Part shown: positions 1-42,524 of the stretch, one piece after another | Layout of the letters: each line of letters begins with the position of its first letter | Position numbering within the stretch: position 1 is the stretch's first letter | Notes under the pieces: model-generated | What the model was told of the DNA's origin: nothing | Databases searched by the model: none | The model's input: only the letters and a program-made list of their open reading frames with translations | Source of the DNA: Desulfocapsa sp. | Lineage (GTDB): Bacteria > Desulfobacterota > Desulfobulbia > Desulfobulbales > Desulfocapsaceae | NCBI GenBank assembly: GCA_029935315.1 | Contig: JAOZKN010000007.1 | Location: 1-42,524 of the forward strand | Direction of reading: 5' to 3' | DNA length: 42,524 nt | Translations under genes and position numbers: made by a program

Positions 1-398
1 TCAGCACCCCAGAGAAGAGCAATAACGTCACATTTCATCTCAGCAGCAACAGGAATCATCTGCTCCATACGCTCAGGTTGAGCAGAAATGGAATTCATCA
101 GTGCCTGTTCTTTGTTCTTTACAGCCTTGAAACCGGCAGCCATGGCATCCATGTTGGTGGTATCAAGACAAAGAGGAATGTCCACAACTGCTTCAACGGT
201 CTCAACAACAAATGGAAGCAAATCAGTACCATCTTTTCGTGCGGGTCCGATATTGAGATCAAGGTAGGATGCGCCTGCACCTGCCTCTTCCTTGGCCATT
301 TCCTGGATAGGACCGGCCACACGATCTTTCATGGCACCGCCGCTGCGGGTACCCATGATATTGATACTTTCTGCAATTGCTTTAACTGTCTGGGACAT
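1..398 (-). CDS. Methyltetrahydrofolate:corrinoid methyltransferase family protein (5' part only)
   Basis: The gene starts at an ATG whose first base is 398, with an AAGGAGAA ribosome binding site a few bases upstream, and runs off the left edge of the window, leaving about 132 residues. The product begins MSQTVKAIAESINIMG and has the pterin-binding TIM-barrel signature of the AcsE/MtrH/dihydropteroate-synthase-like family, including YLDLNIGPARKDG and a later LCLDTTN strand. Proteins of this family move a methyl group between methyltetrahydrofolate and a cobalt corrinoid protein, as in the Wood-Ljungdahl pathway or in methylated-compound demethylation. The gene upstream encodes a corrinoid-activating protein, which supports a corrinoid partner. 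It has its own sigma-70-like promoter in the 103-base gap. Whether this is AcsE itself or a substrate-specific relative cannot be decided from the visible part. Confidence 0.82.
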   Translation of the reverse strand, partial: MSQTVKAIAESINIMGTRSGGAMKDRVAGPIQEMAKEEAGAGASYLDLNIGPARKDGTDLLPFVVETVEAVVDIPLCLDTTNMDAMAAGFKAVKNKEQALMNSISAQPERMEQMIPVAAEMKCDVIALLWGA

Positions 399-450
399 AT
401 TGTTCTCCTTATCTATTTTTTTGTTAGGTTTGTTTGTAATTAAAGACGCT

Positions 451-479
451 ATTTTAATCTGTTAATTCTTTTCTGTCAA
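451..479 (-). promoter_or_regulatory. Sigma-70-type promoter for the methyltransferase gene
   Basis: On the minus strand TTGACA (479-474) is followed after exactly 17 bases by TAAAAT (456-451), close to consensus. Transcription would start near 444, about 45 bases before the ATG at 398. This suggests the methyltransferase can be transcribed separately from the corrinoid-activator gene upstream. It was seen by eye only. Confidence 0.6.
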
Positions 480-501
480 TCCTACACCTGCATGCAGTCT
501 G

Positions 502-2421
502 TCAGCTTTTCTTGGCCGACGGAAAGAGGCTCATATCGGTGTGCGGCAGAAAGAGAGCAGCCATATAGTGATTCATAAAATCCGGATTTTCCGAGAGTTC
601 CATATTGGTCATCAGTGTACGTACTGCCACCCGCTCACGAAAGCGACGATGATTGGTGAGACTGATCTGACAACCAAGCATAGAGGCGTTGCCGAGATAA
701 AAGAATTTATCCCGGTCTATGTCAGGCAGTAAGCCAATGGTGATGGCTCGTTCAAGGTCAATATAGGCTCCGAAGTTTCCGGCTAAAATAACCCGATCAA
801 GATCATCAAAGGTGAGGCCAACGGATGCAAGTAAGGTCTGATATCCTGCATACATGGCACCCTTTGCTCGAATCAGATTATCAAGATCCACTTCGGTGAT
901 CACGATATCTTCACCGATCATGGAATCCCGATCCCAGGCAAGTACATACTCCCAGCGATCGTCCCCTTCACGGATCCGTGGATGATCGAGGTTTCGGTTA
1001 AATTTTCCCTGAGGATCGATAACGCCAGCGTCAAGAAGTTCTGAGACGATGGAAATCAGACCGGAACCGCAAATTCCACGGGGTTTGGTATGGCCAATGG
1101 TAACCACCATGGGATCATAGGTCTCCGGGTGGATCTGGAAATTTTCGATGGCTCCCTGACTGGCACGCATTCCGTAGCGAATTCCACCACCTTCAAAGGC
1201 AGGCCCTGCTGAACAGGCAGCACAGACAAGCCAGTCCTGGTTACCGATAACGATTTCACCGTTGGTACCAATGTCGATAAAGAGGGAAATTTCTTCACTC
1301 TTGTGCATCTGGCAGGCATGCACACCGGCCACAATATCCCCACCCACCTAGGAAGAGATACAAGGGTAGAGAAACATACGCACGGAGGGATGGGCCATAA
1401 TGCCAAGATCTGCAGCCCTGGTCAGCGGGAACTGGCTGACAGCAGGAACATAGGGGGCTTCCCGTAAAAATTTGGGATTAATGGCCAGCATAAGATGGGC
1501 CATTACCGTGTTGCCCGCCGTCATGATATAGCTGATATCACTTGGACTGATGATAACTTTCTTACACACCTCATCAATAATATTGTTGATTGTGTAAACA
1601 ACTTTTTCCTGCAGCGCTTTAAGTCCGCCTGGCCGCTGGGAATAGATCATCCTGGAGATTACATCCTCGCCATAGCCAATCTGTGAATTGTAGCCCGAAC
1701 CTTCTGCAATAATTTCTCCGCTGTTGAGATCAATCAAAACACCGCCACAGGTAGTTGTGCCGATATCAACGGCTAGTCCGTATAGCTTATCGGTGGTATC
1801 CCCGGCTTCCACGGCAATGATACGATCCGGCTCTGCTTTGCGTTTCCCGTGGAGGAAGATAACAGTAATTTCCCAGTTGGCATCCCGAAGGTCAGCTGAG
1901 AGTTCACGAATCAGTTCCGGATGATCGTATCCCGGTTCCGGGTCATCAGGTCTGGTGTTTTTGATGGCACGCATCAGACGCTGCATATCGGAAATATTAT
2001 CTTCCAGAGTGGGAGGTGGAATCTTGAGAAAAAGTTTACTTACCGGAGGATCAACATCCCAGGTGCCCACAAGGGATTCAAGGGATTTTGCAGAAATGGA
2101 ACGTGTGGTTTTTGGCGTACGTTTCAGGGCCTTGCCATCGGCTTTGACAATATCCGGAATGCGTACGGTAATATCGGAGACAACCGTTGCCTTACAGGCC
2201 AGGCGTACACCTTTTTCGTATTCGCTCTGTTTGAGGGTGGCTGCACTGTCAGATTTTACGTCACCCTCTTCCAGCACAACTTTACATTTTCCGCAAACAC
2301 CGTCTCCGCCACAGAAGGCGTGGATATAGACACCAGCGGTAGCTGCTGCTGTAAGAAGATTTTCTCCGTCCTCAACTGCAACATGGACGTTGTCGGGCAA
2401 AAAATGTATGTTATGTTTCAT
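502..2421 (-). CDS. Corrinoid-protein reductive activator (RACo/RamA-like, DUF4445), interrupted by an in-frame TAG
   Basis: This family uses ATP and an N-terminal 2Fe-2S ferredoxin domain to reduce inactive Co(II) corrinoid proteins back to Co(I). The N-terminal part shows the plant-type 2Fe-2S pattern (CGGDGVCGKC, then LACKA), followed by a linker and an ASKHA-type ATPase region (AVDIGTTTCGGVLID; later FIDIGTNGEIVIG and LAGNFGAY). The whole frame from ATG 2421 to TGA 502 encodes about 639 residues, the usual RACo length, but codon 358 (1348-1350) is TAG. The frame is otherwise open, with family-like sequence directly on both sides (YPCISS, then VGGDIVAGV). Possible explanations are a nonsense mutation of a Tyr codon, a sequencing error, pyrrolysine insertion or suppression, or two separately translated halves with GTG 1347 as a restart. 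The methyltransferase downstream fits a corrinoid methyl-transfer role. Confidence 0.85.
1348..1350 (-). other. In-frame amber codon (TAG) inside the corrinoid-activator gene
   Basis: The minus strand reads ATC TCT TCC TAG GTG GGT GGG GAT at this point, and the reading frame is open for 357 codons before and 281 codons after. TAG is also used as an ordinary stop by several genes of the window (for example those ending at 6924, 8664, 11935, 15171 and 16560), so the genome as a whole does not avoid amber. The following GTG at 1347-1345 could restart translation, but there is no convincing ribosome binding site before it. Confidence 0.9.
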
Positions 2422-2561
2422 AAAATATCTCTATTGCTGGCAATGAAAGGGGTTTGATCAACATAACACCAATGTAAATAGCATTACGAAATTTTTCTCA
2501 AAAGCATGAAAAATATCCAAAGTACTAAAAATAACAAGCTTGTAAAAAGGCTGAAAATTTG

Positions 2562-2687
2562 GATAGCTAAGTAAAAAACTTCATATGCGAGGAACGTGAA
2601 TTTACAGGAACGAGGCGTACTTAGGTACGTCGTAGTGACAATAAATTCGGAGTGACGAAGCAGATGAAGAGTTTTTACGATGCTATC
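2562..2687. repeat. 126-bp palindromic dispersed repeat, copy 1
   Basis: The element begins GATAGC and ends GCTATC and is an imperfect palindrome along its full length, centred on GTACTTAGGTAC. A second copy of exactly the same length lies at 5404-5529; 104 of 126 positions agree by hand alignment. It fills most of the 344-base gap between the divergent corrinoid-activator gene and prmA, which has no other gene. It could be a non-autonomous mobile repeat or a transcribed stem-loop. No coding role is apparent. Confidence 0.85.
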
Positions 2688-2765
2688 AAAAATAACAGGA
2701 TGCCCCATCATGTCAAGAAGTATTGCTTATCATACACATAAACAAAATTGATGGAGGGTGAAAAT

Positions 2766-3680
2766 ATGACAAACAAGAAGAATATACCCTGCTGGCTTAC
2801 AGCACATATTACCCTTGATCCCGTTCTGGAAGAGGCCGTTGTGGATTTTCTGCTTGGTGTGATGCACGGTGCTGTGGAACAAGCAGTGAATATTGAAGAT
2901 TCGGATATTCATCTCAATGTCTATTTTGAAGAAAAAAATCCGAACAAAGAATCACGCCTGCAGCTGCAGGACGAATTGCAAGCGCAGCTGCGTGAGCTTG
3001 CGCAAATTTTCCAGGTGGGAGAACCGAAAACGACCTGGGAACTCATTGAAGATCAGGACTGGTCAAGCAACTGGAAGGAGCATTTCAAGCCTTTTGAAAT
3101 TACAAAAGGACTCAGCATTGTTCCCACCTGGGAAGAGTATCAGCCTCGCAAGGACGAAAAAATTATCACCATGGATCCTGGCATGGCATTTGGTACTGGT
3201 CATCACGCCTCAACCAGCCTTGCTCTGGATTTGATCCGGCAGGTCATGGGCTGTGGCAGGCAAGCCGTTTCAGTTCTGGACGTTGGCTGTGGAACTGGAA
3301 TCCTTGCCATGGGAGCCGTGTTATTTGGAGCCGCAAAGGTCGTTGGAATTGATAACGATCCGGAAGCAGTGAGGGTTGCCGGTGAAAATGTGGAGTTGAA
3401 TAACTGTGCACACCGTGTGGAAATTACACAAACAGCCCTGCAGAGTTTGGCTCAGCCCTTTGATTGTATTGTGGCCAATATTATCCATGATGTACTTGTC
3501 ACCATGAATGCTGACTTTAAACGTCTGTTAGTGGCGGGTGGTGATCTTATTTTGTCAGGGATACTCTGTGGCGCACAGGAACAAAATATCATTCAGGTCT
3601 ACGAGCAGAGCGGATTTTTGCTGATACAGAAAGCACTGAAGGACGAGTGGGCAGCCCTTCATTTTCAAAAGAAAAAGTGA
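2766..3680 (+). CDS. prmA: Ribosomal protein L11 methyltransferase
   Basis: PrmA trimethylates ribosomal protein L11 with S-adenosylmethionine in the cytoplasm. The 304-residue product has the usual PrmA layout: an N-terminal substrate-recognition domain, a central signature DPGMAFGTGHHAST, the SAM-binding loop LDVGCGTGILAMGA, acidic GIDNDPEA at the end of strand 2, and IVANIIHDVL, the family equivalent of the catalytic NxL/I motif. The open frame extends to TTG 2748, but ATG 2766 has a GGAGGG ribosome binding site at 2753-2758 at good spacing and is preferred. The neighbour rsmE downstream on the same strand also encodes a ribosome-modifying enzyme. Confidence 0.95.
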   Translation: MTNKKNIPCWLTAHITLDPVLEEAVVDFLLGVMHGAVEQAVNIEDSDIHLNVYFEEKNPNKESRLQLQDELQAQLRELAQIFQVGEPKTTWELIEDQDWSSNWKEHFKPFEITKGLSIVPTWEEYQPRKDEKIITMDPGMAFGTGHHASTSLALDLIRQVMGCGRQAVSVLDVGCGTGILAMGAVLFGAAKVVGIDNDPEAVRVAGENVELNNCAHRVEITQTALQSLAQPFDCIVANIIHDVLVTMNADFKRLLVAGGDLILSGILCGAQEQNIIQVYEQSGFLLIQKALKDEWAALHFQKKK

Positions 3681-3803
3681 TTCTGCACCTGTATTACAGA
3701 AAATATATCCGTGACCTGGTGCTGCTGAACAGTAAAAACAATTGATTCCGTTTAAAGAATTATTTTCTTTTGCGCTTCACTGGCTTTTGTGGAAGGATGG
3801 ACC

Positions 3804-4538
3804 ATGCGCCGATTTTTCATAGACCCTCAAACAATAATCGAAGATGAGATTCTTCTGTCTGAACAGGAATCTCATCACCTGCAGCGCGTTCTGCGTTTGC
3901 CCATTGGAACGCTCTTGCAACTCCTTGATGGACAGGGGAACCTTCATGATGCCGAAATCACAGCCACAGGAAAACGGGTAACACTGCGTATTCTTGCCTC
4001 ATTGCATGTCCAGCAGGATGCAACCCCCCTTCGGGTCTGTCAGAGTGTATTGAAGGGGCAGAAAATGGAGTTGCTGCTGCAGAAGTGTACAGAGCTTGGT
4101 GTCACTGAGTTTACCCCTTTTTACAGTGAGCGTTGTCAGCTTAAAAAGAAAGAACTGTCTAAAATCACCAAAAAATATGATCGCTGGCAGCGTATAATCG
4201 AAGAGGCCTGCAAGCAATGCGGCACCCCCTGGGCCATGACCCTGAACCCTCTGCTCTCCTTTGAAGAGATGCTGCAGAAAAATACAGGGGGAGTTCAAAA
4301 AATTCTATTCTGGGAGGAGGAAGGGACTGAAAATTCTCTGCACTCCCTGCCCATCATTAAAGACAGTCAGGGGCTACAGGTGGTTTTTGGACCGGAAGGT
4401 GGTTTTCCCGTAGAGGAAGTGACGGCCGCTAAAGAGGTGAATTTTCGGGTGTTGTCCCTTGGCTCTCGGATTTTAAAGGCGGAGACTGCTAATATTGCTG
4501 CCGTTGCTATTGTGCAGCATTTACTTGGGAATATGTGA
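3804..4538 (+). CDS. rsmE: 16S rRNA (uracil-1498-N3) methyltransferase
   Basis: RsmE methylates U1498 of 16S rRNA and belongs to the SPOUT (knotted) superfamily. The 244-residue product starts MRRFFIDPQ, shows the N-terminal PUA-like part (SEQESHHLQRVLRLPIG), the QKCTELGVTEFTPFYSERC segment, and the C-terminal knot motifs VVFGPEGGFPVEEV and SLGSRILKAETA. The frame is open from GTG 3789, but ATG 3804 is preceded by GGAAGGA (3791-3797) and matches the family N-terminus. The pair prmA-rsmE is frequent in bacteria. The 123-base gap upstream holds no clear promoter that I can identify. Confidence 0.95.
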   Translation: MRRFFIDPQTIIEDEILLSEQESHHLQRVLRLPIGTLLQLLDGQGNLHDAEITATGKRVTLRILASLHVQQDATPLRVCQSVLKGQKMELLLQKCTELGVTEFTPFYSERCQLKKKELSKITKKYDRWQRIIEEACKQCGTPWAMTLNPLLSFEEMLQKNTGGVQKILFWEEEGTENSLHSLPIIKDSQGLQVVFGPEGGFPVEEVTAAKEVNFRVLSLGSRILKAETANIAAVAIVQHLLGNM

Positions 4539-4569
4539 ATTTTCTATTTACTGCCACGGAATCGAGCAA

Positions 4570-5274
4570 TTAGCCTGGTTTCGGTTTGTATCCCTCGTCC
4601 TTAACCAAATCTTCTCCCCTCGCATTTTGTACTGCAAGTTGATCACAACGTTCATTCAGTGGGTGTCCTGCATGGCCTTTGACCCAGTGAAAGCTGATTG
4701 TTAAATTTTCCGTAAGATCTAACAGCTGTTCCCAGAGATCAGGGTTAATGGCTGGCTGGCCATCGGATTTCATCCAGTTCCGTTTACGCCATCCTTTGGC
4801 CCATCCTTTACTGATGCCGTTAACTACATAACTGGAGTCTGAAAACAAAGCGATGGGCCTGTTTGTCTTATCAAGGGCTTCGATTCCCTTAATGCAGGCC
4901 ATGAGCTCCATTCGATTATTGGTGGTGTGGGTGTAGCCACCGCTGAGCTCTTTTTCCTTTTCATCAACCACAATCACAACACCGTAACCACCTGGTCCCG
5001 GGTTGTTAATCGCCCCGCCATCGGTGTAGATTTCTATGCAATCGTCTGCAAGTTTTGGTTTGGTATATTTCTTTGAGCTGCTTTTTTTATTTGTCTTTCT
5101 TGTTGCTACTGGTTGCCCCGGATCTTTTATCCAGGCTTCTGCTTCGGCACGGCTGGGAAAGCCTTTAAATTTTGCACCTCCAAAACCTTTTACCTGGGCT
5201 TCGGCTTCCGGCCAGCTTGTATAGATTCCGGGCTTTACACCTTTTGCAATTGCATAAAATTTCTTTTTGGCCAT
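4570..5274 (-). CDS. rnhA: Ribonuclease H with N-terminal RNA/DNA-hybrid-binding domain
   Basis: The enzyme degrades RNA in RNA-DNA hybrids. The 234-residue product has an N-terminal hybrid-binding (RNase H1 N-terminal, caulimovirus-type) domain at about residues 3-46 (FYAIAKGVKPGIYTSW, then FKGFPSRAEAEAWI), a basic serine/lysine linker, and a C-terminal RNase H fold. The four catalytic acids are visible in IEIYTDGGA, NRMELMA, LFSDSSYVV and ERCDQLA. The frame is open to TTG 5298, which lies inside the hairpin, so ATG 5274 with AGGAA about 10 bases upstream is preferred. The enzyme resembles the eukaryotic and Bacteroidetes architecture rather than E. coli RnhA, which lacks the N-terminal domain. 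It converges with rsmE, 31 bases apart. Confidence 0.95.
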   Translation of the reverse strand: MAKKKFYAIAKGVKPGIYTSWPEAEAQVKGFGGAKFKGFPSRAEAEAWIKDPGQPVATRKTNKKSSSKKYTKPKLADDCIEIYTDGGAINNPGPGGYGVVIVVDEKEKELSGGYTHTTNNRMELMACIKGIEALDKTNRPIALFSDSSYVVNGISKGWAKGWRKRNWMKSDGQPAINPDLWEQLLDLTENLTISFHWVKGHAGHPLNERCDQLAVQNARGEDLVKDEGYKPKPG

Positions 5275-5296
5275 CTTTTTGTATTCCTGTAGACGC

Positions 5297-5332
5297 AAAA
5301 AACCGTCAGGAGCCGAAGCTCTGACGGTTTTT
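5297..5332 (-). terminator. Strong stem-loop with UUCG tetraloop just upstream of rnhA
   Basis: On the minus strand the stem ACCGTCAGAGC / GCTCCTGACGGT (one bulged base) closes a TTCG tetraloop and is followed by TTTTTT, the form of an intrinsic terminator. It ends only about 23 bases before the rnhA ATG at 5274, so rnhA transcription starting upstream must pass it. It may terminate the small gene at 5531-5644, or act as a leader attenuator for rnhA. Confidence 0.8.
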
Positions 5333-5403
5333 ACTTGGTTATGTAAATTGTTGCTTTTTACGAGTTAATGCTAGTTGATAAACTCCTTTAAACCTCAAAA
5401 GTA

Positions 5404-5529
5404 GATGGCTAAGTAAAAAGCTTCATATTCGAGGAACGCAAATTTGTTGGAGTGAGGCGTACTTAAGTACGTCGCAGCGACATCAAATTTGCAGAGACGA
5501 AGAAGATGAAGAGTTTTTATGACGCCATC
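5404..5529. repeat. 126-bp palindromic dispersed repeat, copy 2
   Basis: This copy begins GATGGC and ends GCCATC and shares the central CGTACTTAAGTACG palindrome with copy 1 at 2562-2687. Its outer arms differ from copy 1 by A-to-G at position 4 and T-to-C at position 123, which preserves base pairing. It starts one base after the stop codon of the 37-residue gene and lies upstream of the rnhA leader hairpin. It may serve as a 3' stem-loop of that small gene. Confidence 0.85.
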
Positions 5530-5530
5530 A

Positions 5531-5644
5531 CTAGTTGATCATTCCTATAACAAAAAGACCAATAATAACGCAGGCAAAGAAAACTCCAACTTTGATGTAA
5601 ATGGTATGATCTTCTTCTGGTGCTTCGTGTCCGTGTCCACTCAT
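5531..5644 (-). CDS. 37-residue single-pass membrane protein with His-rich N-terminus
   Basis: A short frame reads MSGHGHEAPEEDHTIYIK followed by a hydrophobic stretch (VGVFFACVIIGLFVIGM) and ends IN with TAG. AGGAGAA lies about 6 bases before the ATG, which makes translation credible. Residues 19-35 form one transmembrane helix, and the first 13 residues hold three histidines and several acids, so metal or haem contact is possible but unproven. Such peptides often accompany respiratory complexes, but no such gene is adjacent here. The gene lies between the envelope lipoprotein gene and a palindromic repeat. I do not recognise the family. Confidence 0.7.
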   Translation of the reverse strand: MSGHGHEAPEEDHTIYIKVGVFFACVIIGLFVIGMIN

Positions 5645-5709
5645 TGTATTCTCCTCTCACTAAAAAATATTCGATTCTTGACGCCGTCAATACGGGTATA
5701 TGAACAAAG

Positions 5710-6915
5710 TTATGGTACTTTGTCGATCTCTTTTTTCATCTTCAGTGCATTAAAACCCGGAAGATCCCGAACAAAAGAGAAAAACACATTGCCACGTCGC
5801 ACAAATGGCTGTTGGACCGTTATGGTGCTTTCGGTGCTGTGCCCACCCCCCTGAATATGCACATCAAAAGATGAAAGGTCGGCGGGACAAGGGAGTCTTG
5901 CTACACCGAGCCAGCGGGGAAGCGTCTCCCAGCGCCTGAAATCCGGGCGTTCCAGCATACCGATAAGGATAATTCTGGCCAATGCGCCAAGGGCTTCATC
6001 CTGTTTTTCAATGGCCGTGGCCATGGCTTCCTTGGCTGCAATTCTTGCTGCCATCTTGGCCAGTCTGGCCGGTGCTTCCAGGTTCCAGCTTGTCACGGCA
6101 AGATTATAAATACTGCCCAGGATTGTGGCCTCCCCCAGGGGGTTCCCATTTGCATAGACTGTGATTTCTGGTACAGAGAACGTGTCGTTTCCTGTTCTGC
6201 GGACATCCCGCATGGCAGGGGAACTGCCAATGAGGAAAAAACAGATCAGTTCTTTTTCCCGCCCGTCTTTTGCCGGCAGGCTGGTATCGGCTCTGTTGAT
6301 TCCGCCCTTTTCGTCAATGTGAATATTGGGCAGTAGTTCGTCGCTAAGGCGGTACTGTAGTCTGGCGTTTGATCCATCATCCGTCATTTCTAAAATAAAA
6401 GCGGCAAGGTAGCGGGAAAAGGGGTCATCAGGATACTCTTCTCCCCTCTCCTCGTCTTTAAGAGAATGGATAATCCGTCTGGCCTCCACTCCACCATCTT
6501 CCCAGTTGCCAAGGGCGAGATGATTCAGTGCCGTCATGGAATGGAGCAGAGTCTGCTCAAAAGGAGCTCCTTCAAAGGAGTAGACGGTATCGTTTATTAT
6601 CCAGGATTCTGCACCTTCTGAGACGGAATAGGCTTGCAGGAGATCGAGAATATCGTAGGCCTGGATAAAATCAGCGGAACTTTTTGCATACAGGCCTTCT
6701 GCCTGATAAATGGAACCTCGCTCCATCAGTACCAGGACCGAATTCTTGCCGTCGATGACATCAGTTCCTATGGCCTCTTCTGCCTGTGTATAGTCCCCCT
6801 GATAAAAGGCTTGCCTTGCCTCGGGCAGATCGTGGGTGGAACAGGCGGAAAGAAGCCATAGACAGAAGGCTGCGATGCACAGTCGGGTTCCATGGAAACA
6901 AGGGTGTTGCGACAC
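5710..6915 (-). CDS. Outer-membrane-type lipoprotein, COG3014-like
   Basis: The product carries a type II signal peptide ending in a lipobox (CLWLLSACSTHDL), so it is probably an outer-membrane lipoprotein. The N-terminal third looks like TPR-type helices (ARQAFYQGDYTQAEEAI; DFIQAYDILDLLQAY; FEQTLLHSMTALNHLALG), as in COG3014 proteins encoded next to LpoB. The C-terminal part is beta-rich and ends VPYHNF-style without a motif I can name. The frame is open to ATG 6981, but that start would place the lipobox 46 residues in and overlap lpoB; GTG 6915, nine bases after the lpoB stop, gives a normal signal peptide and 401 residues, although no good ribosome binding site is visible. Co-transcription with lpoB is likely. 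Confidence 0.7.
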   Translation of the reverse strand: MSQHPCFHGTRLCIAAFCLWLLSACSTHDLPEARQAFYQGDYTQAEEAIGTDVIDGKNSVLVLMERGSIYQAEGLYAKSSADFIQAYDILDLLQAYSVSEGAESWIINDTVYSFEGAPFEQTLLHSMTALNHLALGNWEDGGVEARRIIHSLKDEERGEEYPDDPFSRYLAAFILEMTDDGSNARLQYRLSDELLPNIHIDEKGGINRADTSLPAKDGREKELICFFLIGSSPAMRDVRRTGNDTFSVPEITVYANGNPLGEATILGSIYNLAVTSWNLEAPARLAKMAARIAAKEAMATAIEKQDEALGALARIILIGMLERPDFRRWETLPRWLGVARLPCPADLSSFDVHIQGGGHSTESTITVQQPFVRRGNVFFSFVRDLPGFNALKMKKEIDKVP

Positions 6916-6923
6916 CGAAAAGG

Positions 6924-7541
6924 CTACCAGCCGATAAGAGGAATGGATTCTTCGCGGGCGAACTCCTCTTCGGTTGTCCATATGATCAGGCTGGATGTAA
7001 GATCTGTGATCTCAATGGTCAGTTTATAATAGTTGAGGAGTTGTTTGGAAACCCGAACCTGTTTTCCGCTCTCTTGTGTCATCTGAGTGAGGGAGCCGGT
7101 GAGCATGTACTTTGCTCCCATCTGCTGGCCAATGGAGGCCATGGTGTCTGGATCGGCATTGGCTGCCTGGTAGCCCTGCTCGCCCAGAAGATCTTTCCTG
7201 CGTGCAGTGTTTACAAATTGGATTTTGCCGCTTTGCAGCAACATGGTACGCATTCGGTCCGTGAGATTTTTGGTGTCCACATATTCACGGGTTCGATTTT
7301 CAACACCCGCAATGGTCATTACCGGTGGTGTACTCTGCTGGCTGAGAAAAGGGCTGAACAGGATTTTGTTCACTACAGAATCAGTGATTTGACGCATATC
7401 TGATGCATCGTAATTTGCACGATAGTGCTCGAGGTTATCCGGGCTCTTATCTTGTGTGGAGACACGAAAAGCTGAGCAGCCGGAGAGCAGCAGAACAATG
7501 ACGGAAGCACCTGCGAGGGAGGTGGCGAGTGGTGATTTCAA
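6924..7541 (-). CDS. Penicillin-binding-protein activator LpoB-like lipoprotein
   Basis: LpoB-family lipoproteins sit in the outer membrane and, in enterobacteria, stimulate the peptidoglycan synthase PBP1B. The 205-residue product has a lipobox (VIVLLLSGCSAF) and the LpoB domain (ADAR-like YDASDMRQITDSVVNKIL, PVMTIAGVENRTREYVDTKNLTDRMRTML, GAKYMLTGSLTQ, and YKLTIEITDLTSSLIIWTTEEE). The frame is open to 7724, but the correct start is almost certainly TTG 7541, which has a perfect AGGAGG eight bases upstream and yields a normal signal peptide. The COG3014-like lipoprotein follows 9 bases downstream, a pairing known in other proteobacteria. Function in this organism is inferred from the family. 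Confidence 0.85.
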   Translation of the reverse strand: MKSPLATSLAGASVIVLLLSGCSAFRVSTQDKSPDNLEHYRANYDASDMRQITDSVVNKILFSPFLSQQSTPPVMTIAGVENRTREYVDTKNLTDRMRTMLLQSGKIQFVNTARRKDLLGEQGYQAANADPDTMASIGQQMGAKYMLTGSLTQMTQESGKQVRVSKQLLNYYKLTIEITDLTSSLIIWTTEEEFAREESIPLIGW

Positions 7542-7722
7542 GGGGATATCCTCCTGTGAGAACGAATTATCTAATATCTGTCTGAATAGTATACTTCTTC
7601 TGAATATATCGTTTTTCTGTCTGAATGGCAATTGCATCCAGGTTGAATTGCTTTTTATTTGCCTTTCATCATTGTTCCCGGTACTCTGAATCAATATTCC
7701 ATCCATACAGGAGCATAATATC

Positions 7723-8664
7723 ATGAAGACACGCAGCTCTATTCTTCTTACTTCTCTGATAGTTCTTTTTCTTGCGCTGACTGCCCAGGCAAGACCGGTA
7801 CGGGTTATAATGCTGGATTTTTCCGATGAGACCGGTGGGCGTGCAGATTCTGCTCTTACAGGAGCCCTGAACGCAACAGCATTTACCGCTAAAGGGCCCT
7901 ATTTTCTGCAACAATCCTTACTTACCTCCCCTGAATTCACCCTTATTGATCGTCGGGATTTTGTGCGCCAGATTGAAGCCTTGCAACCACGTGATGGTTC
8001 AGATCCGGTGGCAGATACATTTTTTGCCACCAGAGAACGGCGTACACCCCTCAGTCCCACTTTTTTTAATGCTGCACGATCCTTAAAAGGTGATGCACTG
8101 ATTCGTGGCAGTCTGCTGGCCCTTTCCACCAGTAAGCAGAAGATCAATCAGGGAGGGCATCAGGCAGAGTTTACCACACTGAACTTGCGGGTTATGCTTC
8201 AGGCACTGGATACGGTGGATGGAGGTGTTATCGCTCTGGAAGAGGGAAAGGCGTCACGTAAATTCAGGCAAACCTCTAACGTGCAGACTGAGATAGGGGA
8301 AGATGATCTCCTGGATTTGTATCAGCAGGCCATTGCTGCTGCTGTACCTGGTATCGAGAAACAACTGACAGGTCGGTTAAACAGTGGCGGAAGCGTAAAA
8401 ATATGGATTTCCACCAGTGCAGATCCGGCCATGATAGAGCTTGATGGGATACTGTTGGGTTCAAGCCCGGTTGAGGGGGTGGAGGTTTTACAAGGCGACC
8501 ACACCCTTACCGTTACCCGTCCCGGTTATGAAACCATCACCAAAAAACTGATGCTGGACAGCAGCATGAAGATCACCGTACCCATGATTTCCAATCAGTT
8601 AACCGCTGAGGAGCGCAAAGAAGCGCTCTCTAATATGAATCTTCGTCTGTGGAAGATTAACTAG
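7723..8664 (+). CDS. Exported CsgG/LpoB-like protein with C-terminal PEGA domain
   Basis: The product (313 residues) begins with a Sec signal peptide (MKTRSSILLTSLIVLFLALTAQA). Residues 25-205 resemble the curli-type CsgG/LpoB fold (VRVIMLDFSDETGG, FTLIDRRDFVRQIEALQP, KGDALIRGSLLALS), and residues about 225-295 form a PEGA domain (IELDGILLGSSPVEGVEVLQGDHTLTVTRPGYE), a surface-associated beta domain. CAGGAG lies upstream of ATG 7723. It is divergent from lpoB across a 181-base region, consistent with a shared envelope function. Its TAG stop is the left end of a palindromic element, so the last residues may have been shaped by that insertion. The exact role is unknown. Confidence 0.8.
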   Translation: MKTRSSILLTSLIVLFLALTAQARPVRVIMLDFSDETGGRADSALTGALNATAFTAKGPYFLQQSLLTSPEFTLIDRRDFVRQIEALQPRDGSDPVADTFFATRERRTPLSPTFFNAARSLKGDALIRGSLLALSTSKQKINQGGHQAEFTTLNLRVMLQALDTVDGGVIALEEGKASRKFRQTSNVQTEIGEDDLLDLYQQAIAAAVPGIEKQLTGRLNSGGSVKIWISTSADPAMIELDGILLGSSPVEGVEVLQGDHTLTVTRPGYETITKKLMLDSSMKITVPMISNQLTAEERKEALSNMNLRLWKIN

Positions 8665-8805
8665 TGCCCGTCCATAAATGGCCTTTTTCTCTAACTCTTC
8701 GTTGCTGTAGAAATTTTATCCTCGGAATATCAATTATATGCCTGTGGTAAAATTTTCCTCGCGCCTCGATTTAGAGCAAAAATACTCATTAATGGACAGA
8801 CACTA
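8662..8805. repeat. MITE-like palindromic element between convergent genes
   Basis: The left end reads TAGTGCCCGTCCATAAATG and the right end CATTAATGGACAGACACTA, which are inverted copies with a few mismatches; the inner parts (TTTTTCTCTAA and TTAGAGCAAAAA; GAAATTTTA and TAAAATTTTC) continue the symmetry. The 144-bp element fills the space between the PEGA-protein gene and the radical SAM fusion gene and could act as a two-way terminator. It encodes nothing and may be a miniature inverted-repeat transposable element. Confidence 0.75.
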
Positions 8806-8813
8806 ACTAACGA

Positions 8814-11800
8814 TCAGATCGTAACAAATTGCAACTCGGCTTGTAGGTCTTTCACCCTTGTCTCCCACAGAGGGCATTGCTTGCGAATGCATTCTTTGTT
8901 TTTCAGATATTGATCGCATTCCAGTATCTCGTTTGCAGTCAATGATACTGACAGTGTCTCTTCTGAAAGTTTTGCAGTTTCAGTCAGTGCCAGCCAGGTT
9001 TCCCGCTGACAGCAGCGGCCACCTCGGTATTTTGAAATGCTGGACAGAATCTTTGCACTGAAGGCCTGTGCTGCCTGGCGCGGTGATGGTGTGAGAGGGG
9101 TTGCGGCAAGGATTGTGGAAACTGCAATTCCCGTACCAATAGCGGCTCCGCAAGCACCCCAGAAACCACAGACACCTCCTGGAATCTGGGCTCCCCTGTC
9201 TATGCCGGCGATGATGGTTTCTTCTGTTATTTTTCCACCGGAATTACGATACGCAGCCAGAATAATACCGGGAATCATGGCATGGTGTTCAGGGCCATGC
9301 ATGGGAATTGCCGGATGGCTGCGAATAAGTTTTAAGAGTGTTATAAGATCCGTTTCCCGGATCCAGCTGGTGATGGCTTTGATTACTTCAAGCCCGTTTT
9401 CACGGTGACAGTCATCGCAGACGAAATGGTCCGCTTCGCAACAGGCATTTGCCGGGAATTCCCGCCCGCAATAACTGCAGGAGAGTTCCTGGATAGTCGT
9501 GAAATAGCGTAATTTGGCTCCACAGACCATACAGCCTTCCGTTTTCTTCTCCTGTATCTCGCAACAGATGTTTTCCGGTTCACAGCAATTTGTTTCCGTG
9601 CCACTGATTGATGTCTGTGGGGAACAGCAGGAGTTTTCCATTGCAATATTCGTGACCGCTCCTGCCTTATCCAGGAGAAAGACACTCTCATCAAGCAGAG
9701 AAGCTTCCTGGGCCGTAATCGTGCAGACCCTTCCCTTTACCAGCAGTGTACCGGATTCGGTGTAAATAGCGCCATGGGGGCCCCGATAGATGGCCTGTAC
9801 CTGTTCGCCCAGCATGATCACAGGTTTAATTGCCTCGTAGGTGAGGGAGAAAAAGTCCATACCTTCCACCTGGCGGTAGGGAAAGCGTTTTATAAAGCGG
9901 ATGGAGGTAAATTCAGCTGCTTCCATCATGGCCACCAACTCTTCCTGCTGCATGGCACCACCCAGGCATTCGCCACGATAGCGGACATTATTACGGATGG
10001 TGGCGGGGATAGCTGTGTCGGTGATAATGTCTGAGACCACCAGCCTGCCACCCGGTTTCAGGATGCGATAAATCTCCTGGTAGGTCATACGTTTGTCGGG
10101 GCTGAGATTGATAACACAGTTGGAAATAACCACGTCAGCCTGTTCATCTTCCAGGGGGATCTGTTCGAGAAAACCTTTTTTAAATTCAACGTTCTGATAG
10201 CCAAGACGATCGGCAACTTCTGCCTTGGCGTCATTGGCAAGCTGCAGCATTTCATCCGTCATATCAATGCCAACTACGCGGCCACTTCTACCAACAGAAT
10301 CTGAGGCCATAAAACATTCGATGCCGCCGCCAGAGCCTAAGTCAACCAGGGTTTCACCTTTTCGGGGCGCCCCATCTGTCACCGGACTGCCACAGCCATA
10401 GGAGTGCTCTTTGGCAGAATCCGGTACAAAATCTGCCGCATTCTGGGCAGGAGCCAGAGGGTTTAAAATATCCGTGTTGGCAGTGAGTGCTGCCTGGCCG
10501 TAGAACTCCCGGACAGAGCTGTGCCCCGTATCTGAGGCCAGTGATATAAGACAGTTGCAGTGGGTTAAACACAGCCCTCTCCCCTCTGCATCTTCTTCAG
10601 GACAGTCGTGGCGAACATCACCCATACGCAGACGAATCCCGTTTTTGTTCCCGGTTGCATAGAGACTGGCCTGATCCTCGATGAGCTGGATGGCAATACG
10701 GTTGTAGAGTTCAACATAGGGGTCATGGCCAACCCATTTTCCGGCCGACATAAAGCTGTGATCAATATCTCCCCCCCCTATGAAAAATTTGAGGGGATTT
10801 GCACTGTACCCGGATGAATCCAGAAGACTGCTCTGCCGGATACTGTGCAACACGCCACTATTTTGCCAGACCTCGGCCAGACCTGAATCAAGATCGCCGC
10901 AGGCACACTGCTCCATTCCCACAAGGGCCGGGGACGGGTAAACAATGCCATCGGGGCCAATGGCCACTGACTCCCACGCAGTGTTGGAAAGATCATAGCG
11001 GGTACCAGGTGTTGAGAACACCTGACTGCGCATGGTTTCGATATTATCGATTTGCAGATTCAATGCATCTGCCAGCAGCCACGCCTCTCGTAATCTGGGG
11101 AAAATCTGCTCCGGAGTGATAAATTGATCGCTGTTTCCTTTGCCCCGGATAAAGTGATAGAGCAGATGAATGCTTGATGCTCCAAGTTCTGAAGCTAGCT
11201 CCACAAGCTTTGGCAGATCATCGATGTTTTCAGTGCTCAGGGCAACGGAGAGAGTAAAGGGAATGTTCGCCTTGTGCAGAGCTTGCAGGTTTTTGAGGAG
11301 TGTCTGGTAACTCCCCGTTCCCCGCAGCCTGTCATGGCTCTCTTCCAGGCCATCCAGACTTATCTGCAGGTGAAGTCTGTCCATGCTGGCCAGCTCATCC
11401 AGATACTGATCAAGGAGCATCCCATTGCTGAGGACTGCAGCATGACAATCCGGGGTGTCTGCAAGGAGTTGCTGGAGAAAGGGGATAAAGTCGGGATAGA
11501 TAAAGGGCTCACCACCCGTAAATGAAAATAAACGGCAGCCCAGCTGCAGAGCCTGCTCAACAGTTTTCTGCAGAAGTCCGGGGTCCATGCGACGACTTTT
11601 GGCGGGGGACGCAGAGAAGAGGCAGTGGCGACAGCTCAGGTTGCAGGCGTCGGTGAGATGGAACCAGCACTCTTTGAGTTTTCCCAGTTTGAGGACCGAT
11701 TGCCGTCCTTTATACGGTGTCGGGGATTCTATTGTAACCGCACTTTCCAGGAGATTACGCTGATACCTGTCCTTGTCGTTGCATATGTCCGTGTTGAGGA

Positions 11801-11921
11801 TAGCGTCTGCCTTTTTGGAAACAACTATCCAGTCAGGAATTTCGGGTTGAACAAGAAGAACCGAATTGTTCAGGCCAATACGCTGCCATCCTTTTTTCTC
11901 TGCAAAACACTTCTCTGTCAT
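8814..11921 (-). CDS. Radical SAM / ArsM-like As(III) methyltransferase / DUF5714 fusion protein
   Basis: This 1035-residue protein joins at least three enzymes or binding domains. Residues about 85-300 are a radical SAM core (CNLSCRHC at 93-100, FSFTGGEP), followed by a cysteine-bearing SPASM-like region (CAC at 339-341; Cys 440, 451, 455, 457). Residues about 480-715 match SAM-dependent arsenite methyltransferases: YGCG, DLGSGGGIECF, SNCVINLSPDK and GECLGGA place cysteines at 510, 536, 602 and 652, equivalent to the four key cysteines of ArsM. A linker with three CC pairs (765-787) and zinc-ribbon-like CxxC motifs (797-838) leads to a DUF5714 domain (HGPEHHAMIPG; GGVCGFWGACGAAIGTGI). ATG 11921, 13 bases after the upstream stop, is preferred over 11993, which would overlap that gene. 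Arsenic or other metalloid methylation is an inference from the conserved cysteines. Confidence 0.85.
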   Translation of the reverse strand: MTEKCFAEKKGWQRIGLNNSVLLVQPEIPDWIVVSKKADAILNTDICNDKDRYQRNLLESAVTIESPTPYKGRQSVLKLGKLKECWFHLTDACNLSCRHCLFSASPAKSRRMDPGLLQKTVEQALQLGCRLFSFTGGEPFIYPDFIPFLQQLLADTPDCHAAVLSNGMLLDQYLDELASMDRLHLQISLDGLEESHDRLRGTGSYQTLLKNLQALHKANIPFTLSVALSTENIDDLPKLVELASELGASSIHLLYHFIRGKGNSDQFITPEQIFPRLREAWLLADALNLQIDNIETMRSQVFSTPGTRYDLSNTAWESVAIGPDGIVYPSPALVGMEQCACGDLDSGLAEVWQNSGVLHSIRQSSLLDSSGYSANPLKFFIGGGDIDHSFMSAGKWVGHDPYVELYNRIAIQLIEDQASLYATGNKNGIRLRMGDVRHDCPEEDAEGRGLCLTHCNCLISLASDTGHSSVREFYGQAALTANTDILNPLAPAQNAADFVPDSAKEHSYGCGSPVTDGAPRKGETLVDLGSGGGIECFMASDSVGRSGRVVGIDMTDEMLQLANDAKAEVADRLGYQNVEFKKGFLEQIPLEDEQADVVISNCVINLSPDKRMTYQEIYRILKPGGRLVVSDIITDTAIPATIRNNVRYRGECLGGAMQQEELVAMMEAAEFTSIRFIKRFPYRQVEGMDFFSLTYEAIKPVIMLGEQVQAIYRGPHGAIYTESGTLLVKGRVCTITAQEASLLDESVFLLDKAGAVTNIAMENSCCSPQTSISGTETNCCEPENICCEIQEKKTEGCMVCGAKLRYFTTIQELSCSYCGREFPANACCEADHFVCDDCHRENGLEVIKAITSWIRETDLITLLKLIRSHPAIPMHGPEHHAMIPGIILAAYRNSGGKITEETIIAGIDRGAQIPGGVCGFWGACGAAIGTGIAVSTILAATPLTPSPRQAAQAFSAKILSSISKYRGGRCCQRETWLALTETAKLSEETLSVSLTANEILECDQYLKNKECIRKQCPLWETRVKDLQAELQFVTI

Positions 11922-11934
11922 AGCCTGTTCTCTA

Positions 11935-12510
11935 CTACTTTTGTTCAATAACGGGGGGTGTCTGTAAACGTTCTTCATAGACGGAAAGAACAAGAAAAGT
12001 GGCCAGGGGCTGGGTGAAAAGAACGGCTACAGCAATGGAACTGCCCAATGAAATAATGACCAGGTAGAGTACCATCAGAATAAGCTGATTACTTATGGGA
12101 GCCTTGGTCGCCATACTCCAGGATTCTTTCAGCGCATCCATAAGGCCCATATTTCTGTCTGACATCAGGGGCATCATATATATTGTGGCAAAAACGAGGA
12201 ATGCGACAACCAGAAAGCCGGGTAAAATCAGCAATGCAAAACCGAGAAATGTGGCAATCATGGCCAGCAGTCCAAAAATAAAGAGGGGGAGAAAAAGCCG
12301 CATCTCTGTGAAAAGGTCGCCTATTTTCGGTTCACGGCCCTCACGAAGTGCCAGGAGCAGGGACTGCATATATCCCGCAGTGGTGACAGGTGCCAGAATT
12401 CCAAAGCTGAATATAATGACAATCATCTGTACCAGGGTCAGTAAAATAACCGGGACAATAAATTGCAGTGTTGCGTTCCATGCGGTTCCAAGATGTTCTT
12501 TAAAATCCAT
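11935..12510 (-). CDS. Polytopic membrane protein, DUF975/YciC-like
   Basis: The 191-residue product has about five hydrophobic segments (around 18-46, 69-108, 136-175), starts MDFKEHLGTAWNAT and resembles small integral membrane proteins of the DUF975 or glycerophosphodiesterase-membrane-domain type, recognised by segments such as MPLMSDRNMGLMDALKESW. AAAGGAA precedes the ATG. It lies 13 bases upstream of the radical SAM fusion gene and is probably co-transcribed, so a transport or membrane role for the fusion product or its substrate is possible but unproven. Confidence 0.65.
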   Translation of the reverse strand: MDFKEHLGTAWNATLQFIVPVILLTLVQMIVIIFSFGILAPVTTAGYMQSLLLALREGREPKIGDLFTEMRLFLPLFIFGLLAMIATFLGFALLILPGFLVVAFLVFATIYMMPLMSDRNMGLMDALKESWSMATKAPISNQLILMVLYLVIISLGSSIAVAVLFTQPLATFLVLSVYEERLQTPPVIEQK

Positions 12511-12575
12511 AATGTGTGTTCCTTTAGTTGTTTTTATGTAATTAGGTTAGTACAGCTGATTAAAAGTATGCAAGA

Positions 12576-12754
12576 GGCATCGCTGGCTGTCCTTTTGCGC
12601 GTCATTTGAAGGATTCGTAGTGTTTTCTCACTATTATTTTCACCCTGTTATGATCAGTCTTTGCGAGAAGCTCGCATGATCATAACAGGGTGAGAATAAT
12701 AGTTGAAAATCAAGAAACCTGCAGTCACAGCGAAAAAGGACAGCCAGTGAGGCC
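12576..12754. repeat. 179-bp cruciform-forming inverted repeat
   Basis: The outer arms read GGCATCGCTGGCTGTCC and, inverted, GGCCTCACTGGCTGTCC. The inner arms at 12631-12656 and 12677-12702 are 26 bases long with one mismatch (CTATTATTTTCACCCTGT on the left). The centre is itself a perfect hairpin, TGCGAG-AAG-CTCGCA. It occupies the 281-base gap between two minus-strand transcription units and contains no gene. Confidence 0.85.
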
Positions 12755-12791
12755 GTTTTATTGAGTGCGCAATGTTTTATTTTTTCCCCTG

Positions 12792-12953
12792 TTAACCCAG
12801 ATAGTTATGATTAAATCGAACTCCTGCGTACACACCAACTATACTGCCAATAACACTGATACTGTAGGCAGTCATAAGGCCAATGTGAGCGCCCAGCCAC
12901 CAGCCAATCCAGCCGAAGATCGTTATGCTAATCAAAAGAATAATTTTTTTCAT
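12792..12953 (-). CDS. 53-residue small membrane protein downstream of radA
   Basis: A short frame begins MKKIILLISITIFGWIGWWLG, continues with AHIGLMTAYSISVIGSIVGVYAGVRF and ends with TAA. It has two hydrophobic helices with glycine-zipper-like spacing (GxxxGxxxG in the second). It starts six bases after the radA stop, so translation coupled to radA is likely; no strong ribosome binding site is visible. Small glycine-rich membrane proteins of this kind are common in proteobacteria and mostly uncharacterised. I assign no function. Confidence 0.7.
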   Translation of the reverse strand: MKKIILLISITIFGWIGWWLGAHIGLMTAYSISVIGSIVGVYAGVRFNHNYLG

Positions 12954-12959
12954 ATATTT

Positions 12960-14321
12960 TTAATAGAGTACATCCAGTGCCTGTACCAGACTTTCAACAG
13001 CCACAATTTCAAGACCTTCCACGGGCTGTTGCGGGGCATTAGCCCTGGGGATGACTGCTCGTTTAAAACCATGTTTAGCCGCTTCCTTTAATCTCGCCTC
13101 ACCGTTGGCCACCGGTCTGATTTCACCGTTGAGGCCGATTTCACCAAAATAGAGTGAATCCTGGGGGATTACCCTGTCCTGCAAAGAAGAGACGATACCC
13201 ATCATTGCAGCAAGATCAGAGCTGGTTTCATCAATGCGAATTCCCCCCACTGCATTGACATACACCTCATCGCTGGCAGTTGCAAGGCCACCATGTTTGG
13301 CAAGTACCGCCAGCAGCATGGCGATCCTGTTCTGGTCAAGGCCAACAGCCAGACGTCTGGGGTTTCCTGACTGACTTTCTGTGACCAGTGCCTGAATTTC
13401 AACAAGCAGGGGCCTTGTGCCTTCCCAGATCACTGTTACGGCACTTCCTGATGCTGGAGTGCCGGAACGGGAAAGAAACATGGCAGAAGGGTTTTTTACC
13501 TCTTTAAGACCACGGTCTGTCATGGCGAAAAAACCGAGCTCTCCCACGCTGCCAAAACGGTTTTTATCAGCACGTAAAATTCGATACCTGGAATCATCGG
13601 TGGAGGAGAGTACAACCTGAGCATCCACTATATGGCTGAGGGTCATGGGGCCGGCCAGGGATTGATCTTTTGTTACATGGCCAACCATAAAGATTGAGGT
13701 GTTGGTTGCTTTGGCGTAATGGGTTAAGGTGGCGGCGGATTCCCGCACCTGGGAAATGGATCCGGGAGCCGAATCCGATGCTCTGGTATGTACAACCTGA
13801 ATGGAATCGATGACCACAATCTGTGGCTTTTCCTGATCCATTACCTTACAGATTTCCTCCACTGAGGTTTCGGCAAGCATTTTGATATTGCCACCCGGTA
13901 GTCCAAGCCTGTCTGCACGTTCAGCAATCTGCTGGGGAGACTCTTCACCCGAGACGTAGAGTACGGGTACTCCGTTTGCAGCACTGTTGGCAAGGGCCTG
14001 CAAAAGCAGGGTTGATTTTCCCGCTCCCGGGGCACCGCCAATAAGCACCACAGAGCCACAGACTATTCCCTGCCCCAGCACCCGGTTAAATTCTACAATT
14101 CCTGTGGAGAGTCTTTTCGAGTGGCTGCGATCCACTTCAGAGAGGAGTTGCACGGCGGATTGTTTGCCCGAATATCCGGCACCGCGTCTGGCCGAGCTTT
14201 TTCCCAGGCGAATCTCTTTTACAGTATTCCACTCGTGACAGGCACTGCATTGTCCCAGCCATTTTGAAAAATCAGCACCACATTCTGTGCAGACAAATGC
14301 TGTTTCCTGTTTTTTTGCCAT
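12960..14321 (-). CDS. radA: DNA repair protein RadA
   Basis: RadA (Sms) is a RecA-like helicase that promotes branch migration in recombination. The 453-residue product has the N-terminal zinc finger (CTECGADFSKWLGQCSAC), Walker A (GGAPGAGKSTLL), the RadA-specific KNRFGS motif and the C-terminal Lon-protease-like domain (GEIGLNGEIRPVANGEARLKEAAKHGFKRAVIP). ATG 14321 fits the family start (MAKKQETAFVCTECG); an upstream TTG at 14339 is less likely. It is divergent from the EI24-like gene, 73 bases away, and is followed by the 53-residue membrane protein. Confidence 0.96.
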   Translation of the reverse strand: MAKKQETAFVCTECGADFSKWLGQCSACHEWNTVKEIRLGKSSARRGAGYSGKQSAVQLLSEVDRSHSKRLSTGIVEFNRVLGQGIVCGSVVLIGGAPGAGKSTLLLQALANSAANGVPVLYVSGEESPQQIAERADRLGLPGGNIKMLAETSVEEICKVMDQEKPQIVVIDSIQVVHTRASDSAPGSISQVRESAATLTHYAKATNTSIFMVGHVTKDQSLAGPMTLSHIVDAQVVLSSTDDSRYRILRADKNRFGSVGELGFFAMTDRGLKEVKNPSAMFLSRSGTPASGSAVTVIWEGTRPLLVEIQALVTESQSGNPRRLAVGLDQNRIAMLLAVLAKHGGLATASDEVYVNAVGGIRIDETSSDLAAMMGIVSSLQDRVIPQDSLYFGEIGLNGEIRPVANGEARLKEAAKHGFKRAVIPRANAPQQPVEGLEIVAVESLVQALDVLY

Positions 14322-14394
14322 GATATTTTGTTTGAGCAATGTATTGTTTAGTGAACTCTTTACTCATCTCCGATTACGTCCTATTATAGAACCC

Positions 14395-15171
14395 ATGAAA
14401 AATAATACAAAACAAATATCAGCACCGGCTTCCTGGATTCCACTCTCCTACTCCATTGCTTTTCTCCTTCGTTCCAAACGTTTACTGGGATGGAGTCTGA
14501 TTCTGGTGCTGGTGACCTTTACTTTTACCTGGGCAGGCTATGCCATAACCGTTGATTTTGTAGATGGACTAACCGGCAGTTTTTTTCTCAGCCAGCCGGA
14601 AGCCACAGGTATCTGGGGATGGACAAAGTATCTGGGCTGGGAGCTGGTTCACTGGCTTTTTCTCATTATCAGCCGGATTGTTGCTTTTTACCTGGCATTT
14701 CTTGTGGCGTACAGTCTCTCTGCTCCCGGATATGTTTTTTTGAGTACTGCTGCTGAAAAGAAACATGAGGGTAAGGAATTTGAAGCGGACGCTGCCTTAA
14801 ATGTCACGGGCCTGCTCATTGACTTGTGGGAAGGGGTAAAGATTGGGATGTTTGGGATTCTGGTGACAATTGCAGCACTTATGGCTAATTTTATCCCGGG
14901 TGTGGGGCAGATTGTTGTCTTTCTCCTGTACACTTTCTATTCAGCGCTGATGTTTGTGGATTATCCCTCATCTCGCAGGCGCTGGAGTCTGAAACGAAAA
15001 ATAAGCTGGTTACGCTGTCACAGTACACAATCTCTGCGGCTGGGGGTTTTGCCGGCAATTATCAGTATGGTTCCGGTACTGAATATTTTCTTTATTGCTA
15101 TGATTTTTCCTTTGATGACAGTGCACTGTACTCTGAACTTTGTGGCCATTGAAAAACATGAAGCGGAGTAG
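14395..15171 (+). CDS. EI24/CysZ-like polytopic membrane protein
   Basis: The product of 258 residues from ATG 14395 has about five or six membrane segments and the EI24-domain pattern: an initial helix after SYSIAFLLRSKRLLGW, a later PGYVFLSTAAEKKHEG segment, and a C-terminal PVLNIFFIAMIFPLMTVHCTLNF helix. CysZ relatives carry sulfate in enterobacteria, but the EI24 domain is widespread and the substrate here is unknown. The open frame extends to 14287, overlapping radA, but that N-terminus is not family-like. TATTATAG upstream of the ATG may be a -10 box. It has no obvious operon partner. Confidence 0.75.
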   Translation: MKNNTKQISAPASWIPLSYSIAFLLRSKRLLGWSLILVLVTFTFTWAGYAITVDFVDGLTGSFFLSQPEATGIWGWTKYLGWELVHWLFLIISRIVAFYLAFLVAYSLSAPGYVFLSTAAEKKHEGKEFEADAALNVTGLLIDLWEGVKIGMFGILVTIAALMANFIPGVGQIVVFLLYTFYSALMFVDYPSSRRRWSLKRKISWLRCHSTQSLRLGVLPAIISMVPVLNIFFIAMIFPLMTVHCTLNFVAIEKHEAE

Positions 15172-15230
15172 GAACGCAGATCCGCCATCGATTAGGTCGA
15201 AAGGGGAAAAAGGGAGTGTTATTGAACTAA

Positions 15231-16376
15231 CTAACAGGCGACGGCAGAGGAGATGGCAGGCCGAAAGGATTGTCTGGCTGCGGCCGTTTGCATAACTTTT
15301 TTCCGGGTAGGACGAACCTTGTAACAGACAAGGGGGGTTGATCGGTTTTTCATCCGTAATTCTTGTCTGACACTGAGGTTCATTTTTGCAGGCAGGTGGT
15401 TACGGGTACGCTCACCGATTACAATTTCCCGGCCCAAAGCATATTTCTCCAGTTTGGCTGTGGTATTCACTGTATCGCCAATAACTGTGTAATCCTGTCT
15501 GTTTGTAGCTCCAACGCTTGCCAGAATGGCACTGCCGGTATTAATGCCAATACCTACCTGAAAAATGCGCAACCCGTTGTCGGCACGTTTTTTCATAAGA
15601 GCAACTGTGGCTTTCTGCATCTCCATGGCTGCCCGGACTGCCGATCTGGCCCCGTCTCTCTCGCTGGACCTGTGACCGAATACTGCCATGATCTGATCGC
15701 CCACAAATTTATCAAGCATGCCGTCGTATTTAAAGAGAATGTCGGTCATGATGGAAAAATACTCGTTGAGCATGGATACCACATCCTCGGGTTCCATATA
15801 CTCTGAAAGGGCAGTGAATGAGCGAATATCTGCAAACATCACCGTTACAGCTTTTCTTTCATTTTTAAGGAGTAGACTGTCTTCTGCCGTTACTAGTTTT
15901 TCAACCAGGTCCTTACCAACATACCGACAGAGCTGGTTGCGCAGTTTGTTCTCATTTTCCAGGTGTTCGTATGATTCGGAGAGATTACCGGCAAACTCCT
16001 GCAGTTGATAGCTTCTGCTCTGGAGGTCGCGTTTGGCCTGGTTCAACTGTTCCACGATGGAATTAAAATTACTGGCAATATCCTTTAATTCACCGTCAAC
16101 ATTCAGGTCTTCCAGTTCTTCCAGAACACCGGACTCTGGAATAGCAGTTTTTGCAACAAGGTTTGACATCTGGTCGGAAGATTTGCGCAACAGGTTAAAA
16201 CCCACGAGCATGCTGAAGAGCACCAGGGCCGAGGAGAGGAACATCAGTATACTGGGAGCATGAGTCTCTGTGCTGAAGAGATAGATTGTCAGCATGAAAG
16301 GGAGAACTCCCATCAATCCGAGGCTGACTTTAATCTTTCGGTAAAAACTGACGCCTTTATTTTGAATCAATTTCAT
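15231..16376 (-). CDS. Membrane-bound class III adenylate/guanylate cyclase
   Basis: The 381-residue product has two N-terminal membrane helices (about 17-36 and 42-63), a HAMP-like and coiled-coil linker (70-150; EELEDLNVDGELKDIASNFNSIVEQL), and a class III cyclase domain (about 170-350). Metal-binding aspartates are in MFADIRSFTALSE and FVGDQIMAVFG; the lysine before FVGD is the usual adenine-contacting residue, which favours cAMP. The normal transition-state arginine in the VNxxxRLE motif is replaced by lysine (VNTTAKLEK). With a very short segment between the two helices there is no large external sensor, so input may be through the membrane or linker. It is flanked by rdgB downstream in the window and has no clear operon. 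Confidence 0.85.
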   Translation of the reverse strand: MKLIQNKGVSFYRKIKVSLGLMGVLPFMLTIYLFSTETHAPSILMFLSSALVLFSMLVGFNLLRKSSDQMSNLVAKTAIPESGVLEELEDLNVDGELKDIASNFNSIVEQLNQAKRDLQSRSYQLQEFAGNLSESYEHLENENKLRNQLCRYVGKDLVEKLVTAEDSLLLKNERKAVTVMFADIRSFTALSEYMEPEDVVSMLNEYFSIMTDILFKYDGMLDKFVGDQIMAVFGHRSSERDGARSAVRAAMEMQKATVALMKKRADNGLRIFQVGIGINTGSAILASVGATNRQDYTVIGDTVNTTAKLEKYALGREIVIGERTRNHLPAKMNLSVRQELRMKNRSTPLVCYKVRPTRKKVMQTAAARQSFRPAISSAVAC

Positions 16377-16559
16377 GATATCAATTCCACCTCCGTTTCC
16401 GGTATCTTCCTTCTAACCCACCTAAGTATCATCATTCTTAGCAATTTCTGGACAAAATGACAAGAAAAAAATGTTTTTCAATAAAAAGCCGGAGCCCTCA
16501 TGAATACTATACGGCTACTCGTTATAATTTTTTTGCATACTACAGGCGTCAGTTATAAA

Positions 16560-17231
16560 CTATTTTGACCAGTCATTGTTTTCAAATTCACCATGGTCAG
16601 GCTTCGGTGGCTTTTCTTCAGTGAGACGTTGATCCAGCCATATCATGACCTTGTCGAATTCACTGCGAAGTTCAGCCAGGGCCTTTCCCCGATGGCTTAC
16701 TTTATTTTTTTCTTCCGAATTGCACTCAGCGAAGGTTTTGTCGAATTCCTCAAAATAGAAAAGAGGATCATATCCAAATCCTGATTTTCCCCGTTTTTCC
16801 TCGAGTATTGTCCCTTCGCAACTGCCTTCATAGGTGAGTGCCGGTCCCGATGGCACAGCAATGGAAAGGACACATTGAAATGCTGCCTTACGGTTTTTCT
16901 GACCCTTCATCTCTCGCAGGAGTTTTTGGCAATTGTCTTCATCGCTTGCGTTGTCTCCTGCATATCTGGCCGAATACACTCCAGGGGCTCCATCAAGGGC
17001 TTCCACGGCGAGTCCAGAGTCATCTGCGATGGCCGGGAGTCCAAGAATCTTTGCGGTGTGTAAGGCCTTTTTATAGGCATTGTCGTCAAAAGTCTCTCCG
17101 TCCTCTATGCATTCCGGGATCGGGCCGAAATCTGCAACGGATTTAATCTCAATGGGGAAATCTCCAACCATCTCCTGAAACTCTTTCACCTTGTTCTGGT
17201 TCGTTGTTGCCAGTACGAGTACATCTACCAT
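16560..17231 (-). CDS. rdgB: XTP/dITP diphosphatase (non-canonical purine NTP pyrophosphatase)
   Basis: RdgB hydrolyses dITP, XTP and related deaminated nucleotides to monophosphates, keeping them out of DNA and RNA. The 223-residue product starts VLVLATTNQNKVKEFQEM (family motif for nucleotide binding), has IPECIEDGETFDDNAYKKA, ADDSGLAVEALDGAPGVYSARYAG and GFGYDPLFYFEE, and ends SHRGKALAEL. It is slightly longer than usual because of an acidic C-terminal tail. AGGATT precedes ATG 17231. Between it and queH lies a palindromic element, so it is probably transcribed on its own. Confidence 0.96.
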   Translation of the reverse strand: MVDVLVLATTNQNKVKEFQEMVGDFPIEIKSVADFGPIPECIEDGETFDDNAYKKALHTAKILGLPAIADDSGLAVEALDGAPGVYSARYAGDNASDEDNCQKLLREMKGQKNRKAAFQCVLSIAVPSGPALTYEGSCEGTILEEKRGKSGFGYDPLFYFEEFDKTFAECNSEEKNKVSHRGKALAELRSEFDKVMIWLDQRLTEEKPPKPDHGEFENNDWSK

Positions 17232-17255
17232 TGTTTAATCCTCACTATTGGTTGG

Positions 17256-17360
17256 TTCGTAAAAACCCTTCATCTTCTTCGTTATGTGCCCTTTAGGAAG
17301 TGCCCTTGGGGTACAAATTTCAAATTATTCCAACGTACCCCGAAATTTGCTTCTTACGAA
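17256..17360. repeat. 105-bp inverted-repeat element with TTCGTAA ends
   Basis: The element begins TTCGTAA and ends TTACGAA, a perfect 7-bp inverted pair, and contains a second internal pair (GGGGTAC and GTACCCC). Its left part TAAAAACCCTTCATCTTC is almost the same as an arm of the 126-bp repeats at 2562 and 5404, so it seems to be a rearranged or chimeric relative. It lies between rdgB and queH and has no gene. Confidence 0.65.
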
Positions 17361-17387
17361 ACATCACTGTTAGTAATGCTCAATTTA

Positions 17388-17972
17388 TTATAATTGTGCA
17401 GCAATTTTTGCAAGTTTTCGTTCCTTTCTCATCTTCTTCTTTAGTCTGTTGTCGTATCGTTCCTGTTCGCTGTATATGCAGCCGCAATAGGGTTGTCTGT
17501 AGAGATCCATTTCTATTGCTTTGTCTATTCCTTCCTGCCAGCCTTCACGGAAATCGTCATAATAAAATTCGACACCATATTTTGCAGCCATTTTGGTAGC
17601 AATATCTATGATGGCCTTATGGTTTTGATATCGTGAATAGAGGAGTGTTGATGTAAAGGCATCAGCTCCCGTTCTGGCAGCCTGTTCGGCTGTTTTTTCA
17701 AGGCGCATGTCATAGCAGATTGAACAGCGTTTTTTTTCGTTGAAAACCACTTTTCGCAGATATTCTGTCAGACCGTATTCCTTTTCAATGGTGAGGGGAA
17801 AATTTGTTTTTTCTGCAAATTCCATTAACGTGTTGAGTCGTTTTTTGAATTCCTGATAGGGATGAATATTTGGATTGTAAAAATATCCCGATACATCGAT
17901 GTTCTTCCTTCGTAAGTTATTTAAGGTGTAGGTTGAACACGGTGCACAGCAGACATGGAGGAGGAGTTTCAT
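17388..17972 (-). CDS. queH: Epoxyqueuosine reductase QueH
   Basis: QueH (DUF208) reduces epoxyqueuosine to queuosine in tRNA, replacing the cobalamin-dependent QueG. The 194-residue product shows the characteristic cysteines [14 protein letters not shown] near the N-terminus, the [15 protein letters not shown] segment, [13 protein letters not shown], and the final [11 protein letters not shown]. The ATG at 17972 overlaps the stop of the upstream NifA-like regulator by four bases (ATGA), which implies translational coupling. No other queuosine gene is in the window. Confidence 0.94.
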
Positions 17973-19537
17973 TGTTTTTTGATCTTAAATTTTTTGGGAT
18001 CAATATTATACTGGTGAATTTTGTAATTAATTATCCGAAGACTGGTATCCAGATATTTTGCAGTCTGTGTCTGGTTGCCGCGATTCTTCTTCAATCCGTC
18101 TACAATAAGATCTTTTTCAAAATTTTCCACTGCTGCCGACATGGAGAGTGAATTTTTTTCTGATCTGACAGAGTCCGAGGTCTGCAAGGTTGGGGGGAGG
18201 TGGTTACTTTTTATACTGTTGCCGTCGCATATAAGCACTGCGCGTTCCAGGCAGTTCTGCAACTCACGAACGTTGCCAGGCCAGTGATACTGAATAAGCA
18301 TATCTATCGCAGATGTTGATATACGCTGGATCGCCTTCGCGTTTTCGCTTGAGTATTTGTCCAGAAAAAATTCCGCCAGGAGTAAAATATCAGTTCTTCT
18401 CTCCCGCAGGGGGGGCATATATACTGGAAAAACATTCAATCGGTAATACAGGTCTTCACGAAAATTTTTATCCTCAACTGCCTTTTCCAGGTCGCGGTTG
18501 GTGGCTGCAACCAGTCGCACATCGCATGGAATTGATTCCCCTGAGCCCAATCGTTGAAAGGTTCTCTCTTGTACCACATTTAATAACTTTACTTGTACCG
18601 CCGGGCTAATCTCTCCAATTTCATCAAGGAACAGTGTTCCCCTTTCAGCCTGTTCGAACCTGCCCGCTTTTCGCTCTGTGGCCCCTGTGAAAGCGCCCTT
18701 TTCATGTCCGAATAGTTCGCTTTCCAGCAGTGTCTCCGGTAGTGCTGAGCAATTAACCACGACAAAGGGTTTTTCATGTCTTTTTGAATTATAGTGTAAG
18801 GCCTTGGCGACAAGGGTTTTGCCAGTTCCAGATTCTCCCCGCAAGAGCACCGTTGCGTTAGAGTCAACTACTCTGTGTATCATCTCATACACTTCAACCA
18901 TTCTGCTTGAGTTGCCCTGTATGTCATTAATTTTATTTTTTTGCGACAGTTCACGTTTGAGTTTCAGGTTTTCATTCCTCAACTCATCCTGTTCCTGTTT
19001 TACAGCCTGTATTCGTTCTGTTGTTTGAGCAATAAGGGTGCTTAAAATTGTTAAAAATCGTAAATCTGCATCGGCCTGTGTTGAGATACCATCTGCATAT
19101 ATTCGATCAACGGACAGTGCTCCAATAACCTGCTTGCCACCCCGTATCGGTACGCAGAGAAATGATCGTGATTGATTGCTGAGATTTCCTCTGGCTCTGG
19201 TTTTATTTAGGAACATAGGTTCATCGGCAATGTGTGGAACAATGATTGGTTCCCCTGAAGCGACAACTCTTCCCGTTATGCCCTCACCGATTTTGTACTT
19301 TCCCCTCTTCCGCCCTTCCGCATTGATCCCTCTTGCAACTTCAATTTCAAGTTTCCCGGTGAATGGGTTGATAATGGTGACGGTTCCGTTTTCCATTCCT
19401 TTCATCGAATCTATTGCTTCCATGGTTTGGCTCAGACATTCTTTGAGATCCACAGATGAAGCCAGGCTCTTTGTTATCTCGTAGAGACAGGCCAGGTCTT
19501 CCAGTTGTGCTGATGTTATTTTGTCTTCTTTTATCAT
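17969..19537 (-). CDS. NifA-like sigma-54-dependent transcriptional activator (GAF-AAA+-Fis)
   Basis: The 522-residue protein has an N-terminal GAF domain (about 15-175), a coiled-coil linker (about 180-200), an AAA+ sigma-54 interaction domain (Walker [11 protein letters not shown]; the diagnostic GAFTGA loop; FLDEIGEIS as Walker B; GNVRELQN), and a C-terminal Fis-type HTH ([20 protein letters not shown]). The architecture matches NifA, but many anaerobes have such regulators for other purposes, and no nitrogen fixation genes are in view, so I do not call it nifA. Start at ATG 19537 ([11 protein letters not shown]) is preferred; the frame continues to 19621. It overlaps queH by four bases. 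The promoter it controls is not in the window. Confidence 0.9.
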
Positions 19538-19727
19538 GGTACCATGTCTTCTTTTGTTACAATTATGCATTATTTTAGGGAGCGTGTTGTTTTGCTTTGG
19601 CAATTTACAGCATGCTGACAATTATGTCATAACTGTTTTTTGTTTATTCACTCTTTTGTCATTCTGAAGGATGGGAACAGTGAATGGATAAAATTCGGTG
19701 AACTTTTTTTCCTTTCCCTTCAAATTA

Positions 19728-19756
19728 TTGACAGTTTGATTTACAGGTGGTAAAAG
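19728..19756 (+). promoter_or_regulatory. Promoter of the tRNA-Ser pair
   Basis: TTGACA (19728-19733) is followed after 17 bases by TAAAAG (19751-19756), giving a start just before the first tRNA at 19767. The short leader is typical of tRNA operons. Confidence 0.55.
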
Positions 19757-19766
19757 GACATTGCGT

Positions 19767-19852
19767 GGAGGAGTGGCCGAGTGGTTTAAGGCGGCGGTCT
19801 TGAAAACCGTTGTACGCAAGTACCGTGGGTTCAAATCCTACCTCCTCCGCCA
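19767..19852 (+). tRNA. tRNA-Ser (anticodon TGA)
   Basis: The sequence folds into a class II tRNA with acceptor GGAGGAG pairing CTCCTCC, the long variable arm of serine tRNAs, anticodon loop CTTGAAA giving TGA, T-loop TTCAAAT and an encoded CCA end. It reads UCA and other UCN codons. It is the first of two serine tRNAs, with 8 bases between them. Confidence 0.97.
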
Positions 19853-19860
19853 ACAGACTT

Positions 19861-19952
19861 GGAGAGGTGACCGAGAGGCCGATGGTGTTCGCCTGCTAAG
19901 CGAATGTGGGGGTTATACTCCACCGAGGGTTCGAATCCCTCCTTCTCCGCCA
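19861..19952 (+). tRNA. tRNA-Ser (anticodon GCT)
   Basis: The 92-base class II tRNA has acceptor GGAGAGG with CTTCTCC (one G-T pair), an anticodon loop CTGCTAA giving GCT, a long variable arm, T-loop TTCGAAT and encoded CCA. It decodes AGC and AGU. It is followed by a strong terminator and forms an operon with the preceding tRNA-Ser. Confidence 0.97.
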
Positions 19953-19959
19953 GAATAGA

Positions 19960-20001
19960 AAAGCCCCTATAAACGCAAATGTTTATAGGGGCTTTATTTT
20001 T
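19960..20001. terminator. Bidirectional intrinsic terminator after the tRNA-Ser pair
   Basis: A perfect 15-bp stem (AAAGCCCCTATAAAC / GTTTATAGGGGCTTT) closes a 6-base loop and is followed by ATTTTT. It serves the tRNA operon and, on the other strand, the convergent SH3b-protein gene that ends at 20023. Confidence 0.9.
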
Positions 20002-20022
20002 GCCGCGTTTCTCTTCTTCTGT

Positions 20023-20493
20023 TTAAAACCCCCAGAGCAGGCTCCTTTTAATCCACCCGGTAAGACCTGACTCATGTCTTACCCTGGCCCAGCCGTTATT
20101 TTGCTCAAGGGTCTTGAATACAACACCATAATACGCCTGGCCCACAACTTCATATTTGGTTGCTGGTCCCTTACGGATATTAATTTTTTTCTTCTTCCCT
20201 TTGTTTACTTTGACAATCATATGGCCGGTATTTGATGTGTATTTTTTATAGACCCAGCCAGTATCGTTTTCAAAGTCTTTTATTTTGATCCATTTCCCCT
20301 TCCTGTCTATTATCTTAAAAGGGAAACCATCACCATATTGCCATTTTGCCGTGTATTTAGTACCCGGGCCTGAACGCAGCTGAACCTTGGCGCCTTTAAT
20401 GCTGGCCATCTTGGCAAAAGCTGGAGAGAGGCTGAAGAAAGTAAAAAGACAAAATGCCAGAAAAAATGTAAATTGTTTTGATCTTATATGCAT
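20023..20493 (-). CDS. Exported bacterial SH3-domain protein
   Basis: The 156-residue product has a signal peptide (FFLAFCLFTFFSLSPAFA, cleavage near residue 27) and two tandem SH3b domains: residues about 29-88 (VQLRSGPGTKYTAKWQYGDGFPFKII, WVYKKY) and about 92-154 (INIRKGPATKYEVVGQAYYGVVFK, GWIKRSLLWGF). SH3b proteins bind cell wall or peptide ligands in the periplasm; the exact partner is unknown. A strongly basic KKKK segment lies between the domains. It converges with the tRNA-Ser operon at a shared terminator. Confidence 0.85.
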   Translation of the reverse strand: MHIRSKQFTFFLAFCLFTFFSLSPAFAKMASIKGAKVQLRSGPGTKYTAKWQYGDGFPFKIIDRKGKWIKIKDFENDTGWVYKKYTSNTGHMIVKVNKGKKKKINIRKGPATKYEVVGQAYYGVVFKTLEQNNGWARVRHESGLTGWIKRSLLWGF

Positions 20494-20680
20494 TGGATAA
20501 TTTTTTTGGTTGAGATTGCTATTGAAAAAGACGCTTGATCCCTCAATTAGTCTGTTTAATCGCTTACACGCTAGCCTACTTTTAAATGATTTTCTAGGAA
20601 AACCTGCAGGGTGAATTTGTATTCTTGGGTCGATTGTTCAAATTTCCCCATAAAAACATGTTCTCATACGCAAACGTAAT

Positions 20681-21580
20681 CTACGTTATCTGCTCTATTT
20701 TTCTCTTTACTCGACTATTTGCAGTGAGAGGATTATTTCCTATTTGTAGCTCGATTGCTCCAAATTGACACCCTTCGCGCATACATCGCATGCACAATAT
20801 ACACTCAGGGCTGCCAGGAGATTCATTAAACTGTATGCCCATTGGACAGACAGTTTTACAAGCCCCGCACTCTGTGCAGTTATCTTCCACAAGGTTTAAT
20901 TTGACGAGGGAAAAACTGTTAAATGCCCCATAAAATGCACCCAACGGGCAGGTGGTTTTACAGAATGGCCGCGAGGTTGTAACGCTCCAGAAAATAAAAA
21001 CCACAAGCCAGAACAGTTTGTTGTAGAAAAGGTAACCGATGGTTGCCCGGAGGTCAGGTTGTAAGATCAGCATAGGTAATCCAGCTTCAAGGGTTCCTGC
21101 CGGACATACATATTTACAGAACCATGGAATTCCCATTCCCCATTCATTTGTTATAAATAAGGGAAAAAGGAAGACAAATAGTATAAGCATTCCATATTTA
21201 ATATAACGTAATACCGGATAGACCTCACGTTTCTTGCCAAAGGGTATTTTATATAACAGTTCCTGGATAAGCCCAAACGGACATAACCAGCCACAGGTTA
21301 ATCGGCCGGTTGCAGTGGCGATAAGGCCAATTGTACCCACGACATAAAAACTTAAGAAATATGCTCCGGTCTCAAGTGAAAATCTGACTCCAAGGAGAAG
21401 CTGTTGTATTGCACCGATGGGACAATAGGTCGTCGAGGCCGGGCAGGAATAACAATTTAATCCTGGGGAGCACAGTGCTTTTAAGGGACCCTGATAAATG
21501 TTTTTTGTCTGGGGGAACAGAAAATAACTGTTTGTTAAAAATGTAGCGATGATCTGCACAAATTTCCTGGCTGATTCCAT
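20681..21580 (-). CDS. Membrane polyferredoxin (NapH/YccM-like 4Fe-4S protein)
   Basis: The 299-residue protein has about five membrane helices with cysteine motifs on the loops (GLNCYSCP, CGWLCPFG, CKYVCPAG, CKTTCPLG) followed by two classical 4Fe-4S motifs in a soluble C-terminal part (CTECGACKTVCPMG and CILCMRCMREGC). This is the layout of NapH/CcoG/NosR-type membrane electron-transfer proteins. The partner that donates or takes electrons is not clear. It follows the CD1871A-like peptide by 54 bases, a recurrent association that I recall from anaerobes, and ends the par operon. Confidence 0.8.
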   Translation of the reverse strand: MESARKFVQIIATFLTNSYFLFPQTKNIYQGPLKALCSPGLNCYSCPASTTYCPIGAIQQLLLGVRFSLETGAYFLSFYVVGTIGLIATATGRLTCGWLCPFGLIQELLYKIPFGKKREVYPVLRYIKYGMLILFVFLFPLFITNEWGMGIPWFCKYVCPAGTLEAGLPMLILQPDLRATIGYLFYNKLFWLVVFIFWSVTTSRPFCKTTCPLGAFYGAFNSFSLVKLNLVEDNCTECGACKTVCPMGIQFNESPGSPECILCMRCMREGCQFGAIELQIGNNPLTANSRVKRKIEQIT

Positions 21581-21634
21581 GACTATAGTACCTGTATTAT
21601 TTTGCTGAAGAACATGACGTGTGGTTGTGGCTAG

Positions 21635-21766
21635 TTAACCTATGCCAATACATTCAAGGCAGATATTCCATGCCTGTTCCATCACTCGTTGTGGTTCCTT
21701 TACATTGATGCCAAATAATAACATGGAAAGGAACAGAACAAACGATACCACTGTCAGCTTGCGCAA
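21635..21766 (-). CDS. CD1871A-family CXXC-motif small membrane peptide
   Basis: The C-terminus reads MEQAWNICLECIGIG, which matches the conserved ending of CD1871A-family peptides (NICLECIGIG), preceded by one hydrophobic helix (TVVSFVLFLSMLLFGI). The CxxC suggests a redox or metal-binding role; I know of no proven function. The start is uncertain: TTG 21766 gives 43 residues, the usual family size, while the frame is open to ATG 21850 and would overlap the MTH1187 gene. It lies between that gene and the membrane polyferredoxin. Confidence 0.7.
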   Translation of the reverse strand: MRKLTVVSFVLFLSMLLFGINVKEPQRVMEQAWNICLECIGIG

Positions 21767-21782
21767 AGCCTTATTTTTACTT

Positions 21783-22076
21783 TTAGCTTCTTTTTTTGAC
21801 GGCCTCAATTTTGTCACCGATGTGTATTGTTTTATCCCTTCGATCATCAATAGTAATATTACTTACAACGCGTATTGCACCATGCTCAAAGGGTGTTTCG
21901 TATATTTTTGCAAGGAGTTGCAACAGGTCCGGAACATCTCCTTCTATAAGTGTTGCCATATCAGTAAGTTGGAATGTAGCACCCTCTTCCTGCAATCGGG
22001 TTTGAATTTCAGCCACATACTTTCCTACGCTGACTCCCTCTCCAAGGGGGATCATGGTGAGTTGCATCAGTGCCAT
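21783..22076 (-). CDS. MTH1187 family (DUF77) thiamine-binding-like protein
   Basis: The 97-residue protein begins MALMQLTMIPLGEGVSVGKYVAEI and contains the ferredoxin-like fold pattern of MTH1187/YkoF proteins (FQLTDMATLIEGDVPDLLQLLAKIYE; AIRVVSNITIDDRRDK). Some relatives bind hydroxymethyl- or thiamine-like ligands, but the role is not settled. AGAGGTG precedes the ATG. It is the third gene of the parA-parB operon, 15 bases after parB. Confidence 0.85.
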   Translation of the reverse strand: MALMQLTMIPLGEGVSVGKYVAEIQTRLQEEGATFQLTDMATLIEGDVPDLLQLLAKIYETPFEHGAIRVVSNITIDDRRDKTIHIGDKIEAVKKRS

Positions 22077-22091
22077 TGTTTTACACCTCTT

Positions 22092-22964
22092 TTAGGTTTC
22101 TGCCGAAATCAGCTCTACGACTCTTTCGAGATCGTCCAGAGAATAGTATTCGATTTCGAGTTTACCACGGCTCCCGTTTTGAATAAGATTTACTTTAGAC
22201 TGTAATGTATTGGTGACCCTGTTGAGCAGACTCTGGGAAAATGATTCTGGTATTGTAGAATTTTTCCCTCCAGTACTTGCAGTACTCCCTTTGCTTCTTT
22301 CCTGTTTCATGCGGGAGGTTAACTTCTCTGCCTGGCGTACGGACATTCCTTTACTGACGATCTGATCACGAGCATTTTTCATCGCTGCTTCGTCGCCAGA
22401 AAGGCGTAAAATCGCTCTGGAATGCCCCTCGCTAAGGCGGCCCTCACCTATGTCATCCTTTATGAAATCAGGTAGTTGCAGTAGTCTCAGGCGGTTGGTG
22501 ACAGTTGATCTTTTCTTACCTACTTTTTCTGCTGCCTGTTCCTGCGTATAGGAAAATATTTTGATGAGTTTTTCATAGGCTTCAGCCTCTTCGATGGGAT
22601 TTAAATCTTTTCGTTGAACATTTTCAATTAATGCCAGCTCAAGGAGTTCATCGTCTCCGCTGACATCACGTATAATTACCGGGACATTTTTAAGTCCAAT
22701 GAGTTTTGAGGCTCTGAGGCGTCTTTCCCCTGCAATAAGGCCGAAACTCCCATCAATATTTTTTGTTACAACTAACGGCTGGATAATTCCTTTTTCTTTG
22801 ATAGAGTTTGCAAGTTCCTGCAAGCTGCTTTCATCAAAATGCGTACGTGGTTGAAACTGGTTGGGGATGATTTGTTCAATATCACAGTCAAAGTATTTTT
22901 CATCTTCTTCCTCGTGATTAAAGAGGAGGTCGACACCCCTTCCGAGTCCTTTTGGCTTTCCCAT
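22092..22964 (-). CDS. parB: Chromosome partitioning protein ParB
   Basis: ParB binds parS, slides along DNA as a CTP-dependent clamp and loads SMC near the origin. The 290-residue product starts MGKPKGLGRGVDLLF, contains the CTP-binding GERRLRASK motif (about 80), the HTH YTQEQAAEKVGKKRSTVTNRLRLLQLP (about 138) and a C-terminal dimerisation domain (KLEIEYYSLDDLERVVELI). GAGGAA precedes the start. It follows parA by 12 bases and its site lies 190 bases upstream of parA. Confidence 0.96.
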   Translation of the reverse strand: MGKPKGLGRGVDLLFNHEEEDEKYFDCDIEQIIPNQFQPRTHFDESSLQELANSIKEKGIIQPLVVTKNIDGSFGLIAGERRLRASKLIGLKNVPVIIRDVSGDDELLELALIENVQRKDLNPIEEAEAYEKLIKIFSYTQEQAAEKVGKKRSTVTNRLRLLQLPDFIKDDIGEGRLSEGHSRAILRLSGDEAAMKNARDQIVSKGMSVRQAEKLTSRMKQERSKGSTASTGGKNSTIPESFSQSLLNRVTNTLQSKVNLIQNGSRGKLEIEYYSLDDLERVVELISAET

Positions 22965-22976
22965 TGTTAGTTCCTC

Positions 22977-23750
22977 TTAATTTTGTTTGCGCAAAAATTC
23001 ATTACCCAACTTTATGTATGCTTTGGCACCAGTGGATTTAATATCGTAATCAATAACTGTCTGTCCATGACTTGGACACTCACTCAACCGAACATTGCGT
23101 GGGATGACCGTTTTAAAGACCTGGTCCCCGAAGTGTTTTTTGATTTCCTCCTCCACCTGGAAGGTTAAACGGTTTCGTTTGTCAAACATGGTCAATAGGA
23201 GACCCTCTATAAAAAGGGACTTGTTTAGGGATTTTTTCACAGAGCGGATTGTTTTAACCAGCTGTGCAAGTCCTTCCATGGCGAAATATTCACATTGCAT
23301 GGGGATTAATACCGAATCTGCTGCGGTCAAACTGTTAACGGTGAGTAAACCAAGGGAGGGTGGGCAGTCAATAAGCACGTAGTCAAAATCAGCCAGAATG
23401 GGTGACAGCATTTTTTTCAGCACGTGCTCTCGTTCTTCAACCGGGAAAAGTTCCATTTCAGCAGCAGCAAGATCTATGGAAGAGGGGAGTAACGTCAGTT
23501 TTTGTTTCACCTTGGGTACCACCAGGACGTCAGTAACGGAAATTCCGTGGGTGTAACAGTGGTACAGGTGATGCTTGCAATCACTGCTGTGGACGCCAAC
23601 GCCAGAGCTGGCATTCCCCTGTGGGTCTGAATCCACCAGGAGCACTTTTTTCTTTCTCCTTACTAACGCGGCAGCCAGATTCACAGCCGATGTTGTCTTT
23701 CCAACGCCGCCCTTCTGGTTTGCAATTGCAACAACTTTGGCTTCACTCAT
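22977..23750 (-). CDS. parA: Chromosome partitioning ATPase ParA (Soj)
   Basis: ParA is a Walker-type ATPase that forms nucleoid-bound dimers and moves ParB-parS complexes. The 257-residue product has the deviant Walker A KGGVGKTTSAVNLAAAL, SDPQGNASSG, the Walker B stretch YVLIDCPPSLGLLTV, and the DNA-binding LFIEGLLLTMFDKRNRLT and IPRNVRLSECPSHG motifs. Upstream lies GGAGG about 11 bases before the start. It is transcribed away from parS and nadB, leading the par operon. Confidence 0.97.
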   Translation of the reverse strand: MSEAKVVAIANQKGGVGKTTSAVNLAAALVRRKKKVLLVDSDPQGNASSGVGVHSSDCKHHLYHCYTHGISVTDVLVVPKVKQKLTLLPSSIDLAAAEMELFPVEEREHVLKKMLSPILADFDYVLIDCPPSLGLLTVNSLTAADSVLIPMQCEYFAMEGLAQLVKTIRSVKKSLNKSLFIEGLLLTMFDKRNRLTFQVEEEIKKHFGDQVFKTVIPRNVRLSECPSHGQTVIDYDIKSTGAKAYIKLGNEFLRKQN

Positions 23751-23946
23751 ACGTTCTTTGCCTCCTTGCTAAAGACCATTGGTATCATTTAGTACCTTTA
23801 GTACCCTATTTTTTTTACCTGCACAACGCTTTTAGATCCTTTTTCGCAAAAATAGTTAGCGAACCTTGCCTTTCTCGTCCTGTGGCGCTACACTGTCACC
23901 AATTCGTGGTTTTGGGTTTTTGATGTTGGTGCGTATATTTAAACAA

Positions 23947-23962
23947 TGTTTCACGTGAAACA
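23947..23962. promoter_or_regulatory. parS site
   Basis: The 16-base sequence TGTTTCACGTGAAACA is a perfect match to the parS consensus bound by ParB, extended to a 20-base perfect palindrome at 23945-23964. It lies between the divergent parA and nadB genes, 16 bases upstream of the nadB GTG, and marks an origin-proximal position on the chromosome. Confidence 0.95.
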
Positions 23963-23978
23963 TTGATCGGAGATTTCG

Positions 23979-25622
23979 GTGGAAAGTGACTTTTTGATAA
24001 TTGGTAGTGGTATTGCAGGTCTTTCTTGTGCCCTGAAGTGTGCTGAGATGGGCAGTGTTATAATTATTACGAAGAAAAAAGATATCGACACGGCAACGAA
24101 TCTAGCCCAGGGTGGTATCGCGGCGGTTCTGGAAAAAGAGGACAGCGTGAATTCCCATGCCAGGGATACCTTGTCCTGTGGAGCCGGTTTATGTGATGAG
24201 GATGTGGTCAGGCTGGTGGTGGAAGCTGGGGCCGATAGAGTTGCTGATTTGGTTGAAATCGGAGTGGGTTTTGTCAGTGACGAGAAGACATCGTCTGGGT
24301 ATTCCCTTGGACGGGAGGGGGGGCATACTCACAGAAGGGTGGCTCATGCCTATGATCTGACCGGTCGGGAGATCGAGCGGGCCTTGTTGGAAAAAGTTAA
24401 CAATCACAGTCGCATATCCATTATCGAAGAGCAGATTGCCATTGATTTGTTGATGGTTGAAGGGGAGTTTCCCGGGTGGGATGCAGATGATGGCCTGAAG
24501 TGTGCCGGTGCCTATGTGATGGTTGGTGAACAGGTCGAGGTGTATCAGGCAAGGGTGACAATCCTTTGTTCTGGAGGAGTGGGAAAGGTGTATTTGTATA
24601 CTACAAATCCAGATATTGCCACCGGAGATGGGCTTGCCATGGCTTTTCGGGCTGGTGCCGTATTGGAAAATATGGAGTTCGTCCAGTTTCACCCCACCTG
24701 TCTGTATCATTCACAAGAGAAAAATTTCCTTATTTCTGAAGCAGTGCGTGGAGAGGGGGCTATTCTGAGGGATGCTTCAGGGACGGCATTTATGGAAAAG
24801 TACGACAAACGCAAAGAGTTGGCTACCAGAGATACGGTTGCCAGGGCTATCGATAAAGAACTCAAAGAAAGTGGTGAAGATTGTGTCTATCTGGATATTA
24901 GCCAGCGTGACGCCGCCTTTGTTAAAAAGCGATTTCCCACTATCTACAAAAGATGTCTGTTAAGGGGCATTGATATAACAAAAGAAGCTATTCCAGTTGT
25001 GCCGGCAGCGCACTATATGTGTGGTGGAGTGAAAACGGATACAGAAGGCCGGACTTCAATTCCAGGCTTGTTTGCACTTGGGGAAAGCGCCTGTACAGGT
25101 TTGCATGGGGGGAACCGTCTGGCCTCCAACAGTCTGCTTGAGGCCGTGGTCTATGCAGACCGGGCAGCAAAATATTGCGCGAAAATCTGGCCTATGATTA
25201 AAGACGGGCAGAGCATAGCGGTAGACGCCTGGCAAAGTGGAGATGCAAATGATCTGGAAGAGGAAATCCTTATTAATCATAATTGGGATGCGATCAGAAG
25301 GGTGATGTGGAACTATGTTGGTATCGTCAGATCATTAAAGCGATTGGAGCTGGCAAAAGTACGGATGGAGGCCATTTTTAAAGAAATAGATCAACATTAC
25401 CACGATTACCACATTACACCGAATATGGTTGAGTTGCGTAATATAGCCTTGATATCACTACTAATAATCCAGTCTGCGCAGCAACGAAAAGAATCCAGAG
25501 GGCTTCATTATCTCATTGACCATAAAGAAAAGAGTGATGTGATTAGATCGACGGTGTTTCGCAAGAAAATTGATGGAGAAAAGTGGGAAATAGAGGTTCT
25601 TGAGGAGAAAAATAATGAATAA
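23979..25622 (+). CDS. nadB: L-aspartate oxidase
   Basis: NadB oxidises L-aspartate to iminoaspartate with FAD, the first step of NAD synthesis; in anaerobes fumarate can serve as acceptor. The 547-residue product has the FAD-binding GSGIAGLSCALKCAE, the NLAQGGIAA segment, HTHRRVAHAYD, FHPTCLYHS, and GGNRLASNSLLEAVVYADRAAK, with the usual C-terminal helical domain. GTG 23979 has GGAG about 8 bases upstream. The partner nadA is not in this window. The stop overlaps the ACT-protein start by 8 bases. Confidence 0.96.
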   Translation: MESDFLIIGSGIAGLSCALKCAEMGSVIIITKKKDIDTATNLAQGGIAAVLEKEDSVNSHARDTLSCGAGLCDEDVVRLVVEAGADRVADLVEIGVGFVSDEKTSSGYSLGREGGHTHRRVAHAYDLTGREIERALLEKVNNHSRISIIEEQIAIDLLMVEGEFPGWDADDGLKCAGAYVMVGEQVEVYQARVTILCSGGVGKVYLYTTNPDIATGDGLAMAFRAGAVLENMEFVQFHPTCLYHSQEKNFLISEAVRGEGAILRDASGTAFMEKYDKRKELATRDTVARAIDKELKESGEDCVYLDISQRDAAFVKKRFPTIYKRCLLRGIDITKEAIPVVPAAHYMCGGVKTDTEGRTSIPGLFALGESACTGLHGGNRLASNSLLEAVVYADRAAKYCAKIWPMIKDGQSIAVDAWQSGDANDLEEEILINHNWDAIRRVMWNYVGIVRSLKRLELAKVRMEAIFKEIDQHYHDYHITPNMVELRNIALISLLIIQSAQQRKESRGLHYLIDHKEKSDVIRSTVFRKKIDGEKWEIEVLEEKNNE

Positions 25623-26178
25623 GCAGCTGGTCATCTCGGTTATGTCGAAAGATCGTCCGGGAATTATAGCAGATATCACTGGTGTCATATTAGATTTGGG
25701 CGGTGATCTGGCAGATCTCAATCAATCGGTGTTGGGTGGATATTTTACTATGATTCTTATTGTAGAATTTGATGAAAAGATCACAGCAGAAGACCTCTTT
25801 GCTGGCTTTTCACATATTCAATCAAAGACAAAAATAGAGGCAAGCATAAAGCAAATGGATGTACCTCTGGAGATTGAAAAGAGAAATTTACCAACTGAAA
25901 CTTTTATTGTTACTGTGCAGGCAGAAAACAGAAAAGGCCTGGTGAAAATTATGGGGGATTTCTTTTTTGCAAGGCACATTAATGTGCTGGATCTTGAAAC
26001 AACGAAGCAACAAAAACACTACACAATGATCTTTCAGATAGACCTGAGCCAGATTTCTTCCCTGGCGGTGTTGAGGAAGGAACTCGAAATGGTTGCTGAG
26101 CAGGAGCATTTAGAGATTGTCTTGCAGCATAATGATATTTTCAAGGCGACTCAGGAAGTCGGTACACCGGTTATTTAA
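25615..26178 (+). CDS. Double ACT-domain protein
   Basis: The 187-residue product contains two ACT domains: residues about 2-75 (QLVISVMSKDRPGIIADITGVILDLGGDLAD) and 90-165 (TFIVTVQAENRKGLVKIMGDFFFARHINVLD). ACT domains bind amino acids and regulate partners. The ATG at 25615 follows GAGGAG and overlaps the nadB stop by eight bases. Downstream is a DUF711 gene; in many bacteria a single ACT protein (UPF0237) and DUF711 are adjacent, so the pair probably works together. The frame open from 25600 would add five residues and is not preferred. Confidence 0.85.
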   Translation: MNKQLVISVMSKDRPGIIADITGVILDLGGDLADLNQSVLGGYFTMILIVEFDEKITAEDLFAGFSHIQSKTKIEASIKQMDVPLEIEKRNLPTETFIVTVQAENRKGLVKIMGDFFFARHINVLDLETTKQQKHYTMIFQIDLSQISSLAVLRKELEMVAEQEHLEIVLQHNDIFKATQEVGTPVI

Positions 26179-26209
26179 ATTCAGTGGTGTACAAAAAAAG
26201 GAGGACAGT

Positions 26210-27589
26210 ATGCTTCGTTCGGATCAGATAATGGCCACTGTGGAGATGGTACATAAGGAAAACCTCGATGTGCGAACAGTTACCATGGGAATCAATCTGT
26301 TGGACTGCAGGAAAGGTTCGGTGAAGGAAACTTGTGCAGCGGTGGAAAAAAAAATAGCGGACTATGCCGACAAGTTTGTAGAAACCTGCAATAGTGTCGC
26401 CCAAAAGTTCGGTATTCCAGTGGTAAATAAGCGTATTTCGGTGACTCCTGCAGCATTCGTTGGTGCCGGATTTACAAAAGACAATTTTATTGAACTGGCA
26501 AAAGCACTGGATAGAGCAGCAGAAAGTGCAGGGGTGGATATCCTGGGCGGATATACTGCCCATGTTGAAAAAGGTATAACAGCAACTGATCAGGCATTTA
26601 TCGAATCTATTCCTGAGGCAATTGCTGTGACAAAGAGAGTGTGCGCATCAATTAATGTTGGTTCCAGCCATAAGGGGATCAATATGGATGCGGTGGCAAT
26701 GATGGGGCCTACTGTAAAAGCACTGGCTGAGCAGACCCGTGAATCAGGAGGATTTGGCGCGGCTAAATTCGTTGTATTCTGTAATCAGCCGGGGGACAAT
26801 CCCTTTATGGCCGGAGCAATCCATGGTGTGGAAGAGGCCGATGTCGTTTTAAATGTCGGGGTGTCAGGGCCTGGTGTTATCGCAAGATCTCTGGAAAAAA
26901 CGATTGCTGCCAAAGGAAGGGAAAACCTGAAACTGGATGATATTGCAGAAGAGATAAAACAAATTACCTTCAGGGTTACCCGTTGCGGAGAACTGATTGG
27001 CAGACATGTTTCAAAAGAGTTGGGAGTGGAGTTTGGAGTGGTTGACCTGTCACTGGCTCCAACGCCAAAAGTTGGAGATTCCGTAGGCGAAATTTTGCAG
27101 ATTTTAGGAGTTGATGATGTCGGTGCACCCGGTTCAACGGCGATTGTAGCAATGCTCAATGATGCAGTAAAGAAAGGAGGCATCTTTGCTTCAAAAGCAG
27201 TTGGCGGCCTTAGTGGAGCCTTTATACCGGTGATGGAAGATGCGGTACTGGCTGATGCTGTGGCAAAGGGTGCCTTAACCATAGAAAAACTTGAGGCAAT
27301 GACCTGTGTCTGTTCAGTGGGGCTAGATATGGTGCCGATACCCGGAGACGTGGATGCAGCCACGATTTCGGCCATAATAGCAGATGAAATGGCCCTTGGT
27401 ATGATCAATAACAAAACGACAGCGGCAAGACTTATTCCAGTACCTGGGAAGAAAGCAGGGGAACAGATCAGTTTCGGAGGACTTTTTGGAGAAAGCCCTA
27501 TAATGGAAGTAAGGAATGTGGGAAAATCAGACCGCTTTATAAGCTGGGGTGGTCGAATGCCGGCACCAATTCACAGTTTTAAAAATTAG
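26210..27589 (+). CDS. DUF711 (UPF0210) family protein
   Basis: The 459-residue product starts MLRSDQIMATVEMVHKENLDVRTVTMGI, which is the conserved start of the PFL/DUF711 family, and continues through VTPAAFVGAGF, INVGSSHKGINMDAV, and KVGDSVGEILQILGVDDVGAPGSTAIVAMLNDAVKKGG. The molecular function is not known to me; the fold is related to glycyl-radical-associated proteins by annotation only. AGGAGG lies before ATG 26210, so the longer frame from 26117 is rejected. It is the last gene of the nadB-ACT-DUF711 operon and is followed by a two-way terminator. Confidence 0.9.
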   Translation: MLRSDQIMATVEMVHKENLDVRTVTMGINLLDCRKGSVKETCAAVEKKIADYADKFVETCNSVAQKFGIPVVNKRISVTPAAFVGAGFTKDNFIELAKALDRAAESAGVDILGGYTAHVEKGITATDQAFIESIPEAIAVTKRVCASINVGSSHKGINMDAVAMMGPTVKALAEQTRESGGFGAAKFVVFCNQPGDNPFMAGAIHGVEEADVVLNVGVSGPGVIARSLEKTIAAKGRENLKLDDIAEEIKQITFRVTRCGELIGRHVSKELGVEFGVVDLSLAPTPKVGDSVGEILQILGVDDVGAPGSTAIVAMLNDAVKKGGIFASKAVGGLSGAFIPVMEDAVLADAVAKGALTIEKLEAMTCVCSVGLDMVPIPGDVDAATISAIIADEMALGMINNKTTAARLIPVPGKKAGEQISFGGLFGESPIMEVRNVGKSDRFISWGGRMPAPIHSFKN

Positions 27590-27649
27590 AATTATCAGCA
27601 CAAAGGAAATATGCATCCCTTTGATGCAGGGGAAAGCGGACTAAAAGAA

Positions 27650-27683
27650 AAAGGCCATTAAGCAAAAATGCTTAATGGCCTTT
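27650..27683. terminator. Bidirectional intrinsic terminator between DUF711 and the tRNA pair
   Basis: The stem AAAGGCCATTAAGCA / TGCTTAATGGCCTTT (15 bp, 4-base loop) lies 60 bases after the DUF711 stop. On the minus strand it is followed by TTTTTCTTTT, a good U-tract, so it also ends the tRNA-Lys/tRNA-Glu transcript. Confidence 0.9.
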
Positions 27684-27687
27684 CGTG

Positions 27688-27765
27688 TGGCGTCCCCAGT
27701 CGGATTCGAACCGGCGTTGCTGGGATGAAAACCCAGTGTCCTGGACCTGACTAGACGATGGGGAC
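27688..27765 (-). tRNA. tRNA-Glu (anticodon TTC) with one T-stem mismatch
   Basis: The minus strand gives acceptor GTCCCCA paired with TGGGGAC, a D-arm GTCT, an anticodon stem CTGGG/CCCAG with loop TTTTCAT (anticodon TTC), T-loop TTCGAAT and encoded CCA. The T stem GCCGG/CCGAC has a C-A mismatch at position 50-64. It is co-transcribed after tRNA-Lys and reads GAA and GAG. Confidence 0.93.
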
Positions 27766-27784
27766 AAACTCATAATATAATAAC

Positions 27785-27860
27785 TGGTGGGTCGTGCGCG
27801 GCTCGAACGCGCGACTCTCTGATTAAAAGTCAGATACTCTACCAGCTGAGTTAACGCCCC
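27785..27860 (-). tRNA. tRNA-Lys (anticodon TTT) with an acceptor-stem mismatch
   Basis: The minus strand folds into a cloverleaf with acceptor GGGGCGT against ACGACCC, D-stem ACTC/GAGT, anticodon stem TCTGA/TCAGA with loop CTTTTAA (TTT), T-stem GCGCG/CGCGC and encoded CCA. Position 4-69 is G against A, where bacterial tRNA-Lys normally has U-A (GGGTCGT). A consensus promoter lies directly upstream. Confidence 0.93.
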
Positions 27861-27872
27861 ATGAAGCAAGCT

Positions 27873-27901
27873 TTTATACAAATTCAATGTGAATGTGTCA
27901 A
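27873..27901 (-). promoter_or_regulatory. Promoter of the tRNA-Lys/tRNA-Glu operon
   Basis: On the minus strand TTGACA (27901-27896) is followed after 17 bases by TATAAA (27878-27873), placing the transcription start about 6 bases before the tRNA-Lys at 27860. The near-consensus boxes are typical of stable RNA promoters. Confidence 0.75.
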
Positions 27902-28075
27902 CATAAAAGTTTAAAAAATATTAGCATAGTGCAAATAGTTTCGTCAACAATGAAGTGTATAATTTCGTAACTTTTGGCCTGTGGCAGGAATCTGCCTGAT
28001 ATATTCGGGCTCTGCGACCATCTGTTAAAATTGTTGTGACCATAAATACGGAATAAGGTATGATATCTGATCTAA

Positions 28076-28290
28076 AAACAATCTTGATTACCACTGAACC
28101 TCAGCTTCATTCTTTGGTAGTTTTCTGGAACCGCAGTGTTGCAGCAGGATACCGTCAAACGTCCACGCTCGTACCTCGCTGCGGGATTGTTTGTCGATAC
28201 CCCGCTGCAACCCATGCTACTAGCTATATTAGAAGAAAAATGCCTGCCGGTAGCTGAGTTTGGATGGTAATCAAGAAAATAATTGTTCAT
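28076..28290. repeat. About 210-bp imperfect palindromic element
   Basis: The arms TCTTGATTACCA (28082-28093) and TGGTAATCAAGA (28265-28276) are perfect inverted copies, followed inward by CTCAGCT and AGCTGAG after symmetric 6-base loops. A second inner pair, GTTGCAGCAGGATACCGTC at 28138 and its near-complement at 28189-28211, covers 23 bases with few mismatches. It fills the 444-base gap between the tRNA-Lys operon and the RdgC-like pair. A 65-codon open frame (28060-28257) inside it is explained by the palindrome. No gene is visible from 27902 to 28075. Confidence 0.75.
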
Positions 28291-28304
28291 GTCAGGAGTT
28301 GTAA

Positions 28305-28910
28305 ATGGGATTGATGAAAGGATCTGCGGGTTTTGTTCGCTTCAGTGTTGAAGGGGATCTGCCCGAGAATATATGGGATTACATCGCTGAACGTATTACT
28401 GCCTTTGCCTTTAAAGATATTGATGATACCTACGAGGAGGATTCCCTGGGATGGGTCTCTGTCAGCAATATGTTTGACACAGAGTTTAATTATGCTTCCT
28501 ATGCTGCCGGGAATTACGTAACACTTTCCATGCGGCTGGATGAAAGAAAGGTTTCTGCCACCATCGTGAAGAAATTTGTGGCCAAGGAAGAGGAACGGAT
28601 CAAAAAAGAAAAAGAAATTCCCAAAATTTCCAGATCCATGCGGGTGGAAATCAAAGAACGTATACAAAATGAACTTATGCGTAAGGCACTACCAATGCCT
28701 TCTGTCTTTGATTTGTGCTGGAATCTTGAGGATTCGACTCTGCTCTTCTTTTCAACAAATAAGAAGGCACAGGCCCTTCTTGAGGATCTTTTTAAAGAGA
28801 CCTTTGGATTGACTATCATGCAGCAGATTCCATACCTGTGTGGAGAGCATTTGCTGGATGAAGAGGGGGCCGACAGGCTTGCGAGAATCACCCCGGATAT
28901 ATTTGTTTAG
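28305..28910 (+). CDS. RdgC-like recombination-associated protein
   Basis: The 201-residue product starts MGLMKGSAGFVRFSVEGDLPENIWDYIAE and has the SLGWVSVSNMFDTEF segment and TLLFFSTNKKAQALLEDLFKETFGL near its end, features I associate with the RdgC family of DNA-binding recombination modulators. It is shorter than the roughly 300-residue E. coli RdgC. The next gene, 12 bases downstream, seems to carry a related second part, so this may be one half of a two-gene RdgC-like system. Similarity by eye only; I give it moderate confidence. Confidence 0.6.
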   Translation: MGLMKGSAGFVRFSVEGDLPENIWDYIAERITAFAFKDIDDTYEEDSLGWVSVSNMFDTEFNYASYAAGNYVTLSMRLDERKVSATIVKKFVAKEEERIKKEKEIPKISRSMRVEIKERIQNELMRKALPMPSVFDLCWNLEDSTLLFFSTNKKAQALLEDLFKETFGLTIMQQIPYLCGEHLLDEEGADRLARITPDIFV

Positions 28911-28922
28911 GGAGTAGAACCA

Positions 28923-29456
28923 ATGGATTTAGTAGATCTTATAGAAGAAAAACGATTCCTGGGACAGGAGTTTCTGACCTGGCTCTGGTGGAAGAGTGAA
29001 GAGCGCGGCGGTGTTGTGGCCTTACCTGGTGAGGGTGATATTGTAGTCGTTTTTGAAAAACATATGCTGCTGGAATACGGAGCTGGCGACTCAAATGAAA
29101 AGCTGATTTGCTCGGGCCTGCAGACGGAGTTGAAAGAGGCCCGTACCGGTCTTACCATGGGCAAAAAACTCGAGCAGGCACGAATCCAGATTGTCTATAA
29201 CGATTATGAATGGAATTTTACCATGGCAGCGGCCCTTATGGAGTTTCGCAGCGTGAAGCTGCCGAAAACCGGTGGCACTGAAAATCTTAATGATCCGGAA
29301 GAGCGTGAGGGGATGATACTGGAACGGATCTTTTTGTTTGAAGAGCTGGTTCGTATCGTACTTGAATTGTTTCGGGTATATCTCAAGCAGCGTGTTGCTG
29401 ACGAATGGCGTGAAGAATTGGCGAAGATTCGGGCATGGGTCGCTTTGGCCGAGTAG
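28923..29456 (+). CDS. Partner protein of the RdgC-like gene
   Basis: The 177-residue product starts MDLVDLIEEKRFLGQEFLTWLWWKSEERGG, a motif (FLGxEFLTWLW) that I recall in larger RdgC-like proteins of proteobacteria, and ends with a helical segment rich in Arg and Glu (RIVLELFRVYLKQRVADEW). It is not a known enzyme. It starts 12 bases after the RdgC-like stop and is followed 38 bases later by gatB, so the three may be one operon. If the motif is right, it works with its neighbour on DNA ends or recombination; this is inference. Confidence 0.6.
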   Translation: MDLVDLIEEKRFLGQEFLTWLWWKSEERGGVVALPGEGDIVVVFEKHMLLEYGAGDSNEKLICSGLQTELKEARTGLTMGKKLEQARIQIVYNDYEWNFTMAAALMEFRSVKLPKTGGTENLNDPEEREGMILERIFLFEELVRIVLELFRVYLKQRVADEWREELAKIRAWVALAE

Positions 29457-29494
29457 AGTTGAAAAAATAAAAATAAAAAAATATAGAATCTATT

Positions 29495-30919
29495 ATGGAG
29501 TTTGAAACAGTAATCGGGCTTGAAATTCATGCCCAACTGAAAACAAAATCAAAGATATTCTGCGGTTGCTCTACAGAATTTGGTGCCCCCGCCAACACGC
29601 ATACCTGTCAGATATGCCTGGGAATGCCTGGAGTTTTGCCGGTACTCAACAAAAAAGTAGTTGAGTATTCGATCAAAATGGGACTGGCCACAGGTTCTAC
29701 CATCAATAAGTTCAACCAGTTTGCCCGTAAAAATTATTTCTACCCGGATTTGCCTAAGGGCTATCAGACTTCCCAGTTTGATTTGCCCATAGTTGAGTTT
29801 GGTGAAGTTGAAATTGAGGTAAATGGTACGACAAAAGTGATTGGTATCACTCGTATGCATATGGAAGAAGATGCAGGCAAGCTTATCCACGATGATCGGG
29901 AACCGTTGTCCTATGTGGATCTGAACCGGACTGGCACACCATTGCTGGAGATCGTTTCCGAGCCGGATATGCGTTCACCCGAAGAAGCTTATGCCTATCT
30001 CCGCAAACTGCATGCAATCTTGCGATATCTTGATATCTGTGATGGGAATATGCAAGAGGGAAGTTTTCGCTGTGATGCGAATATCTCCCTTCGCCCTGTG
30101 GGGCAGGAAGAGTTGGGTACGCGTACCGAACTCAAAAATATGAATTCATTCAAGAATGTGCAGGCCGCTCTGGAATATGAGGTTCGACGTCAGCGTGATC
30201 TGCTCCTTGATGGAGAACAGGTGGTGCAGGAGACCCTGCTCTGGAATCCTGACAGCAATCGGACAGCATCCATGCGCAGTAAGGAAGAGGCGCACGATTA
30301 CCGTTACTTCCCCTGTCCTGATCTGGTTCCAATTGTCATTGACGATGAATGGATTGAAGAAATACGAAAAACCCTGCCGGAACTCCCGGATGCCAGGAAA
30401 CAACGTTTTATCAGCGACTACAAATTACCGGAATATGATGCGGCAATTCTTACCGGATCGCGTGACCTGGCCGATTATTTTGAAGAGGCTGTGCAGGGTG
30501 GGGCCAAGTCGAAGAAGGTTTCTAACTGGCTGATGACCGAGTTTTTAAGGGAGCTGAAGGGCGAAGAGATAACAGCATGCAAGGTGACGGCAAAACAGCT
30601 TGGTGTTCTGTTGAAAATGGTTGATGACGGAACTATTTCAGGAAAAATTGCCAAGGTTGTCTTTCCGGAAATGATGGCAACCGGAAAAGATGCCGGAGTC
30701 GTGGTCGCAGAAAAGAATCTGGTGCAGGTTTCTGACCAGGGTGAATTACTTGCCATGGTGCAGGAAATTATTGCCGACAATCCGGGGCAGGCCGAAGATT
30801 TCAGGGGCGGCAAGACAAAGCTTATGGGCTATTTTGTCGGACAACTGATGCAGAAGACCAAGGGCAAGGCCAATCCTCAGATTGCCAATGAACTCTTCGC
30901 CAAAGAATTAAATGCATAA
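29495..30919 (+). CDS. gatB: Aspartyl/glutamyl-tRNA(Asn/Gln) amidotransferase subunit B
   Basis: GatB is the RNA-binding and kinase subunit of GatCAB, which amidates Glu-tRNA(Gln) or Asp-tRNA(Asn). The 474-residue product starts [25 protein letters not shown] and shows the zinc-site cysteines CGC and [70 protein letters not shown], and the C-terminal YqeY-like tail. Its presence implies at least one missing asparaginyl- or glutaminyl-tRNA synthetase. gatA and gatC are not adjacent. The ribosome binding site is weak. Confidence 0.97.
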
Positions 30920-30975
30920 TTTCCATGTGAGCTTGCGCCTGACAGGGTAAAGGGCTTCCGGAAAGTTCCCGTGAT

Positions 30976-31713
30976 ATGAACAAAGAAGAGTGGCAGAAAA
31001 AAGGGGCAGGGCACAGACAACGCCTGCGTGATAGATTTCTTGAACGTGGTCTCGATGGATTTTCTGACGCTGAGATTCTTGAGTTACTGCTCTCCTTTGG
31101 CACACCCAGAAGTGATTGTAAGGAACCATCCCGGGCAGCCCTGGACAAGTTTGGCAGCCTTTCGGCAGTGCTTGAAGAACCCCTTGCAGGGCTGCAGGAA
31201 ATTAAAGGCATTGGCCCTAAGAACGGTTTTGCAGTTCATTTTATTCAGGCCGTGGCCAGACGTTATCTGAAGGATCGTTTGCAGGGAAAACGTTACCTTC
31301 ACTCGTCCTCTGCAGTTCGTGACTATCTGAATCATGCCATGCGTGGCCTGAAAAAAGAGGTCTTCATTGTCATCTATCTTGATTCTTCCCACGCCATCCT
31401 GGACTCAGTAACAGTGGCCGAGGGAACCGTCAACCTCAATACTATCTACCCACGGGAACTGATTAAACAGGCACTGCAGAAAAATGCAGCGGCCATGATT
31501 GTTGCCCACAACCATCCTTCCGGTTCCCTTGAGCCTTCTACTCAGGATATGCAACTTACCCGTACTCTCTTTCTGCTGGGCAATATGATGCAGGTGCAGC
31601 TTCTGGATCATATAATTATTGGTAATGGCAGTTATTCTTTTGCAGATCAGGGGTTGATGGCAACGATCCGAGAACAATGCTGTGAGACCATGGAATCCCT
31701 GCATGGCACCTGA
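30976..31713 (+). CDS. radC: RadC family JAB-domain protein
   Basis: The 245-residue product has an N-terminal helix-hairpin-helix region (ILELLLSF, GSLSAVLEEPLAGLQEIKGIGP) and a C-terminal JAMM/MPN domain whose zinc-binding motif HNHPSGSLEPSTQD (about 180-193) is intact. RadC proteins are linked to DNA repair by genetics, but the biochemical role is disputed. The stop codon is immediately followed by the hemW start. GatB lies 56 bases upstream. Confidence 0.94.
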   Translation: MNKEEWQKKGAGHRQRLRDRFLERGLDGFSDAEILELLLSFGTPRSDCKEPSRAALDKFGSLSAVLEEPLAGLQEIKGIGPKNGFAVHFIQAVARRYLKDRLQGKRYLHSSSAVRDYLNHAMRGLKKEVFIVIYLDSSHAILDSVTVAEGTVNLNTIYPRELIKQALQKNAAAMIVAHNHPSGSLEPSTQDMQLTRTLFLLGNMMQVQLLDHIIIGNGSYSFADQGLMATIREQCCETMESLHGT

Positions 31714-32844
31714 ATGAAGCCTTCCCTCTATATTCACATTCCCTTTTGCCTGGCTAAATGCAACTACTGTTCCTTTAACTCCTATGCGGGGCTGGAAGGC
31801 CTGCAGGAACGATATGTTGAGTGCATGTGTGTCGAATGCCGCAATGTCGCGGCTAAGGGGCAGCCAGCGCCTTTACAGAGCGTTTTCTTTGGTGGGGGGA
31901 CGCCTACACTGTTGTCAAATGATCAGCTGCAGAGGCTGCTTGCCACAATTGTTTCCTGTTTTGATATTGAAGAGGGTGCTGAAATATCCATTGAGGCAAA
32001 TCCCGGAACCGTCAATCTGGAAAAATTTCAACTGCTGCGGGCAAGTGGCATAAACCGTCTCTCCATTGGGGTGCAATCTTTCAATGATGCTGAGCTGCGT
32101 GCAATTGCTCGTGTCCATTCCGCGGAAGAAGCGAAACAGGCCCTCGAACTTGCAAGGGTTGCCGGTTTCAGCAACCTGAGTATTGACCTGATGTACGGCC
32201 TTCCGCAACAGACTGCAAAAAGCTGGCGGGAAAGTCTTGGCACTGCACTGTCAATGGGTATACAGCATCTGTCTTTGTATCAGCTCACCGTGGAAGAAAA
32301 AACTCCACTGGAAAAAATGCTTGCCTGTGGCAGTCTTCAGCTGCCGGACGAAGATGTTATTGCAGAGATGGATGAGATTACCGCCTCTTTGATGGAAAGT
32401 AATGGTCTGTATCAGTATGAAATTTCCAACTATGCACGGGAAGGGTATCAGTGTTCCCACAATATTAACTATTGGCAAAATGGGGAATATTATGCAATGG
32501 GAGCTGGAGCGGTTGCATATCTTGAGGGAACGAGGATCAAGAATATTGCAGGTCCCGAGCACTATTGCAGTTTAGTGGAGTCCGGACAATCAGTGGAGGC
32601 GGAGAGGGAGCGTCTGGACAAAGAGGCCTCTTTTCGCGAATCTGTTATTATGGGCCTGCGGTTGAACTGCGGGGTGTCATGCAAAAGGCTGGAACGACGA
32701 TACGCAATCACATTAGACCAGGTGTATGGCACAACAATAGAGAGCTTACGGGCTCGTGATTTGCTTGAATATGAAGGTGAGTATCTGCGATTGACAGGGC
32801 AGGGCAGGGTATTTGCCAATCTGGTGATGGCGGAACTGGTGTAG
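31714..32844 (+). CDS. hemW: Radical SAM haem chaperone HemW
   Basis: HemW binds haem and a 4Fe-4S cluster and delivers haem to membrane respiratory enzymes; it is the CoprIII-oxidase-like protein rather than HemN. The 376-residue product starts KPSLYIHIPFCLAKCNYCSF (CxxxCxxC cluster motif), followed by FFGGGTPTLL, SIEANPGTV, RLSIGVQSF and the HemW-type SLYQLTVEEKTP and YEISNYAREGYQCSHN. The ATG abuts the radC TGA with no gap. Genuine HemN usually has one more N-terminal cysteine, absent here. Confidence 0.94.
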   Translation: MKPSLYIHIPFCLAKCNYCSFNSYAGLEGLQERYVECMCVECRNVAAKGQPAPLQSVFFGGGTPTLLSNDQLQRLLATIVSCFDIEEGAEISIEANPGTVNLEKFQLLRASGINRLSIGVQSFNDAELRAIARVHSAEEAKQALELARVAGFSNLSIDLMYGLPQQTAKSWRESLGTALSMGIQHLSLYQLTVEEKTPLEKMLACGSLQLPDEDVIAEMDEITASLMESNGLYQYEISNYAREGYQCSHNINYWQNGEYYAMGAGAVAYLEGTRIKNIAGPEHYCSLVESGQSVEAERERLDKEASFRESVIMGLRLNCGVSCKRLERRYAITLDQVYGTTIESLRARDLLEYEGEYLRLTGQGRVFANLVMAELV

Positions 32845-32863
32845 GTTGTGCTAAAAAGCAGGG

Positions 32864-32911
32864 GATTTGACTTGTTTTTCAGAGAATACTTCGGGAAAAA
32901 CAAGTCAAATA
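32864..32911. terminator. Inverted repeat between hemW and the DsrE gene
   Basis: A perfect 16-bp stem (ATTTGACTTGTTTTTC / GAAAAACAAGTCAAAT) closes a 14-base loop, 20 bases after the hemW stop and about 36 bases beyond the stop of the convergent DsrE gene. There is no separate U-tract, as the T and A runs are inside the stem, so it is terminator-like or an RNA-stability element. Confidence 0.6.
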
Positions 32912-32946
32912 TTCCGCGGGCTCAGGGGGATCCCGCAGGCCGGGGC

Positions 32947-33297
32947 CTAAAAATTAAAGACAGTGGCGCCCGTCGCCATATCTATAAGATTACCGCCTGT
33001 GTCGAGTTTCATGTTGCTGTAGAAATCTCCTTCATCAAGATTACGGCCACCGGCACAGGGCTTACAGACACCGGTTTTCACATTCTTTTCTTCAAGATAA
33101 GAGAGATAATCTGCCGGGCAGTCACCGGTGATTGTTTTCTGTGAAGCATCTTTGTCTTTTACTGCCCACAGTGCTCCGCCATCAACGAGAAATATATTAA
33201 CAGTGTGTCCCTTCTCGTGGGCAATTTTAGAAAACTGGAAACAGCGTGCCGCCTTTTCATTGTCGTCCGTGTGTAGAATAAAAACGTAGTCAGCCAT
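32947..33297 (-). CDS. DsrE-family protein
   Basis: The 116-residue product starts MADYVFILHTDDNEKAARCFQFSKIAHEKGHTVNIFLVDGGALWAVK, the DsrE/DsrF-like Rossmann-type fold, and has cysteines in TGDCPADYL and KTGVCKPCAGG. Relatives carry or transfer sulfur on a cysteine, and are common in sulfur-cycle bacteria. AAGGAGAA precedes ATG 33297. It stands alone, facing hemW across the inverted repeat, and the 294-base gap upstream contains a possible promoter but no gene. Confidence 0.85.
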   Translation of the reverse strand: MADYVFILHTDDNEKAARCFQFSKIAHEKGHTVNIFLVDGGALWAVKDKDASQKTITGDCPADYLSYLEEKNVKTGVCKPCAGGRNLDEGDFYSNMKLDTGGNLIDMATGATVFNF

Positions 33298-33591
33298 GGG
33301 AATTCTCCTTTGCGAAAATGATGAAGTTGGTGGGAAGTATCATTAATAACTCACTCCTTTTAAACATATGTCCAATAAAAAAGCAAATGACATGCTTTAT
33401 TAACGGTGTCACAGGCTATTCTTGTTCGCTGTAACTGTGGAAATTCGAAGGGTGCAGCAGGAATAATAATGATGATGGTCGTGTGGGGATAATTATTTCC
33501 CTCTGCAACTGACCATGGTATCCTCGGTGAAAAACATCGTGTATAATTTTGAATCACATTTTATGGCACTGGATCAGGAGGAAAGTGAATA

Positions 33592-33810
33592 ATGTATCTG
33601 CCGGCACTTGCAAAAGATCTGTATAAGGCTCAACAGGAAGTAGAACAACTTGAACGGGAACTGAAGCTTGCAACCAGCGTTGCAGCGCAGGATAAAGTGA
33701 AAGATGAGCTCCGCCAGGTAAATGCGGAACTTGCCCAGCTCAAACAAATAATGGAGGGGCGAAAGGAGCATTCCAGGGCTTCTCTGTATAAAGCAAAATC
33801 CCGTTATTGA
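33592..33810 (+). CDS. 72-residue coiled-coil protein
   Basis: The small protein MYLPALAKDLYKAQQEVEQLERELK continues with AQDKVKDELRQVNAELAQLKQIME and ends with a basic RASLYKAKSRY. Leu/Val spacing predicts one long coiled coil over residues 5-57. AGGAGGAA precedes the ATG. I do not recognise a family; the shape suggests a structural or assembly partner. The nearest neighbours are the DsrE gene upstream (opposite strand) and the exported protein downstream. Confidence 0.65.
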   Translation: MYLPALAKDLYKAQQEVEQLERELKLATSVAAQDKVKDELRQVNAELAQLKQIMEGRKEHSRASLYKAKSRY

Positions 33811-33961
33811 GAAGTGAGCCGTCAGCCACACTTCACGAAGACACTTTTTAGCACTACTCCTTGCCATCCATTTTTTTGGTATTTATAATAACACATGCTT
33901 TGCCGGGAAGATATTATCACGGTATCCATCCACAATATAAATCAATTTTCAGGTGATCCTT

Positions 33962-34453
33962 ATGCAGACATTTTCCAGAAGAACATTCTTTCTTTTCGTG
34001 TTGTTTTCCTTTTTGTTCACTTTTGTCAGTTCCTCTCTCCATGCCGGATCGGCAAAAGAGAGACAGGGTTGGGGAAGTAAAGATGAATATAATCAGTATT
34101 ATAACCCCAAAGAGCTGGATAAGCTGAAGGGAGAAGTGCTAAAGTTCAAGAAAGTTAAACCCCTTGCCGGAATGTCCAAGGCAACTGTCCTGATTTTAGA
34201 TGAAGATGGAGATAAGGTTGTTGTTCACCTTTGTCCCGTCTGGTTTGCCACGGCAAAGGACACTGGAATTAAGCGTGGAGATAAAGTTAAAATCAAGGGA
34301 AGTTGGGCTGAAATAGATGGCGAGGATGTTTTTATGGCTTCCAAAGTAAAAAAAGGTGAACATTATGAATTTAAAGTGCGCCTGACCAACGATGGAACAC
34401 CCTTTTGGAATATGACTCCCGAGGAATTGGCCCACGAAAGAGGGCAGCAGTAA
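33962..34453 (+). CDS. Exported OB-fold-like protein of unknown function
   Basis: The 163-residue product begins with a Sec signal peptide (TFFLFVLFSFLFTFVSSSLHA, cleavage near residue 28). The mature part has alternating beta strands (KLKGEVLKFKKVKPLAGMSKATVLILDEDGDKVVVHLCP, KIKGSWAEIDGEDVFMASKVKKGEHYEFKVR) typical of a small OB-fold or similar barrel, with a single cysteine (HLCP). AGGTGAT lies before ATG 33962. I do not recognise a family with confidence; it is probably a periplasmic binding or electron-transfer accessory protein. Confidence 0.6.
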   Translation: MQTFSRRTFFLFVLFSFLFTFVSSSLHAGSAKERQGWGSKDEYNQYYNPKELDKLKGEVLKFKKVKPLAGMSKATVLILDEDGDKVVVHLCPVWFATAKDTGIKRGDKVKIKGSWAEIDGEDVFMASKVKKGEHYEFKVRLTNDGTPFWNMTPEELAHERGQQ

Positions 34454-34620
34454 TCAAATGTTTGTGGTGATTTTTATGCCGCCAGAATTTTGCCGAGGAA
34501 AGAGATATGAAGAGGCCTTGTCCGTTTGTGAATTATTGGCTTGCATGCTTTTTAGTACCGTATAAATACTTTTCGTGTATTTTCACCCTTCAAGGGGGTA
34601 CTGAACGGAGTGAAAAGAAT

Positions 34621-35223
34621 TTGGTGAAGGTACTTAACCCTCTTTGTGGGGTGTTAGTGGTCTTTTTGCTGAATGGCTGCATTTTGGGACAACAAAGCAC
34701 GGCTCTGTCTGACTCCGAACTTCCTGGAATAAGTAGTAGTCTTGAGCCAGGATTACGTGTGTACTATAAATCCGGTTTTTATCGCCACCTCAATCAAATG
34801 GAAAGTGATGAGGTCATGCTGGGGTATGGGAGACAGGGTCCGCCTGTTGCCCTCCTGAATCATCAATTCAATAAAACAGAGGTTTTTGCCAGCGGAGAAA
34901 AAAAGGGGGTTGGCGTATTCTTCAGCGGCTACCTGAAAATGGATACTCCGGGAACGTACCGTTTTCAGGCAATGTCCAATGACGGAATCCGGGTGATTGT
35001 TCATCAGACAAGGGTTGTTTATGACCCGCGTTTTCACTCCGACAGGCTCTCTGAGACAGGTGAAGTGGCGATTGCAGACCCAAAATGGTATCCGATTACG
35101 GTAAAGTATTTTCAGCGTAAGGGGACAGCTCGTCTTGAATTATTCTGGCAGCCTCCGGGAGCAGAAGCTTTTGTGATTATTCCAGCTGCAGCCTATGGAC
35201 ATGTCAAGGCCGATACACAATAG
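34621..35223 (+). CDS. PA14-domain-like lipoprotein
   Basis: The product has a lipobox (VFLLNGCILGQQ) and a C-terminal PA14-like beta domain (LRVYYKSGFYRHLNQM; VGVFFSGYLKMDTPGTYRFQAMSNDGIRVIVHQTRVVYD; YPITVKYFQRKGTARLELFWQPPG), a domain that binds carbohydrate or mediates adhesion. Start choice is uncertain: TTG 34621 puts the lipobox in a normal signal peptide, but ATG 34507 has a better ribosome binding site (GAGGAAAG) and gives 238 residues with a hydrophobic N-terminus. It follows the OB-like exported protein by about 170 bases and could be co-transcribed. Confidence 0.6.
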   Translation: MVKVLNPLCGVLVVFLLNGCILGQQSTALSDSELPGISSSLEPGLRVYYKSGFYRHLNQMESDEVMLGYGRQGPPVALLNHQFNKTEVFASGEKKGVGVFFSGYLKMDTPGTYRFQAMSNDGIRVIVHQTRVVYDPRFHSDRLSETGEVAIADPKWYPITVKYFQRKGTARLELFWQPPGAEAFVIIPAAAYGHVKADTQ

Positions 35224-35238
35224 CCATTTTTAAAGAAG

Positions 35239-35703
35239 TCAGTGAGTTACTTTTGTAACGAGTAACCAGAGAAGATGAAGACTGGCCAGTGCATAGAGTC
35301 CGGCAATCACATCGTCCATCATAATCCCGAATCCACCATGGATGTGCTGGTCAAACCATGAACAGGGAAAGGGTTTGAACACATCAAAAACACGAAAGAG
35401 AAGGAAGCCCAGGATCCAGGCGGCCGGATGATTTGGAGCAGCAGTAAGGGTGATAAACATCCCCACAAATTCATCAATAACGATTGGCCCGGCATCGGCC
35501 TGATCAAGAATTTTTTCGGCAGATCCTGAGAGGATGCAACCCAACACAAAAAGAACAGCCAGCATGCCAAGGTAGGTGGGCATGGGCAGGTTACGCATAA
35601 AAAACCAGGGAACAAGGGCCACTAGTGATCCCCATGTACCGGGGGCTTTGGGGAGATTGCCGGAGTAAAAACCGGTGGCCAGAAACATGATGATCTTGTC
35701 CAT
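35239..35703 (-). CDS. pgpA: Phosphatidylglycerophosphatase A
   Basis: PgpA dephosphorylates phosphatidylglycerol phosphate to phosphatidylglycerol at the inner membrane. The 154-residue product starts MDKIIMFLATGFYSGNLPKAPGTWGSLVAL (family signature), contains IVIDEFVGMFI, FLLFRVFDVFKPFP and GFGIMMDDVIAGLYA, and has four membrane helices. The ATG 35703 overlaps the larC stop by one base (TAATG), so the two are translationally coupled; the open frame extends back into larC, but that part is not family sequence. It ends the def-fmt-larC-pgpA operon. Confidence 0.95.
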   Translation of the reverse strand: MDKIIMFLATGFYSGNLPKAPGTWGSLVALVPWFFMRNLPMPTYLGMLAVLFVLGCILSGSAEKILDQADAGPIVIDEFVGMFITLTAAPNHPAAWILGFLLFRVFDVFKPFPCSWFDQHIHGGFGIMMDDVIAGLYALASLHLLWLLVTKVTH

Positions 35704-36884
35704 TACTCTTCCTTTTGTTCTGCCCGCACAATAGCTCTGTAGACACGTGCCAGGGGGATATTGTTCATTTTTGCGATTTTTCTGCACGCTTCATATTCGG
35801 GATAAATAACTTCTCCCTCAGGGGTTTGTACCAGTTTGGCCTCAACTTTTCCCCACTCTGTATGTACTGCAATTTTTTTGCGGCTGAGAGTCATCCGTTT
35901 TTCCTGGCGAAAGCGCAGGCCAATGGCGCTGGTTTCAGAGAGGATAATCTGTTTCAGGGGCAGCGTCTGCCAGGGTCTGGCAATGACCTGCAGACAATGA
36001 CCGGGGCGGCCCTTTTTCATCAGCAGAGGTGAGAGGGAGACATCCAGGGCACCGGCAGCAAAGAGCTGTTCACAGAGATAGGGAAAGAGTTCCGTGTTCC
36101 AGTCGTCCAGGTTGGTCTCTATGATTTCCACAGTCTGGCTTTCCTCTGCATCCTGTGTTTCTCCGATAATCAGGCGCAGCAGGTTGGGCTGATTATCGCC
36201 TAAAGCATTGCTTCCGGCCCCATAGCCAATATGCTTGATTGTCATGCCTGGCATGGCGCCAAAGGTGCTTGCCAGTTGTACTGCAAGCACTGCACCGGTG
36301 GGGGTGACGAGTTCCTGCTCCTGTTCAACTCCGTACACCGGAACGTCTTGCAGCAGTTCGCAGACTGCAGGAGCGGGCAGGGGAAGCTTTCCGTGATCGC
36401 AGTGCACAAAACCTCTTCCCATGGGCAGCGGCGAACAGTGTATGGCATTGATGCCGAAAAAGTCCAAACCGACCAGCGTGCCCACAACATCAACAATGGT
36501 GTCCACCGCACCAACTTCATGGAAGTGGATTTTGGCAAGATCAACATCGTGGACTTTGGCTTCTGCTTCTGCCAGACGGATGAAAATCTGTTCAGCCTTC
36601 TCTTTTATTGCGGGTTGAAGGCTGCTGCTTTGAAGAAGATCCAGAATATTACCAAGATGGCGGAATTGCTGTCTGGAAGGGGAGAGTACTCGAACGCTGC
36701 TACAGGCTATCCCACAACGAATTTCCTGCTTCACATCAATGCTGAAATCCAGTCCCGGGATTTTGCCAAGTTCAGCGGCGAGGAGATCCTGTGAGAAGCC
36801 GGCATGGAAGAGGGCGCCCAGAAACATATCCCCACTGATTCCTGAAAAGCAGTCAAGGTAGCAGGTGGTCGTAGAGTCTGGCAT
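35703..36884 (-). CDS. larC: Nickel pincer cofactor biosynthesis protein LarC
   Basis: LarC inserts nickel to finish the Ni-pincer nucleotide cofactor of lactate racemase and related enzymes. The 393-residue product starts CYLDCFSGISGDMFLGAL, shows RCGIACSSVRVLSP, KIHFHEVGAVDTIVDVVG, GRGFVHCDHGKLPLPAPA, TPTGAVLAVQLA, ETNLDDWNTELFPYL, and the C-terminal KRMTLSRKKIAVHTEWGKVEAKL. larB and larE are not in the window. It overlaps pgpA by one base and follows fmt by 10 bases. Confidence 0.94.
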   Translation of the reverse strand: MPDSTTTCYLDCFSGISGDMFLGALFHAGFSQDLLAAELGKIPGLDFSIDVKQEIRCGIACSSVRVLSPSRQQFRHLGNILDLLQSSSLQPAIKEKAEQIFIRLAEAEAKVHDVDLAKIHFHEVGAVDTIVDVVGTLVGLDFFGINAIHCSPLPMGRGFVHCDHGKLPLPAPAVCELLQDVPVYGVEQEQELVTPTGAVLAVQLASTFGAMPGMTIKHIGYGAGSNALGDNQPNLLRLIIGETQDAEESQTVEIIETNLDDWNTELFPYLCEQLFAAGALDVSLSPLLMKKGRPGHCLQVIARPWQTLPLKQIILSETSAIGLRFRQEKRMTLSRKKIAVHTEWGKVEAKLVQTPEGEVIYPEYEACRKIAKMNNIPLARVYRAIVRAEQKEE

Positions 36885-36894
36885 TACTTGAACT

Positions 36895-37854
36895 TCAGGG
36901 GGTTTGCAGAAATTGCTGGCCGTTTGCCAGTTTCTGACCGCAGAGGTAGGCCTCTACACTCATCCGCTTCTTGCCTTCCGGCTGGATTTCACGAACCAGC
37001 AGTGATCCATCACCGGTGGCCAGCAGCAGACCCTTACGATCCGCCAGGAGAATAGTCCCCGGAGCCTGTGTACACTTTGTATCGCTGAGTGATGGAGAGA
37101 AAAAACGAAATCGTTTTCCCTCAAGAAAACTGTAGGCCGTTGGCCATGGATCCATCCCCCTGATAAGGCGGTGGATTTCGGCAGCCGATCTGGTCCAGTC
37201 GATACACCCATCTTCTTTCTTCAGTGGTGGCGCTTCGGTGGCCAGGCTGTGATTCTGCTCAATGGGAGGGAGTTTATCCTGTCGCAGAAGATCAAGGGCT
37301 TCTATAAGTGCACGCCCGCCAAGAGTTGAGAGTTTGCTAAAGAGTCCTCCCGCTGTTTCATCATCTGTAACAGGGATGGATGCTGGCAGAAGCATTGCGC
37401 CTGTATCCATCCCCACATCCATCTGCATAATTGTGACTCCCGCTTCTTTGTCGCCTGCAAGAACAGCCCACTGAATGGGAGCGGCACCACGGTGACGGGG
37501 CAGAAGAGAGCCATGAATATTAATACAACCCAAAGGCGGCAGATCAAGGATGGATGGAGGCAGAATCCGACCATAGGCGGCAACAATTATTAAATCCGCT
37601 TTGTAGGAACGTAGTTCATCAGCAAATTCCCCGGTTCTGATTTTTGTGGGTTGCAGCACGGGAATAGCAAAAGATTCAGCCAGGATTTTTACCGGCGGGG
37701 GCGTAAGCTTTTTCCCGCGCCCTTTGGGGCGATCCGGTTGGCTGATAACCGCCACCACCTGGTCGGGCCCGTCGATCAGGGCCTGCAGCGCGGGAACAGA
37801 AAAATCAGGTGTTCCCATAAAGATGATTCGAAACGTTCTGTTTTCTGTTGTCAT
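36895..37854 (-). CDS. fmt: Methionyl-tRNA formyltransferase
   Basis: Fmt formylates initiator Met-tRNA using 10-formyl-tetrahydrofolate. The 319-residue product starts RIIFMGTPDFSVPALQALI and has ISQPDRPKGRGKKLTPPPVK, AAYGRILPPSILDLP, the catalytic INIHGSLLPRHRGAAPIQWAVLAGDKEAGVTIMQMDVGMDTG, and a C-terminal OB-like domain. It follows def by 8 bases, as usual, and precedes larC. Confidence 0.97.
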   Translation of the reverse strand: MTTENRTFRIIFMGTPDFSVPALQALIDGPDQVVAVISQPDRPKGRGKKLTPPPVKILAESFAIPVLQPTKIRTGEFADELRSYKADLIIVAAYGRILPPSILDLPPLGCINIHGSLLPRHRGAAPIQWAVLAGDKEAGVTIMQMDVGMDTGAMLLPASIPVTDDETAGGLFSKLSTLGGRALIEALDLLRQDKLPPIEQNHSLATEAPPLKKEDGCIDWTRSAAEIHRLIRGMDPWPTAYSFLEGKRFRFFSPSLSDTKCTQAPGTILLADRKGLLLATGDGSLLVREIQPEGKKRMSVEAYLCGQKLANGQQFLQTP

Positions 37855-37862
37855 GATCTCGT

Positions 37863-38390
37863 TTATTTTTTGCCGGCAGCCAGTTGTTTTTTGATCTTTT
37901 TCTTATACAGCGTGCGTTTTAATACAGAGAGGTAATCGAGAAACAGGATACCATGCAGATGGTCAATCTCATGTTGGAGCACAACGGCAAAACGGTCTTC
38001 AGCGGTGAGTTCCTGCTCTGTTCCTTCTACATCCTGATACGAAACAGTGATTATTTTGCTCCGTGTCACAGACGCAGTGAGGTCGAGGAGGGAGAGGCAG
38101 CCTTCTTCATCCACCTGCTTGCCTTCTTTTTTGTTAATGACAGGGTTCACCATGACCATTGCTTCCTTCTCTGCATCTTCGGCATCATCGTCATCTTCGG
38201 TGATATCCAGCACAATCAACTGGATAGATGCTCCTACCTGGGGGGCAGCTAAGCCTACACCCGGAGCGTCATACATGGATTCGACCATATCTGTAATCAG
38301 GGTGGTGAGAGTGGAATCAAATTCGGTGACTTGTTTTGCTTTTTGTCGCAGAACAGGGTCTGGAAATGTAAGTATGGGTAACAGGCTCAT
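37863..38390 (-). CDS. def: Peptide deformylase
   Basis: Def removes the N-formyl group from new proteins. The 175-residue product starts MSLLPILTFPDPVLRQKAKQV and has the three family motifs GVGLAAPQVG, EEGCLSL (metal Cys) and HEIDHLHG (two metal His and catalytic Glu). The insertion DITEDDDDAEDAEKEA between motifs 1 and 2 is very acidic. The frame is open to 38516 but that N-terminus is not family-like; ATG 38390 has no clear ribosome binding site. It leads the def-fmt-larC-pgpA operon and is divergent from plsY. Confidence 0.95.
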   Translation of the reverse strand: MSLLPILTFPDPVLRQKAKQVTEFDSTLTTLITDMVESMYDAPGVGLAAPQVGASIQLIVLDITEDDDDAEDAEKEAMVMVNPVINKKEGKQVDEEGCLSLLDLTASVTRSKIITVSYQDVEGTEQELTAEDRFAVVLQHEIDHLHGILFLDYLSVLKRTLYKKKIKKQLAAGKK

Positions 38391-38554
38391 GGCAATTTGT
38401 AATGTATTTATGCAATAAAGATTTTTGGGGTGAAGTTGGGAAATATAGCATATGGCTCTCCTTTCCGCACCAAAGTTGTATTTCATAACAATATGCGCTA
38501 CTATTTGAATAGTCAATTTAGACTATTAACTTTTTTGTAAAAACAATACAACTT

Positions 38555-39166
38555 ATGATAATTACTTTCTTTATTTCATTTTTTGTCAGTTATCTTCTGG
38601 GTGCTGTTCCCTTTGGCCTGCTCTTTAGCCGGGCGGTTGGAAAAGACGTGCGTCAGGAGGGAAGTGGTAATATAGGGGCCACAAATGTGAACCGGGTCCT
38701 GGGGAAAAAACTGGGCATCCTGACCCTGCTCTGTGACGTGGCAAAGGGCTTTTTCCCGGTATTTATTGCTACTGCTTTTCTGCCTTCCACGGGCAATGCT
38801 GAGCTGATTGTCGCCCTGTGCGGGCTGGCAACTGTCCTTGGCCATATGTTTTCCGTGTATATGGGGTTTAAGGGTGGCAAAGGAGTGGCCACAGCCCTTG
38901 GCGTGTTTCTGTTTTTCTCCCCGCTGGCTGTTCTCTTTGCCTTGTTTCTTTTTGTTGCAGTGGTGTATTTCAGCGGCTTTGTTTCAGCCGGATCCCTTGC
39001 CGCATCCGCTTTTATTCCTCTCTGTCTCTGGTTGCTTGGCAGCAGTCTGCCAGTATTGCTCGTTGCATGCACCATTGCACTGCTTATCTGGCTGAAACAC
39101 AGTTCGAATATTGGCCGGCTTATGCGTGGTGAGGAAAAAAGCTGGAAGACAAAGGAGGCAAAATGA
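38555..39166 (+). CDS. plsY: Acyl-phosphate:glycerol-3-phosphate acyltransferase
   Basis: PlsY uses acyl-phosphate to acylate glycerol-3-phosphate, the first step of phospholipid synthesis in most bacteria. The 203-residue membrane protein has the three signature loops SYLLGAVPFGLL with GSGNIGATNVNR, GHMFSVYMGFKGGKGVATALG, and the later KHSSNIGRLMRGEEK, with five to six membrane helices. It is divergent from def. The stop overlaps the next start (ATGA). Confidence 0.96.
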   Translation: MIITFFISFFVSYLLGAVPFGLLFSRAVGKDVRQEGSGNIGATNVNRVLGKKLGILTLLCDVAKGFFPVFIATAFLPSTGNAELIVALCGLATVLGHMFSVYMGFKGGKGVATALGVFLFFSPLAVLFALFLFVAVVYFSGFVSAGSLAASAFIPLCLWLLGSSLPVLLVACTIALLIWLKHSSNIGRLMRGEEKSWKTKEAK

Positions 39167-39474
39167 CAAAGTCAGAATGGAAAGAGGTCTTCGAGGCAAA
39201 AGAACTTTTAGGGCTTGGTGACAGTGCAACCCTTGGCGAAATCAAGCGCAGTTATCGGCAGCGATGCAAAAAATTTCATCCGGATATCGTTGGAGATGAC
39301 AAGGCCAAAGGGGATATGATGCGAAAACTCACCCGGGCCTATGATGTTCTTATGAATCATTATAAACAGTTCAAGATCCCCCTGATTCCGCAAAAAGGAG
39401 AGGCTATAGAGGCCGAAGACTGGTGGATGGATCGTTTTGGCCGGGATCCGCTCTGGGGAAAAAACAATGTCTGA
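39163..39474 (+). CDS. J-domain protein (DnaJ-like)
   Basis: The 103-residue protein has a J domain at residues about 10-65 with the HPD tripeptide in KKFHPDIVGDD, followed by a short C-terminal tail (AEDWWMDRFGRDPLWGKNN). It lacks the G/F, zinc and C-terminal domains of DnaJ, so it would recruit DnaK to a specific client. It starts within the plsY stop codon (ATGA overlap), so it is translationally coupled to the acyltransferase; whether that reflects a functional link is not known. Confidence 0.88.
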   Translation: MTKSEWKEVFEAKELLGLGDSATLGEIKRSYRQRCKKFHPDIVGDDKAKGDMMRKLTRAYDVLMNHYKQFKIPLIPQKGEAIEAEDWWMDRFGRDPLWGKNNV

Positions 39475-39567
39475 TTCGTTGTTGTAAATAGCCTGGCAAA
39501 TAAAATGTTCTGCTTTCTGTCGTCATTCCCTCCCTTTCCCCCTTGTCCTCTCCCTGTCTTTAATTTC

Positions 39568-39610
39568 TTGACATAAATTGATTAGGGACGCTATTGTTTA
39601 GCCATGCTAA
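39568..39610 (+). promoter_or_regulatory. Promoter and possible MarR operator upstream of the efflux operon
   Basis: TTGACA at 39568-39573 and TATTGT at 39592-39597 (18-base spacing) look like a sigma-70 promoter. The palindrome TTAGC-CAT-GCTAA at 39598-39610 directly follows the -10 box and is a plausible binding site for the MarR protein encoded 29 bases downstream, implying autoregulation. Confidence 0.5.
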
Positions 39611-39638
39611 GTAATATTCACATGCAAAAGATATAATT

Positions 39639-40115
39639 ATGAGCAGTCAAAAAACAAATGAACAGGCACGCTTTATTGCCAGGGCCGGCAGAAAGCTGAA
39701 GGATCACATCTTTTCCATTCAGTCTGGTCTGCACAGTGGCAGTGGAAGCTGTAAAGGTGAGGAACTTTCCATGGCACAGGTGCAGATGGTTATGGCAGTG
39801 CAGTCTGAGGCTGATTTGACCATCACCCGCCTTGCCGGAAAGTTGAAAGTTGCCCCGCCATCGGTTTCCAGTATGGTGGACCGTCTGGTTGAAAAAGGAG
39901 TCTTGCTTCGTGAACGGAGCGAGCAGGACAGGAGAAAAGTTGTGGTTCGCCTGTCTGCGAAGGCTGCAGTACACGCCGAGCGTATGGAAGGGGTGGTACT
40001 TGCTGCATTTCTTGATCTTGTGGAAAAAGTAGGGCCTGAAACGGCAGAAAAATGGTGCGAAGTGCTCGAACGTGTGGAGCAGGTATTGATGGCAAACGAG
40101 AATGATGATGAGTGA
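39639..40115 (+). CDS. MarR-family transcriptional regulator
   Basis: The 158-residue protein has a MarR winged-helix domain: helix LTITRLAGKLKVAPPSVSSMVDRLVEKGVLL (about 65-95) and the wing RERSEQDRRKVVVRLSAKA, with flanking dimerisation helices. Members repress efflux or stress genes until a small phenolic or similar ligand binds. It overlaps the start of the membrane-fusion protein gene by 14 bases, indicating one operon, and an inverted repeat lies in its promoter. Confidence 0.93.
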   Translation: MSSQKTNEQARFIARAGRKLKDHIFSIQSGLHSGSGSCKGEELSMAQVQMVMAVQSEADLTITRLAGKLKVAPPSVSSMVDRLVEKGVLLRERSEQDRRKVVVRLSAKAAVHAERMEGVVLAAFLDLVEKVGPETAEKWCEVLERVEQVLMANENDDE

Positions 40116-41322
40116 AAAAGAGACAAAAGTCGATAAATCTACGGTGCTTATTCGGGTCATTGCCTGTGTGCTTATTCTGGCAGTGGGCGTTGTGGGCTTA
40201 AAACTACTGAAGGGCAGAAAGAAACCACCAGCCCACGCTGCTGTACAGGAGCGCCCCTTAAAGATTGAGGCGCAGTCAGTCTCTTTTTCCACTGTTCCTG
40301 TGCTTATTGAAGCCCATGGGCAGTTACGTTCCATCCGGATGGTGGAAATTGCCGCAGAAGTTGCAGGCAGTGTGGTGGAGGTGCATCCCCGCCTGCAGAG
40401 GGGCGAGGTGATCGCAGCGGGAGAACTTCTTTTTGCCATAGACGACCGGGACTATCGCAGTGAATACGAGAGCAATAAGACCCGTTTGATGATTTTAAAG
40501 CGCGATAAAGAACTCACCGCCAAAGAACTGGCTCGTGTACGTTCACTTTTTGAGAAAAGTAAGGTTGGAACCAGGGCTGGGGTCGAAAAGGCGGAACAGG
40601 CTGCAAACAGCAGTGCGGATCGACTGGCCCAGGTCAGGCAGGCCATGACAAGGTCCGGGATCAACCTGGAACGCTGTCGGGTTGTCGCACCTTTCACCTG
40701 TCGTATCACAAGCAAAAAAATTGAAAAGGGCCAGTATGTAGCACCTGGTAAAATAGTGCTGGGTCTTGCCGATGATGCCATCCTTGAGCTTGAAGTCCCC
40801 CTGGACAGCAGCGACGCCTTTCAGTGGTTGCAGTTTGCAGAGAACAGCGCAGCTGCCGGTGCATGGTTTGCAGAAATAAAACCTGTGCAGTGTGAGGTCA
40901 GCTGGACAGAAGATTCTGCCAACAGAGCCATTGGAGTCTTAAGCCGGGTCAGCTTCTTTGACGAGCAGACACGAACCGTGAAGGTCGTTCTCAATATTGA
41001 TGCCAGACAGTTTCAGGGACAAAAAGCAGCGATGCCACTGGTTGCCGGAATGTTCTGCCGGGTGCTTATTCCCGGTGGCAGTATGCAGCAGGTTGTGGAA
41101 CTGCCGCGCTGGGCAGTGAGTTTTGAAAATACGGTATACCTTATCCGGGACGGTCGTCTTGCCACAGTTCCAGTTGTTGTGGCGCGTGTTCAGGGCAATA
41201 AGTCCTTTATCAGTGCGGGCCTGAAAGATGGTGATCAGGTTGTGACCACCCGCCTGGTCAATCCTTTAGAGCGCAGTCTGGTGAAAGTTGTGGGTGGGAG
41301 CAGGAGCGCGAAACATGAATAA
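40102..41322 (+). CDS. RND efflux membrane-fusion (periplasmic adaptor) protein
   Basis: The 406-residue product has an N-terminal membrane anchor (about 14-37) and the HlyD/AcrA architecture: a lipoyl-like half motif (VEIAAEVAGSVVEVHPRLQRGEVIAAGELLFAIDDRDY), an alpha-helical hairpin (ESNKTRLMILKRDKELTAKELARV and later), the second lipoyl half (RVVAPFTCRITSKKIEKGQYVAPGKIVLGLAD), a beta-barrel and a membrane-proximal domain (VYLIRDGRLATVPVVV). It bridges the inner-membrane pump and an outer-membrane channel. Start at 40102, 40105 or 40108 (three in-frame ATGs) cannot be distinguished. The pump gene overlaps its stop by 8 bases. Confidence 0.93.
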   Translation: MMMSEKETKVDKSTVLIRVIACVLILAVGVVGLKLLKGRKKPPAHAAVQERPLKIEAQSVSFSTVPVLIEAHGQLRSIRMVEIAAEVAGSVVEVHPRLQRGEVIAAGELLFAIDDRDYRSEYESNKTRLMILKRDKELTAKELARVRSLFEKSKVGTRAGVEKAEQAANSSADRLAQVRQAMTRSGINLERCRVVAPFTCRITSKKIEKGQYVAPGKIVLGLADDAILELEVPLDSSDAFQWLQFAENSAAAGAWFAEIKPVQCEVSWTEDSANRAIGVLSRVSFFDEQTRTVKVVLNIDARQFQGQKAAMPLVAGMFCRVLIPGGSMQQVVELPRWAVSFENTVYLIRDGRLATVPVVVARVQGNKSFISAGLKDGDQVVTTRLVNPLERSLVKVVGGSRSAKHE

Positions 41323-42524
41323 CCTTCTTGCCTCCTTTGCCCGGAATACGGTTTTTGCCAATATTCTGCTGCTGTTGATCTTTTTTGCCGGTTTTCTGGC
41401 CACCAGTAATATGGTTCGTGAGAGTTTTCCTGAATTTTCCATAGATATGATCTCCATTTCTGTCATTTATCCGGGTGCAGATCCGGAAGAGGTGGAAGAG
41501 GGTATTAATCAAAAAATAGAGGAAGCTCTGGAATCCATCCAGGGCATAGACCGCTATACCACAAAATCCTACGAAAACCGGGCCACCGTCACCATTGAAG
41601 TAAAGGACGGCTATGACACTTCGGAAGTGCTCGGCAATGTTGAATCTCATGTAAATGCGATCTCCACCTTTCCACTGGGTGCGGAAAAACCGGTGATTCG
41701 TGAAATCGTTAAAAAGCAGGTGGTGATGCTACTGGCGCTGTCTGGTGATTTGAGTGAAAAACAACTCAAACAGTGGGGGGAGCGCATAAAGGACGAGGTG
41801 AAACTGATCCCGGTCATTTCACAGGTTGAGGCCTATGGAACCCGCGAGTATGAGATTGGCATTGAAATCTCTGAGGAACGCCTGCGTCGTTATGGTCTCA
41901 CCTTCGAGCAGGTTGCTGTTGCTGTGCGCAAATCAAGTATTAACCTGACCGGTGGAACACTGAGAACCGTCGGTGAAGAGATCAGAATTCGTACTGTGGG
42001 AAGAAAGTATACGGGGGCTGAGCTTGCGGACATCGTAGTTCTGGCACGACCCGGCGGGGAGATCATTACCCTGGATCGTTTGGCAGAAATTCATGATGCC
42101 TTTACCGAGGATCCTGTTTTTGCCACCATCGACGATCAACCGGCAATGTTTGTGCAAATTGCCAAGACCGAGGAGGAGGATGCCATCAAGATTTCCAATT
42201 CAGTGCAGGCCTTTGTGGCTGAAAAAGAAAAAATCCTCCCTCCCGGTGTCCATATTTCCGTGTTCTACGATACCACTGATTCTCTGCGGGGGCGTATTCA
42301 GCTGCTTACCCGCAACGGTGTGATTGGTCTTTGTCTTGTCTTTTTTATGCTCTGGCTTTTTCTTGATTTACGACTCTCCTTCTGGGCAGGGCTTGGTATT
42401 CCAATCTCCATTGCCGGTGCCATGTTTATTCTCTGGTCCATCGATGCCACCATCAATATGATTTCACTCTTTGGCCTGATCATGGTGCTTGGCATTGTGG
42501 TGGATGATGCCATTGTGGTGGGAG
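41315..42524 (+). CDS. RND-family efflux pump permease (5' part only)
   Basis: The gene starts at ATG 41315 with AGGAG upstream and runs off the right edge, leaving 403 residues. TM1 (about 10-27), the first porter domain (ISISVIYPGADPEEVEEGINQKIEEALESIQGID), IKISNSVQAFV and TM2-TM4 are seen; VVDDAIVVG near the end carries the TM4 acidic residues of the proton relay. Multidrug, heavy-metal or lipid substrates are all possible. It is the third gene of the marR-adaptor-pump operon; an outer-membrane channel gene, if any, would lie beyond the window. Confidence 0.92.
   Translation, partial: MNNLLASFARNTVFANILLLLIFFAGFLATSNMVRESFPEFSIDMISISVIYPGADPEEVEEGINQKIEEALESIQGIDRYTTKSYENRATVTIEVKDGYDTSEVLGNVESHVNAISTFPLGAEKPVIREIVKKQVVMLLALSGDLSEKQLKQWGERIKDEVKLIPVISQVEAYGTREYEIGIEISEERLRRYGLTFEQVAVAVRKSSINLTGGTLRTVGEEIRIRTVGRKYTGAELADIVVLARPGGEIITLDRLAEIHDAFTEDPVFATIDDQPAMFVQIAKTEEEDAIKISNSVQAFVAEKEKILPPGVHISVFYDTTDSLRGRIQLLTRNGVIGLCLVFFMLWLFLDLRLSFWAGLGIPISIAGAMFILWSIDATINMISLFGLIMVLGIVVDDAIVVG

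Follow-up and report, generated by a model that had tools for sequence, protein, structure and literature searches.

The window analysed here, i.e. the whole stretch of DNA of 42,524 nucleotides, comes from a Desulfocapsa draft genome of 3.1 Mb in 257 contigs that is 98.95% complete (GCA_029935315.1, contig JAOZKN010000007.1). On its minus strand a frame runs from 2421 to 502 that is open for 639 codons save for a TAG at 1350–1348, and then reaches its terminal stop. A frame of this length with this single interruption had been described in an earlier, sequence-only reading, which left the strand unstated, and was confirmed. The following features were assigned at this end of the window:

502..2421, minus strand: acsV/RACo gene of 639 codons plus stop with a single interruption (Pfam domains, NCBIfam AcsV, phmmer to 3ZYY)
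1348..1350, minus strand: in-frame TAG, codon 358, aligned to Tyr352 of 3ZYY; Tyr in 28/29 orthologues
1351..2421, minus strand: 5' part with the [2Fe-2S] domain (Cys37/43/46/76), linker, N-lobe and phosphate-1 motif DIGTT (219) (Pfam and motif positions)
505..1347, minus strand: 3' part with the C-lobe, phosphate-2 motif DIGTNGE (383) and Ser404, without decay (Pfam and motif positions)
3..398, minus strand: acsE-like methyltetrahydrofolate:corrinoid methyltransferase, truncated by the contig end (Pfam Pterin_bind; NCBIfam PRK07535 / CODH_ACS_meth)

Mechanical ORF calling yields two ORFs in one shared frame, 1348–2421 (357 aa, starting at ATG) and 502–1347 (281 aa, starting at GTG), which for annotation are to be treated as a single RACo gene. 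When the protein was read through the TAG, the four RACo domains were found in the expected order: the 2Fe-2S domain (Fer2, 9–80), the linker (RACo_linker, 121–211), the middle domain (Raco_middle, 214–375), which spans the TAG, and the C-terminal ASKHA domain (RACo_C_ter, 377–636). The domains run unbroken across the TAG with a best Pfam E-value of 5e-109, and phmmer aligned 634 residues of the read-through protein with the solved RACo 3ZYY (E = 4e-153). By these scores the end-to-end RACo homology across the TAG is not a product of chance. The RACo/RamA-like family proposed before and the homology on both sides of the stop are thus borne out. The cluster cysteines Cys37/43/46/76 and the equivalent of the cobalt-ligating serine (Ser404 = Ser398) are present, and the one departure from an intact RACo reading frame is the TAG at codon 358.

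Compared with RACo of Carboxydothermus hydrogenoformans (PDB 3ZYY; CoFeSP complex 4C1N), the gene shares the four-domain layout over the aligned length, the [2Fe-2S] cysteines and the serine, whereas Tyr352 of that protein is replaced by the TAG in this one assembly. The best family for the read-through protein was AcsV of acetogens (NCBIfam NF040756), with which it has the full-length match and the acsE-like neighbour in common, although its score of 671.8 bits lies under the 800-bit cut-off of the model. 'AcsV' is accordingly used as a functional label and does not, on this score, denote strict NCBIfam membership; the RACo Pfam domains do pass. RamA is the activator of methylamine corrinoid proteins in methanogens that use pyrrolysine. 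The NCBIfam RamA model (TIGR04270) gave 119.6 bits, reflecting the ATPase core common to both, but this is far under its cut-off of 500 bits and the genome is without MttB, and the gene resembles a CODH/ACS-type activator. The partner corrinoid iron-sulfur protein, represented by the subunit CdhD (G000:C44), and the methyltransferase (the acsE-like gene at 3-398) are both encoded in the genome. Because AcsV is the best family, an acsE-like gene is the neighbour and CdhD is present, the product of 502..2421 is most likely the ATP-dependent reductive activator of the Wood-Ljungdahl corrinoid iron-sulfur protein and not an activator of a methylamine system. The nearest named orthologues are mainly from drafts of Desulfocapsa and allied Desulfobulbaceae/Desulfocapsaceae. 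In one relative (L062) the acsV–acsE order is kept, with prmA on the other side of acsV.

The stop separates residues that belong to the same reaction. The four cysteines of the [2Fe-2S] cluster and the phosphate-1 loop are encoded 5' of it, and the phosphate-2 loop and Ser404 are encoded 3' of it. The RACo residue aligned with Ser404 is Ser398, a ligand of cobalt in the complex formed by CoFeSP and RACo (PMC4934906). If the TAG is real, translation would terminate after residue 357, and the [2Fe-2S] electron donor would be produced while the C-lobe, which supplies the remainder of the ATP site and the serine that touches cobalt, would be missing. Activation of the corrinoid protein would then fail or drop to the level that readthrough allows. 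The truncated product, with only one half of the ATP site and no contact to cobalt, is expected to be inactive. Such a loss would be costly, because the gene for the partner corrinoid protein is present.

Codon 358 was compared in 29 orthologues of 70–92% identity. Of these, 28 encode Tyr here (TAT or TAC) and one encodes Phe (TTT), and none has TAG; both RACo paralogues of the source genome also have Tyr at this site. An internal TAG was absent from RACo in all 36 other genomes (full or near-full orthologues, 67–92% identity), one of which has an unrelated TGA at a Gly position. A single base separates TAG from either Tyr codon, in agreement with the earlier suggestion that a Tyr codon was its origin. 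As none of the compared orthologues has it, the TAG at codon 358 amounts, by this comparison, to a nonsense difference of one base that is confined to one assembly.

That both halves look intact and under selection, as had been claimed, was upheld. dN/dS was below 0.08 on both sides of the TAG in every comparison yielding a value, which is a rough estimate with synonymous changes near saturation. Of the columns that are invariant in all other members of a 23-sequence alignment, 219 precede the TAG and 196 follow it; the window RACo has 2 unique changes in the former and none in the latter. These counts are no worse than those of intact orthologues, and no decay of the 3' part was seen when it was looked for on the same alignment. 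The conservation figures sum over the long period since the species diverged. The lack of unique changes after the TAG therefore indicates no more than that the stop arose too recently to be reflected in the sequence, is unreal, or is suppressed.

Pyrrolysine had been put forward for the codon, and RACo does work in corrinoid chemistry. Pyrrolysine is found in some marine Deltaproteobacteria together with methylamine methyltransferases; these dual-code organisms possess pyl genes and have the TAG within the methyltransferase (PMC8318568). The present case resembles that system in that a gene of corrinoid chemistry contains an in-frame TAG, but here the TAG is not in a methyltransferase and pyl genes are not found. 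PylSn had no match in the source genome (~99% complete). All matches of PylSc in this genome were weak and below the cut-off, and 13 of 14 control genomes likewise gave hits at the threshold used; at the strict threshold PylSc was found in 0/20 genomes of the genus. PylD reached 18.7 bits in the source genome against a cut-off of 150, and MttB was not found there. Among the 23 tRNAs found, a set that is incomplete by about one third (38 in the complete relative G008), none has a CTA anticodon, an absence that by itself carries little weight. TAG moreover is a common stop here, as had been noted before: it terminates 12 of the 35 genes in the window, and of 296 long ORFs sampled from 558 kb of the genome it ends 70. 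The RNA downstream of the TAG has no special fold, as a recoding hairpin 3' of it did not fold better than shuffled sequences (z = 0.82). Nor is the TAG kept at the site in homologues; tyrosine in the orthologues, which the sequence-only reading itself had named, along with the lack of a suppressor tRNA, as evidence against pyrrolysine, is what was observed. With PylSn, PylSc, PylD and MttB all below cut-off, pyrrolysine at codon 358 was rejected and is considered exceedingly improbable. Were the TAG decoded after all, it would be a case of amber recoding tied to an activator instead of a methyltransferase, in a bacterial group without pyl genes.

Because relatives have Tyr at the site, none has TAG and no pyrrolysine system was detected, the stop in RACo is attributed to an error or a recent mutation. 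The best explanation is that the TAG either terminates translation or does not truly exist: the gene would be an ordinary RACo/acsV whose conserved Tyr codon 358 was changed to TAG by a single base, either through an error in the consensus or assembly or through a very recent nonsense mutation (probability about 0.93). This supports what had been called the simpler explanation. Between its two forms, a wrong consensus base appears somewhat more likely than a very recent nonsense mutation in the sampled population. Genuine in-frame stops are well known from conserved genes of bacteria, and many genes with such stops keep a low dN/dS (PMC7918605). The decay-free 3' part also fits efficient readthrough. 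In a readthrough scenario, a real TAG would be partially read by ordinary near-cognate tRNAs, or by an unbinned amber suppressor other than that for pyrrolysine, and low amounts of full-length RACo would result. The incompleteness of the tRNA set leaves room for this. However, the CTA anticodon is lacking among the tRNAs found, decay would be equally absent after a recent mutation or an error, and the stop is kept in no relative; we regard readthrough as unlikely. Even less probable is a genuine and fixed TAG at which a non-pyrrolysine suppressor tRNA, for instance an unbinned amber tRNA that inserts Tyr, would fill codon 358 and provide full-length RACo at a level set by suppression.

The remaining proposal was that the gene is split, with a second protein restarting either at the GTG that directly follows the TAG or at GTG 364 and the halves reassembling into an active activator. 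The position of the stop near the boundary of the lobes, between the end of Raco_middle and the start of RACo_C_ter, would suit such an arrangement, as would a G-rich stretch (AGGTGGGTGGGG) 5' of GTG 364. This stretch, however, follows from the need to encode the conserved VGGD peptide, and most of it also occurs in orthologues that are intact. A restart shortly 3' of the TAG would yield a C-lobe fragment, and no relative is built in this way: not one orthologue is split at the site of the TAG. The split is therefore scarcely credible. Returning to the erroneous or recently mutated Tyr codon as the preferred reading, it follows that the assembly should be counted neither as a pyrrolysine user nor as RACo-less without checking at the level of the reads.

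Other interrupted genes were sought in 558 kb, or 18% of the genome, by scanning for dicodon coding potential. The scan returned 39 raw stops with a coding signal on both sides, nearly all of which appear to lie between neighbouring operon genes in the same frame, the second gene starting shortly 3' of the stop (judged by eye, with a homology test on the RdgC pair only). A second convincing TAG-interrupted gene was not found in these 558 kb. A formate dehydrogenase with a selenocysteine TGA, recognised by its sequence context, was among the candidates and served as positive control for the scan. Its in-frame TGA lies in DHCARL*HASTVVGL (L119 ~16425, minus strand; G000:C78). Since it carries this selenocysteine-site TGA, the source genome probably uses selenocysteine. 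Within the window, a further interrupted gene would have pointed to suppression or to a poor assembly. The other strong TAG there, at 28908–28910 in an RdgC-like region, was rejected as a second interrupted gene, as relatives also have a stop (TAG, TAA or TGA) between the ORFs; judged from this conservation, it is a true gene boundary. The two ORFs form a tandem pair at 28305-29456; one has a match to RdgC that is limited to the N-terminal half, and the other has no Pfam or NCBIfam match. Throughout the order the two remain neighbours with a stop in between, and the pair looks like a split RdgC-like protein.

The control gene GatB had an in-frame stop in 0/53 genomes, and the idea that these genomes are generally prone to such stops was rejected on this ground. 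In the relative G010 (L011, G010:C159) RACo has a TGA at codon 535, a Gly position. GatB of G010 is likewise fragmented, as two pieces that overlap, which suggests that this draft is error-prone and that breaks cluster in poor drafts.

Elsewhere in the window, an imperfect palindromic repeat of ~105 nt is dispersed at 2576-2680 and 5418-5530, with a partial copy at 17257-17282. Blast found 14 hits for it in the 558 kb sampled from this genome, and more copies occur in relatives. It folds far better than shuffled sequences (z = -3.68) and resembles a REP/MITE-like intergenic element. At 8814-11993 the window encodes a protein of 1059 aa in which a radical SAM domain is fused to a class I methyltransferase and DUF5714.
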